Virus record (IMG/VR): IMGVR_UViG_3300020810_000291
Coordinates: 1 to 39,453 of that record
Origin: a virus
Length of the DNA: 39,453 nt
Reading direction: 5' to 3' (one strand)
In this document: piece by piece, positions 1-39,453 of the stretch
Position numbering within the stretch: position 1 is the stretch's first letter
Layout: each line of letters starts with the position of its first letter
Position numbers and translations under genes: made by a program
Notes under the pieces: model-generated
Told to the model about the DNA's origin: nothing
Database searches by the model: none
What the model saw: the letters and a program-made list of their open reading frames with translations, nothing else

Positions 1-1506
1 GACGAAATAGACATTATGGTACATGATGGTGCTGATTGGAAAGGTTACGCAAATGAATTTGCAACAACTGATCCAGCAGGTCCAATTGTAAGTGCTACTG
101 CTCCAACAGAGCAATCAGACGGTACTGCATTAGTAGATAATGATCTTTGGATTTCAACAGCAGATCTAGAAAACTTCCCAACTGTATATCGTTGGAATGC
201 AACATTAAGCTCTTGGGCGGTTGTTGATAAAACAGATCAAACTACTGAAAACGGAATGCTATTTGCAGACGCACGTTGGTCAACAACAGGCGGCACAGCA
301 ACAGCACATACAGCAGGCGATATAGTAGATATGCTATCAAGCAATTATCTAGATCCAGATGCTCCGGATCCAGCACTATATCCAAAAGGTATGCTGCTAT
401 GGAACCTACGTAGAAGCGGATTTAACGTTAAGCGTTTTGAGCGTAACTATGTAGACACAGGTGAAACTAACCCACGTCAGTCAGATGCAAGTATGGCAAA
501 CTACTATCCACATCGTTGGGTAACTGACTCATCAAATCAACCAGACGGCTCGGGTACATTTGGACGCCACGCACAGCGTAAGTCAGTTGTACAAGCACTA
601 CAAGCAATGGTTAACGGTAACCAAGATATCAGAGATGACGAAACAAGAGTATTCAATATAATGGCTACTCCAGGTTATCCTGAACTAATTGGTGAAATGG
701 TAACTCTAAACTATGACAGAAAGCTAACAGCATTTGTTGTAGGTGATACACCATTTAGACTAACACCAGATGCAACATCACTAAACAACTGGGCAACAAA
801 CGTTGCACTAGCTGTTGAAGATAACGATGACGGTGCAGTATCTAAAGACGAATACTTAGGCATGTATTACCCAAGTGGCTTTACAAGTGATAACGCAGGT
901 AATAATGTTGTTGTTCCAGCTTCGCATATGGCGCTAAGAACAATAGTATTAAACGACCAAGTTGCTTATCCTTGGTATGCTCCAGCAGGCTCAAGACGCG
1001 GCGGAGTTAGCAATGCTTCAGCAGCAGGTTATATTAATGCTGAGGGAGAATTTGTTTCAATTGCACTAAATGCAGGACAGCGTGATGTACTATATTCAAA
1101 TAGCATCAACCCAATTACACCAGTAGCTGGTGCAGGATTGTTAGTATTTGGACAAAAAACTCGTGCTAGAAGTGCAAGTGCATTAGACAGAGTTAACGTT
1201 GCAAGACTAACAGTTTACTTACGTAGACAGTTAGAAATACTTGCAAGACCATATCTATTTGAACCAAACGATGCAGCAACAAGATCACAAGTTAAAGCAG
1301 CAGCAGATGCGCTACTACTAGAACTTGTAAATCTAAGAGCATTGTATGACTTTGTAACTGTATGTGATACAACAAATAACACTACAGCTAGAATAGATAG
1401 AAATGAGTTGTATTTAGATATAGCCATTGAGCCAGTTAAGTCAATTGAGTTTATTTACATTCCATTGAGAATTAAGAACACAGGCGAAATAGCAGCATTA
1501 GGTTAA
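1..1506 (+). CDS. 18: Contractile tail sheath protein gp18 (C-terminal part, 5' truncated by window)
   Basis: The reading frame is open from the first base, so the true start lies upstream; about 500 residues are visible. It forms the contractile outer tube of the myovirus tail. The recognised part is the C-terminal half typical of T4-like sheath proteins: a region rich in FNVKRFERNY-like and NIMATPGYPELI-like segments (residues about 130-230 of the visible frame), followed by the conserved end in which a YLRRQLEILARPYLFEPND stretch precedes a core-forming C-terminal domain. It sits directly before the tail tube gene, the usual 18-19 order. A strong hairpin follows the stop codon. Family assignment rests on sequence resemblance and context; the N-terminal part cannot be judged here. 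Confidence 0.88.
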   Translation, partial: DEIDIMVHDGADWKGYANEFATTDPAGPIVSATAPTEQSDGTALVDNDLWISTADLENFPTVYRWNATLSSWAVVDKTDQTTENGMLFADARWSTTGGTATAHTAGDIVDMLSSNYLDPDAPDPALYPKGMLLWNLRRSGFNVKRFERNYVDTGETNPRQSDASMANYYPHRWVTDSSNQPDGSGTFGRHAQRKSVVQALQAMVNGNQDIRDDETRVFNIMATPGYPELIGEMVTLNYDRKLTAFVVGDTPFRLTPDATSLNNWATNVALAVEDNDDGAVSKDEYLGMYYPSGFTSDNAGNNVVVPASHMALRTIVLNDQVAYPWYAPAGSRRGGVSNASAAGYINAEGEFVSIALNAGQRDVLYSNSINPITPVAGAGLLVFGQKTRARSASALDRVNVARLTVYLRRQLEILARPYLFEPNDAATRSQVKAAADALLLELVNLRALYDFVTVCDTTNNTTARIDRNELYLDIAIEPVKSIEFIYIPLRIKNTGEIAALG

Positions 1507-1514
1507 TGCTAAAA

Positions 1515-1540
1515 TAAGGGCTCTTTAATTAGAGCCCTTA
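1515..1540 (+). terminator. Hairpin after gp18 (possible terminator)
   Basis: A perfect 10-bp inverted repeat (TAAGGGCTCT and AGAGCCCTTA) with a 6-nt loop lies just after the gp18 stop. No T-run follows, so it may terminate weakly or act in mRNA processing or stability. It precedes the late box of the tail tube gene. Confidence 0.55.
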
Positions 1541-1544
1541 ATAT

Positions 1545-1552
1545 GATAAATA
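1545..1552 (+). promoter_or_regulatory. Late promoter box (GATAAATA) for gp19
   Basis: GATAAATA followed by C matches the T4 late -10 element TATAAATA at 7 of 8 positions. It stands 21 nt before the gp19 ATG, and a Shine-Dalgarno AGGAGA lies between them, so this unit has an ordinary short leader. Confidence 0.6.
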
Positions 1553-1573
1553 CTACTGTATTAGGAGAATAGA

Positions 1574-2197
1574 ATGCCAGTAACAACATTACAAAATTTA
1601 TCAGTTCCGTTCGAGGGTGAACAGAACTCATCGCTATTGATGCCAAAGCTTCAATATCGTTTTAGAGTATCATTTACAAGCTTTGGTGCAACTGTAGACG
1701 ACAACGTAAAAGTCATGCAAGCACAAGTTGTAGATGTAACTCGTCCAAATTTAACATTTGAACAAATCACATTAGATGCTTATAACTCAAGAACATATCT
1801 TGCAGGTAAGCACACTTGGGACCCTATCTCGCTTACGTTGCGTGAAGATTCAAGTAACAATGTACAAAGAGCAGTTGGCAGCCAGCTACAGAAACAGTTC
1901 GACTTCTTTGAACAAGCTAGTGCAGCATCAGGCGGCAACTACAAATTCCAAACTGTTATTGAAATGCTAGACGGCGGCAATGCAGGTGTAGGACCACAAG
2001 TTTTAGATAGATTCGAACTTAAAGGCTGCTACATTGAATCAGCAAACTATAACACATTAGCATACGGCACAAGTGATGCAGTCACAGTTTCATTAAGTAT
2101 CCGTTATGATAATGCTATACAAAAAGGTACTGACGGAGGCGCTGTAACTGGCGTTGGCGAAGTAACGCCTAGAGGGCTTGGTGCCGGCGTAGTATAA
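1574..2197 (+). CDS. 19: Tail tube protein gp19
   Basis: A 207-residue protein that polymerises into the inner tail tube inside the sheath. It has the gp19 pattern: an N-terminal beta segment (LQYRFRVSF, residues about 26-34), a middle part with VTRPNLTFEQITLDAYNSR (about 55-73), then the beta strand WDPISLTLRED and a C-terminal SIRYDNA end. Length is close to the usual figure of about 160-210. The ATG is well placed behind TTAGGAGAA. The gene lies between gp18 and a terminator, and a late box sits upstream, as expected for a major virion protein. Confidence 0.85.
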   Translation: MPVTTLQNLSVPFEGEQNSSLLMPKLQYRFRVSFTSFGATVDDNVKVMQAQVVDVTRPNLTFEQITLDAYNSRTYLAGKHTWDPISLTLREDSSNNVQRAVGSQLQKQFDFFEQASAASGGNYKFQTVIEMLDGGNAGVGPQVLDRFELKGCYIESANYNTLAYGTSDAVTVSLSIRYDNAIQKGTDGGAVTGVGEVTPRGLGAGVV

Positions 2198-2220
2198 AAT
2201 ACTTAGATTGGATTCTATTC

Positions 2221-2252
2221 AAAACGGAGGCTTTACGTCTCCGTTTTTTTTT
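2221..2252 (+). terminator. Rho-independent terminator after gp19
   Basis: A 9-bp stem (AAAACGGAG with CTCCGTTTT), a loop of about 9 nt and a run of T residues form a classic intrinsic terminator. It ends two bases before the next late box, so gp19 and the next gene are separate transcription units. Confidence 0.85.
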
Positions 2253-2253
2253 A

Positions 2254-2261
2254 GATAAATA
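2254..2261 (+). promoter_or_regulatory. Late promoter box (GATAAATA), 4 nt before ATG
   Basis: GATAAATA immediately follows the terminator T-run. Only 4 nt (CATT) separate it from the ATG of the next gene, and no Shine-Dalgarno is present. In T4, transcription starts about 6 nt after the box, so the mRNA should begin at or next to the start codon. Confidence 0.6.
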
Positions 2262-2265
2262 CATT

Positions 2266-3483
2266 ATGGCATATCAATATAGTAATAACAATAATATACA
2301 TTTAAAAGATGCACAACATGCACAAAACTTTTATACACAAAGTTCTTTGAGGTTTGCGCCAAATGTAAAGTATCTTTACCATGTTGTCTTTAATTTAAAA
2401 AAAGCAGTAGGTGTAGGTGCTACACCAAACGACGAAGTTGCAAGATTTGCGCCAAACACGTCGAGGCTTTTAAAAGAAATTGCAGTGATGGTTAAAACAG
2501 CAGATTTACCTCAATATACTGCAAGTGTTGATACTAAAAATCAATATAATAGAAAAAAGAATATTCAAACTAGGATCGATTATTCTCCCGTTACTATAAC
2601 ACTTCATGATGATAACAGTAGTGTAACATCTACTATGATGAAAGAATACTATAATTATTATTATACAGACGGCGTGAATTCACCGACAGCATATTCTACA
2701 CGTAACAAATATAATTCAAATAATAGATCTAGATACGGTTTAGATAACGATAAAACTGATACATTTTTTGATAATATTAAAATATTCCAATTAGGTAGAC
2801 AGCGATGGTATAGTTATACATTAGTAAACCCTCTTGTTACTTCTTGGGGGCACGATTCATTAGATTATTCCGATGGTGCAGGAACACTTGAAAATACTAT
2901 GACAATAAATTATGAATCAGTATTTTACGACAACGGTAAGGTAGGCGAAAATAGTGAACCTATTAACTTTGAAGATCCTAGCTTTTATGATACAACTCCT
3001 AGCCCGTTAGAAGCAACTGGATCATCCGGATGGGTGAATCCTGATATTTCAAATGTGATACCTTCACCCGTTAGCGGATTAGTAAATACTCTTAACACAA
3101 TTACTAATATAGCAAACACGGCATCTACAGTGGCAAATGTATTTAATCAGTTCGAAGGTTTATCTAGAGGAGCACAAATAGGCTCTGCTGCAATACTTGC
3201 AAGTAGATTGATTCCTCAACAACCAACTGTTTTATCAGGAGCACAAATAGCATCTGAAATTAATGCTTCACCTCAATTTGGAGCAGTGTTAACTAAACAG
3301 GCTGTACTAAAAGGATATGTTCCTGGTTTTGATTCAACTAATGCATGGCAATACGACGAATTAAGTACAACGGAAAAGAATGATATAATGAATGATGTGT
3401 TTGCAAAGTCGACACAGGTTGAAGAAACAGCAGAGTCATTACCAATTAAGAGACTTGCAACAAATATAATTCAAGGTGGATAA
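2266..3483 (+). CDS. Tail-tube-like virion/baseplate protein with C-terminal extension
   Basis: A 405-residue protein. Residues about 30-130 follow the same plan as gp19 of this window: a KYLYHVVFNL strand, then V-x(2)-ADLP, a QYNRK turn and a strand ending YSPVTITLHDD that parallels gp19 WDPISLTLRED. This suggests the tail-tube fold used by gp19 and by the T4 tube-initiator baseplate proteins gp48 and gp54. The last 170 residues are a different, alanine- and asparagine-rich region with no recognised domain. A late box lies 4 nt before the ATG and there is no Shine-Dalgarno. The role as a tube initiator or tube paralog is inference; the virion role is supported by neighbours gp18, gp19 and gp4. 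Confidence 0.5.
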   Translation: MAYQYSNNNNIHLKDAQHAQNFYTQSSLRFAPNVKYLYHVVFNLKKAVGVGATPNDEVARFAPNTSRLLKEIAVMVKTADLPQYTASVDTKNQYNRKKNIQTRIDYSPVTITLHDDNSSVTSTMMKEYYNYYYTDGVNSPTAYSTRNKYNSNNRSRYGLDNDKTDTFFDNIKIFQLGRQRWYSYTLVNPLVTSWGHDSLDYSDGAGTLENTMTINYESVFYDNGKVGENSEPINFEDPSFYDTTPSPLEATGSSGWVNPDISNVIPSPVSGLVNTLNTITNIANTASTVANVFNQFEGLSRGAQIGSAAILASRLIPQQPTVLSGAQIASEINASPQFGAVLTKQAVLKGYVPGFDSTNAWQYDELSTTEKNDIMNDVFAKSTQVEETAESLPIKRLATNIIQGG

Positions 3484-3484
3484 T

Positions 3485-3820
3485 ATGGAATATTTTGATC
3501 AAGATAATTTTTTTGATAGGCAGGATAATGAAAGAGTGCCTGTTACATCTAATGAATATAATGCATTAAATGGATATTTTGAAAAAAGAGGATTTAGTAA
3601 ATCAAGTTCTAGAAAAATATCTGTAATGCTATTAGAACAAGCAAATAATAATAACATTCCAGTATTTCAATTAATAGATACACTTAATGGGTTATCACCT
3701 GTAGAACTTAACACTACGATATCTCAAATTTTAAATTTTAATAGAACTAAATCTAGCACAATAGGTTTTTCTCAAAATTTAGAATCTGCTAATTTTAGTC
3801 AAAGAAATATTATAATTTAA
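3485..3820 (+). CDS. Small conserved marine T4-like phage protein
   Basis: A 111-residue protein. I chose the ATG at 3485 because AAGGTGG lies 5 nt upstream; a GTG at 3476 in the same frame is the longer alternative and would overlap the previous gene. The middle reads as a short helical domain (ISVMLLEQA, then PVFQLIDTL and SPVELNTTISQILN), a pattern I associate with small proteins near tail and head-completion genes of marine T4-like phages. No function is recognised. It overlaps nothing if the ATG is used and is co-transcribed with the tube-like gene and gp4. Confidence 0.6.
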   Translation: MEYFDQDNFFDRQDNERVPVTSNEYNALNGYFEKRGFSKSSSRKISVMLLEQANNNNIPVFQLIDTLNGLSPVELNTTISQILNFNRTKSSTIGFSQNLESANFSQRNIII

Positions 3821-3821
3821 A

Positions 3822-4262
3822 ATGGCTAGGTATGCACAAGGTAAGTATACGATTAAAAATCCTGAAAAGTATGCTGGTAACAAAGCTCCCACATATCGAA
3901 GTGGATGGGAATTTCACTTTATGAAATTTTGTGATGAGCATCCTTCTATTACACAATGGGCAAGTGAAGCAATACGTATTCCTTACAGAAATCCATTAAC
4001 TGGCAAACACACCATTTATGTTCCAGATTTTTTTATAGCATATAATGATGCAAAAGGCAGAAGCCATGCCGAACTTATTGAAGTAAAACCTAGTAATCAA
4101 GCTGTAAAAGAAAATCTAGGAAAATCAAAACATAACCAAGTTCATTATGTAATCAATCAAGCAAAGTGGGAAGCAGCACGAACTTGGTCAAAACAAAATA
4201 AAATTACATTTCGTATCATAACTGAAAAAGATTTATACCACCAAGGCCGCACACGTAAATAG
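3822..4262 (+). CDS. 4: Head completion protein gp4 (nuclease-fold)
   Basis: A 146-residue protein of the gp4 head-completion family, which in T4 acts after DNA packaging to finish the head before tail joining. It has a PD-(D/E)xK-type nuclease arrangement: RSGWE with E30, then VPDFF with D69, then ELIEVKPS with E87 and K89. Length matches T4 gp4 (about 150). The ATG follows the previous stop by one base, so translation is probably coupled. It lies in the structural block, which agrees. A TnsA-like or other small nuclease is the alternative reading of the same motif. Confidence 0.72.
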   Translation: MARYAQGKYTIKNPEKYAGNKAPTYRSGWEFHFMKFCDEHPSITQWASEAIRIPYRNPLTGKHTIYVPDFFIAYNDAKGRSHAELIEVKPSNQAVKENLGKSKHNQVHYVINQAKWEAARTWSKQNKITFRIITEKDLYHQGRTRK

Positions 4263-4270
4263 GCTAAATA
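4263..4270 (+). promoter_or_regulatory. Late promoter box (GCTAAATA)
   Basis: GCTAAATAC lies just after the gp4 stop and 40 nt before the next ATG. It matches the CTAAATAC form seen at other late units in this window. Confidence 0.5.
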
Positions 4271-4271
4271 C

Positions 4272-4295
4272 TTATGGAGAGGGCAAACTCCATAA
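4272..4295 (+). terminator. Hairpin between gp4 and the membrane-protein gene
   Basis: An 8-bp inverted repeat (TTATGGAG and CTCCATAA) with an 8-nt loop. There is no T-run. It overlaps the predicted start of the late transcript, so it may act mainly on read-through RNA from upstream. Confidence 0.4.
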
Positions 4296-4310
4296 ATTGA
4301 GGGTAAGATT

Positions 4311-4796
4311 ATGATAGATCCAATTACAGCGATCACCGCCGCTACGGCTGCATTTAATGGTGTGAAAAAACTAGTTCATGCTGGTAGAGAAATTGAAGAC
4401 GTTATGGGGCAACTGGGTAAGTGGTACGGTGCTGCTGCTGATTTAAACAGAGCAGAAGCACAACGTAAAAACCCTCCAATCTTTACAAAATTATTTAATG
4501 GCGGCTCTGTAGAAGAAGAAGCATTAGCCATTATCGTACAGAAGAAAAAACTGGCAGAACAAGAACAACAACTCCAAGACATGCTGAACATAAGATTTGG
4601 TTATGGTACTTGGAAAGAAATGATCGAATTGCGTAGAAAAATACGTAAGGAACGCGAAGAAACTTTGTACAAGCAGCAAGAACGTAAGGCAGCATTTATG
4701 GAAGGTTTCCTTGTTATAATCCTACTTGTAGGCTTAGCTGGGTTGATAGGACTTTCTGTATGGCTAACAGGACTTGGTGCCGGCTGGTGGGGCTAA
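4311..4796 (+). CDS. Coiled-coil protein with C-terminal membrane segment
   Basis: A 161-residue protein. Residues 1-45 are alanine-rich and amphipathic, residues about 70-128 are strongly charged and likely coiled coil (EEEALAIIVQKKKLAEQEQQ and on), and residues about 131-156 form one hydrophobic span ending in GAGWWG. This gives a cytoplasmic helical body anchored at its C-terminus. A GAGGG Shine-Dalgarno stands 7 nt before the ATG. It has its own late box and sits among virion and packaging genes. A lysis or envelope role (holin-like or spanin-like) or a virion role are both possible; neither is shown. Confidence 0.65.
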   Translation: MIDPITAITAATAAFNGVKKLVHAGREIEDVMGQLGKWYGAAADLNRAEAQRKNPPIFTKLFNGGSVEEEALAIIVQKKKLAEQEQQLQDMLNIRFGYGTWKEMIELRRKIRKEREETLYKQQERKAAFMEGFLVIILLVGLAGLIGLSVWLTGLGAGWWG

Positions 4797-4928
4797 ATTG
4801 TTATATACCATTAAGTAATGAAAATACATCCGGTACTACTACATATCAATCTTGGTATAATAAAAAACTAAAAACATAGTATCAAATAGATTAAAAGAAG
4901 ATATTAAATTTTACGGCTACGAATTTTA

Positions 4929-4936
4929 ACTAAATA
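4929..4936 (+). promoter_or_regulatory. Late promoter box (ACTAAATA) for gp16
   Basis: ACTAAATAC lies in the 165-nt gap before the gp16 candidate, 25 nt upstream of its ATG; AGGTG lies between as the ribosome site. The rest of the gap (4797-4928) shows no gene, tRNA or clear hairpin. Confidence 0.5.
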
Positions 4937-4961
4937 CTTCAAATAATATAGGTGTAATACT

Positions 4962-5465
4962 ATGACTAAAAAACTTGAAGACTTGCTTAATTTACCTGAT
5001 TCGAGGGAAATTATTAAAAATGCTGAGAAGCAAGAAAAACAGCAAGCAAAATACGAAATCAAAGAACAAAATAAAACAATTCGTGATATAGAAGAGTTTG
5101 ATAAAATAACTTCAGCACTACCTGCAGTTAAAGGCTTAGGAGATATGGCTGATAAAGAACTTAACGAAGTTGCACAAAAAGCCATGGATGCATATGACGA
5201 TTTAATGGACTTAGGTATGAATGTTGAGTCGCGTTATGCAAGCAGAGTATTTGAAGTTGCTGGCGGCATGCTTAAGACTTCTCTAGATGCTAAAACAGCA
5301 AAACTAGATAAAAAACTTAAAATGATAGAACTACAACTTAAAAAAGAAAAGCAAGATAGAGATTCAAATCCAAATAACAACGATATTGTTAATGGCGACG
5401 GATATGTTGTAACAGACCGTAATAGTTTATTAGCACAGCTAAAAGGCATGAATAAAGATAAATAG
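4962..5465 (+). CDS. 16: Terminase small subunit gp16 (probable)
   Basis: A 167-residue, mostly helical and highly charged protein. It resembles T4 gp16, the DNA-recognising terminase subunit: acidic N-terminus (KLEDLLNLPDSREI), a central helical hairpin with MNVESRYASRVFEVAGGMLKT-like content (residues about 86-106, cf. the helical oligomerisation core of gp16), a coiled-coil LDKKLKMIELQLKKEKQ, and a C-terminal tail with VNGDGYVVTDRNSLLAQL. Length matches (T4 gp16 is 164). It lies two genes before gp17, while in T4 the two are adjacent. No helix-turn-helix is obvious, so the assignment relies on helical pattern, size and context. Confidence 0.62.
   Translation: MTKKLEDLLNLPDSREIIKNAEKQEKQQAKYEIKEQNKTIRDIEEFDKITSALPAVKGLGDMADKELNEVAQKAMDAYDDLMDLGMNVESRYASRVFEVAGGMLKTSLDAKTAKLDKKLKMIELQLKKEKQDRDSNPNNNDIVNGDGYVVTDRNSLLAQLKGMNKDK
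5457..5464 (+). promoter_or_regulatory. Late promoter box (GATAAATA) overlapping gp16 stop
   Basis: GATAAATA spans the last codons of the gp16 candidate and lies 17 nt before the next ATG, with AAGGA between. Confidence 0.45.
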
Positions 5466-5481
5466 TATATAAGGAATTACG

Positions 5482-5991
5482 ATGAGATCATTTACTGAAA
5501 TACTAACAGAGTCTAAAAAGACTTATGAATTTAAAATGGGCGTTGCTGGCGAATTACCGAAAGAATTTGAAGATACTTTAGAAACTTCTCTAAAGAAATT
5601 TGACATCCAAAGTATCGGCGCAGGAAAAAAGACACCGATACAAGAACGTCCATTAGATTTTCCACAACTTCAAAATATGGAAGTTACTTACTACGATATT
5701 GAACTTGGCTATCCTACTACTCCGCAAGTAATGCAAGAGTATGTTGGACGTTGCTGCGGCATAGACCAAGCATATGTTATAGTAAGAGGGGCTAATGATC
5801 CTAGAGAAGATTACCAAGAAAAAGCTGACGAAGGTCCATATGAAACTTTGTTAACAACTGAAGAATTAAAATCAGAAAGTGCGCAAGAATCAGCAGGCGA
5901 AAGTCGTGTAATGGAATTATTAAAAGAGCTTGAAACAGCAAGAAAAGAGCGTGAGCACGATCCTGCCGCGGCAGCACCAACGGAGAAATAA
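5482..5991 (+). CDS. Head-associated protein candidate with N-terminal prohead-type peptide
   Basis: A 169-residue acidic protein. It begins MRSFTEILTESKK, similar to the short N-terminal leaders common on prohead proteins of T4-like phages; LTE followed by S fits the (L/I)-x-E cleavage rule of the prohead protease gp21. The middle (about 60-110) is a compact predicted domain with YYDIELGYPTTPQVMQEYV and AYVIVRGANDPRE; the end is glutamate-rich. The ATG follows AAGGAATTAC. It sits between gp16 and gp17. The function is not recognised; head or portal-vertex association is inference from the leader and position. Confidence 0.5.
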   Translation: MRSFTEILTESKKTYEFKMGVAGELPKEFEDTLETSLKKFDIQSIGAGKKTPIQERPLDFPQLQNMEVTYYDIELGYPTTPQVMQEYVGRCCGIDQAYVIVRGANDPREDYQEKADEGPYETLLTTEELKSESAQESAGESRVMELLKELETARKEREHDPAAAAPTEK

Positions 5992-5992
5992 A

Positions 5993-6733
5993 ATGAATAT
6001 GAAAAAATTATTAGAGTCAATGGACAACATCGAAGAGTGTGGCATGAATGCTAGTGCTGATCCAATGATGGCGCCAAAGCCAGCAGACGAAGGTATGCCA
6101 GTATCTATGAACATTAGTTTAAATGCTAGTGGTGAAAAAAATGTATCAGACTTAATTAACATGATGAAAAATGCAGGCTTGGGAGGCGCTGCTCAAGTTA
6201 CTCCAGATATGATGCCACCGCGTCAAGATATGGAACGACTACGTGATATTGTAGACGAGCCAGCAGATGGATTAGCACCTGATGCAGATCAACTGCCAAC
6301 AGAGCCGGAAATGGAACCTTCATTAGGTAAAGAAGAGATTGCTACAGACGACGAAGCTGATGTTGAAGGATATGCTAACGAACCAGAACCAGCATACGGT
6401 GACATGTCAGATGTGATACCAGACGGTAATGATTTAAACCGTAAGAAGAAATCACACCCACCAGTAGCAGGTGGTGATAATCCTATGGCACTTGCTGACG
6501 AAGATGAAACTACATATGCTATTAGAGGTAAAAGTCCTGAAGCACAAGAAGAATTATCACGTAAAGCAAATGCAAGTAATACAATGGAATCAAATATTAA
6601 ATCAAAGTTAATGGCTGCACTATCTGAAAAGAAAAAACAACCAGATTTAAATGACGACGGCAAGAATGACTTCAAGGATGTTCAGATTGCACGTAAGAAC
6701 GCAGCAGCAAAAGCAGCAGCTAAAAAGAAATAA
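5993..6733 (+). CDS. Acidic head-associated candidate with dockerin-like calcium loop
   Basis: A 246-residue protein. I chose ATG 5993 because GGAGAAATAAA precedes it; an upstream in-frame start at 5930 would lie wholly inside the previous gene. Residues 39-62 (MNISLNASGEKNVSDLINMM and on) form a short conserved segment followed by a disordered acidic region (about 70-190). The end carries DLNDDGKNDFKD (residues 218-229), which fits an EF-hand or dockerin-like calcium loop, then an alanine-lysine tail. The N-terminus (KKLLES) could be a gp21-type cleavage leader. A terminator follows. Virion or scaffold role is inferred from neighbours only. Confidence 0.5.
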   Translation: MNMKKLLESMDNIEECGMNASADPMMAPKPADEGMPVSMNISLNASGEKNVSDLINMMKNAGLGGAAQVTPDMMPPRQDMERLRDIVDEPADGLAPDADQLPTEPEMEPSLGKEEIATDDEADVEGYANEPEPAYGDMSDVIPDGNDLNRKKKSHPPVAGGDNPMALADEDETTYAIRGKSPEAQEELSRKANASNTMESNIKSKLMAALSEKKKQPDLNDDGKNDFKDVQIARKNAAAKAAAKKK

Positions 6734-6762
6734 GAACGTTCTACCGACAGAGCGAACGGCCC

Positions 6763-6790
6763 AAATAGCACCTTAGGGTGCTATTTTTTT
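6763..6790 (+). terminator. Rho-independent terminator before gp17
   Basis: A perfect 10-bp stem (AAATAGCACC with GGTGCTATTT), a TTAG loop and a T-run up to 6790. It ends the gp16 unit and abuts the late box of gp17. Confidence 0.88.
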
Positions 6791-6791
6791 G

Positions 6792-6799
6792 ACTAAATA
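6792..6799 (+). promoter_or_regulatory. Late promoter box (ACTAAATA), 5 nt before gp17 ATG
   Basis: ACTAAATA then TTACT then ATG. There is no Shine-Dalgarno, and the upstream terminator isolates the unit, so the gp17 mRNA is predicted to be leaderless. Confidence 0.55.
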
Positions 6800-6804
6800 T
6801 TACT

Positions 6805-8385
6805 ATGGCAGCATCATTAGACGGCGTCTTAATTAAAAAGGCGAATAAACAAGAAACATTTACTGAAGAGCAATTAGCAGATCTAATGGCATGTATGGAT
6901 CCTGAAACAGGATACTTACATTTTGCAAAGAATTTTGCATATATTCAGCATCCAGTAAAAGGTAAGTTACTATACAACCCTTTTAAATATCAACTCGGAC
7001 TAATGGATAGTTACCATAATTTTAGATTTAACATAAACATGATGCCTAGGCAGACAGGTAAAACTACATGTGCTAGTATATACCTTACATGGTATGCAAT
7101 GTTTGTACCTGATCAAACTATACTTATTGCTGCACACAAGTATACAGGTGCTCAAGAGATTATGTCTCGTATACGCTTTGTTTACGAGAGTTGTCCTGAT
7201 CATATTAGAGCAGGTGTAACATCATATAACAAAGGTAGTATTGAATTTGAAAACGGTAGTAGAATAGTTTCGCAAACAACAACAGGCAACACAGGACGTG
7301 GTATGTCAATTTCGTTATTATACTGTGACGAGTTTGCGTTTGTGCAGCCAAACATTGCAGAAGAGTTTTGGACTTCGATATCACCTACACTAGCAACAGG
7401 TGGTCGTGCTATTATTACAAGCACACCAAACTCAGATGAAGATACGTTTGCTACTATTTGGAAACAAGCAGAAGACAAGTTTGATGCACACGGCAATGAA
7501 AACGATGTTGGCACAAACGGATTTCATAGTTTTAGATCAGAGTGGCACGAACATCCTGATCGTGACGAGAAATGGAAAGAGGAAGAAATTGGACGTATCG
7601 GTGAAGAGAAGTTTCGCCGTGAATACGGCTGTGAATTCTTAGTATTTGACGAAACTTTAATTAACTCAATTAAACTAGCATCTATGGGAGGCAAAAGTCC
7701 GTTAGTAAATATGGGACAAACACGTTGGTATAAAAAACCAACAGATGATTGCACATATGCAGTTGCATTAGATCCGTCAATGGGAACTGGTGGCGATAAT
7801 GCTGCTATACAAGTATTTGAATTACCCAGTTATGAACAAGTTGCAGAATGGCAACATAACACAACGGCTATACCTGGACAGATCAGAGTGTTGGCGGACA
7901 TCTGTAATTATCTTGTTTCTGAGACTGGTAATCCAAACGGAATTTACTGGAGCGTGGAGAACAATGGCATAGGCGAGGCTGCGCTTATCGTTATAAACGA
8001 CTTCGGTGAAGAGAACATTCCAGGTTTGTTCGTCAGTGAGCCTATCCGCAAAGGACACGTTCGTAAATTCCGTAAGGGTTTTAATACTACGCATAGTACA
8101 AAAATTACAGCGTGTAGTAGATTAAAAACAATGATCGAAAATGACAAAATGATTATACACAGTAAGCCGTTCTTATCTGAACTTAAAAATTATATTGCTA
8201 CCGGATCTAGTTATCAAGCTAAACTAGGACAAACCGATGATTTAATTAGTGCAACTCTTCTTGCGATCAGGATGATGGCAGTACTTAAAGATTGGGATCC
8301 TAGAATCTATAACACATTTACTCAAGCTGAAAATATGGACGACTATGAACCTCCAATGCCGATCTTCATAAGTACCAATTATTGA
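6805..8385 (+). CDS. 17: Terminase large subunit gp17
   Basis: A 526-residue packaging motor ATPase with nuclease. ATPase motifs: Walker A PRQTGKTT (residues 81-88), Walker B with catalytic glutamate LLYCDEF (171-177), coupling motif STP (206-208). The nuclease domain starts near YAVALDPSMGTGG (318-330), where D323 is the expected first metal-binding aspartate, with later conserved acidic positions in the NGIG region and the TDDLISATLLA end. Length is a little under T4 gp17 (610). The ATG comes 5 nt after a late box without a ribosome site. It cuts and pumps the concatemeric genome into the prohead with gp16. Confidence 0.95.
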   Translation: MAASLDGVLIKKANKQETFTEEQLADLMACMDPETGYLHFAKNFAYIQHPVKGKLLYNPFKYQLGLMDSYHNFRFNINMMPRQTGKTTCASIYLTWYAMFVPDQTILIAAHKYTGAQEIMSRIRFVYESCPDHIRAGVTSYNKGSIEFENGSRIVSQTTTGNTGRGMSISLLYCDEFAFVQPNIAEEFWTSISPTLATGGRAIITSTPNSDEDTFATIWKQAEDKFDAHGNENDVGTNGFHSFRSEWHEHPDRDEKWKEEEIGRIGEEKFRREYGCEFLVFDETLINSIKLASMGGKSPLVNMGQTRWYKKPTDDCTYAVALDPSMGTGGDNAAIQVFELPSYEQVAEWQHNTTAIPGQIRVLADICNYLVSETGNPNGIYWSVENNGIGEAALIVINDFGEENIPGLFVSEPIRKGHVRKFRKGFNTTHSTKITACSRLKTMIENDKMIIHSKPFLSELKNYIATGSSYQAKLGQTDDLISATLLAIRMMAVLKDWDPRIYNTFTQAENMDDYEPPMPIFISTNY

Positions 8386-8391
8386 TAAATA
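8384..8391 (+). promoter_or_regulatory. Late promoter box (GATAAATA) overlapping gp17 stop
   Basis: GATAAATA includes the last two bases of the gp17 TGA stop. CATT and then ATG follow, exactly as at 2254-2268, again without a Shine-Dalgarno. Confidence 0.6.
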
Positions 8392-8395
8392 CATT

Positions 8396-10135
8396 ATGAA
8401 AGATTTAGATACAATAGGTAAAGATTTATTTGACAAAATCCGTGGCCGTTTCACTAGTGTAACTATTGGCGGCGAGGACGGTAAAGTTACTAATGAACCA
8501 TCTAAAGCAAGATTCTTTGATTTTGAATATTCAGAATCTAGCAGAGCATTAGGTAATGTAAGTATTCAAATAAGCGAAGACGACGGACTTACAATAATTT
8601 ATTCTAAAGACATTGTTGCAAATGAAGATAGTGTAACAAAGGATAACTGGTTTAACTTTTTAAAAGATATGAGGCAATTCAGTAAGAAACGCCTATTAGA
8701 CTTTGATGTAAGAGACATCACTAAATCAAATTTAACAAAAAGAGATTACAAGTTTTTATCAAAAAAACGTTTCGGAGACGATAATATGAACGAATCAAAA
8801 CTATATGGCACAGCACGTACTAGCTATCAAAAGGTTGGCGAAGCACGTATAATGATTAAGCACACAGAAAATGTAAACTTAGAAGCATCCAATCCACGTA
8901 CAAAAAAGATTGGTACTATCTACATTGAAAGTGCAGGCGGTGAAAGATTTAAGTATCCATTTAAGCACCTAAGTGGCGCAAGAGCAATGGCTCGTCACGT
9001 AGCAGAAGGCGGCAACTTATACGATGATTTTGGTTCACACATTATTGGCTTATCAGAAGAGATGGCAAAACTACGCAAGTTTAAATCATATATGGGTCGT
9101 TCAGCAGTAATGGCTGAAAGCCTAAGCGAGTATGTTGATGTTGTTAAAGATCGTATTAATACAGTGAGAAAAACAATTACATCACTACAAAAACCAAAGT
9201 TTTATGCCGAAGCATTTGCTACATATGAAGCACCTATTTTAGAAGATGTGCCAGCAGACGTTGCAGAGAACTGGACTGATCAACTTACTATTAAACAGTT
9301 TAACGAAGAATTAGCAGATGTATTCCCATACATTTATAAACTAGTAAGCGAAGCAACAAAAGCACAAGAATTAGGACCAGATGATTTAGTAAGAGAAGCA
9401 AAAGCAGATCCTAAAGTTGTAGCAAAGGAAGAAAAAAATAAAAAAACTAAAGAAGAAATTGCTGTAGAGCATGGCTTTGAAGAAATGATGGGACAGTTTA
9501 GTGAAGGCGGCATGTCTGACATTGATATACAAGCACAGGAATTTGCACAAGATGCAGTTGAAATGGCCAAAGACATTCAAAAAGATGATTATTACTTTAG
9601 TGATAGTACATACTTTGAATTTACTGATGGGCTAGACATGGACAATGACGCACTGATAGATCATGATTTGGTACAAGCAGTGTTAAGAGCACTTCCAAAC
9701 GTTGATATGGAACCTGAAGAAATCAAGCAAGCAGTTGATGCACTAGCAAACATGAACATCGGAGAAGACAACGAAAAACCAAAAGGTTCATTTGAACCAC
9801 ACCCTGGTGCTTTTGACTGGGATGCTAACATGGACGATGATGACGAAGACAGCGAAGTAGACAAAATAACACCTAAAAAAGACAAAAAGACACCACTAGG
9901 TGAGTTTATTCTAAGTTACTTTGATAGAGAAAACGGTGTATTTCCAAAAGGCGAAACTGCTGTATTAACTATGGTAGAAAAAGATTACGGCGAAGAGTTT
10001 ATTAATCCTGCTAAGTCATTCATTGAGCAAGTGTCAGCAAAGTTCGAAGAATATGAAATGCGTAATCAACCACAGCAAATGGAAACAGATAACGAAGAGT
10101 ACGATAGAATACGCGAGTTAGCTGGACTAAGATAA
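8396..10135 (+). CDS. Large conserved marine T4-like phage protein, probably late/virion
   Basis: A 579-residue protein of unknown function. Residues 1-125 form one compact region ending in DVRDITKSNLTKRDYKFLS. An internal ATG (about 8788) behind CGGAGACGATAAT begins a second region, MNESKLYGTARTSYQKVG, which continues with GGERFKYPFKHLSGARAMAR and SEEMAKLRKFKSYMGRS (about 180-240). The last third is highly acidic (runs of D and E, about 470-500) and ends in YDRIRELAGL, a short tail also seen on other marine phage proteins. The pattern matches a conserved protein I associate with marine T4-like phages. A late box and gp17 context favour a structural or head-maturation role; this is inference. 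Confidence 0.6.
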   Translation: MKDLDTIGKDLFDKIRGRFTSVTIGGEDGKVTNEPSKARFFDFEYSESSRALGNVSIQISEDDGLTIIYSKDIVANEDSVTKDNWFNFLKDMRQFSKKRLLDFDVRDITKSNLTKRDYKFLSKKRFGDDNMNESKLYGTARTSYQKVGEARIMIKHTENVNLEASNPRTKKIGTIYIESAGGERFKYPFKHLSGARAMARHVAEGGNLYDDFGSHIIGLSEEMAKLRKFKSYMGRSAVMAESLSEYVDVVKDRINTVRKTITSLQKPKFYAEAFATYEAPILEDVPADVAENWTDQLTIKQFNEELADVFPYIYKLVSEATKAQELGPDDLVREAKADPKVVAKEEKNKKTKEEIAVEHGFEEMMGQFSEGGMSDIDIQAQEFAQDAVEMAKDIQKDDYYFSDSTYFEFTDGLDMDNDALIDHDLVQAVLRALPNVDMEPEEIKQAVDALANMNIGEDNEKPKGSFEPHPGAFDWDANMDDDDEDSEVDKITPKKDKKTPLGEFILSYFDRENGVFPKGETAVLTMVEKDYGEEFINPAKSFIEQVSAKFEEYEMRNQPQQMETDNEEYDRIRELAGLR

Positions 10136-10159
10136 ATCCAATAATAAAGCATTTTATGC

Positions 10160-10188
10160 TTGACAAGATAAATAATATCGTGTAGTAT
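10160..10188 (+). promoter_or_regulatory. Sigma70-type promoter for gp32, with a late box inside the spacer
   Basis: TTGACA (10160-10165), a 17-nt spacer and TAGTAT (10183-10188) form a good sigma70 promoter, with a start expected near 10195. The spacer contains GATAAATA (10167-10174), the late-box form used elsewhere here, so early and late transcription could both begin in this gap. A short inverted repeat AAGCAT/ATGCTT overlaps the -35. GTGTAG (10180-10185) and CTACAC (10198-10203) flank the predicted start. The transcript leader to the ATG is about 63 nt, in contrast to the leaderless units. Confidence 0.65.
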
Positions 10189-10257
10189 GTAATAGTGCTA
10201 CACATTTAGGCACACGACTTAAACAAAGACATAGGCAACATTATAGGAGGCACAACT

Positions 10258-11271
10258 ATGGCATCATTAGCAGAAATTAGAGCAAAGCTCAAAGAACAAG
10301 AATCACGCACAGGCGGTAATATAGCAAGCAGCGGCGGTGATAACAGCGTTTACCCATTTTGGAATATTAAAGAAGGCGAAAGTTGTACTTTCCGTTTCCT
10401 TCCTGATGGCGATGCTGACAACACTTTCTTTTGGAAAGAACGTTTAGTAATTAAACTTCCGTTCCAAGGTATTAAAGGAGAGACAGATTCACGTCCGGTA
10501 CAAGTACAAGTTCCGTGTATGGAAATGTACGGCGATTCCTGTCCAATTCTACAGGAAGTACGTGGTTGGTTTAAAGATCCATCATTAGAAGATATGGGTC
10601 GTAAATATTGGAAGAAACGTTCTTATATCTTCCAAGGATTTGTAACTGATAATCCACTAACAGAGGACACTACTCCTGAGAATCCAATTAGACGTTTTAT
10701 TATCGGTCCTCAAATTTTTCAAATTATTAAACAAGCTCTTATGGATCCTGACATGGAAGAACTACCAACAGATTATACTGCTGGTGTAGACTTCCGCCTT
10801 AACAAAACATCAAAAGGTGGTTATGCAGACTACGGCACAAGCACATGGGCACGTAGAGAGCGTCCATTAGGCGATGCTGAAATGCAGGCTGTTAATACAC
10901 ATGGACTGTTTAATCTTAACGATTTTCTTCCTAAAAAACCAGATGCAAATGCATTAAAAGTAATGCAAGAAATGTTTGAGGCGTCCGTAGACGGTGAAGC
11001 ATATGATGCAGATCGTTGGAGTAACTTCTTCCGTCCTGCAGGTATGCAAGCACGTACAGGCGATCCAATGAAAGCAGCATCACCACAAGCAACTGCTACA
11101 AGTCAAAGTGCGCCAGCCCCTGCTCCAGCAGCAGACCCACGCATGGATGACATTCCTTTTAAGTCAACTGAAGAAGCAGCAGCAGAAGCAGCACCAGCAG
11201 CAGCCGCTGAACCTGCAGGCGGAGCACAAGACATTCTTGCAATGATTCGTGCAAGACAATCTCAATCATAA
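10258..11271 (+). CDS. 32: Single-stranded DNA-binding protein gp32
   Basis: A 337-residue ssDNA-binding protein that coats replication and recombination intermediates. The N-terminal cooperative region MASLAEIRAKLKEQE is basic-helical. The core OB-fold region starts with YPFWNIKEGESCTFRFLPDG (residues about 32-51); C87 and C95 in PCMEMYGDSCP are the likely zinc ligands of the T4 family. The C-terminal 90 residues are alanine/proline-rich and acidic, ending in DILAMIRARQSQS; this tail recruits partners in T4. A strong TAGGAGG stands 7 nt before the ATG. uvsX follows, so the two probably share the upstream promoter. Confidence 0.92.
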   Translation: MASLAEIRAKLKEQESRTGGNIASSGGDNSVYPFWNIKEGESCTFRFLPDGDADNTFFWKERLVIKLPFQGIKGETDSRPVQVQVPCMEMYGDSCPILQEVRGWFKDPSLEDMGRKYWKKRSYIFQGFVTDNPLTEDTTPENPIRRFIIGPQIFQIIKQALMDPDMEELPTDYTAGVDFRLNKTSKGGYADYGTSTWARRERPLGDAEMQAVNTHGLFNLNDFLPKKPDANALKVMQEMFEASVDGEAYDADRWSNFFRPAGMQARTGDPMKAASPQATATSQSAPAPAPAADPRMDDIPFKSTEEAAAEAAPAAAAEPAGGAQDILAMIRARQSQS

Positions 11272-11276
11272 AATCA

Positions 11277-11298
11277 TGTGGGGGAGAAATCCCCTACA
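11277..11298 (+). other. Stable GAAA-tetraloop hairpin between gp32 and uvsX
   Basis: TGTGGGGGA and TCCCCTACA pair over 9 positions (one G-U) around a GAAA tetraloop. No T-run follows. The uvsX ribosome site AAGGAG comes after it. It could be a processing or stability element that sets the gp32:UvsX ratio, or a weak terminator. Confidence 0.6.
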
Positions 11299-11321
11299 CT
11301 TTGGCTTAATAAGGAGTAACT

Positions 11322-12401
11322 ATGGCTAAATCATTTGATGTTAGTAAGTTCCGTAAGGACTTAACAAAAAGCATATCAGGCATGAGTACAGGCTTTAATG
11401 ATCCAACTGATTGGATTAGCACAGGCTCATATGCACTGAACTATCTTATTAGCGGCGACTTTCACAAGGGTGTTCCGCTCGGTAAGGTAACTGTATTTGC
11501 AGGCGAATCAGGCGCAGGTAAATCTTACTTTTGTGCAGGTAATATTGTAAAACATGCACAAGAACAAGGCATCTTTGTAGTACTAATTGACTCAGAGAAT
11601 GCACTTGACGAATCATGGCTACACGCACTAGATGTAGATACATCAGAAGAAAAACTACTTAAACTAAACATGAGTATGATTGATGACGTTGCTAAAACTA
11701 TTAGTACGTTTATGTCAGACTATAAATCTATGGCAGAAGAAGATCGTCCAAAGGTACTATTTGTAGTTGACTCATTAGGTATGTTACTAACACCTACTGA
11801 TATTGATCAGTTTAACAAAGGTGATATGAAAGGCGATATGGGGCGTAAGCCAAAGCAATTGACCGCACTTGTTCGTAACACTGTTAACATGATCGGTAGT
11901 TGTAATGTAGGCTTAGTATGTACTAATCACACTTATGCATCACAGGATATGTTTGATCCAGATGACAAGATTAGTGGCGGACAAGGCTTTATCTATGCAT
12001 CTTCAATTGTTGTAGCAATGAAAAAGATGAAACTAAAAGAAGACGAGGCTGGTAACAAAATTTCAGAAGTACGTGGTATACGTGCAGGCTGTAAAGTTAT
12101 GAAGACTCGTTATGCAAAACCGTTTGAAGGTGTACAAGTAAAGATTCCATATGAAACAGGTATGAATCCTTATAGTGGACTAGTAGAATTGTTTGAAAAG
12201 AAAGGCTTGCTAGAAAAGCAAGGCAATCGCTTAAAATATATTGACGTAAATGGTGAAGAACATCTTGATTATAGAAAGGCATGGACTGGCGCCAAGCTTG
12301 ATATGATTATGAACCAATACGCAGAAAAACTTGCTCCTGTGCTAAATAACGACACAGCAGACGCAGACCTTATTGATGAAAGTGAGGAGGAGTCTGTATA
12401 A
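11322..12401 (+). CDS. uvsX: UvsX RecA-like recombinase
   Basis: A 359-residue strand-exchange protein. Walker A GESGAGKS is at residues 61-68 and Walker B VLFVVDS near 145-151; the NHTYASQDMF and GGQGFIYASS segments form the DNA-binding and ATP-sensor region of the RecA fold. It ends in an acidic tail (DLIDESEEES). Length is close to T4 UvsX (391). AAGGAG precedes the ATG. It follows gp32 and precedes the uvsY candidate, so the recombination filament, its mediator and the ssDNA-binding protein are made together. Confidence 0.93.
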   Translation: MAKSFDVSKFRKDLTKSISGMSTGFNDPTDWISTGSYALNYLISGDFHKGVPLGKVTVFAGESGAGKSYFCAGNIVKHAQEQGIFVVLIDSENALDESWLHALDVDTSEEKLLKLNMSMIDDVAKTISTFMSDYKSMAEEDRPKVLFVVDSLGMLLTPTDIDQFNKGDMKGDMGRKPKQLTALVRNTVNMIGSCNVGLVCTNHTYASQDMFDPDDKISGGQGFIYASSIVVAMKKMKLKEDEAGNKISEVRGIRAGCKVMKTRYAKPFEGVQVKIPYETGMNPYSGLVELFEKKGLLEKQGNRLKYIDVNGEEHLDYRKAWTGAKLDMIMNQYAEKLAPVLNNDTADADLIDESEEESV

Positions 12402-12650
12402 ATGAGGAGCAACTCGAAAATGAATGAAGAACAAATAGCAGATATTTGGTCTTTGTTTAAAGAATATTTAGACAAGAAACAAATCGAACTAGCCGCCGAA
12501 AAGTACGTAGATCTTCTTGCTGACTATGGAGTAGATGATATAACACTTAAAGATTGTTTAGGTGTTGAGTCAAGTCTTGATGCAGCAATTCAATACTACT
12601 TAGCAGATGAAGACGATGAAGATGACGACCTAAACGAATGGGAAGACTAG
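12402..12650 (+). CDS. Small acidic helical protein between uvsX and uvsY
   Basis: An 82-residue protein (76 if the second ATG at 12420 is used; both starts have an AGGAG 9-10 nt upstream). It begins NEEQIADIWSLFKEYLDKKQ in a predicted helix, contains a second helical stretch LAAEKYVDLLADYGVDD, and ends in a very acidic tail (DEDDEDDDLNEWED). It starts directly after the uvsX stop and ends directly before uvsY, so the three are coupled. I associate this small protein with the uvsX neighbourhood of marine T4-like phages, but no function is known to me. The acidic tail would suit a protein partner of a DNA-binding protein. Confidence 0.65.
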   Translation: MRSNSKMNEEQIADIWSLFKEYLDKKQIELAAEKYVDLLADYGVDDITLKDCLGVESSLDAAIQYYLADEDDEDDDLNEWED

Positions 12651-13106
12651 ATGGGCTGGTATAGTGCAGTTAGCAGGGATATTAACCAGATCCCTGCTGC
12701 TATACAATATTTTGAAACAGAACTTGTAGACGCAAAATTAGAAGTAAAACTAAAAGGTAATGTAGAACGTGCAGCGTCTGAAATGCCTGGTATAGTTGAA
12801 CATCGTTTTAATCAGTTACAAGAACTAGAAGCAATTCTAAACTACTTAAATATTGAACTACGTAGACTACGCAGTTCTTTCTTTAAGAAATATCTAGAAA
12901 ACTATCAACGGGCACTGTCTAGCCGTGACGTAGAAAAATACGTTGACGGCGAGGCAGATGTCGTTGATTATGAAAAGATTATCAACGAGTTTGCTCTTAT
13001 GCGTAACAAATGGTTAGGTGTGCTAAAAGCACTTGATCAAAAGCAATGGCAGATTACAAACGTAGTTAAACTACGAGTAGCAGGTATGGAAGATGCCTCA
13101 CTCTAA
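12651..13106 (+). CDS. uvsY: UvsY-like recombination mediator (probable)
   Basis: A 151-residue mainly helical protein. The C-terminal part, with RALSSRDVEKYVDGEADVVDYEKI and LDQKQWQITNVVKLRVAGMED, follows the same plan as the end of T4 UvsY (sugar-backbone binding core, then an alpha helix ending in a short LR/MR-x-A-G segment). Length is close to T4 UvsY (137). The mediator loads UvsX onto gp32-coated ssDNA. Position after uvsX and a small acidic gene supports it. The last 14 nt overlap the first glycosyltransferase gene of the glycan island. Confidence 0.6.
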   Translation: MGWYSAVSRDINQIPAAIQYFETELVDAKLEVKLKGNVERAASEMPGIVEHRFNQLQELEAILNYLNIELRRLRSSFFKKYLENYQRALSSRDVEKYVDGEADVVDYEKIINEFALMRNKWLGVLKALDQKQWQITNVVKLRVAGMEDASL

Positions 13107-13749
13107 CTATCTTTACACATCTGGAGATACAAAATACTTTCAAGAACACATAATACCTCTTATTAAAAGTGCAAAGTATCATGCTCCGTTTCTAAATTAT
13201 CATGTACATGTGTACGATATGCAGAGTGCAGACTTTAGTTGGTGCCTTAAAAATAATGTAAAGATTACTTATAGCGAAACACCGTTAGAATATAAAGGTA
13301 AAGAAAAGGATTATTGGAGTAATCATAGATTTATTATTCTTGCTGGCGTATTACCATTAGATGCTAATGTACTATCGTTAGACGCTGATAGTATCTTTGT
13401 AAGATCAATTACAGAAACTCAATTTGAAAATGACTTTAGTAACTGCTGGATTACACATCGAAAGAATATGAAAAAAGGTCCCTTAGCAAGTGCAGTAGGA
13501 TTCAAAGCAAATAAGCATAGTAGACATATGTTAAGACAACTATTATCAGGTAAAAGATTACAATGGTTTGATGATCAACGTGCATTAGACGAATTATTTA
13601 AACAAGGCATTTTTGATAAAATGGATTTAAAATATTCTGATTATGATATGATTTTACCTAAATCAATTGTTTGGACAGGCAAAGGCCCAAGAAAAGAATT
13701 AATAAAATTTAAAAATAAACAAGATTATTGGAACAATCAGATTAATTAA
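13093..13749 (+). CDS. GT-A type glycosyltransferase-like protein
   Basis: A 218-residue protein with the nucleotide-diphospho-sugar transferase layout: an N-terminal strand-helix unit (YLYTSGDTKYFQEHIIPLIK), a conserved YWSNHRFIILAG helix and the metal-binding LDADS (DxD at residues 97-99), then a region with WFDDQRALDELF in which the D-Q is typical for acceptor-side residues of GT8-like enzymes. It is shorter than full GT8 members (about 250-300). The start lies inside uvsY, so it is translationally coupled to the recombination genes. Sugar and acceptor cannot be read from the sequence. Confidence 0.65.
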   Translation: MPHSNYLYTSGDTKYFQEHIIPLIKSAKYHAPFLNYHVHVYDMQSADFSWCLKNNVKITYSETPLEYKGKEKDYWSNHRFIILAGVLPLDANVLSLDADSIFVRSITETQFENDFSNCWITHRKNMKKGPLASAVGFKANKHSRHMLRQLLSGKRLQWFDDQRALDELFKQGIFDKMDLKYSDYDMILPKSIVWTGKGPRKELIKFKNKQDYWNNQIN

Positions 13750-13779
13750 TAAACTATAACATTACTGATAATTATTAGT

Positions 13780-14553
13780 ATGGACATAGTAATTGTTACA
13801 GGGGGGTTCGATCCTCTTCACTCAGGTCATATAGCATATTTTGAAGCAGCATCTCGACATGGAAAAGAACTATGGGTAGGTGTTAATTCAGATGAATGGT
13901 TAACTCGTAAAAAAGGCAGACCGTTTATGCCATGGTCTGAACGCAGTAGTATTATAAAAGCATTGTCTTGTGTAGATAATGTATTTGCATTTGATGACAG
14001 TGACAATCATGCTGTAAATGCTATACGCTACGTTTTCGAAGCAAAGCCAGAAGCAAATGTAATATTTGCTAACGGCGGAGATCGACAAAAAGGTACCACA
14101 CCAGAAGTAGAGTTTGCAAAGGAACTTATCGAAGAAGGTAAGATAGCATTTCTATTTGGTATAGGCGGAAACGATAAAAAGAATTCAAGCAGTTGGATAC
14201 TAAGCGATTGGAAGTCTCCTAAGACAGAACGTCCTTGGGGATTTTACAGAGTGTTAGACACAGGACCAGGGTGGGCAGTAAAAGAACTTACGATAATGCC
14301 AGGAAAGAGTTTGTCAGATCAACGACATTATCATAGATCAGAACATTGGCATGTAGTACAAGGTACTGTTACTATTGATACTGATTGGAATAACATAAAA
14401 CAGACCAGTGATGTACACCCGCAGCAAAGTTATGATATAGGCAAGTTAGTATGGCATCGTCCATATAATAACACAGACAAGCCTGTTAAGATTATCGAAA
14501 CATGGTTTGGAGATATACTAGAAGAATCAGATATAGAACGGAGAGAAGAATGA
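13780..14553 (+). CDS. Cytidylyltransferase fused to mannose-6-phosphate isomerase-type cupin
   Basis: A 257-residue fusion. Residues 1-145 are a nucleotidyltransferase of the TagD/HldE-C type: GGFDPLHSGH (8-17, with the HxGH nucleotide motif), then WSERSSIIKALSCVD (52-66) and NSSSWIL (about 135-141) in the place of the usual C-terminal ISS/T motif. Residues 150-257 are a cupin like the C-terminal domain of GDP-mannose pyrophosphorylase/phosphomannose isomerase type II: RPWG (151-154), HYHRSEHWHVVQG (183-195). Such proteins make activated polyol or heptose units (CDP or ADP) and isomerise sugar phosphates. The fusion suggests two steps of one sugar pathway. The 30-nt gap upstream has no clear ribosome site. 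Confidence 0.75.
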   Translation: MDIVIVTGGFDPLHSGHIAYFEAASRHGKELWVGVNSDEWLTRKKGRPFMPWSERSSIIKALSCVDNVFAFDDSDNHAVNAIRYVFEAKPEANVIFANGGDRQKGTTPEVEFAKELIEEGKIAFLFGIGGNDKKNSSSWILSDWKSPKTERPWGFYRVLDTGPGWAVKELTIMPGKSLSDQRHYHRSEHWHVVQGTVTIDTDWNNIKQTSDVHPQQSYDIGKLVWHRPYNNTDKPVKIIETWFGDILEESDIERREE

Positions 14554-15242
14554 AAGTATTTGTAGGATACGATTCGAGAGAAGATATTGCATATCAAGTG
14601 TGTAAGCACAGCATTTTAAACAAACAGCCTAATGCAACTGTTACTCCGTTGATTCAAAAAGAATTAAGAGAACAAGGTCGTTATACTCGTCCAGTAGACA
14701 AACTTGCGTCAACCGAATTTACATTTACACGTTTCTTAATACCAGAGTTATGTAACTTTGATGGTTGGGCATTATTTATGGATTGCGATATGATACTGCT
14801 TACAGATATCAAAGAACTATTTGACCAAGCAGATGATAAGTATGCAGTAATGTGTGCTCATCACGATTACACACCTAAAGAAGGCACAAAGATGGATGGA
14901 CAAACACAAACAGTTTATCCACGTAAAAACTGGTCAAGTGTAATGTTACTAAATTGCGGACATCCTAGCAACAAAAAACTTACACAAGACTTAGTTAATG
15001 ACGAAAGTATTACAGGTGCATACTTGCATAGATATAGTTGGCTAGATGATTCTGAAGTAGGTGAAATATCACACGAATGGAACTGGTTAGTAGGTTGGTA
15101 CAAACAACCAGAAGACGGCAAGCCCAAACTGTTACACTACACTGAAGGCGGCCCGTGGTTTGAAAATTATCGTAATTGTGAATATCATTACGAATGGAAA
15201 ACTGAGCTCCATGAGATGATGAATGAAAATATTACTAATTAA
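14550..15242 (+). CDS. GT8-like glycosyltransferase
   Basis: A 230-residue protein, started at ATG 14550 because GGAGAGAAG precedes it and it overlaps the previous stop as ATGA; a longer frame start at 14502 lies inside the previous gene. It opens KVFVGYDSREDIAYQVCKHS, a signature of small GT8-like transferases, followed by TEFTFTRFLIPEL and the metal site FMDCDM (DxD at 78-80). The C-terminal part has LLNCGHPSNKKL and LLHYTEGGPWF, where the H-x(2)-GG-PW element is typical of the donor-binding end of this group. It transfers a sugar from a nucleotide donor; the acceptor is unknown. Confidence 0.8.
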   Translation: MKVFVGYDSREDIAYQVCKHSILNKQPNATVTPLIQKELREQGRYTRPVDKLASTEFTFTRFLIPELCNFDGWALFMDCDMILLTDIKELFDQADDKYAVMCAHHDYTPKEGTKMDGQTQTVYPRKNWSSVMLLNCGHPSNKKLTQDLVNDESITGAYLHRYSWLDDSEVGEISHEWNWLVGWYKQPEDGKPKLLHYTEGGPWFENYRNCEYHYEWKTELHEMMNENITN

Positions 15243-15260
15243 CACTATCGGGAGACATGT

Positions 15261-15797
15261 ATGATTATACCGAAACATTTAGGAGGACATCAAGGTCATA
15301 CTTGTAGAGACTATCCTGTATTAAAACATCTAAAACAACAGTTAAAAATTAAAAGTATGGTAGATATAGGCTGCGGCCCTGGAGCTGTAGCAGAAGATGC
15401 TGCAGAATTAAAAATAGATTGGTTTGGAATAGACGGAGATCCAAGGGTATGCCAAACTACAGATACATCCCTCTTGCATGATTTTACTATAGGACCTCCA
15501 GAAATAGACAAGACTTTTGATCTTGCTTGGAGCGTAGAATTTTTAGAACATGTTTATGAAGAATATATGGATAACTATATGCAAGTTTTTGCAAAGGCTA
15601 ACTATGTTTGTTGTACAGCAGCACCGCCCGGAACTGGAGGTCATCATCACGTAAACGAGCAAGACAAAGAGTATTGGATTGATGCATTTAAACAATACGG
15701 GTTTACGTACAACGAAGACAGGACTATGTTACTACATAGAATAAGTAAAATGCGTAAAAAGTTTTTTAAACGTTCAGGAATGTTTTTTTATAAATGA
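15261..15797 (+). CDS. Class I SAM-dependent methyltransferase
   Basis: A 178-residue methyltransferase. Motif I VDIGCGPGA (34-42) binds the SAM methionine part, FGIDGD (about 55-60) is the acidic end of strand 2, and FDLAWSVEFLEHV (about 85-97) carries the motif IV region with EFLEH as in sugar or lipid methyltransferases of the Methyltransf_11/23 type. HHHVNEQDKEYW is a possible catalytic-side loop. A GGGAGA ribosome site precedes the ATG. It sits inside the glycan island and probably methylates a sugar or its carrier; the substrate is inferred. Confidence 0.78.
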   Translation: MIIPKHLGGHQGHTCRDYPVLKHLKQQLKIKSMVDIGCGPGAVAEDAAELKIDWFGIDGDPRVCQTTDTSLLHDFTIGPPEIDKTFDLAWSVEFLEHVYEEYMDNYMQVFAKANYVCCTAAPPGTGGHHHVNEQDKEYWIDAFKQYGFTYNEDRTMLLHRISKMRKKFFKRSGMFFYK

Positions 15798-16552
15798 TAT
15801 GTTTGAGCAAAAATTTAAATGACGAATATGTCAACATGTTTGCAAAAGGATCTAATTTACCATTAATGGATTATGCTGATGATCCTGGTGATATACCTAT
15901 ATTAATAAGAAGTATAATGAAGCGTGATTTAATATTTAAATGTTGGATAGAAGGCAGAACTTTTTTTTATATGGATAGCGGATACTTGGGAAATTATGTA
16001 CAAAGTACTAAAAAGTATTGGCATAGAATAGTAAAAAATAATTTACAACATAGTGATGTAATTGATAGACCAGATGATAGATGGCAAAAATTAAACTATA
16101 ATATATATAGTAAGAAAAAAGGAACACATATATTACTAGTTCCACCGAGTGAAAAACCTTGTAAATTTTACGGAATAGGGTTACAATCTTGGATTAAAGA
16201 TACAATAAAAGAAATAAAACGACACACAGACAGACCTATTATAGTAAGAAAAAAATCAAAACGTCCTGAAAGATTAAAAAATCCTATCTGGGCTGCACTT
16301 GATAATTGTCATGCTTTGGTTACTTATCAAAGCGTAGCAGCAATAGAAAGTGTTCTATACGGAGTTCCTGCCATTACTCTTGCTCCTACTGCGGCTGATC
16401 CTGTTTGCGATAAAGACATAAGTTTAATAGAAAATTTAACTTACCAGCCAAAAGAAAAAATTGAGAAGTTTGCTCACCATCTAGCATACTGCCAATATAA
16501 TACTGATGAATTTCGAGATGGTACAGCGTGGAGAATGTTAAATGCAAGTTAA
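15794..16552 (+). CDS. GT-B/capsule-synthesis-like paralog A
   Basis: A 252-residue member of the seven-protein family of this window and the closest relative here of paralog F. It has the FFYMDSGYLGN segment (57-66) shared with F (YIHIDTGYFGN), the central EIKRHTDRPIIVR (140-152), VTYQSVAAIESVLYGVPAI (176-194) and the terminal LAYCQY-x(3)-EF-x(2)-GTAW signature. The VxY-S and GVPAI elements recall the C-terminal nucleotide-sugar domain of KpsS/KpsC-type capsule proteins. Its N-terminal domain is shorter than in the other members. It overlaps the methyltransferase gene by 4 nt. Confidence 0.62.
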   Translation: MICLSKNLNDEYVNMFAKGSNLPLMDYADDPGDIPILIRSIMKRDLIFKCWIEGRTFFYMDSGYLGNYVQSTKKYWHRIVKNNLQHSDVIDRPDDRWQKLNYNIYSKKKGTHILLVPPSEKPCKFYGIGLQSWIKDTIKEIKRHTDRPIIVRKKSKRPERLKNPIWAALDNCHALVTYQSVAAIESVLYGVPAITLAPTAADPVCDKDISLIENLTYQPKEKIEKFAHHLAYCQYNTDEFRDGTAWRMLNAS

Positions 16553-17555
16553 AATTGCTATGATGAGTGCAGGAAAGAATAGAGAACGTGAGGTACTTAG
16601 ATGTATGCAAACTGGTGTAGAATCTAAACTACTCCCAGACGACAGAGACTTATGGAAAGGTCAAAAACAGGCTTGCGCAAGTAAAGGTGAAGGGTTCGGT
16701 GTTGTATGCAATTACGATGAAAGAATAAAAACATCAGATGTTGGCATTTTTATTGGTAGTTGGAAAGCAAGAGATAACATTCATCATAATTGTAGAAATA
16801 GTTATGTACAAAATTGTAAGGTATATGTTTGCATCGAAACTTCGTTGTTAACACGAGTAATGTTTAGAGAAGACTTGTATCATAGAGTAGGTGTAGATGG
16901 TTTTTTAAATGGACATGGTTGGTTTAGAGATCATACAGTTCAATATCCACAAGATCGTTGGGATAAACTAGGAATGGCATACGAAGGTTGGAAAAAAAAT
17001 AGAGGACCTAACATTGTAGTAGCACTACAACTACCAGGAGATGCAAGTCTACGAAATAATGATATAAATGAATGGTGTATAGATACGGTTAATAAAATTA
17101 GACAGTATAGTGATAGACCAATACAAGTAAGATTACATCCGGGTATTAGCGGTAAAGGGTTAACTAGTCATGATCCGTTATTTAGATACTTTGCTCTTAA
17201 TCCTGTGCCAAATTTAACTTATGTAGACGGAAAAATTATAAGTTGGAAAGACCAATTAGAATCTGCGCATTGTGTAGTATCGTATACAAGTGGATTATCT
17301 ATCGATTCAACAATTTATGGCGTTCCTGTAATAGCATGTGATGCTGGTAATTTTGCCTGGGGACTTGTTCCAGGCGGCATTGAAAGTATAGAAGATATAC
17401 GACTACCTCGTGAAGCTCAAATCCAAAACTGGCTTTATAATTTAGCATATTCGCAATGGTCACCTGATGAAATGTTGTCAGGTGAATGTTGGGAGCACCT
17501 ATATCCAGAAATACAACGCAGACTAGATAAAGTGAATAGTACCGAAGAAGGATGA
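16542..17555 (+). CDS. GT-B/capsule-synthesis-like paralog B
   Basis: A 337-residue family member, the longest of the seven. It has a full N-terminal domain (IAMMSAGKNREREVLR to YVCIETSLLTRVMF), then the DRWDKL element, KIRQYSDRPIQVRLHPG with the R-x-HP motif common in GT-B enzymes, VSYTSGLSIDSTIYGVPVI, and the end signature LAYSQW-x(3)-EM-x(2)-GECWEHL. It overlaps A by 11 nt and C by 4 nt, so the three are translated from one message. Kdo or another sugar as donor is possible given kdsA/kdsB nearby, but this is inference. Confidence 0.62.
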   Translation: MQVKIAMMSAGKNREREVLRCMQTGVESKLLPDDRDLWKGQKQACASKGEGFGVVCNYDERIKTSDVGIFIGSWKARDNIHHNCRNSYVQNCKVYVCIETSLLTRVMFREDLYHRVGVDGFLNGHGWFRDHTVQYPQDRWDKLGMAYEGWKKNRGPNIVVALQLPGDASLRNNDINEWCIDTVNKIRQYSDRPIQVRLHPGISGKGLTSHDPLFRYFALNPVPNLTYVDGKIISWKDQLESAHCVVSYTSGLSIDSTIYGVPVIACDAGNFAWGLVPGGIESIEDIRLPREAQIQNWLYNLAYSQWSPDEMLSGECWEHLYPEIQRRLDKVNSTEEG

Positions 17556-18460
17556 CAAAGGTAGTATCATATCTACGAGGTATACCAAACCTTAAAAATC
17601 CTGACAAACCAGAAATGCTAAAAAGATTTGTTGAAGGGGTTAATTCTGTCGGTGACACTGGTATTGTTCATAACAGTTTAGATGTTATAGATGCTGATGT
17701 TGCAGTCCTTCAAGGTTGGGTACATGATGGTAGTCCTACTACTCCTCATTTAAGACTTCGCAAAAAAGTAGCAGAAACACAACAACGCCGTAACAAGAAT
17801 ACAATAATTATTGATAGTAATTTATTTAACTATATCGGAAATCAAACACCGACATATTTACGGTATAGTATGAACGGAGTATTTCCTACTACTGGTAATT
17901 ATTTTAACAAACATTTTGATCCTGCAAGATGGGAACAAATAAAACGTGATTATAACATCGATTTAAAACCGTGGCGCAAAAAAGGAAGACATATACTAAT
18001 ATGTACACAGCGTAATGGCGGTTGGAGTATGCAAGGTAACAGTGTTATAAAATGGTTAAACGAAACTGTAGCAGAATTAAAAAAACATACTGATAGGCCT
18101 ATTGTTGTAAGGGGGCATCCAGGTGATCGTAGAGCTAAACAGTATCTAAAACCTCATCCTCATTATGTTGTTTCACAAAACAAAAGTATATTACAAGACT
18201 TTCAAAAAGCATGGGCAGTGGTTACTTATAATAGTACGCCTAGCGTTGCAGCTAGTATAGAAGGTATACCTGCCTTTGTAACCGATCCTATTCCTCAGAC
18301 AAGCCAAGCATACGATGTATCGACACACAGTCTTAGTTTAATCGAAACTCCACAAATAAAAGATAGAGAAGTTTGGATTAAAAAAATTTGTATGTGCCAT
18401 TGGAATTTCGATGAATTGTCAAATGGCGATGCATGGCGTCATATGCGTAAGTATATATAA
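17552..18460 (+). CDS. GT-B/capsule-synthesis-like paralog C
   Basis: A 302-residue family member. N-terminal half VVSYLRGIPNLKNPDKPEML, with a VLQGWVHDG segment in the place where D and E have CFVQTNM. The core has ELKKHTDRPIVVRGHPGD, then AVVTYNSTPSVAASIEGIPAFV and the end CMCHW-x(3)-EL-x(2)-GDAWRHM. It starts as ATGA with the end of B. A perfect TATAAATA lies across its stop codon and serves the next gene. The family resembles capsule-polysaccharide transferases of the KpsS/CDP-glycerol transferase type, recognised by the R-x-HP and N-S-x(3)-E/A-x(2)-x-G-x-P pattern. Confidence 0.62.
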   Translation: MTKVVSYLRGIPNLKNPDKPEMLKRFVEGVNSVGDTGIVHNSLDVIDADVAVLQGWVHDGSPTTPHLRLRKKVAETQQRRNKNTIIIDSNLFNYIGNQTPTYLRYSMNGVFPTTGNYFNKHFDPARWEQIKRDYNIDLKPWRKKGRHILICTQRNGGWSMQGNSVIKWLNETVAELKKHTDRPIVVRGHPGDRRAKQYLKPHPHYVVSQNKSILQDFQKAWAVVTYNSTPSVAASIEGIPAFVTDPIPQTSQAYDVSTHSLSLIETPQIKDREVWIKKICMCHWNFDELSNGDAWRHMRKYI

Positions 18461-18463
18461 ATA
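18456..18463 (+). promoter_or_regulatory. Perfect late promoter box TATAAATA, 5 nt before ATG
   Basis: The exact T4 late consensus overlaps the stop of paralog C and stands 5 nt before the methyltransferase ATG. No Shine-Dalgarno is present. It marks part of the glycan island as late-expressed and predicts a leaderless mRNA. Confidence 0.6.
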
Positions 18464-18468
18464 TATGT

Positions 18469-18945
18469 ATGAATATAGAATTTGGCTGCGGTGATAATCC
18501 GTTAAGAAAAGATTATAAAACTTCGGATATAAGAGATATACCTGGTGTAGACTTTGCATGTCCTGCTTGGGATATAGATAATTATGTAGAATTAAATTCT
18601 GTTGATATTATCTTTTCTAGACATATGTTTGAACATTTAACATTTGCACAAGGCAAAAAAACTTTAGAAACCTGGTATAAGATATTAAAGCCAGGTGGAA
18701 TGGTAGAAATGTCTTTACCTAATATGGACTTTCATATAAATCAATGGATTAAAGGAGAAGACATAGAACATGCTTTAGCAGGATTTTGGGGATGGCAACG
18801 AGAAGGCGAGACAGAAGTTTGGGATGTACATAAAAGTGGTTATAACGAAAAAACCTTAAAGACACTTGTTGAGCAGCATAATTTTAAAAAATATAAACGT
18901 TTGCCTAAAAAACCTAAACATTTATGGGTTACATTTATAAAATAA
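18469..18945 (+). CDS. Type-11 SAM-dependent methyltransferase
   Basis: A 158-residue small methyltransferase. IEFGCGDNPL (3-12) is motif I in the compact form found in sugar methyltransferases, VDIIFSRHMFEHL (about 44-56) is the motif IV/post region with MFEHL, and ILKPGGMVEMSLPN (about 73-86) is the conserved strand after it. The ATG comes 5 nt after TATAAATA and no ribosome site is visible. It is shorter than typical members (about 200), but all motifs are present. Target is probably a sugar of the phage-encoded glycan, judged by neighbours only. Confidence 0.75.
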   Translation: MNIEFGCGDNPLRKDYKTSDIRDIPGVDFACPAWDIDNYVELNSVDIIFSRHMFEHLTFAQGKKTLETWYKILKPGGMVEMSLPNMDFHINQWIKGEDIEHALAGFWGWQREGETEVWDVHKSGYNEKTLKTLVEQHNFKKYKRLPKKPKHLWVTFIK

Positions 18946-18949
18946 TGAT

Positions 18950-19885
18950 ATGACTAATATAGTAGGCATAGTTGGATCCTGTAAACATGCTAAGGCAGTT
19001 TCAAAAGGATGTAGGCAATTAAATGATACCTTTCATCTAGTAGATTTTAATAATAAAGCAATTATAGAATCGGCTGATTGCTTTGTTCAAACTAATATGC
19101 TTAAACGAAAGTTTCTAAGAAGAACTGAAAGCATTGGAACACAAGCATATCAGTATATTGAAAAGAGCGGCAAACCTTTCTTAGTAGTTGAAAGTCCTGC
19201 ATTTAGAGAACATCTATCGTATAAGCGTTACGGATGGTGGAGCTATAAATGGACTGAAGGAAACTTTAATAATGAAAATTCCCCTTCAGATAGATGGAAT
19301 AAATTTGTTAAAGAAACAAACATAAGAATAAAAGACTGGCATAGTCCGGGTGACAATATAGTAATTATGTGTCAAAAGCCAACTGACAGTAGTTTAAATA
19401 CCTTACACTCTAAAGGTATAGAGTTTAATGACTGGTTAGTTAATACAATTAAAGAAATTAGAAAGCATTCTGATAGAAAGATAGTTGTACGAATGCATCC
19501 AAAAAATACTGGATATAACGGACAATTAAAATTGTTAACAAAACAATATAAAGATGTTGTGGTAAGCAGAAATACTACAACAAATAAAAGCCAAGGCGGA
19601 TTAGGATTAGACTTAGATCTGTCTTCAGCTTACTGTGTTGTAACATATAATAGTTTAAGTGCAGTTGAATCTGTAGTAAGAGGAATACCTACATTTGCAC
19701 TAGAAGACGGAAGTATGGTATGGCCAATTGCACATAAAAAATTAAAAAATATAGAAAATCTAAATTACAACATTGACATTACGCAATGGTGTAACGATAT
19801 AGCATATTGTCAATGGACTGGTGCAGAAGTAAAGTCAGGCGAAATGTGGAGTCATTTAAAGCCTATTATGTTTCCAAACGCTTAA
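18950..19885 (+). CDS. GT-B/capsule-synthesis-like paralog D
   Basis: A 311-residue family member, closest to paralog E. Shared elements: ADCFVQTNM, YQYIEKSGKPFLVVESPAFR, SPSDRW, KDWHSPGDNIV and DSSL in the first half; then EIRKHSDRKIVVRMHP, VVTYNSLSAVESVVRGIPTF, and the end IAYCQW-x(3)-EV-x(2)-GEMWSHL. The ATG follows ATAAAATAATGAT, a degenerate late-like box (one extra A) 5 nt away. The 3' end overlaps the convergent gmd gene by 20 nt, with no terminator between. Confidence 0.62.
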   Translation: MTNIVGIVGSCKHAKAVSKGCRQLNDTFHLVDFNNKAIIESADCFVQTNMLKRKFLRRTESIGTQAYQYIEKSGKPFLVVESPAFREHLSYKRYGWWSYKWTEGNFNNENSPSDRWNKFVKETNIRIKDWHSPGDNIVIMCQKPTDSSLNTLHSKGIEFNDWLVNTIKEIRKHSDRKIVVRMHPKNTGYNGQLKLLTKQYKDVVVSRNTTTNKSQGGLGLDLDLSSAYCVVTYNSLSAVESVVRGIPTFALEDGSMVWPIAHKKLKNIENLNYNIDITQWCNDIAYCQWTGAEVKSGEMWSHLKPIMFPNA

Positions 19886-20840
19886 TATCTTCCTGCACCA
19901 TTAGTGTTACCATATCCTTAAATGATGTTTTAGGTTCCCACCCTAGTTGATCTTTGGCTCGTTCATAAGATCCGTGTAGTGCATGTAGTTCTGCTGGACG
20001 TTTGAATCGAGGATCACTTTCTACAAAATGTTTCCATTCAGATATGCCTACTGCTTCAAATGCATATTCAAGTAATTGACCTATACTATGTTGTACTCCA
20101 GTACAAACAACATAATCGTTAGGTTCAGGCTTTTGCACCATTAAATACATTGCTTCAACAAAGTCTCCTGCAAATCCCCAATCACGCCTTGCATCTAAAT
20201 TTCCTAATGTAATACTATTAGAAAGTCCTAGTTTAATCTTAGCAACTCCATCTGTAACTTTACGTGTTACAAATTCTTTGCCACGGATAGGCGACTCGTG
20301 GTTGAACAGTATACCGTTAGTAGCATGTATGCTATAACTTTCACGGAAGTTTACAGTCATCCAATAACTGTATAATTTACTCACTGCATATGGTGAACGG
20401 GGATGAAACGGTGTAACTTCATTCTGATATCCGCCTATGTTTGAATTTCCGTACAACTCACTAGTACTCGCTTGGTAAAACCTTGTACTAGGATTATGTG
20501 TATGAATTGCATTTAAAATATTTAGTACGCCCAAAGAATTAACTTCGGTTGTTTGCTTATTTAAATCCCAACTTGCACCAACAAAACTTTGTGCTGCTAA
20601 ATTATAAAATTCGTTTGGCTTTAAACTTTTTACTAGATGATTCATATTTGCATCATCTGTAATATCACCAGTTACAAGTTCTACGTCATTTTCTATTCCT
20701 AAGTAATTTAAATTACTAAGGTTAGGATTACTATAACGCTTAACTAATCCGTACACTTTATAATCTTTTTCAAGTAAGTGCTTTGCGAGGTAAGGTCCGT
20801 CTTGTCCAGTCATGCCGGTTACAAATGCTATTTTTTTCAT
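19866..20840 (-). CDS. gmd: GDP-mannose 4,6-dehydratase
   Basis: A 324-residue short-chain dehydrogenase of the Gmd family. GMTGQDG (9-15) binds NADP; the catalytic set TSELYG (126-131) and YAVSK (151-155, Y151 and K155) is complete. GNLDARRDWGFAGDFVEAM and RPAELHALHGS are Gmd-specific, the second in the place that binds GDP. It converts GDP-mannose to GDP-4-keto-6-deoxymannose, the precursor of fucose, rhamnose and perosamine. Length is slightly below the usual 340-370. It is co-transcribed with the upstream glycosyltransferase (ATGA overlap). No second-step enzyme is visible in the window. Confidence 0.95.
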   Translation of the reverse strand: MKKIAFVTGMTGQDGPYLAKHLLEKDYKVYGLVKRYSNPNLSNLNYLGIENDVELVTGDITDDANMNHLVKSLKPNEFYNLAAQSFVGASWDLNKQTTEVNSLGVLNILNAIHTHNPSTRFYQASTSELYGNSNIGGYQNEVTPFHPRSPYAVSKLYSYWMTVNFRESYSIHATNGILFNHESPIRGKEFVTRKVTDGVAKIKLGLSNSITLGNLDARRDWGFAGDFVEAMYLMVQKPEPNDYVVCTGVQHSIGQLLEYAFEAVGISEWKHFVESDPRFKRPAELHALHGSYERAKDQLGWEPKTSFKDMVTLMVQEDIKRLET

Positions 20841-21589
20841 GATGCTTCTTTAAATCTTCCTTGATTAAATTTATCGTGTTTACTTTTGCCTTTCCAATGC
20901 CTAAAGCAAAGGCGTAACATTGTTCGATACATTGGCGATCGTTCTTCCATTTCTGGATGCAAGTTATGTATTCTTACATTATTCTTTCTAGCCTTTCGTA
21001 TACAGTCAACCATTACCCATGTATCATGTGGCTTGCAATAAATTTCTTTATTATCAATTTTACGTGACTCGTATATATCTTCGTATTGCTTCATAAACTT
21101 ACCAGCATACGGATGATTTAAGTTAAAGAAGTAAACACTTGTTTCAGCATTTTCGCGATACTCACGTGTACCATCTTCTTTAGTAGTATGACCTGGCGCA
21201 CCCATGTATGTAAGCAATGTGTCTTTAGGTAGTATTGTTTGAAAAAACCGCATAGGTATTTCTCTAGTAGTTTGTGTATCTGCATCTAAATATATCAAAT
21301 AATCAGCTTTAATTGTTTTACAAGCATTTATCCAGGTGTATGCTTTATATGCAAACTTACGTGTAAAATGCTTACCTCGCCAATCTAAGAATTTTTGTAG
21401 TCCAGGGTTACATTGTTTATATACATCTAATTCTACAATATTATCTGCTTGAACGGGCAGTTTAAAGTCTTCTGTATACACATATAGCGTAACTTCTTTT
21501 GGCCAATATTTGATAAAACTTTTAACAAGATTATAACCGATATTGTCATAGTACTCTTGATTCATAGTTGTTACTGCTGATATTTTCAT
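20837..21589 (-). CDS. GT-A type glycosyltransferase, family with 21662, 24129 and 34060
   Basis: A 250-residue protein with LDADT (DxD at 102-104) after a KFAYKAYTWINACKTI helix. The N-terminus, ISAVTTMNQEYYDNIGYNL, shares the plan of three others in this window (short strand, T-T/S-F/M, then a Y-x-G/L-x(2)-F/L turn). The DCxRKARKNNV and YFFNLNHPYAG segments correspond in the relatives. It lies on the minus strand before gmd, with the gmd ATG overlapping its stop, so they form a two-gene unit. Shared pattern and DxD support a nucleotide-sugar transferase; substrate unknown. Confidence 0.72.
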   Translation of the reverse strand: MKISAVTTMNQEYYDNIGYNLVKSFIKYWPKEVTLYVYTEDFKLPVQADNIVELDVYKQCNPGLQKFLDWRGKHFTRKFAYKAYTWINACKTIKADYLIYLDADTQTTREIPMRFFQTILPKDTLLTYMGAPGHTTKEDGTREYRENAETSVYFFNLNHPYAGKFMKQYEDIYESRKIDNKEIYCKPHDTWVMVDCIRKARKNNVRIHNLHPEMEERSPMYRTMLRLCFRHWKGKSKHDKFNQGRFKEAS

Positions 21590-21661
21590 ATGGTTCTCGT
21601 TTAGGTTTAGACAAATACTTATTATATAAATAAAACACCATAAACAGTATTGGAATAACGT
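21590..21661. promoter_or_regulatory. Divergent intergenic region with perfect late box TATAAATA (21625-21632)
   Basis: A 72-nt gap between divergent glycosyltransferase genes. On the + strand TATAAATA lies 29 nt before ATG 21662, with a weak TTGGAAT ribosome site. On the minus strand the gmd-unit gene has ACGAGAA just before its start, but no clear late box was found for that direction. Confidence 0.55.
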
Positions 21662-22423
21662 ATGAGTATAGGCATTGTGTCAACATTTAGCGACGAAGGT
21701 TTTGAACACTACGGCAGATATTTCTTAGATAGTTTGAATAAACATTTAGATCAGTCGATAAAAATATTTTTGTATTATGATAATGTTAAGTTTAAAATTA
21801 ATAAAAGCACAACTACAAAACAGATTTTAGAAGATTCTGTTCCTGAACTTACTGAATTTAAGAAAAGGAATTACTCTGATAAATCTATAAATTTTATGTT
21901 TGATGCTGTAAGATTTAGTCATAAAAGTTACTGTCTATACAATGCAGCACTTACAAAAGATGTAGACATACTTATATGGTTAGATAGTGATACCGAATTA
22001 TCAAAAAAAATTACTCCTAAATATCTAAAAAACTTTATACCAGCATCAGGTGAATTTGCATCTTACCTAGGAAGATCTACATATTCGTATACTGAAACTG
22101 GATTTTTAGGTTTTAATCTACAGCATCCTTATAGTAAAGAATTTTTTGAAAGATGTAAATCTTATTACGATACAGATGAAATATACAACTTACCAGCCTA
22201 TACAGACTGCCATGTGTTTGATGCAGTAAGAAAACAAATGGAAGAAGAAGGTAAAATAAAAAATAAAAATCTAAGCCCAGATATAACAAAGAATCATTTT
22301 GATAAAACCTTTGAAGGATTTCTGACACATTTTAAAGGTAATAAAAAAGACAAAAGAGAAAAGTATATTCAAAAGGCACTAAAAAAAGAACAAAAGAAAT
22401 TACAGCGAGCAGCAAGTGCCTAA
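21662..22423 (+). CDS. GT-A type glycosyltransferase (late)
   Basis: A 253-residue protein of the same family as 20837, 24129 and 34060. N-terminus IGIVSTFSDEGFEHYGRYFLDSL, the FMFDAVRFSHKSYCLYNA helix (79-96, matching the FKWDAVRFANKTYAVYDA of 24129), then WLDSD with DxD at 108-110, and ETGFLGFNLQHPYSKEFF. The C-terminus is lysine-rich. A perfect late box lies upstream, so it should be expressed with the virion genes. The stop overlaps the GTG start of paralog E. Confidence 0.74.
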   Translation: MSIGIVSTFSDEGFEHYGRYFLDSLNKHLDQSIKIFLYYDNVKFKINKSTTTKQILEDSVPELTEFKKRNYSDKSINFMFDAVRFSHKSYCLYNAALTKDVDILIWLDSDTELSKKITPKYLKNFIPASGEFASYLGRSTYSYTETGFLGFNLQHPYSKEFFERCKSYYDTDEIYNLPAYTDCHVFDAVRKQMEEEGKIKNKNLSPDITKNHFDKTFEGFLTHFKGNKKDKREKYIQKALKKEQKKLQRAASA

Positions 22424-23339
22424 TATAGTTGCCATAAAAGAATTGCTATGGACTACACATCCTATGCCAAGAGAAATAAAAATTGTTTCTTTTGAGGATA
22501 CTAAACAAATTGAAGCAGCAGATATATTCGTGCAAACTAATATTAAAGAATGTAAAAAACAAAAGAGGTTAGGCAACATCTATCAATATGTAATAGATAG
22601 TGGAAAGCCGTTTATATGTTTAGAGTCGGCTGTATTTAGGCGTAACTTAATTACTCCGCCTCATCCTAGAGCATATCATAGATGGAGTTGGACAAGTTAT
22701 TTTAGAGACGAAGGCGATTATTGTAATGCTAATAGTCCTTCGGATCGATGGCAACAAATTCAAAAAGAACAAAATATAGAAATTAAAGACTGGCAGCATC
22801 CAGGAGATAAGATTGTACTACTATTGCAACGCCCGGGCGACAGTAGTTTAAAAAATCTTATAAAGAAGTATCACAGTTATGAAATGTTTATAAAGACCGT
22901 AGTTACAGAAATACGTAAACACACTGATAGAAAAATACTAGTGAGACCGCATCCATTAAGATTAGAAAAACAAGTTCGTATTATAAAAAAACTAAAACTA
23001 AGAGGTATAGAAATAAGTGAACAACCAGGAATGCGTCGCGGATTACATGGCGGTGAACATCTATATAATGATCTTAAAAATGCCTGGGCAGTAGTAGGGT
23101 TTAATAGTAATGCACTTACTGAAACAGTTTGTGAAGGCATTCCGACATTTAGTCTTTGTCCTAGTTCTATGGCATGGGAATGTTCAAACACAAATTTAAA
23201 AGATTTAGAAAACCCTAAAACGTTTGATAGGCAACAATGGTTAAACAACTTAGGTTATTGTCAATGGAGAAGAGACGAGTGTCTTGCTGGTCTCCCTCTA
23301 CAACATTTATTAAAAGGATTAGCATGGGATACAAAGTAG
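22416..23339 (+). CDS. GT-B/capsule-synthesis-like paralog E (GTG start)
   Basis: A 307-residue family member starting with GTG, which overlaps the end of the upstream glycosyltransferase by 8 nt; no ATG fits the aligned N-terminus shared with D. Shared with D: ADIFVQTN, YVIDSGKPFICLESAVFR, SPSDRW, KDWQHPGDKIV, DSSL. The core is EIRKHTDRKILVRPHP and AVVGFNSNALTETVCEGIPTF. The end signature is present but altered (LGYCQW-x(3)-EC-x(2)-GLPLQHL, with LP in place of the W). It overlaps F by 16 nt. Confidence 0.6.
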   Translation: MPNIVAIKELLWTTHPMPREIKIVSFEDTKQIEAADIFVQTNIKECKKQKRLGNIYQYVIDSGKPFICLESAVFRRNLITPPHPRAYHRWSWTSYFRDEGDYCNANSPSDRWQQIQKEQNIEIKDWQHPGDKIVLLLQRPGDSSLKNLIKKYHSYEMFIKTVVTEIRKHTDRKILVRPHPLRLEKQVRIIKKLKLRGIEISEQPGMRRGLHGGEHLYNDLKNAWAVVGFNSNALTETVCEGIPTFSLCPSSMAWECSNTNLKDLENPKTFDRQQWLNNLGYCQWRRDECLAGLPLQHLLKGLAWDTK

Positions 23340-24157
23340 CAGCAATTGTGCCGGGTAAGGCAAAAAGATTTCCAATTCACGAAAGTTTTGATTTTAGTTT
23401 AAGGTTATTTGCTGAAGGTGGCAAACATCATGTTGAACCTCCAAAATGGGACGGCACTGACAAGACATTAATATGCAGAGGTGTCAGTCAAAAAATCGAT
23501 CGAGTAATAGCATACTGTAAAGAATATAACATAGATTATATTCATATTGATACTGGATACTTTGGGAATGTTAAAAGAAAAATTATTCATAGGGTTTCAC
23601 GCAATGCTATGCAAACATCAGGTCCTATACTAAGACGTAAGTTAGATAGAGCTACTGCACAAGGATATGAATTTTGTGAATTTACACCAGGTGAAAAAAT
23701 ATTAATTTGTCCACCAAGTAGAAAAATTATGCGAATGTTTGGACAGCCGCCGCCTGAAGAATGGGTAGAATCTATTATAGAAGAAATTAAAAAATATACT
23801 GACAGACCAATTGAAGTAAGATTAAAACCTAGTAGAAGAGATAGGACAAATTCAAAATCTATTACCGCAGCACTAGATGATAATGTACACTGTTTGGTAA
23901 CTTACAATAGTATTGCTGCAACTGAAGCACTAATGCACGGTAAACCGGCAATTGTATTAGGCCCGCATAATGCTGCTGAAGTAATTGCAGAACGTAACAT
24001 TGCTAATATTGAAAATCCGTTTATTCCGTCGGAGAAACAGATGAATAACTATGTTGCTCATTTAAGCTATTGTCAATTTACAGTATCTGAAATGAAAGAT
24101 GGTACTGCTTGGAAAATAATGAATCCTATTATTTCCAGTAAGCCTCTTTCCTCTTAA
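23324..24157 (+). CDS. GT-B/capsule-synthesis-like paralog F
   Basis: A 277-residue member started at ATG 23324, which has AAAGGA 5 nt upstream; the longer frame start at 23237 lies inside paralog E. It pairs with A: IDTGYFGN, ILICPPSRK, EEWVESIIEEIKKYTDRP, then HCLVTYNSIAATEALMHG and KPAIVLGPH, ending LSYCQF-x(3)-EM-x(2)-GTAWKIM. The R-x-HP motif is replaced by RLKPS, as it is altered to RKKSK in A. The last 29 nt run into the convergent minus-strand glycosyltransferase. Confidence 0.62.
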   Translation: MGYKVAAIVPGKAKRFPIHESFDFSLRLFAEGGKHHVEPPKWDGTDKTLICRGVSQKIDRVIAYCKEYNIDYIHIDTGYFGNVKRKIIHRVSRNAMQTSGPILRRKLDRATAQGYEFCEFTPGEKILICPPSRKIMRMFGQPPPEEWVESIIEEIKKYTDRPIEVRLKPSRRDRTNSKSITAALDDNVHCLVTYNSIAATEALMHGKPAIVLGPHNAAEVIAERNIANIENPFIPSEKQMNNYVAHLSYCQFTVSEMKDGTAWKIMNPIISSKPLSS

Positions 24158-24971
24158 CCATAATATCCTTGGAGTTACTCTTACCAACATTTTTACGGTC
24201 GCCCTTCATATGATCAATCCATTTACCTAGTACAGTATTAATTAACGGATGTCCGCCGCCTCCTGTTTTAGCTTCCTTAAGATACATTTCTGCACTATAG
24301 TCTAACACATTTGGATGTATTTGTTTTATCTGATTTACAATTTGTCCAAAAACATAACTGTCGTGCCATTCTTCCATTTTAAATATTCCATGCTCTGCAT
24401 CTTCGTATACACGTTCAAATTCGTCTAAGAAACTTTTGCATACAGAGTCATTAAGATTTAGTCCATAAAATCCGCACTCAGGCCATGTTTGAGATCCTTT
24501 ACCTCTGCCTACGTATGTTATCCAACTAGTATCAGGTAACAGTTTTATAAACTGTTCATAAGTCCAATCCGAATGCACATAAGTATCTGCATCCATCCAT
24601 ACACACCAATCATTGCTTCTTTCACACGCATCGTAAACAGCATAGGTTTTGTTTGCAAAGCGCACAGCATCCCACTTAAACTTCTTATTCCAATCTCTTG
24701 GACGTCGAGCTTTTATATCATCAGGTGGGATGCCGTTTGCTTTAGGAACGTTTCCCCAGCGTTCCTTAAATGCAGTTAGTTTAGGTAAAACTTGTTTTGC
24801 ATCTAATATTATTATTTGATCAGTATCGTTAACTACAGGACTACAATCTTCTGCATATACTAACAATTTAATTCTTTTATCAACATTTTCAGCAAATGAA
24901 TCTAAAAATCTTTGCCCGTATAAATCTAAGCCTGGTTTGTGAAATGTAGTAACCACAGTTATTTCTTGCAT
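24129..24971 (-). CDS. GT-A type glycosyltransferase
   Basis: A 280-residue member of the four-protein GT-A family. ITVVTTFHKPGLDLYGQRFLDSF (4-26) and FKWDAVRFANKTYAVYDA (98-115) precede WMDADT (DxD at 127-129), then ECGFYGLNL and DSYVFGQIVNQI. AAGGA lies upstream of its ATG on the minus strand. It stands alone on the minus strand between paralogs F and G. The C-terminus (KNVGKSNSKDIMVKRKE) is basic. Confidence 0.74.
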   Translation of the reverse strand: MQEITVVTTFHKPGLDLYGQRFLDSFAENVDKRIKLLVYAEDCSPVVNDTDQIIILDAKQVLPKLTAFKERWGNVPKANGIPPDDIKARRPRDWNKKFKWDAVRFANKTYAVYDACERSNDWCVWMDADTYVHSDWTYEQFIKLLPDTSWITYVGRGKGSQTWPECGFYGLNLNDSVCKSFLDEFERVYEDAEHGIFKMEEWHDSYVFGQIVNQIKQIHPNVLDYSAEMYLKEAKTGGGGHPLINTVLGKWIDHMKGDRKNVGKSNSKDIMVKRKEAYWK

Positions 24972-25010
24972 TACATAATCCTTATAAGTACGCTACAAGG
25001 ATATTTAACA

Positions 25011-25856
25011 ATGAAATTTAGTCTATGGAGACAATATGGCGCTTTAAATAGCAAGCCGATATTTGATGCGTTTGAGCGTAGTTTGTGCGATGCTAGACAC
25101 GATGTAGTGTATAATAGTAATGACGCCGATGTTGATGTAATATGGAGTGTACTCTGGAACGGTCGTATGGCCGGTAATGAAAGAGTATGGAAAAACGATA
25201 AACCGACAATTGTGTTAGAGGTTGGTGGCATTAAACGAGGTACAACATGGAAGGTAGGATTAAATGGCATCAATAAAGATGCATATTTTGGCGAGTCTGG
25301 AAACGATAATACCCGGGCTGATTTATTAGGTCTAAAACTAAATCCATGGCAAGACGAAAAAGAAGGCGACTATATACTTCTTTGCGGTCAACACGATAAA
25401 AGTCATCAATGGCAGAATATGCCTAGAATGAGTACTTGGTTTTTACAAACATACGAAGAAATTAGAAAACATACAGATCGACCTATCTTGTTTAGGCCGC
25501 ACCCTCGTTGTAGGCTACCAGAGATAGAACGTGGACTAAAAAATGTATATAGACGAGACCCAATTCATATCTCTGGTACATATGACGATTTTGATATGAG
25601 TTTCCATAATATATATGCAACAATTAGTTATTGTAGTAATCCGGGGCCACATAGTATATTAGCTGGTGTTCCTGCATTCGTGGGCTCTAGTAGTTTAGCA
25701 TATGATGTGAGTAACGACATAGACTTTCTTCATGACATAAACAATCCGTTAAAACCTGATCGAACACAATGGCTAAATGACTATGCTTGGACAGAATTTA
25801 CTAGAGAAGAAATAGAACAAGGTATTCCATTAAAACGATTGACAAGTCGGTTATAA
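25011..25856 (+). CDS. GT-B/capsule-synthesis-like paralog G
   Basis: A 281-residue member and the most divergent. I used ATG 25011 with ACAAGG 10 nt upstream; an earlier in-frame start at 24939 would overlap the divergent gene. The N-terminal domain begins FSLWRQYGALNSKPIFDAFE and carries a WSVLWNGRM segment. The core is EIRKHTDRPILFRPHPRC, then YATISYCSNPGPHSILAGVPAFV and the end YAWTEF-x(3)-EI-x(2)-GIPLKRL. It is the last gene of the island; a perfect sigma70 promoter for the next unit overlaps its final codons. Confidence 0.58.
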   Translation: MKFSLWRQYGALNSKPIFDAFERSLCDARHDVVYNSNDADVDVIWSVLWNGRMAGNERVWKNDKPTIVLEVGGIKRGTTWKVGLNGINKDAYFGESGNDNTRADLLGLKLNPWQDEKEGDYILLCGQHDKSHQWQNMPRMSTWFLQTYEEIRKHTDRPILFRPHPRCRLPEIERGLKNVYRRDPIHISGTYDDFDMSFHNIYATISYCSNPGPHSILAGVPAFVGSSSLAYDVSNDIDFLHDINNPLKPDRTQWLNDYAWTEFTREEIEQGIPLKRLTSRL

Positions 25857-25867
25857 TTTGTTATAAT
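25839..25867 (+). promoter_or_regulatory. Perfect-consensus sigma70 promoter (TTGACA-17-TATAAT)
   Basis: TTGACA (25839-25844), a 17-nt spacer and TATAAT (25862-25867) match the bacterial consensus at all 12 positions. The expected start (about 7 nt downstream) coincides with ATG 25873, and no Shine-Dalgarno exists. A second TATAAT at 25852-25857 lies in the spacer. It is an early-type promoter for the unknown gene and uvsW. Confidence 0.85.
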
Positions 25868-25872
25868 CAAGT

Positions 25873-27066
25873 ATGCAGTTAAAAAATATTGAACAGTGTC
25901 TTGAACTCCTTGCTAATCTTCAAAAAAGTAATCTTTCTTTATTAAAAGAAGATTATACAATAATGAGTAGTATTGCTAGACAAGTATTTCGAGAGAAAGC
26001 ATTAACTGACAGACAATTTAATCTAATGTCTAATAAATTGTTAGATTATAAAGAACAGTTTGAAATAAACGGCTATGAAAATTTTGACGAAGCAATACAT
26101 ACGCTACGACAACCTTTGAGAGAAATAGATCGTAGTAAATATATAAAAATTGTCGATGAACCAAATTCAAAAGAACGTTGGATTAAAGTAAGATTTCCGT
26201 TTAGTAAAAAATTAATTGCTAAATTACAAAGCGTTGTTTATAAAATATCAAGTCAAAAATATAGACATGCTGCAAAAAGCCACGAGCATTTCTTTTTGTT
26301 TGATGAAAAGAATGTCCGTCTATTATTAGATGTTTTTTCTCAAAACGACTTTACAATACAAAATGACTTAATTAAATTTTATAATAAAATTAATAAAGTT
26401 TTTAACAACCCACAAGATAATATTCCTTGCATATTTGATAACACTATAAAAAATGTTTCTGAAAATGTACTAGACATTATAAAAAAAGATGTACCAGATC
26501 TTAATGTTAAAAAAGTTTGTGATCGAAGATTTAGATATGGTATAACAAATATAAATTACTTGCCTACCAACGATAGTTTAGAAGAACATATTATTTCAAG
26601 AGAAAGTACTGACGTTGTAATTAAGCCTTCGGTATATAATCTTGATACTGTAGTATCGTCAATTTTATCTTTAGATAGATTTCCATTATTAATTGTAGTT
26701 AGTGCAGACAATCCATACCGTGATTTAGTTAGTTTACATTCTGCATTATCTAAAGTTATTGACAATTCAAAACAAAGTGTATTGTTTAGATTTGACAAAT
26801 TTGACATCGGTAACGAATATATAAAACATCACAGTTTAAATAATTGGGTTGACAGAAATACAAAAGTAGTGTATATTATAGATAACAAATTTCCTAAAAT
26901 TTTATTATCAAGTGATTGGAGACCAATTACATCGTTAATATTTAGATCTAACGTTGGTAGTCAGCGTAAACATATAATGAACTATATTGATCAAACATCA
27001 GATCTTATATTGTTCAGAGAAGAAACAATATCACCGTTTAGAAAGTATGCATATGGCAAGTTGTAA
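25873..27066 (+). CDS. Unknown 397-residue early protein before uvsW
   Basis: A 397-residue protein without a recognised family. The N-terminal third is helical and basic; residues about 100-160 contain WIKVRFPFSKKLIAKLQSVV and an HFFLFDEKNVRLLLDVF segment, a layout like the small domain preceding the helicase core in some SNF2-type proteins (HARP-like), but there is no Walker motif. The middle has LPLLIVVSADNPYRD and the end TKVVYIIDNKFPKILL-, DWRPITSLIF- and SDLILFREET-like strands, suggesting a Rossmann-type second half. It is the first gene behind a perfect sigma70 promoter and overlaps uvsW by 14 nt, so it is early and tied to recombination. A helicase partner or host-directed role would be a guess. 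Confidence 0.6.
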   Translation: MQLKNIEQCLELLANLQKSNLSLLKEDYTIMSSIARQVFREKALTDRQFNLMSNKLLDYKEQFEINGYENFDEAIHTLRQPLREIDRSKYIKIVDEPNSKERWIKVRFPFSKKLIAKLQSVVYKISSQKYRHAAKSHEHFFLFDEKNVRLLLDVFSQNDFTIQNDLIKFYNKINKVFNNPQDNIPCIFDNTIKNVSENVLDIIKKDVPDLNVKKVCDRRFRYGITNINYLPTNDSLEEHIISRESTDVVIKPSVYNLDTVVSSILSLDRFPLLIVVSADNPYRDLVSLHSALSKVIDNSKQSVLFRFDKFDIGNEYIKHHSLNNWVDRNTKVVYIIDNKFPKILLSSDWRPITSLIFRSNVGSQRKHIMNYIDQTSDLILFREETISPFRKYAYGKL

Positions 27067-28516
27067 ACTAATCATCGAAGATGAAGTAAACATTAAGATT
27101 GAAGGTCTTGATGTAGACGTGCGTCGAAAACTAGCAAATGCTCTTAAGTTCGAAGTGCCGTATGCAAAGCACATGCCGCAATATAAACTAGGACGTTGGG
27201 ATGGCAAAGTTGCTTTCTTTGGTATCGGTGGCACAGGTTATGTTAATCATCTCAACGTTGTACAAGAAGTACTTGCTAAGAACAAAGTGCAAATTGTCGA
27301 CATTGAAGATCGAAGACACCCTATACAATTAGACTTTAAACCAGTAACAGAAAACTACTGGAAGGATCAAGGCGTTGTATGGCCTGAGGGTCATCCAGCA
27401 GAAGGTGAAGATATTATTCTACGTGACTATCAAGTAGAAGCAATTAATAACTTTATTAATAATCCACAGAGCTTGCAACAGATTGCTACTGGCGCAGGTA
27501 AAACAATTACAACAGCAACGTTGTCACATATAAGCGAGCCGTATGGTAGAAGTCTTGTGATTGTTCCTAACAAGTCGTTAGTAGAACAAACAGAAGAGGA
27601 CTATATTAACTGCGGCTTGGACGTAGGTGTGTACTTCGGCGATAGAAAGAACCTAGGTAAGACTCACACTATATGCACTTGGCAATCCTTAAATATTTTG
27701 GACAAGAAGCATAAGGATGGCTCAGCAGTGTTATCACTTGCAGAGTTCCTAGAAGGTGTTAGCACTGTTATCGTCGATGAGGTACACCAAGCAAAGGCAG
27801 AGGTTCTCAAGAACCTGCTTACACGCAACCTACGGAATGCACCCATTCGTTGGGGACTTACCGGCACAGTGCCAAGAGAGAAGTTTGAGTTTGAAAGTAT
27901 TCATGCTTCGCTAGGCCCAGTCATTGGACAAATTAGTGCTAAAGAACTACAAGACAAAGGTGTGCTTGCAGCATGCCATGTTAATGTAGTGCAGTTAATA
28001 GACACAGTAGCACACGCAGGTTATCAAGAAGAATTAAAATATCTAACAACAAATACAGAACGATTAGAGTACATAGGCAAAATATTAAACACAGTAAAAA
28101 ATTCAGGCAACACACTAATATTAGTAGACAGAATTAGTGCAGGTGAAGCACTAGCAGAACTTATACCAGACAGTACGTTTGTAAGCGGTGCTGTTAAAAA
28201 CAAAGACAGGAAAGAAACATATGACACAATTCGTGAAGGAACTAACGAAGTTATTATCGCAACCTATGGAGTTGCTGCCGTGGGTCTTAACATTCCTCGT
28301 ATCTTTAACTTGGTTCTTTTGGAGCCTGGGAAGTCTTTCGTAAGAGTAATTCAGTCAATTGGTAGAGGTGTAAGAAAGGCAAAGGACAAAGACTTCGTGC
28401 AAATATGGGACTTGACATCGACATGCAAGTTTGCGAAGCGGCACCTTACACAGCGTAAAAAGTTTTACAAAGAGGCGCAGTACCCATTTACCATAGAAAA
28501 GGTAGATTGGAAATAA
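27053..28516 (+). CDS. uvsW: UvsW helicase
   Basis: A 487-residue superfamily 2 helicase that remodels recombination intermediates and R-loops in T4. I used ATG 27053 (MASCKLIIEDEV), which aligns with the UvsW N-terminal domain; the longer frame start at 26987 lies inside the previous gene. The N-terminal domain has YKLGRWDGKVAFF (44-56), a UvsW mark. Helicase motifs: DYQVEAI (Q/Ia), ATGAGKT (145-151), DEVH (242-245; DECH in T4), GLTGT (III), and IQSIGRGVRK (VI). The C-terminus ends in WDLTS and a lysine-rich part. Length is close to T4 UvsW (503). Confidence 0.95.
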   Translation: MASCKLIIEDEVNIKIEGLDVDVRRKLANALKFEVPYAKHMPQYKLGRWDGKVAFFGIGGTGYVNHLNVVQEVLAKNKVQIVDIEDRRHPIQLDFKPVTENYWKDQGVVWPEGHPAEGEDIILRDYQVEAINNFINNPQSLQQIATGAGKTITTATLSHISEPYGRSLVIVPNKSLVEQTEEDYINCGLDVGVYFGDRKNLGKTHTICTWQSLNILDKKHKDGSAVLSLAEFLEGVSTVIVDEVHQAKAEVLKNLLTRNLRNAPIRWGLTGTVPREKFEFESIHASLGPVIGQISAKELQDKGVLAACHVNVVQLIDTVAHAGYQEELKYLTTNTERLEYIGKILNTVKNSGNTLILVDRISAGEALAELIPDSTFVSGAVKNKDRKETYDTIREGTNEVIIATYGVAAVGLNIPRIFNLVLLEPGKSFVRVIQSIGRGVRKAKDKDFVQIWDLTSTCKFAKRHLTQRKKFYKEAQYPFTIEKVDWK

Positions 28517-28517
28517 A

Positions 28518-29024
28518 ATGAGAATATTAACTTTAGAAAATAAATGCTTTTTTCTAGATGACTTACCGGATAAGATTGAAGAAGATATACGATTTAGTGT
28601 ATTAGATAATTCAGATCCTAAAGAGCCAGATTTCTTTTTTATACCATTGGTATTTTTAGAATCTTTTAGTGCTCCGGCAATAGTGCTCAATATCGATGGT
28701 TATGAAATAACCATACCAGTTGATTGGAGCGTAGCAGTAGGCTGCTCTGAAAGTGGTAACGACATTGAAGTATTGCCGTTAACTAGTTTAAATGACAGGG
28801 GCTTCGAAGCATTTGTTTTTAATCCGTTATCGAGTTATAAGATGGCTTTTAAGAAATTAGAAATTGTTAATTTTTATACAGATGTAAAATGGTACTTTCC
28901 TAAAATGAAAAACGGACAATTATTAACTGTGCCACTTTCAGCAGGTGATAAACCAGATTGTGCATTTTTTGTAAAAGACATTTCAAAGCAATGTGAAATA
29001 ATAGAATACAGTAAGTTATTATAG
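28518..29024 (+). CDS. Conserved marine T4-like phage protein
   Basis: A 168-residue protein starting just after uvsW with GGAAATAAA ahead of the ATG. It has a distinctive all-beta look: EEDIRFSVLDNSDPKEPDFF, IPLVFLESF, PVDWSVAVGCSESG, VLPLTSLNDRGFEAFVFNPL, VKWYFPKMKNGQLLTVPL, then CAFFVKDI. I associate this pattern with a conserved protein of marine T4-like phages, without known function. Position between uvsW and small genes suggests expression in the recombination unit. It is not sigma factor gp55 or clamp gp45: no matching motif was found. Confidence 0.62.
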   Translation: MRILTLENKCFFLDDLPDKIEEDIRFSVLDNSDPKEPDFFFIPLVFLESFSAPAIVLNIDGYEITIPVDWSVAVGCSESGNDIEVLPLTSLNDRGFEAFVFNPLSSYKMAFKKLEIVNFYTDVKWYFPKMKNGQLLTVPLSAGDKPDCAFFVKDISKQCEIIEYSKLL

Positions 29025-29032
29025 GAGATATA

Positions 29033-29254
29033 ATGGAAGAATTATATAAAGAATGGATGCAGATAATTGACCAGCAACTATCAAAAAATACACCGTTGGA
29101 ATTAGCAGCAGTACTTGTAGCTCAGGGTATGGCGTTATACAAAACAGTGTTGCCTGAAGATGACTATGACGATATGATTAACCTCATCGCCAATAACAAA
29201 GATCAGATAAAGCCCTTCGATATAACTAATAGTAATGCCAAGAAAATGCATTAG
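29033..29254 (+). CDS. Small conserved helical protein
   Basis: A 73-residue acidic, helical protein (MEELYKEWMQIIDQQL, then LELAAVLVAQGMALYKTVLP, then DDYDDMINLIANN). Strong AGGAGA lies before the ATG. It follows the 168-residue gene by 8 nt and precedes the cupin by 9 nt, so it is part of the same message. No function is recognised. It might be a regulator or partner of a neighbour; nothing in the sequence decides this. Confidence 0.6.
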   Translation: MEELYKEWMQIIDQQLSKNTPLELAAVLVAQGMALYKTVLPEDDYDDMINLIANNKDQIKPFDITNSNAKKMH

Positions 29255-29263
29255 GAGATTAAT

Positions 29264-29632
29264 ATGAAAGCAGGAAAAATTTGGGGTAACACTGAACTAA
29301 TTCACGCAAACGGCGTATTAGAGTTTCATCGCATTGAATATAAAGCAGGATTTAAATGTTCAGAACATGAACACCAATTTAAGTGGAACGGCTTTTTTGT
29401 CGAGTCAGGAAAGATGCTTGTACGTGTTTGGCAAAACGGAGATAACACAGGATTAGTTGATGAAACTATTCTTGAAGCAGGTGACTTTACACAAGTTAAG
29501 CCAGGCAAGATTCACCAGTTTGAAGGTCTAGAAGACGGTGTAGCATTTGAACTATACTGGGCAGAATTCAATCATGATGACATTGTAAGACGCACAATAG
29601 GAACTCCAGTTAGTGCTGGCAAGAAAAAATAA
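29264..29632 (+). CDS. Cupin-domain protein
   Basis: A 122-residue single-domain cupin. SEHEHQFKWNGFFVESG (about 38-54) is cupin motif 1 with HxH and downstream G, and DFTQVKPGKIHQFEG (about 78-92) is motif 2 with PxxxH. Metal-binding histidines are kept. Such small cupins act as sugar isomerases or epimerases, or as binding domains. AGGAGA precedes the ATG. It leads the kdsA/kdsB unit, so a role in sugar conversion is plausible but not shown. Confidence 0.75.
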   Translation: MKAGKIWGNTELIHANGVLEFHRIEYKAGFKCSEHEHQFKWNGFFVESGKMLVRVWQNGDNTGLVDETILEAGDFTQVKPGKIHQFEGLEDGVAFELYWAEFNHDDIVRRTIGTPVSAGKKK

Positions 29633-29891
29633 ATTGATACCTGGCGAAGCTCTTATATACGAAAGAGCCGACGGAGTTGTTTATGCTAGATACAGAGATC
29701 CTCCGCACAGAGATATACCACGCTGGATTGTAGGCGGAGAACCCGGTGCAATATCTAAAGCACAAGGTACTATATTTGGATATGACGAATGGCGTGAAAT
29801 GCAAATTTGTGCAGATAAAAATCCTGCACTAAAAAAACAATTAGATAGATTAGTTATTATGTATTATACCATAAAGGATAGCACAGAATGA
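29613..29891 (+). CDS. Small conserved phage protein (non-ATG start)
   Basis: A 92-residue frame. There is no ATG at the front: GTG 29613 (AGGAA 9 nt upstream) or TTG 29634 (start of IPGEALIYERADGV) are the options. The segment IPGEALIYERADGVVYARY, then DIPRWIVGGEPG and LKKQLDRLVIMYYTIKD, resembles a small conserved protein I associate with marine T4-like phages. Function unknown. It overlaps the cupin by 20 nt with the GTG, and kdsA starts 4 nt before its end as ATGA. Confidence 0.6.
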   Translation: MLARKNKLIPGEALIYERADGVVYARYRDPPHRDIPRWIVGGEPGAISKAQGTIFGYDEWREMQICADKNPALKKQLDRLVIMYYTIKDSTE

Positions 29892-30661
29892 GAATTATTG
29901 CAGGACCGTGTCAACATGAATCGTTAGCGCAATCTGCTGCTATTGCAAAAGAATGTAAACGTGTATGTGATAAATTAGGTATTGAATATTACTTCAAAGC
30001 AAGTTATGACAAAGCAAACCGTACAAGTATAAATGGTATCCGTGGTATGGGTATGGAGGCAACACTTACAGACTTTCGTACTTTAAAAGAGCAATACAAT
30101 GTGAAAACACTTACCGATGTACACGATGTAATGCAAGTAAAAGCAATAACAAATCAATATAATGATGCAGTTGATGTTCTACAGATTCCTGCATTCTTAT
30201 GTAGACAGACTGATCTTATTACAGCAGCATGTGCAACAGACAAAGTAGTAAACATCAAAAAAGGACAATTCCTTGCACCGTGGGATGTACCTAGTATACT
30301 TACTAAAACTATAAGTGCTAGAGAAGTCTGGATAACAGAAAGAGGAACTAGTTTTGGATACAATACCCTTGTTGTTGATTATTCAGGTCTTGATTGGATG
30401 CTCCGCAATCTTGATGTGCCTATTGTGTATGATTGTACACACTCTGCCCAAAAACCCGGCGGGCAGGGTAGTAGCTCAGGCGGGAATCGTGATCTTGTTC
30501 CTGGGTTCGCTCGTAGCGGGGCTGCTCTCGGGATTTCAAATTTCTTCCTCGAAGTACACGAACTGCCTGATAACGCACCATCAGACGGTCCGAATATGCT
30601 TCGACTAGAAGACTTCGAGGAGGTGGTACGTGACATCGTCGGCTATTCTTATACCCGCTAG
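29888..30661 (+). CDS. kdsA: 3-deoxy-8-phosphooctulonate synthase (Kdo-8-P synthase)
   Basis: A 257-residue enzyme joining phosphoenolpyruvate and arabinose-5-phosphate to give Kdo-8-phosphate. AGPCQHES (5-12), FKASYDKANRTS (37-48), TDVHD (76-80) and PAFLCRQTDL (101-110) are family marks, as is DCTHSAQKPGG. The cysteine in GPCQ (C8) takes the place of the metal-binding cysteine of the Aquifex-type, metal-dependent class; the E. coli class has asparagine there. Length is about 20 short of the usual 270-285. It overlaps kdsB by 32 nt. It supplies the Kdo branch of the phage glycan or redirects host envelope precursors. Confidence 0.92.
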   Translation: MRIIAGPCQHESLAQSAAIAKECKRVCDKLGIEYYFKASYDKANRTSINGIRGMGMEATLTDFRTLKEQYNVKTLTDVHDVMQVKAITNQYNDAVDVLQIPAFLCRQTDLITAACATDKVVNIKKGQFLAPWDVPSILTKTISAREVWITERGTSFGYNTLVVDYSGLDWMLRNLDVPIVYDCTHSAQKPGGQGSSSGGNRDLVPGFARSGAALGISNFFLEVHELPDNAPSDGPNMLRLEDFEEVVRDIVGYSYTR

Positions 30662-31316
30662 ATACCATAGCACACGCTTTCCAGGTAAGCCTCTATGTAT
30701 GCTAGATGGCAAGACTATGATACAACGTGTAGTTGAAGCATGTAAGCAAACAGACTATGATGTGTATGTGCTTACTGATCACAAGTTAATTGCACAAGCA
30801 GCTCAAGCAGCCGGTGCAGAGTTTTTTATCGATAGCGAACCATACGAAAATGGCACCGAAAGATGTGCTGGTGCTATACGAAGTCGTAAGTTTAACGAGT
30901 ACGATCAGTTTGTTAACGTACAAGGCGATATGCCTGACGTAACACCAGAGTGTATTGATAAGTGCATGTGGCACTTAAAGAACTATCCAGTGACAACAGT
31001 GTTTACAGAAATGCCAGAAGCAATGCAAAACGATCCTAACTCAGTCAAGTTAGTAAGAGCAGGTGACCAAGCACTATGGTTTGGTAGAGGTATGACCGGT
31101 TACGGCGACTGGCACCTAGGTGTGTATGGATATAAGAAAAATCCTTTACAGATGTATCATCAATTAGACGTAACAAAAGAAGAACGTGTAGAAAAATTAG
31201 AACAACTACGCTGGCTAAAAAGTGGTTGGCAAATTGGTTGTTTGAGTGTATACTTTAAAGGTATAGAGATAAACTCACCTGAGGATGTAGACGCTTGGCA
31301 CAAAAATTACCAATAA
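30630..31316 (+). CDS. kdsB: CMP-Kdo synthetase (3-deoxy-manno-octulosonate cytidylyltransferase)
   Basis: A 228-residue cytidylyltransferase that activates Kdo with CTP. The signature ILIPARYHSTRFPGKPL (6-22) binds the nucleotide; NVQGD (96-100) carries the metal aspartate, followed by MP where EP is usual. ENGTERCA (73-80) is the Kdo-side loop. The start is GTG 30630, placed 6 nt behind a strong GAGGAGG; the frame overlaps kdsA by 32 nt. Length is near the usual 245-255. No kdsC phosphatase is visible in the window, so the host must remove the phosphate of Kdo-8-P. Confidence 0.9.
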   Translation: MTSSAILIPARYHSTRFPGKPLCMLDGKTMIQRVVEACKQTDYDVYVLTDHKLIAQAAQAAGAEFFIDSEPYENGTERCAGAIRSRKFNEYDQFVNVQGDMPDVTPECIDKCMWHLKNYPVTTVFTEMPEAMQNDPNSVKLVRAGDQALWFGRGMTGYGDWHLGVYGYKKNPLQMYHQLDVTKEERVEKLEQLRWLKSGWQIGCLSVYFKGIEINSPEDVDAWHKNYQ

Positions 31317-31747
31317 AAGATATACTTGCTGCGGTTGACATGGGCGCAAAGAATGTTTGGGATGACTTGTCAAACGAAGAACGTAAACAAGTATCGTTTT
31401 GGCTTCTTAACCGCTATATAAGCGTCATACAAGGGTCTCGAGAAAAACAAGAGCTCGCAGTGTTCAAAACAAATGAATACTATAACAAGAACTGGAATGT
31501 GCTTGGTATGAAGCATCCAAAGTTACAATGGCAGTTACTATGCCAAGCAGGTAACACAGGAAAGATAGAATATCATCCTTGGATAGGATTTAAGAAAAAA
31601 GGCACCACTACTAATAACGGAACAAAGTTATTAGAAAGAATTTACCCAAACATGAAACAAGATGAGATAGAATTACTTGCTAGTCAATATACAAAAAAAG
31701 AACTCAAACAGTTGGCTGAAGAGCATAGCATTGACATCAAGCTCTAA
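31295..31747 (+). CDS. Conserved marine T4-like phage protein (TTG start)
   Basis: A 150-residue protein. TTG 31295 follows GAGGA by 9 nt and keeps the conserved KLPIKDILAAVDMG segment; the first ATG at 31340 would remove it. Later parts: SNEERKQVSFWLLNRYISVIQG, HPKLQWQLLCQAG, KIEYHPWIGFKKK and a helical end IELLASQYTKKELKQLAEEH. I recognise the pattern from marine T4-like phages but no function. The frame overlaps kdsB by 22 nt. Confidence 0.6.
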   Translation: MAQKLPIKDILAAVDMGAKNVWDDLSNEERKQVSFWLLNRYISVIQGSREKQELAVFKTNEYYNKNWNVLGMKHPKLQWQLLCQAGNTGKIEYHPWIGFKKKGTTTNNGTKLLERIYPNMKQDEIELLASQYTKKELKQLAEEHSIDIKL

Positions 31748-32423
31748 ACCATATGTATGTGAATACTGCGGCAGCGGATATGTAAGAGAAAAAACTCTTG
31801 CAGCGCATATGTGTGAAAAGAAACGCAGGGCACTGCAAAAAGATGAGAAGAGAGTACGACACGGCTTTTATGCATTTCAAAGATTCTATAAATTAAGTGC
31901 TGGTGCTAAGAAAGAAAAGACATATCAAGACTTTTGCAGTAGTCAATATTATAATGCATTTGTAAAGTTTGGTAGTTTTATTAACAACGTAAAGCCTTTG
32001 TATCCTGAAAAGTATATTGATCATGTTGTCACAAGTGGTGTAAGATTAGATCACTGGTGCAGAGAAGAAATGTATGAATCGTATGCAGTTGACCTTATTA
32101 GAAAAGAAGGTGTCGAAACTGCATTAGAAAGAAGCATTACTACAATGACAGAATGGGCTGAAGAAAATAAACCAGCAACATGGAATCAGTATTTCTTTCA
32201 TGTAAGCACAAACAGAGCTGTGTGGAATATAAAAGATGGAAAGATATCACCTTGGTTAATTCTAAACTGTGCAAGCGGTAAAGAGTTGTTAGGAAAGTTT
32301 AACGACGAGCAATTAAAGATGATATATAACGTACTTGATCCAGAACACTGGGCATTAAGATTTAGAAGACAAAAAAATGATTTAAGTCTTGTTAAAGAAA
32401 TTGTAGCAAAGAGTAGATTATGA
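31731..32423 (+). CDS. Zinc-finger protein (TTG start)
   Basis: A protein of about 230 residues. No ATG occurs before the zinc finger; TTG 31731 (MTSSSKPYVCEYCG, with GAAGAG 8 nt upstream) is preferred over the TTG at 31677. The finger is C-x(2)-C-x(12)-H-x-C: CEYCGSGYVREKTLAAHMC. The rest is helical, with RHGFYAFQRFYKLSAG, FVKFGSFINNVKPLYPEKY, WCREEMYESYAVDLIRKEGV and NAVWNI-type segments. I associate such proteins with marine T4-like phages, probably nucleic-acid or protein binding; function unknown. It overlaps the previous gene by 17 nt and the next by 4 nt (ATGA). Confidence 0.65.
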   Translation: MTSSSKPYVCEYCGSGYVREKTLAAHMCEKKRRALQKDEKRVRHGFYAFQRFYKLSAGAKKEKTYQDFCSSQYYNAFVKFGSFINNVKPLYPEKYIDHVVTSGVRLDHWCREEMYESYAVDLIRKEGVETALERSITTMTEWAEENKPATWNQYFFHVSTNRAVWNIKDGKISPWLILNCASGKELLGKFNDEQLKMIYNVLDPEHWALRFRRQKNDLSLVKEIVAKSRL

Positions 32424-32992
32424 AAAAATCATATAGCCAAGCATTTCAAGATAAATTTGCTTATGACAATTGTCGAAAGAAAACATATATTGAAATAGGC
32501 GCAGCAAAGCCTGTGAGTAAAAACAATACACATTTGTTAGAACAAAAGTATGGCTGGAAAGGTTTTAGTATTGAAAAAGATAAAGTTTTTGAGAAAGAAT
32601 GGGTAGATTCAAAAAGAGAAAATAAAATATACTGGGCCGATGCAATTAGGTTTAATTACAAACAAGCTGCTATAGAAAATAATTTACGTAAGCATATTGG
32701 ATATCTTAGTTGCGATATTGATCCGCCAGAGAATACTTTTCGTGCATTAAAAAAAGTTATCAGTTCAGGGTTTACATTTGATGTTATAACTTTTGAAGAT
32801 GACAGATATCATGCTAGTGGAAACTGGCATAAAGTTGCTGAGCAATATTTAAAGAATTATAATTATAAAGTAGCAGTAAGAGATGTTACAACAAAAAAAG
32901 GACAACTGTTCGAAACATGGTTTATAAATGATAATTATTATTTTGAAACCATTGACTATATAGATTGGAAAGGAAATTTAGAATGGAGTTAG
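32420..32992 (+). CDS. FkbM-like methyltransferase
   Basis: A 190-residue SAM methyltransferase of the FkbM type. It starts with SYSQAFQDKFAYDNC, then TYIEIGAAKPVSKNNT (about 22-37; motif I in the E-I-G-A form), KYGWKGFSIEKD (about 43-54), LSCDIDPPENTF (about 97-108; the D-x-D/E region) and VITFEDDRYHA (about 122-132). FkbM enzymes O-methylate sugars in glycans, in line with the sugar genes nearby. The SQAFQD opening is a mark of this group. It overlaps peptide deformylase by 10 nt. Confidence 0.78.
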   Translation: MKKSYSQAFQDKFAYDNCRKKTYIEIGAAKPVSKNNTHLLEQKYGWKGFSIEKDKVFEKEWVDSKRENKIYWADAIRFNYKQAAIENNLRKHIGYLSCDIDPPENTFRALKKVISSGFTFDVITFEDDRYHASGNWHKVAEQYLKNYNYKVAVRDVTTKKGQLFETWFINDNYYFETIDYIDWKGNLEWS

Positions 32993-33495
32993 TTTATCAT
33001 CCTAATAAACTATTAGAAACAAAATGTGATGAAGTTGATATTGAGAATATTAATTTTGATCCAAAGGAGATAAAGGCTAAAATGGTTGCATTTATGCTTA
33101 ACAATAATGGCATAGGATTAAGCGCAAACCAAGTTGGTATAACAGACAAACGTTTATTTGTTATGGCAGACATTAATGATAAGTCGCAAAGTATTATATG
33201 TATCAATCCAACTATTCTTCAGCATACTGCTGAACATGTTATTATGGAAGAAGGCTGCATGAGCTTTCCAGGTACTTGGTTAAAAGTAAAGCGTCCAAAA
33301 GAAATACTTGTACACTTTTACGACGAAGACCTAGTAGAACAAGTATTTAAGATGGATGGCCCAAATGCTAGAATATATCTACACGAAATGGATCATACAC
33401 TGGGTATCACTTTTAAAGATCGTGTAACAAGACCGAAGTGGGAACTGGCTGAACGCAAACGGAAGAAACTAGAAAAAAGAACACAGGCAGCATAA
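32983..33495 (+). CDS. def: Peptide deformylase
   Basis: A 170-residue deformylase that removes the formyl group from new proteins. All three motifs are present: GIGLSANQ (43-50, variant of GxGLAAxQ), EGCMS (90-94) with the metal cysteine, and HEMDH (134-138) with the two metal histidines and the catalytic glutamate. I used ATG 32983 with AAAGGAA 8 nt upstream; the longer frame start at 32965 lies in the previous gene. Peptide deformylases are known auxiliary genes of marine cyanophages. The C-terminus is strongly basic. Confidence 0.95.
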   Translation: MELVYHPNKLLETKCDEVDIENINFDPKEIKAKMVAFMLNNNGIGLSANQVGITDKRLFVMADINDKSQSIICINPTILQHTAEHVIMEEGCMSFPGTWLKVKRPKEILVHFYDEDLVEQVFKMDGPNARIYLHEMDHTLGITFKDRVTRPKWELAERKRKKLEKRTQAA

Positions 33496-33499
33496 ACAA

Positions 33500-34060
33500 A
33501 TGCCTGATATCGATATTGACTTTGCAGATAGAGATATAATACTTTCTCAAATCAAACACAGGGTTGCAAAGCTAGATACAGACAAAAAACATAACACCGG
33601 TGTGTATGTAACTGAGTGTCCTCACAACCCTGTTGACAATCTGTCAACAGTTGATTACAAGACCGCAGAAGAACGTGGATACTTTAAACTAGACTTTCTC
33701 AACGTAAGCATATACAAAGACGTTACAAACGAAGCACACTTAAACACATTAATGAAGAAGGAACCATTATGGCAACTATTGGAATACAAGGACTTTTCAG
33801 ATCAAGTGTTTCACCTAAACGGGCACAACGAACTATTGCAGCAATTGAAGCCTACTTCGGTAGAACAGTTAGCAGCAACACTAGCGATAATACGGCCTGC
33901 GAAGAGGCATCTTGTCAACGAAACATGGCAAACCATAGAAACAGAAGTTTGGAAGAAGCCTAAAGACGGCAGTTACTATTTTAAAAAAGCACACGCTGTA
34001 AGTTATGCAATGGCGTGTGTAGTGCATATGAATCTAATATGCGAACAACTAAATACTTGA
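33500..34060 (+). CDS. Miniature DNA polymerase III alpha-like protein
   Basis: A 186-residue protein that keeps the catalytic palm landmarks of bacterial Pol III alpha: PDIDIDF (2-8; D3, D5 and D7, two of which fit E. coli D401 and D403), YFKLDFLNV (61-69; D65 in the place of D555), LAIIRPAKRHL (like the ALxRPG fingers strand) and FKKAHAVSYA (161-170, like the FxxSHxxxYA motif). The PHP nuclease, most of the palm and fingers, and the OB domain are missing (full enzymes exceed 1100). Whether it is an active nucleotidyltransferase is unknown. It is not obviously a fragment, since the ends are intact and it is translated from its own ATG. Confidence 0.65.
   Translation: MPDIDIDFADRDIILSQIKHRVAKLDTDKKHNTGVYVTECPHNPVDNLSTVDYKTAEERGYFKLDFLNVSIYKDVTNEAHLNTLMKKEPLWQLLEYKDFSDQVFHLNGHNELLQQLKPTSVEQLAATLAIIRPAKRHLVNETWQTIETEVWKKPKDGSYYFKKAHAVSYAMACVVHMNLICEQLNT
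34048..34055 (+). promoter_or_regulatory. Late promoter box (ACTAAATA), 4 nt before ATG
   Basis: ACTAAATA lies in the final codons of the Pol III-like gene, 4 nt (CTTG) before ATG 34060, the start that best fits the aligned glycosyltransferase family. No Shine-Dalgarno is present. Confidence 0.5.
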
Positions 34061-34824
34061 TGCATTGTATAACAAGCTTTCATAAAGACCACTGGGATTT
34101 ATATGCAAGAAAATTTTTATCTTCTTGGAAAATACATTGGCCATCAAAATCATCTCTGACTATATACGGACAAGAGTGTGAATCACTTTGTGCAGAATAT
34201 CTCGAAGATGATAGAATAACATATATTGATTTGGACAGCGTTGAAAATTTTTCTGTATTCAACAAGGATGCAAAAACCCGTATAGATAATATGGAAGATA
34301 AAAAGCGCAAAGGTAAATTTGAAAAATGTTTACGATGGGCGCACAAAGTATATGCAATATGCGATTATATTGATCAACATAATATACCATTTGTTTGGCT
34401 AGATGCAGATGTAGTTACTCTAAGAAAGATTCCGTCAGCACCTAAATTCTTTAGACGTATGATTAAAGAATATGATATTGCAGTTGCAGCAGAAATTCAA
34501 AAAGGATTTGAACACTGGGAAACAGGATTCTTTGTTGTTTCTGGAACTAAAGAACAACGTTCGTTAATTAGAACAAACATGTTATCTATATACGACAGTG
34601 GCGACTTATATACTAGGAAAAACTATTGGGACGGGCATATATGGCCTGAAGCGTGTACACATATGAGACTGCATGATTTAAATATGGATATGAATAGTGA
34701 CACACCCGGTGCTTTTAAAAATACATTTGTAAGAAAATATATGATGCATGCCGCAGGTCCTAGGAAGTTTAACAAGAACGAGTCTCTTAATCCTAGATCA
34801 GGTAGACTTAGGCTTTCGGATTAA
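34060..34824 (+). CDS. GT-A type glycosyltransferase (late)
   Basis: A 254-residue member of the family with 20837, 21662 and 24129. I used ATG 34060 (MHCITSFHKDHWDLYARKFL), which aligns with the N-termini of the others; the frame is open from 34015, but that would place the start well inside the previous gene. RWAHKVYAICDY (92-103) precedes VWLDADV (DxD at 115-117), then ETGFFVVSG and NYWDGHIWPEA. A late box lies 4 nt upstream. The 3' end overlaps the convergent gene by 27 nt. Confidence 0.74.
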   Translation: MHCITSFHKDHWDLYARKFLSSWKIHWPSKSSLTIYGQECESLCAEYLEDDRITYIDLDSVENFSVFNKDAKTRIDNMEDKKRKGKFEKCLRWAHKVYAICDYIDQHNIPFVWLDADVVTLRKIPSAPKFFRRMIKEYDIAVAAEIQKGFEHWETGFFVVSGTKEQRSLIRTNMLSIYDSGDLYTRKNYWDGHIWPEACTHMRLHDLNMDMNSDTPGAFKNTFVRKYMMHAAGPRKFNKNESLNPRSGRLRLSD

Positions 34825-35172
34825 TTGAACATTTTTTCGTTTAATTCTTTTAAGAGCTAAGTTATTTAAATTTACTGTTGGACCAATTGTAATATTAACA
34901 TCTTTAGAATTCATAGTTATAATAATATCTTTAAATTGCACAAGTTCTTTTTTTAAAAAGATATTAATAGGAATCATCCTATTAGATTCCCACCACCAAA
35001 CTTCGCCAAGATCAAGAAATTTCATTCTATGTTTCTCGGTTTTAATTTTAGTGTATACATACATTGATGTGACCCATTGGTCTTGATTTATGATAATTCC
35101 AATAAATTCATTTCCACCGTATTGTACAACACTCAAAAATGGAAAATTTTCCTGGATATCTTTTAATAACAT
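34798..35172 (-). CDS. Small conserved phage protein on minus strand
   Basis: A 124-residue protein: MLLKDIQENFPFLSVVQYGG, then EFIGIIINQDQ, VTSMYVYTKI and FLDLGEVWWWESNRMIPINIFLK, ending basic (RIKRKNVQLIRKPK). It has a beta-rich look with the LGEVWWWESNR segment well marked. No family is recognised. On the minus strand a GCTAAATA lies 37 nt upstream, inside the divergent gene. The start is only 19 nt from the divergent ATG. The C-terminus overlaps the glycosyltransferase by 27 nt. Confidence 0.6.
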   Translation of the reverse strand: MLLKDIQENFPFLSVVQYGGNEFIGIIINQDQWVTSMYVYTKIKTEKHRMKFLDLGEVWWWESNRMIPINIFLKKELVQFKDIIITMNSKDVNITIGPTVNLNNLALKRIKRKNVQLIRKPKST

Positions 35173-35178
35173 TTTTTA

Positions 35179-35186
35179 AATAAATA
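35179..35186 (+). promoter_or_regulatory. Late promoter box (AATAAATA), 5 nt before ATG
   Basis: AATAAATA then CTTTC then ATG. There is no Shine-Dalgarno. The 19-nt gap between the divergent starts is almost entirely the box. Confidence 0.5.
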
Positions 35187-35191
35187 CTTTC

Positions 35192-35971
35192 ATGCAACTA
35201 GTACAGAGATATTTAGCAAAAAACAGGATTAACACAGTAGTCAATTTGGCAGGATTCATAACGGAGTATAGACCAGTGTATAGTAGACAGATAAAAGTAT
35301 ATAAAGGTATTGCAAATACTTTAGAATTTAGAATGTTAAACAGCGATCAGAAGCCAGTTAACGTAGCAAACTATACCCCTAAGTTTCAAGCATTTGACGA
35401 AAACAAAAAATTAATTATAGATAAAGTAGGAACAGTACTTGACGATGGTAGTAGTGCAACTAGAGGACTGTTTACTATCGAAATTACTGAAAGTGATATG
35501 CTAGATATTAAGCAGCAATACCTAAGTTATAGCGTTCACTTAGTTGACGACACTACGGGCGTTCCGGTAATAACCTATAGCAATAGTGCATTTGAAAATA
35601 ACGGAACTATACTTATAAGTGCAGAAGCATTTCCAGGACCGTCAGAAGCATTTACTGTAAGTTCATTTACACAAGACGGAACAAACTATGTGTCAAATGT
35701 AATTACAGCTGAACCAGGTATAAACGGAAACACTGCATTACATACCGCAGTTGTCTATACAAATTCTTATGTAGGAACTTTAGAAATACAGTGTACACTA
35801 GATAATCAACTAGACGGCTCACCGTCGTGGGTTACTGTTAAAACAATTACATTCGATGGAACAGAGACTGCACCAGTGCCAATAAACTACTACGGTGTAT
35901 ACTCTTATACACGTTTTGTAGCAAGTACTTCAACTGCTGATAAAATTACAAAGATCCTTGTAAGAAACTAA
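35192..35971 (+). CDS. Virion structural protein candidate
   Basis: A 259-residue protein: NTLEFRMLNSDQKPVNVANY, then TRGLFTIEITESDML (about 91-105), the segment SYSVHLVDDTTGVPVITYSN (about 112-131) and beta-rich repeats to the end. The plan is of a modular tail or appendage protein (immunoglobulin-like beta sandwich; the SVHLVDD strand is typical of upper-spike or tail-associated domains). A late box stands 5 nt before its ATG. The sigma70 promoter of the primase follows its stop directly. The structural role is inferred from promoter type and beta content. Confidence 0.55.
   Translation: MQLVQRYLAKNRINTVVNLAGFITEYRPVYSRQIKVYKGIANTLEFRMLNSDQKPVNVANYTPKFQAFDENKKLIIDKVGTVLDDGSSATRGLFTIEITESDMLDIKQQYLSYSVHLVDDTTGVPVITYSNSAFENNGTILISAEAFPGPSEAFTVSSFTQDGTNYVSNVITAEPGINGNTALHTAVVYTNSYVGTLEIQCTLDNQLDGSPSWVTVKTITFDGTETAPVPINYYGVYSYTRFVASTSTADKITKILVRN
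35210..35217 (-). promoter_or_regulatory. Late box GCTAAATA on minus strand for the 124-residue gene
   Basis: Reading the minus strand gives GCTAAATA 37 nt before ATG 35172, inside the first codons of the divergent gene. It matches the late-box form seen upstream of gp4-adjacent genes. Confidence 0.35.
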
Positions 35972-36000
35972 TTGACATATACTCGACAGTATGTTAATAT
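35972..36000 (+). promoter_or_regulatory. Sigma70 promoter (TTGACA-17-TAATAT) for primase
   Basis: TTGACA (35972-35977), a 17-nt spacer, then TAATAT (35995-36000, 4 of 6). The expected start, 7 nt after the -10, is position 36007, exactly the A of the ATG. No Shine-Dalgarno is present, so the primase mRNA is predicted leaderless. Confidence 0.75.
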
Positions 36001-36006
36001 AATTGT

Positions 36007-36984
36007 ATGAGTACCGTATCTGATACATTATCATCATTCTTGCCAGGCAAGCGCAAAACAACTCCGAGTGGGTGGATTGCGTTTAACGCACCTTGTTGTA
36101 CACACAACGGCGAGTCAATTGATAAAAAGGCTCGAGGCGGCCTCATAACAGAAGGTGATACAGTCAGCTATCACTGCTTCAATTGCGGCTATAAATGCAG
36201 TTGGCAACCAGGTAGACCATTTTCACATAAGATGCGTAAGTTATTCCAATGGTTAGGAACACCTGATGATATAATCACAAAGGTTGCACTTGATGTGATG
36301 AGAGAGAATGAAGGTGTACAAGTACAAACTCGTATTGCCGAGATGCCTACATTTGATTCAGTACCTCTTCCAGACGATGCTATTAAGATTGCTGACATTA
36401 AAGATTTTAATAAATTCAGCATGGGTGTGTTAGAATATATGGCACAGCGTGGACTGAATATGGATGATACTTCATACTATTGGTCACCAAGTTTAGGGTA
36501 TCGAGATAGACTAATTGTACCATTCTTCTACGAAAGCAGAATTGTAGGATGGACTGCTCGAAGTGTACTTCCGGATAAGAAACCTAAATACTTAACGGAA
36601 GTACAACCCGGCTTTGTCTACGGATTAGATGAGCAAAGTTACAATAAAATATTTACAATCTTATGCGAAGGACAGATTGATGCTATACATGTAGATGGAT
36701 GTGCATTAGGTGGTAGTGAAATATCTGATCAACAAGCAATGCTTTTAAACCAATTGCAAAAAGAAATTATTGTTGTACCCGATAGAGATAAAGCAGGTAG
36801 TAAATTAGTTGAACGTGCAATTGAATTAGGATGGAGTGTTAGTTTACCAAACTGGCCATCAGAGATAAATGACATTAGTGATTGTGTTGGTAAATATGGT
36901 AGGCTATATACGTTATACAGTATTGTAAACAATTCTGAAAGATCACCGTTAAAGATAAGATTGAAAGCAAAAAAATGGTTTTGA
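36007..36984 (+). CDS. 61: DNA primase gp61
   Basis: A 325-residue primase that makes primers for lagging-strand synthesis with helicase gp41. Zinc-binding residues: C30, C31, H33 in PCCTH and C57, C60, C64 in HCFNCGYKC. The TOPRIM domain has CEGQIDA (221-227) and VVPDRDKAG (257-265), whose aspartates bind metal. Length matches T4 gp61 (342). It opens the replication block and lies upstream of gp41, with a carbamoyltransferase and tiny membrane genes between. Unlike gp32 and uvsX, it has no ribosome site. Confidence 0.92.
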   Translation: MSTVSDTLSSFLPGKRKTTPSGWIAFNAPCCTHNGESIDKKARGGLITEGDTVSYHCFNCGYKCSWQPGRPFSHKMRKLFQWLGTPDDIITKVALDVMRENEGVQVQTRIAEMPTFDSVPLPDDAIKIADIKDFNKFSMGVLEYMAQRGLNMDDTSYYWSPSLGYRDRLIVPFFYESRIVGWTARSVLPDKKPKYLTEVQPGFVYGLDEQSYNKIFTILCEGQIDAIHVDGCALGGSEISDQQAMLLNQLQKEIIVVPDRDKAGSKLVERAIELGWSVSLPNWPSEINDISDCVGKYGRLYTLYSIVNNSERSPLKIRLKAKKWF

Positions 36985-37136
36985 ATGTATTAACTAAAAT
37001 TTGGTTAGGAATAATATTTGGTGTTATGGTTATATGGGAAATTATTACATGGCCGTACACAAAATGGAAAGAAGATCAAAAGTTTAAACGTAAACTAAAA
37101 GAACTCAAAGAACGAGATCCGTTCATTTACAAATAA
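36975..37136 (+). CDS. Tiny membrane protein (53 aa)
   Basis: A 53-residue frame overlapping the primase stop by 10 nt. It begins MVLNVLTKIWLGIIFGVMVI, one hydrophobic span (about 4-25), then a short WPYTKWKE turn and a lysine-rich tail (KFKRKLKELKERDPF). The frame ends in TAA at 37134 and the next gene follows 8 nt later with AAGGA. Membrane protein by hydrophobicity, unknown function. Confidence 0.5.
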   Translation: MVLNVLTKIWLGIIFGVMVIWEIITWPYTKWKEDQKFKRKLKELKERDPFIYK

Positions 37137-37144
37137 GGAATAAT

Positions 37145-37381
37145 ATGAAAAGTGAATTTCAAGTAGGGATGGTGGAATCTCTAAAAAGGTTTTTAGCACA
37201 CAGTAGCATAATGCTTACACTAATATTTTTTATAGGTCACGTACTTATTGCAATGACTGTAGTAAGTTTAATGACAGGTGCAAGTATTTGGGAAGCCGGT
37301 GCTGTTGCATTAGTAGAGCCTGCTGTAAACAGTGTTTGGTTTTATGTATTACACAAAGTTTGGGGTAAGTATATTGGTTGA
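37145..37381 (+). CDS. DUF2061-like membrane protein (78 aa)
   Basis: A 78-residue membrane protein: ESLKRFLAHSSIMLTLIFFIGH, then IAMTVVSLMTGASIWEAGAVALVEPAVNSVWFYVLHKVWGKYIG. Two hydrophobic segments (about 18-40 and 45-72) and the E-x(5)-VW-x-Y-x-L-H-x-x-W end fit the DUF2061 family of small membrane proteins. AAGGA lies before the ATG. Role unknown. Confidence 0.7.
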   Translation: MKSEFQVGMVESLKRFLAHSSIMLTLIFFIGHVLIAMTVVSLMTGASIWEAGAVALVEPAVNSVWFYVLHKVWGKYIG

Positions 37382-37481
37382 GATTATAATATATAATATT
37401 GTATTTTGGGGTATATACTATTGGATATGTAGCCTACCAGAGCGTATGTTTGACAGGATGTTAAAAGAAGATGGAAACTAA
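37374..37481 (+). CDS. Tiny overlapping membrane ORF (35 aa, TTG start)
   Basis: A 35-residue frame with a TTG start overlapping the end of the DUF2061 gene; GGGGTAAG lies about 5-7 nt upstream. It reads VEIIIYNIVFWGIYYWICSL, a single hydrophobic span, then PERMFDRMLKEDGN. The next gene starts inside its end. It is short and has no ATG, so it may be chance. Confidence 0.35.
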   Translation: MVEIIIYNIVFWGIYYWICSLPERMFDRMLKEDGN

Positions 37482-37818
37482 TATAATAAAACAACCACAA
37501 ATGCTGCAAGGTAATAGTGCTCAACCAATGAATGAAGGTGATAAGTCAGTGCAGGGCAACGCGAAGAATGCTCCGTTCAATCCTCACACTTATCCTAATT
37601 CAGAAAACGTTACACCGCCTGTAAACAAAGCAGCAGTACGTGTAGTAGAACCGTCTACAAGAGCAGCCGTAAGAATGAGCCCTACAGAAGTTTATCATAA
37701 GAAAAAAGAACAGATGGACTACGAAATGCGACAAGCTATTTTAGCAGAATATCGTAAGGATGGATCAATTAAACCTCCTGAGCTTGATACAGGAACAAAC
37801 GTAGATATAGAAGTATGA
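37471..37818 (+). CDS. Small disordered protein (115 aa)
   Basis: A 115-residue protein rich in polar residues and proline, likely disordered in the first 60 residues; the part VRVVEPSTRAAVRMSPTEVYHKKK-like (about 57-80) and MRQAILAEYRKDGS (about 86-99) is more ordered. AAAAGAAG stands before the ATG. It overlaps the carbamoyltransferase by 4 nt (ATGA). Function not recognised. Confidence 0.55.
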   Translation: METNIIKQPQMLQGNSAQPMNEGDKSVQGNAKNAPFNPHTYPNSENVTPPVNKAAVRVVEPSTRAAVRMSPTEVYHKKKEQMDYEMRQAILAEYRKDGSIKPPELDTGTNVDIEV

Positions 37819-39269
37819 TTACCTGGGGTATAAGTGCTAATAGCCACGACGCTGCCTTGGCAGTCTTTACTGATGAAGGATTAGAATTTGCTAGTCATAG
37901 CGAGCGCTTTAGTGGCATAAAAAATGATGCACACTTAAATAGAGGAATAATAGATTATGCAAAACAATGGGGAGAACCAGATGAAGTTATCTGGTACGAA
38001 AGACCTCTCGTCAAAACATGTAGGCAACTCTATGCCGGACAAGGATTTCGGTTTCGCGAGAACAATATTAGTCAGTATCTTCAACGGTATGGGATACGTA
38101 CTCCTATTAGGTATACTGATCATCATCTTGCCCATGCTGCTGCCGGCTATTATACTAGTCGCTTTACAGAAGCCTGCTGTGTGGTTATCGACAGCATTGG
38201 AGAATTTAAGACTCTTAGTACTTGGATGGCAAAGGGTACTGAAATTAAAGAAACATTTAGCCAGTCGTACCCACATTCCGTTGGGCTATGGTATTCCGCG
38301 ATCACGCAAAGAATTGGACTAAAGCCACAAGAAGATGAGTACATACTAATGGGTATGGCAGCATATGGCGATCCAAATAGATTGTATGCTGATATTAAAA
38401 ACGACTTCTTTGGTAACGGAAAGGCTCTGATAAATTTTAAACGTAACTTACACCGAGGCTGTTTAGATTGGAGACCTGAACTTAATAGTATGCAGGATTT
38501 ATTTGACATTGCAGCAGCAACGCAAAAGATTTACGAAGAAGTATTAGATGACATACTAAGACACGCTAAAGCAAATACTACTTCAAATAATTTAGTATTA
38601 ATGGGAGGCTGTGCGTTAAATTGTTCAGCTAATCATATAGCATACAAACATTTTGGTAACGTATGGATAATGCCTAACCCGGGTGATTCAGGTAGTGCTA
38701 TCGGTTGTGTGCTTGCACATAAAAAAGAACATATGCCTATGGGACATACGTTTACAGGATATAACATAGAAGGAGAGTACCCAGTTGAAGAAACAATCAA
38801 AGAACTTGCCCAAACTGGCATCTGCGGAGTCGCGTCGGGTAGGGCAGAATTTGGCCCGCGGGCTTTTGGTAATCGGTCTTTGCTTGCTGATCCTCGTGGC
38901 AATGACATCAAAGACAGAGTCAATGTCATTAAACAACGACAACAGTTCAGACCTTTTGCTCCAGTAGTACTTAGAGAATACGCAGAAGATAATTTTGACG
39001 GATATACAAATAGTTTTATGCAGTTTACTTCAATCTGCAAACACCCAGATCGATACCCTGCAATTTGCCACGCAGACGGAACAAGCAGAGTACAAACAGT
39101 AGGTCCGAACGGAAGTGGTATACGACGACTGTTAGAGGCCTGGTACGAGCACACAGGATGTCCTATGCTACTTAATACAAGTTTAAATATCAAAGGTAAG
39201 CCTATTGTAAATGACTTGACAGATGCTAAAAACTTTGCTACAATGTACAACATAAAGGTGTGTTCATGA
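37815..39269 (+). CDS. Carbamoyltransferase (NodU/CmcH/TobZ family)
   Basis: A 484-residue carbamoyltransferase. The N-terminal part has GISANSHDAALAVF (5-18; H11 and D12) and TDHHLAHAAAGYYTS (101-115; H103, H104 and H107), the metal and carbamoyl-adenylate site of the Kae1-like domain; LMGMAAYGD and LMGGCALNC follow. The C-terminal YrdC-like region shows FGPRAFGNRSLLADPR and QQFRPFAPVVL, then MLLNTSLNIKGKPIV. It is shorter than typical NodU (about 570), with the usual end. Such enzymes move a carbamoyl group to a sugar, antibiotic or nucleoside hydroxyl. The gene sits between primase and helicase, with the gp41 ATG overlapping its stop. Confidence 0.9.
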   Translation: MITWGISANSHDAALAVFTDEGLEFASHSERFSGIKNDAHLNRGIIDYAKQWGEPDEVIWYERPLVKTCRQLYAGQGFRFRENNISQYLQRYGIRTPIRYTDHHLAHAAAGYYTSRFTEACCVVIDSIGEFKTLSTWMAKGTEIKETFSQSYPHSVGLWYSAITQRIGLKPQEDEYILMGMAAYGDPNRLYADIKNDFFGNGKALINFKRNLHRGCLDWRPELNSMQDLFDIAAATQKIYEEVLDDILRHAKANTTSNNLVLMGGCALNCSANHIAYKHFGNVWIMPNPGDSGSAIGCVLAHKKEHMPMGHTFTGYNIEGEYPVEETIKELAQTGICGVASGRAEFGPRAFGNRSLLADPRGNDIKDRVNVIKQRQQFRPFAPVVLREYAEDNFDGYTNSFMQFTSICKHPDRYPAICHADGTSRVQTVGPNGSGIRRLLEAWYEHTGCPMLLNTSLNIKGKPIVNDLTDAKNFATMYNIKVCS

Positions 39270-39453
39270 CTAGACAAAATACAGACTATGGGTATGAGAT
39301 ACAGAAGGTGTATCTTGAAATGATGATGACAGACGCTGAGTCGTTTGTTAGAGCCCAAGCGGTATTTGATCCTAGTAACTTTGATAGGCGCTTGCAAGAT
39401 ACTGCAACGTTTCTAAATGATTATGTTATTGAGCATAACGCATTGCCCACGTT
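39266..39453 (+). CDS. 41: Replicative helicase gp41 (start only, cut by window)
   Basis: The first 62 codons of a protein that begins TRQNTDYGYEIQKVYLEMMM and contains FVRAQAVFDPSNFDRRLQDT and DYVIEHNALPT. This matches the N-terminal domain of the DnaB-like helicase gp41 in T4-like marine phages. The gp61-gp41 pair completes the primosome. ATG 39266 overlaps the carbamoyltransferase stop as ATGA. Walker motifs lie outside the window. Confidence 0.75.
   Translation, partial: MTRQNTDYGYEIQKVYLEMMMTDAESFVRAQAVFDPSNFDRRLQDTATFLNDYVIEHNALPT

Follow-up and report, generated by a model that had tools for sequence, protein, structure and literature searches.

The window, the whole 39,453-nucleotide stretch of viral DNA that we analysed, is a fragment of a phage genome and encodes T4-like UvsX, UvsY and UvsW proteins, a single-strand binding protein and a primase. 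Within this replication module lies an open reading frame which starts with ATG, ends with TGA and codes for a protein of 186 aa with the N-terminus MPDIDIDF (Table 1). The first-pass annotation had described a gene intact at both ends in a tightly coded unit, and this description was accurate. The packing is indeed tight: a peptide deformylase gene (32980-33495; PF01327, E=2.4e-38) lies directly upstream, and the ATG of the next gene overlaps the stop codon (TGATG). In relatives from IMG/VR the frame upstream of the MPDIDIDF methionine closes after 0 to ~37 codons of variable sequence, sometimes at once, which makes this start credible.

The gene order in the window is UvsX, UvsY, UvsW, PHROG 11758, the C2H2-like protein of PHROG 11058, the 186-aa protein and primase. 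It retains the framework of the replication modules of RaK2, PAC2 and Phosso, in which the order is UvsX/RecA-like, UvsW/helicase, small genes, the homologous gene, a small gene on the reverse strand, primase and helicase. Pseudomonas phage PAC2 has an annotated C2H2 protein immediately upstream of the homologous gene, and in Atu_ph07 this gene lies a few genes ahead of primase/helicase. The module of the window carries inserted sugar-metabolism and glycosyltransferase genes as well as the deformylase. For example, positions 29888-31316 and 37815-39269 hold a KdsA-like gene of the DAHP synthetase family, a KdsB-like cytidylyltransferase and a Nol-like carbamoyltransferase, which represent sugar/LPS-type cargo within a phage replication module. 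Between 15794 and 25856, amid glycosyltransferase and nucleotide-sugar genes, seven ORFs (starts 15794, 16542, 17552, 18950, 22416, 23237 and 24939) have a motif like EIRKHTDRPIxVR and resemble an expanded paralogous family; none of them had a PHROG match at E<=0.01.

Table 1. Position and evidence for the features of the window discussed in the text.
Feature	Coordinates	Strand	Evidence
UvsW-like helicase, upstream of the C gene	26987..28516	+	
Neighbour gene, PHROG 11058, C2H2-like zinc finger	31677..32423	+	PHROG and Pfam searches
Putative C subunit of split minimal DNA polymerase III alpha (PHROG 11778)	33500..34060	+	ORF and translation, 186 aa; PHROG profile; fold search
PDIDIDF, metal-binding: D3 = E. 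coli DnaE D401, D5 = D403 (D7 = D405)	33503..33523	+	Alignment
KHNTGVY, counterpart of E. coli DnaE GKHAGGVVI (~residues 509-517)	33587..33607	+	hhalign and MAFFT; H31 and G34 invariant
KLDF: K63 = DnaE K553, D65 = DnaE D555 (third catalytic aspartate)	33686..33697	+	Alignment
RP (R132, P133) in the finger segment LAIIRP, counterpart of DnaE LVALFRP	33893..33898	+	Sub-threshold DNA_pol3_finger match; invariant
FKKAHAVSYA finger helix: H165 = DnaE steric-gate H760; K in place of N757	33980..34009	+	Alignment
DNA primase (gp61-like, Toprim), downstream of the C gene	36007..36984	+	PHROG 47, E=1e-33; Pfam Toprim_2

Three motifs had led to the initial comparison of this protein with the palm and fingers of bacterial DNA polymerase III alpha: PDIDIDF (residues 2-8), LDFLNV (64-69) and FKKAHAVSYA (161-170). 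All are present and collinear with that enzyme, and D3, D5 and D65 do fall on its three metal-binding positions, which in E. coli DnaE are D401, D403 and D555. The catalytic identity of these DnaE residues and the steric-gate role of H760 are known (PMC8485763). The protein has the catalytic Asp triad and the finger His of full bacterial Pol III alpha (DnaE/PolC). The PHP, thumb, full finger, beta-binding and tail domains, joined in one chain in DnaE/PolC, are absent from its 186 aa, and the estimate that about 85 percent of the enzyme is missing agrees with the 1160 aa of E. coli DnaE.

The aspartates of homologs and the predicted fold, both suggested for checking by the first-pass annotation, favoured Pol III alpha. 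All 58 diverse homologs compared keep D3, D5, D7, K63, D65, R132, P133, K162, K163 and H165, and in a larger set D3, D5, D7 and D65 are invariant (87/87). Invariance of the catalytic Asp, Lys and His extends to homologs of only ~35% identity. The AlphaFold2 model of the protein, built with 58 aligned sequences, had a mean pLDDT of 92.4 and a pTM of 0.73. In a fold search of the PDB the 13 best matches were all bacterial Pol III alpha/replicative polymerase chains (5lew, E=5.9e-4; 4iqj, 3e0d, 7pu7, 2hpi, 2hqa, 5fkv and others). Probability was 1.00 for the top eight, and the matches ranking below the 13 were noise. The query-normalised TM-scores of 0.35-0.52 fit a half-domain without its other half.

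Sequence searches with the single protein were less telling. The PDB search gave matches to mycobacterial DnaE only, all sub-threshold, and the NCBIfam and Pfam searches gave sub-threshold matches only, one of them to DNA_pol3_finger over residues 104-136; on such a search alone the case would have stayed open. The PHROG search matched the protein to PHROG 11778 'DNA polymerase' (E=9.7e-59) and to PHROG 405, a DNA polymerase profile of 1190 positions (E=2.2e-8). Relatives occur in 63 phage records, mostly RaK2-like and PA5oct-like jumbo phages and also Atu_ph07, Phosso and SCTP-2, and are encoded by at least 548 IMG/VR stretches. Together, these matches and relatives show that the similarity to Pol III alpha is not due to chance. 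In the marine group the proteins have a uniform length (185-190 aa) and a uniform start. The window gene is under purifying selection, with dN/dS ~0.12 (0.076/0.62) against its nearest relative. In the Agrobacterium phage Atu_ph07 the annotated start of the homolog FDI40_gp074 (L083:7950-8525), at 8031, comes after the codons for the catalytic aspartates. Translation from an ATG in the same frame at 7950 yields MKNIPDIDIDF, so the database entry is without the metal-binding motif.

Does this protein stand alone, as was first thought? The GRGSxxxS strand-loop of Pol III alpha binds the incoming nucleotide. It is absent from the 186-aa protein, which begins right at the PDxDxDF strand, and precisely this missing half is encoded by another conserved gene of these phages, so the designation stand-alone has to be dropped. 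This second ORF (~160-190 aa, PHROG 11127, here called N, with the relatives of the 186-aa protein called C) usually lies far from the C gene and is present in RaK2, PAC2, Phosso, Atu_ph07 and marine contigs; the phages with the two genes are large and for the most part marine. When related phage genomes were searched with Pfam DNA_pol3_alpha (PF07733), the N ORFs corresponded to profile positions 18-98 and the C gene of the marine contig G001 to positions 96-196. The C-terminal sequence of the N proteins, directly before the stop codon, is GVGRGSSVASYVLxLIGVH...LDxxEFL(R/K/N). By hhalign against E. coli DnaE, the alignment of the N profile ends at N393 (E=7.3e-6), and that of the C family starts at M399, with blocks also at 504-769. 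When N and C were concatenated and compared with DnaE, all 11 pairs kept G361, R362, G363 and S364 together with D401, D403, D405, K553, D555, F756, K758 and H760.

Several parts of DnaE are without counterpart in either half: the PHP domain, everything past ~785, most of the segment matching 420-503, which we take to be the thumb region, and ~100 finger residues (about 660-750), R709/R710 included. The N-subunit model had low confidence (pLDDT 66), and its top three Foldseek matches were to Pol III alpha with weak E-values (0.03 to 0.9), which we used as weak support only. Fused or adjacent N and C genes were not seen among the loci fetched. Joining through a split intein was considered and rejected on inspection: N ends with EFLR/K/N and a stop codon, C starts at or near PDIDIDF, and there is no additional flanking domain. 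The N gene was not found in the 39-kb record of the window itself; we infer from its relatives that this phage has one.

The joint distribution of the halves was followed in 22 records, of which 13, contigs or genomes, are 200 kb or longer and have at least one half. Both halves were found in 12 of these 13, and the remaining one had C only; contigs below 200 kb had one half or the other, as expected for fragments. A family B polymerase was present in every genome with both halves (12/12). The exception, the 262-kb contig G002, has C, no detectable N and no family B polymerase. Since the family B polymerase gene lies ~25-60 kb from N in most other genomes, G002 is most simply explained, and likely, as a contig from which a segment is missing. 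A dedicated proofreading exonuclease (PF00929) is no constant partner, being above the cut-off in 4 of 13 records.

The separation of N and C is 33-231 kb in linear coordinates; in two marine contigs it would be 10-26 kb if they are circular. Sequence distances of N and C across the 12 genomes are correlated (Mantel r=0.82, p=0.0001), which indicates shared descent with no sign of independent exchange of the halves; this correlation is mostly phylogeny and therefore no evidence that N and C bind each other.

A scan of bacterial and archaeal genome assemblies gave eight matches to the C gene, all on MAG contigs. One of these contigs, of 335 kb, also carries the N gene and a family B polymerase and is most likely a phage sequence binned into a MAG. 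The contigs PBPT01000016.1 and PBPT01000082.1 (L267/L274) are phage-like, carry the C gene and were binned into a Neomarinimicrobiota MAG; the same assembly has a 1145-aa open frame matching the N profile, presumably a normal DnaE.

We consider it highly probable that the C gene encodes the C-terminal subunit, with the metal-binding palm and part of the fingers, of a minimal Pol III alpha that is specific to phages and split in two. The N subunit, ending at the equivalent of DnaE N393, would bring the GRGS phosphate/dNTP-binding motif, and the C subunit, starting at the equivalent of M399-P400-D401, would contribute K553, the finger helix with H760 and all three catalytic aspartates. Together they would probably form a heterodimer with the palm completed at the interface and, with it, a complete C-family active site of ~360 residues, thumb-less, PHP-less and tail-less. 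Such a small C-family polymerase would probably be poorly processive. Its role is most likely accessory to the family B replicase, in repair, gap filling, primer extension or synthesis of one strand. The N and C genes are not adjacent, the N model is of low confidence, and G002 and the record of the window are without N, all of which speak against a split enzyme. The grip on DNA and the processivity are also unaccounted for by it, because the thumb and most of the fingers, with R709/R710, are without counterpart.

Of the explanations offered by the first-pass annotation, the derivation from a Pol III palm and fingers stood, while both the decoy and the repurposed nucleotidyltransferase acting by itself became less likely than a subunit of a split polymerase, since C is without GRGS and a separate gene supplies it. 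The C protein could act alone, as a repurposed nucleotidyltransferase or a DNA-binding factor, with the N gene as an unrelated second relic. C is a separate intact gene with three aspartates, its model is confident by itself, and the N and C genes are unlinked, all as expected from a protein working alone. Nevertheless, we regard this as improbable: the nucleotide-binding GRGS strand missing in C is invariant in N, the two proteins meet at DnaE 393/399, and they occur together in nearly all large contigs.

We hold it just as improbable that C is a catalytically dead regulatory remnant, or a decoy which binds the host clamp, the clamp loader or the phage replisome. A dead enzyme would agree with the missing thumb, PHP and tail and with the lack of any counterpart to R709/R710, but the catalytic residues are invariant even in distant homologs. 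Moreover, the beta-clamp and tau binding sites of Pol III alpha are in its C-terminal region, which is lost here; as a decoy, C would thus retain the wrong portion of the enzyme. A decaying piece of host dnaE acquired by the phage would likewise resemble a shortened host gene; this origin is barely conceivable for a distinct family found in phages of many hosts, with the low dN/dS and the uniform length and start described above, whose matches in bacterial and archaeal assemblies are all on MAG contigs.

If the halves cooperate as a split polymerase, then a C-family active site can be built from two proteins of less than 200 residues each, without thumb or PHP, which bears on the evolution of the bacterial replicase core. 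In that case abundant marine phages would also use two polymerases that are unrelated to each other. It is possible, though we put it forward only tentatively, that N and C make up the smallest C-family DNA polymerase (~360 residues), with a task of its own next to the family B replicase, and represent an early or independently reduced form of the bacterial replicase core.

In comparison with E. coli DnaE, N and C together keep D401/D403/D555, K553, H760 and GRGS, and the C model folds as palm and fingers. In contrast, DnaE has 1160 aa in one chain and the halves have ~360 aa in two; the PHP, thumb, most of the fingers, the beta-binding, OB and tail parts are absent from N and C, and K replaces N757.

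The idea of a split enzyme has been in print since 2021, when Iyer et al. (PMC7824862) predicted that jumbo phages of group 2.2 have a minimal Pol III alpha in two parts. In their system N (NTP-binding) and C (Mg2+/template-binding) are separate proteins encoded at distant loci of T4-like jumbo phage genomes, alongside a family B polymerase. Our searches matched this system to PHROG 11127 (N) and PHROG 11778 (C). The window protein belongs to the same C family, and its separate gene likewise covers the Mg2+-binding and template-binding subdomains of Pol III alpha. The distant N gene and the family B polymerase also recur in the related genomes counted above, the record of the window itself being 39 kb. 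The window differs as a marine, uncultured phage fragment, and the C proteins of the marine group start exactly at MPDIDIDF, whereas those of the isolates have short N-terminal extensions. The window gene is a further, marine member of the kind already described in 2021.

Single halves have been recorded elsewhere. A 'truncated Pol III alpha' of 172 aa (CBB_328) was annotated in Pectobacterium phage CBB (PMC5259590), and a marine jumbo phage survey of 2022 found PF07733 in 51.9% of its cluster PGC_A (PMC9123017). By Pfam domain or size both are very probably the N subunit of the same system; these papers noted only the one half and did not treat it as part of a split enzyme. In the open-access literature we found no experimental test of the split enzyme. 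To this small and conserved system our analysis adds the exact complementarity of N and C and the residue-level completeness of the active site that they would form jointly. It also shows that the thumb region is lost, counts how often the halves co-occur, marine lineages included, and provides a confident C-subunit model.
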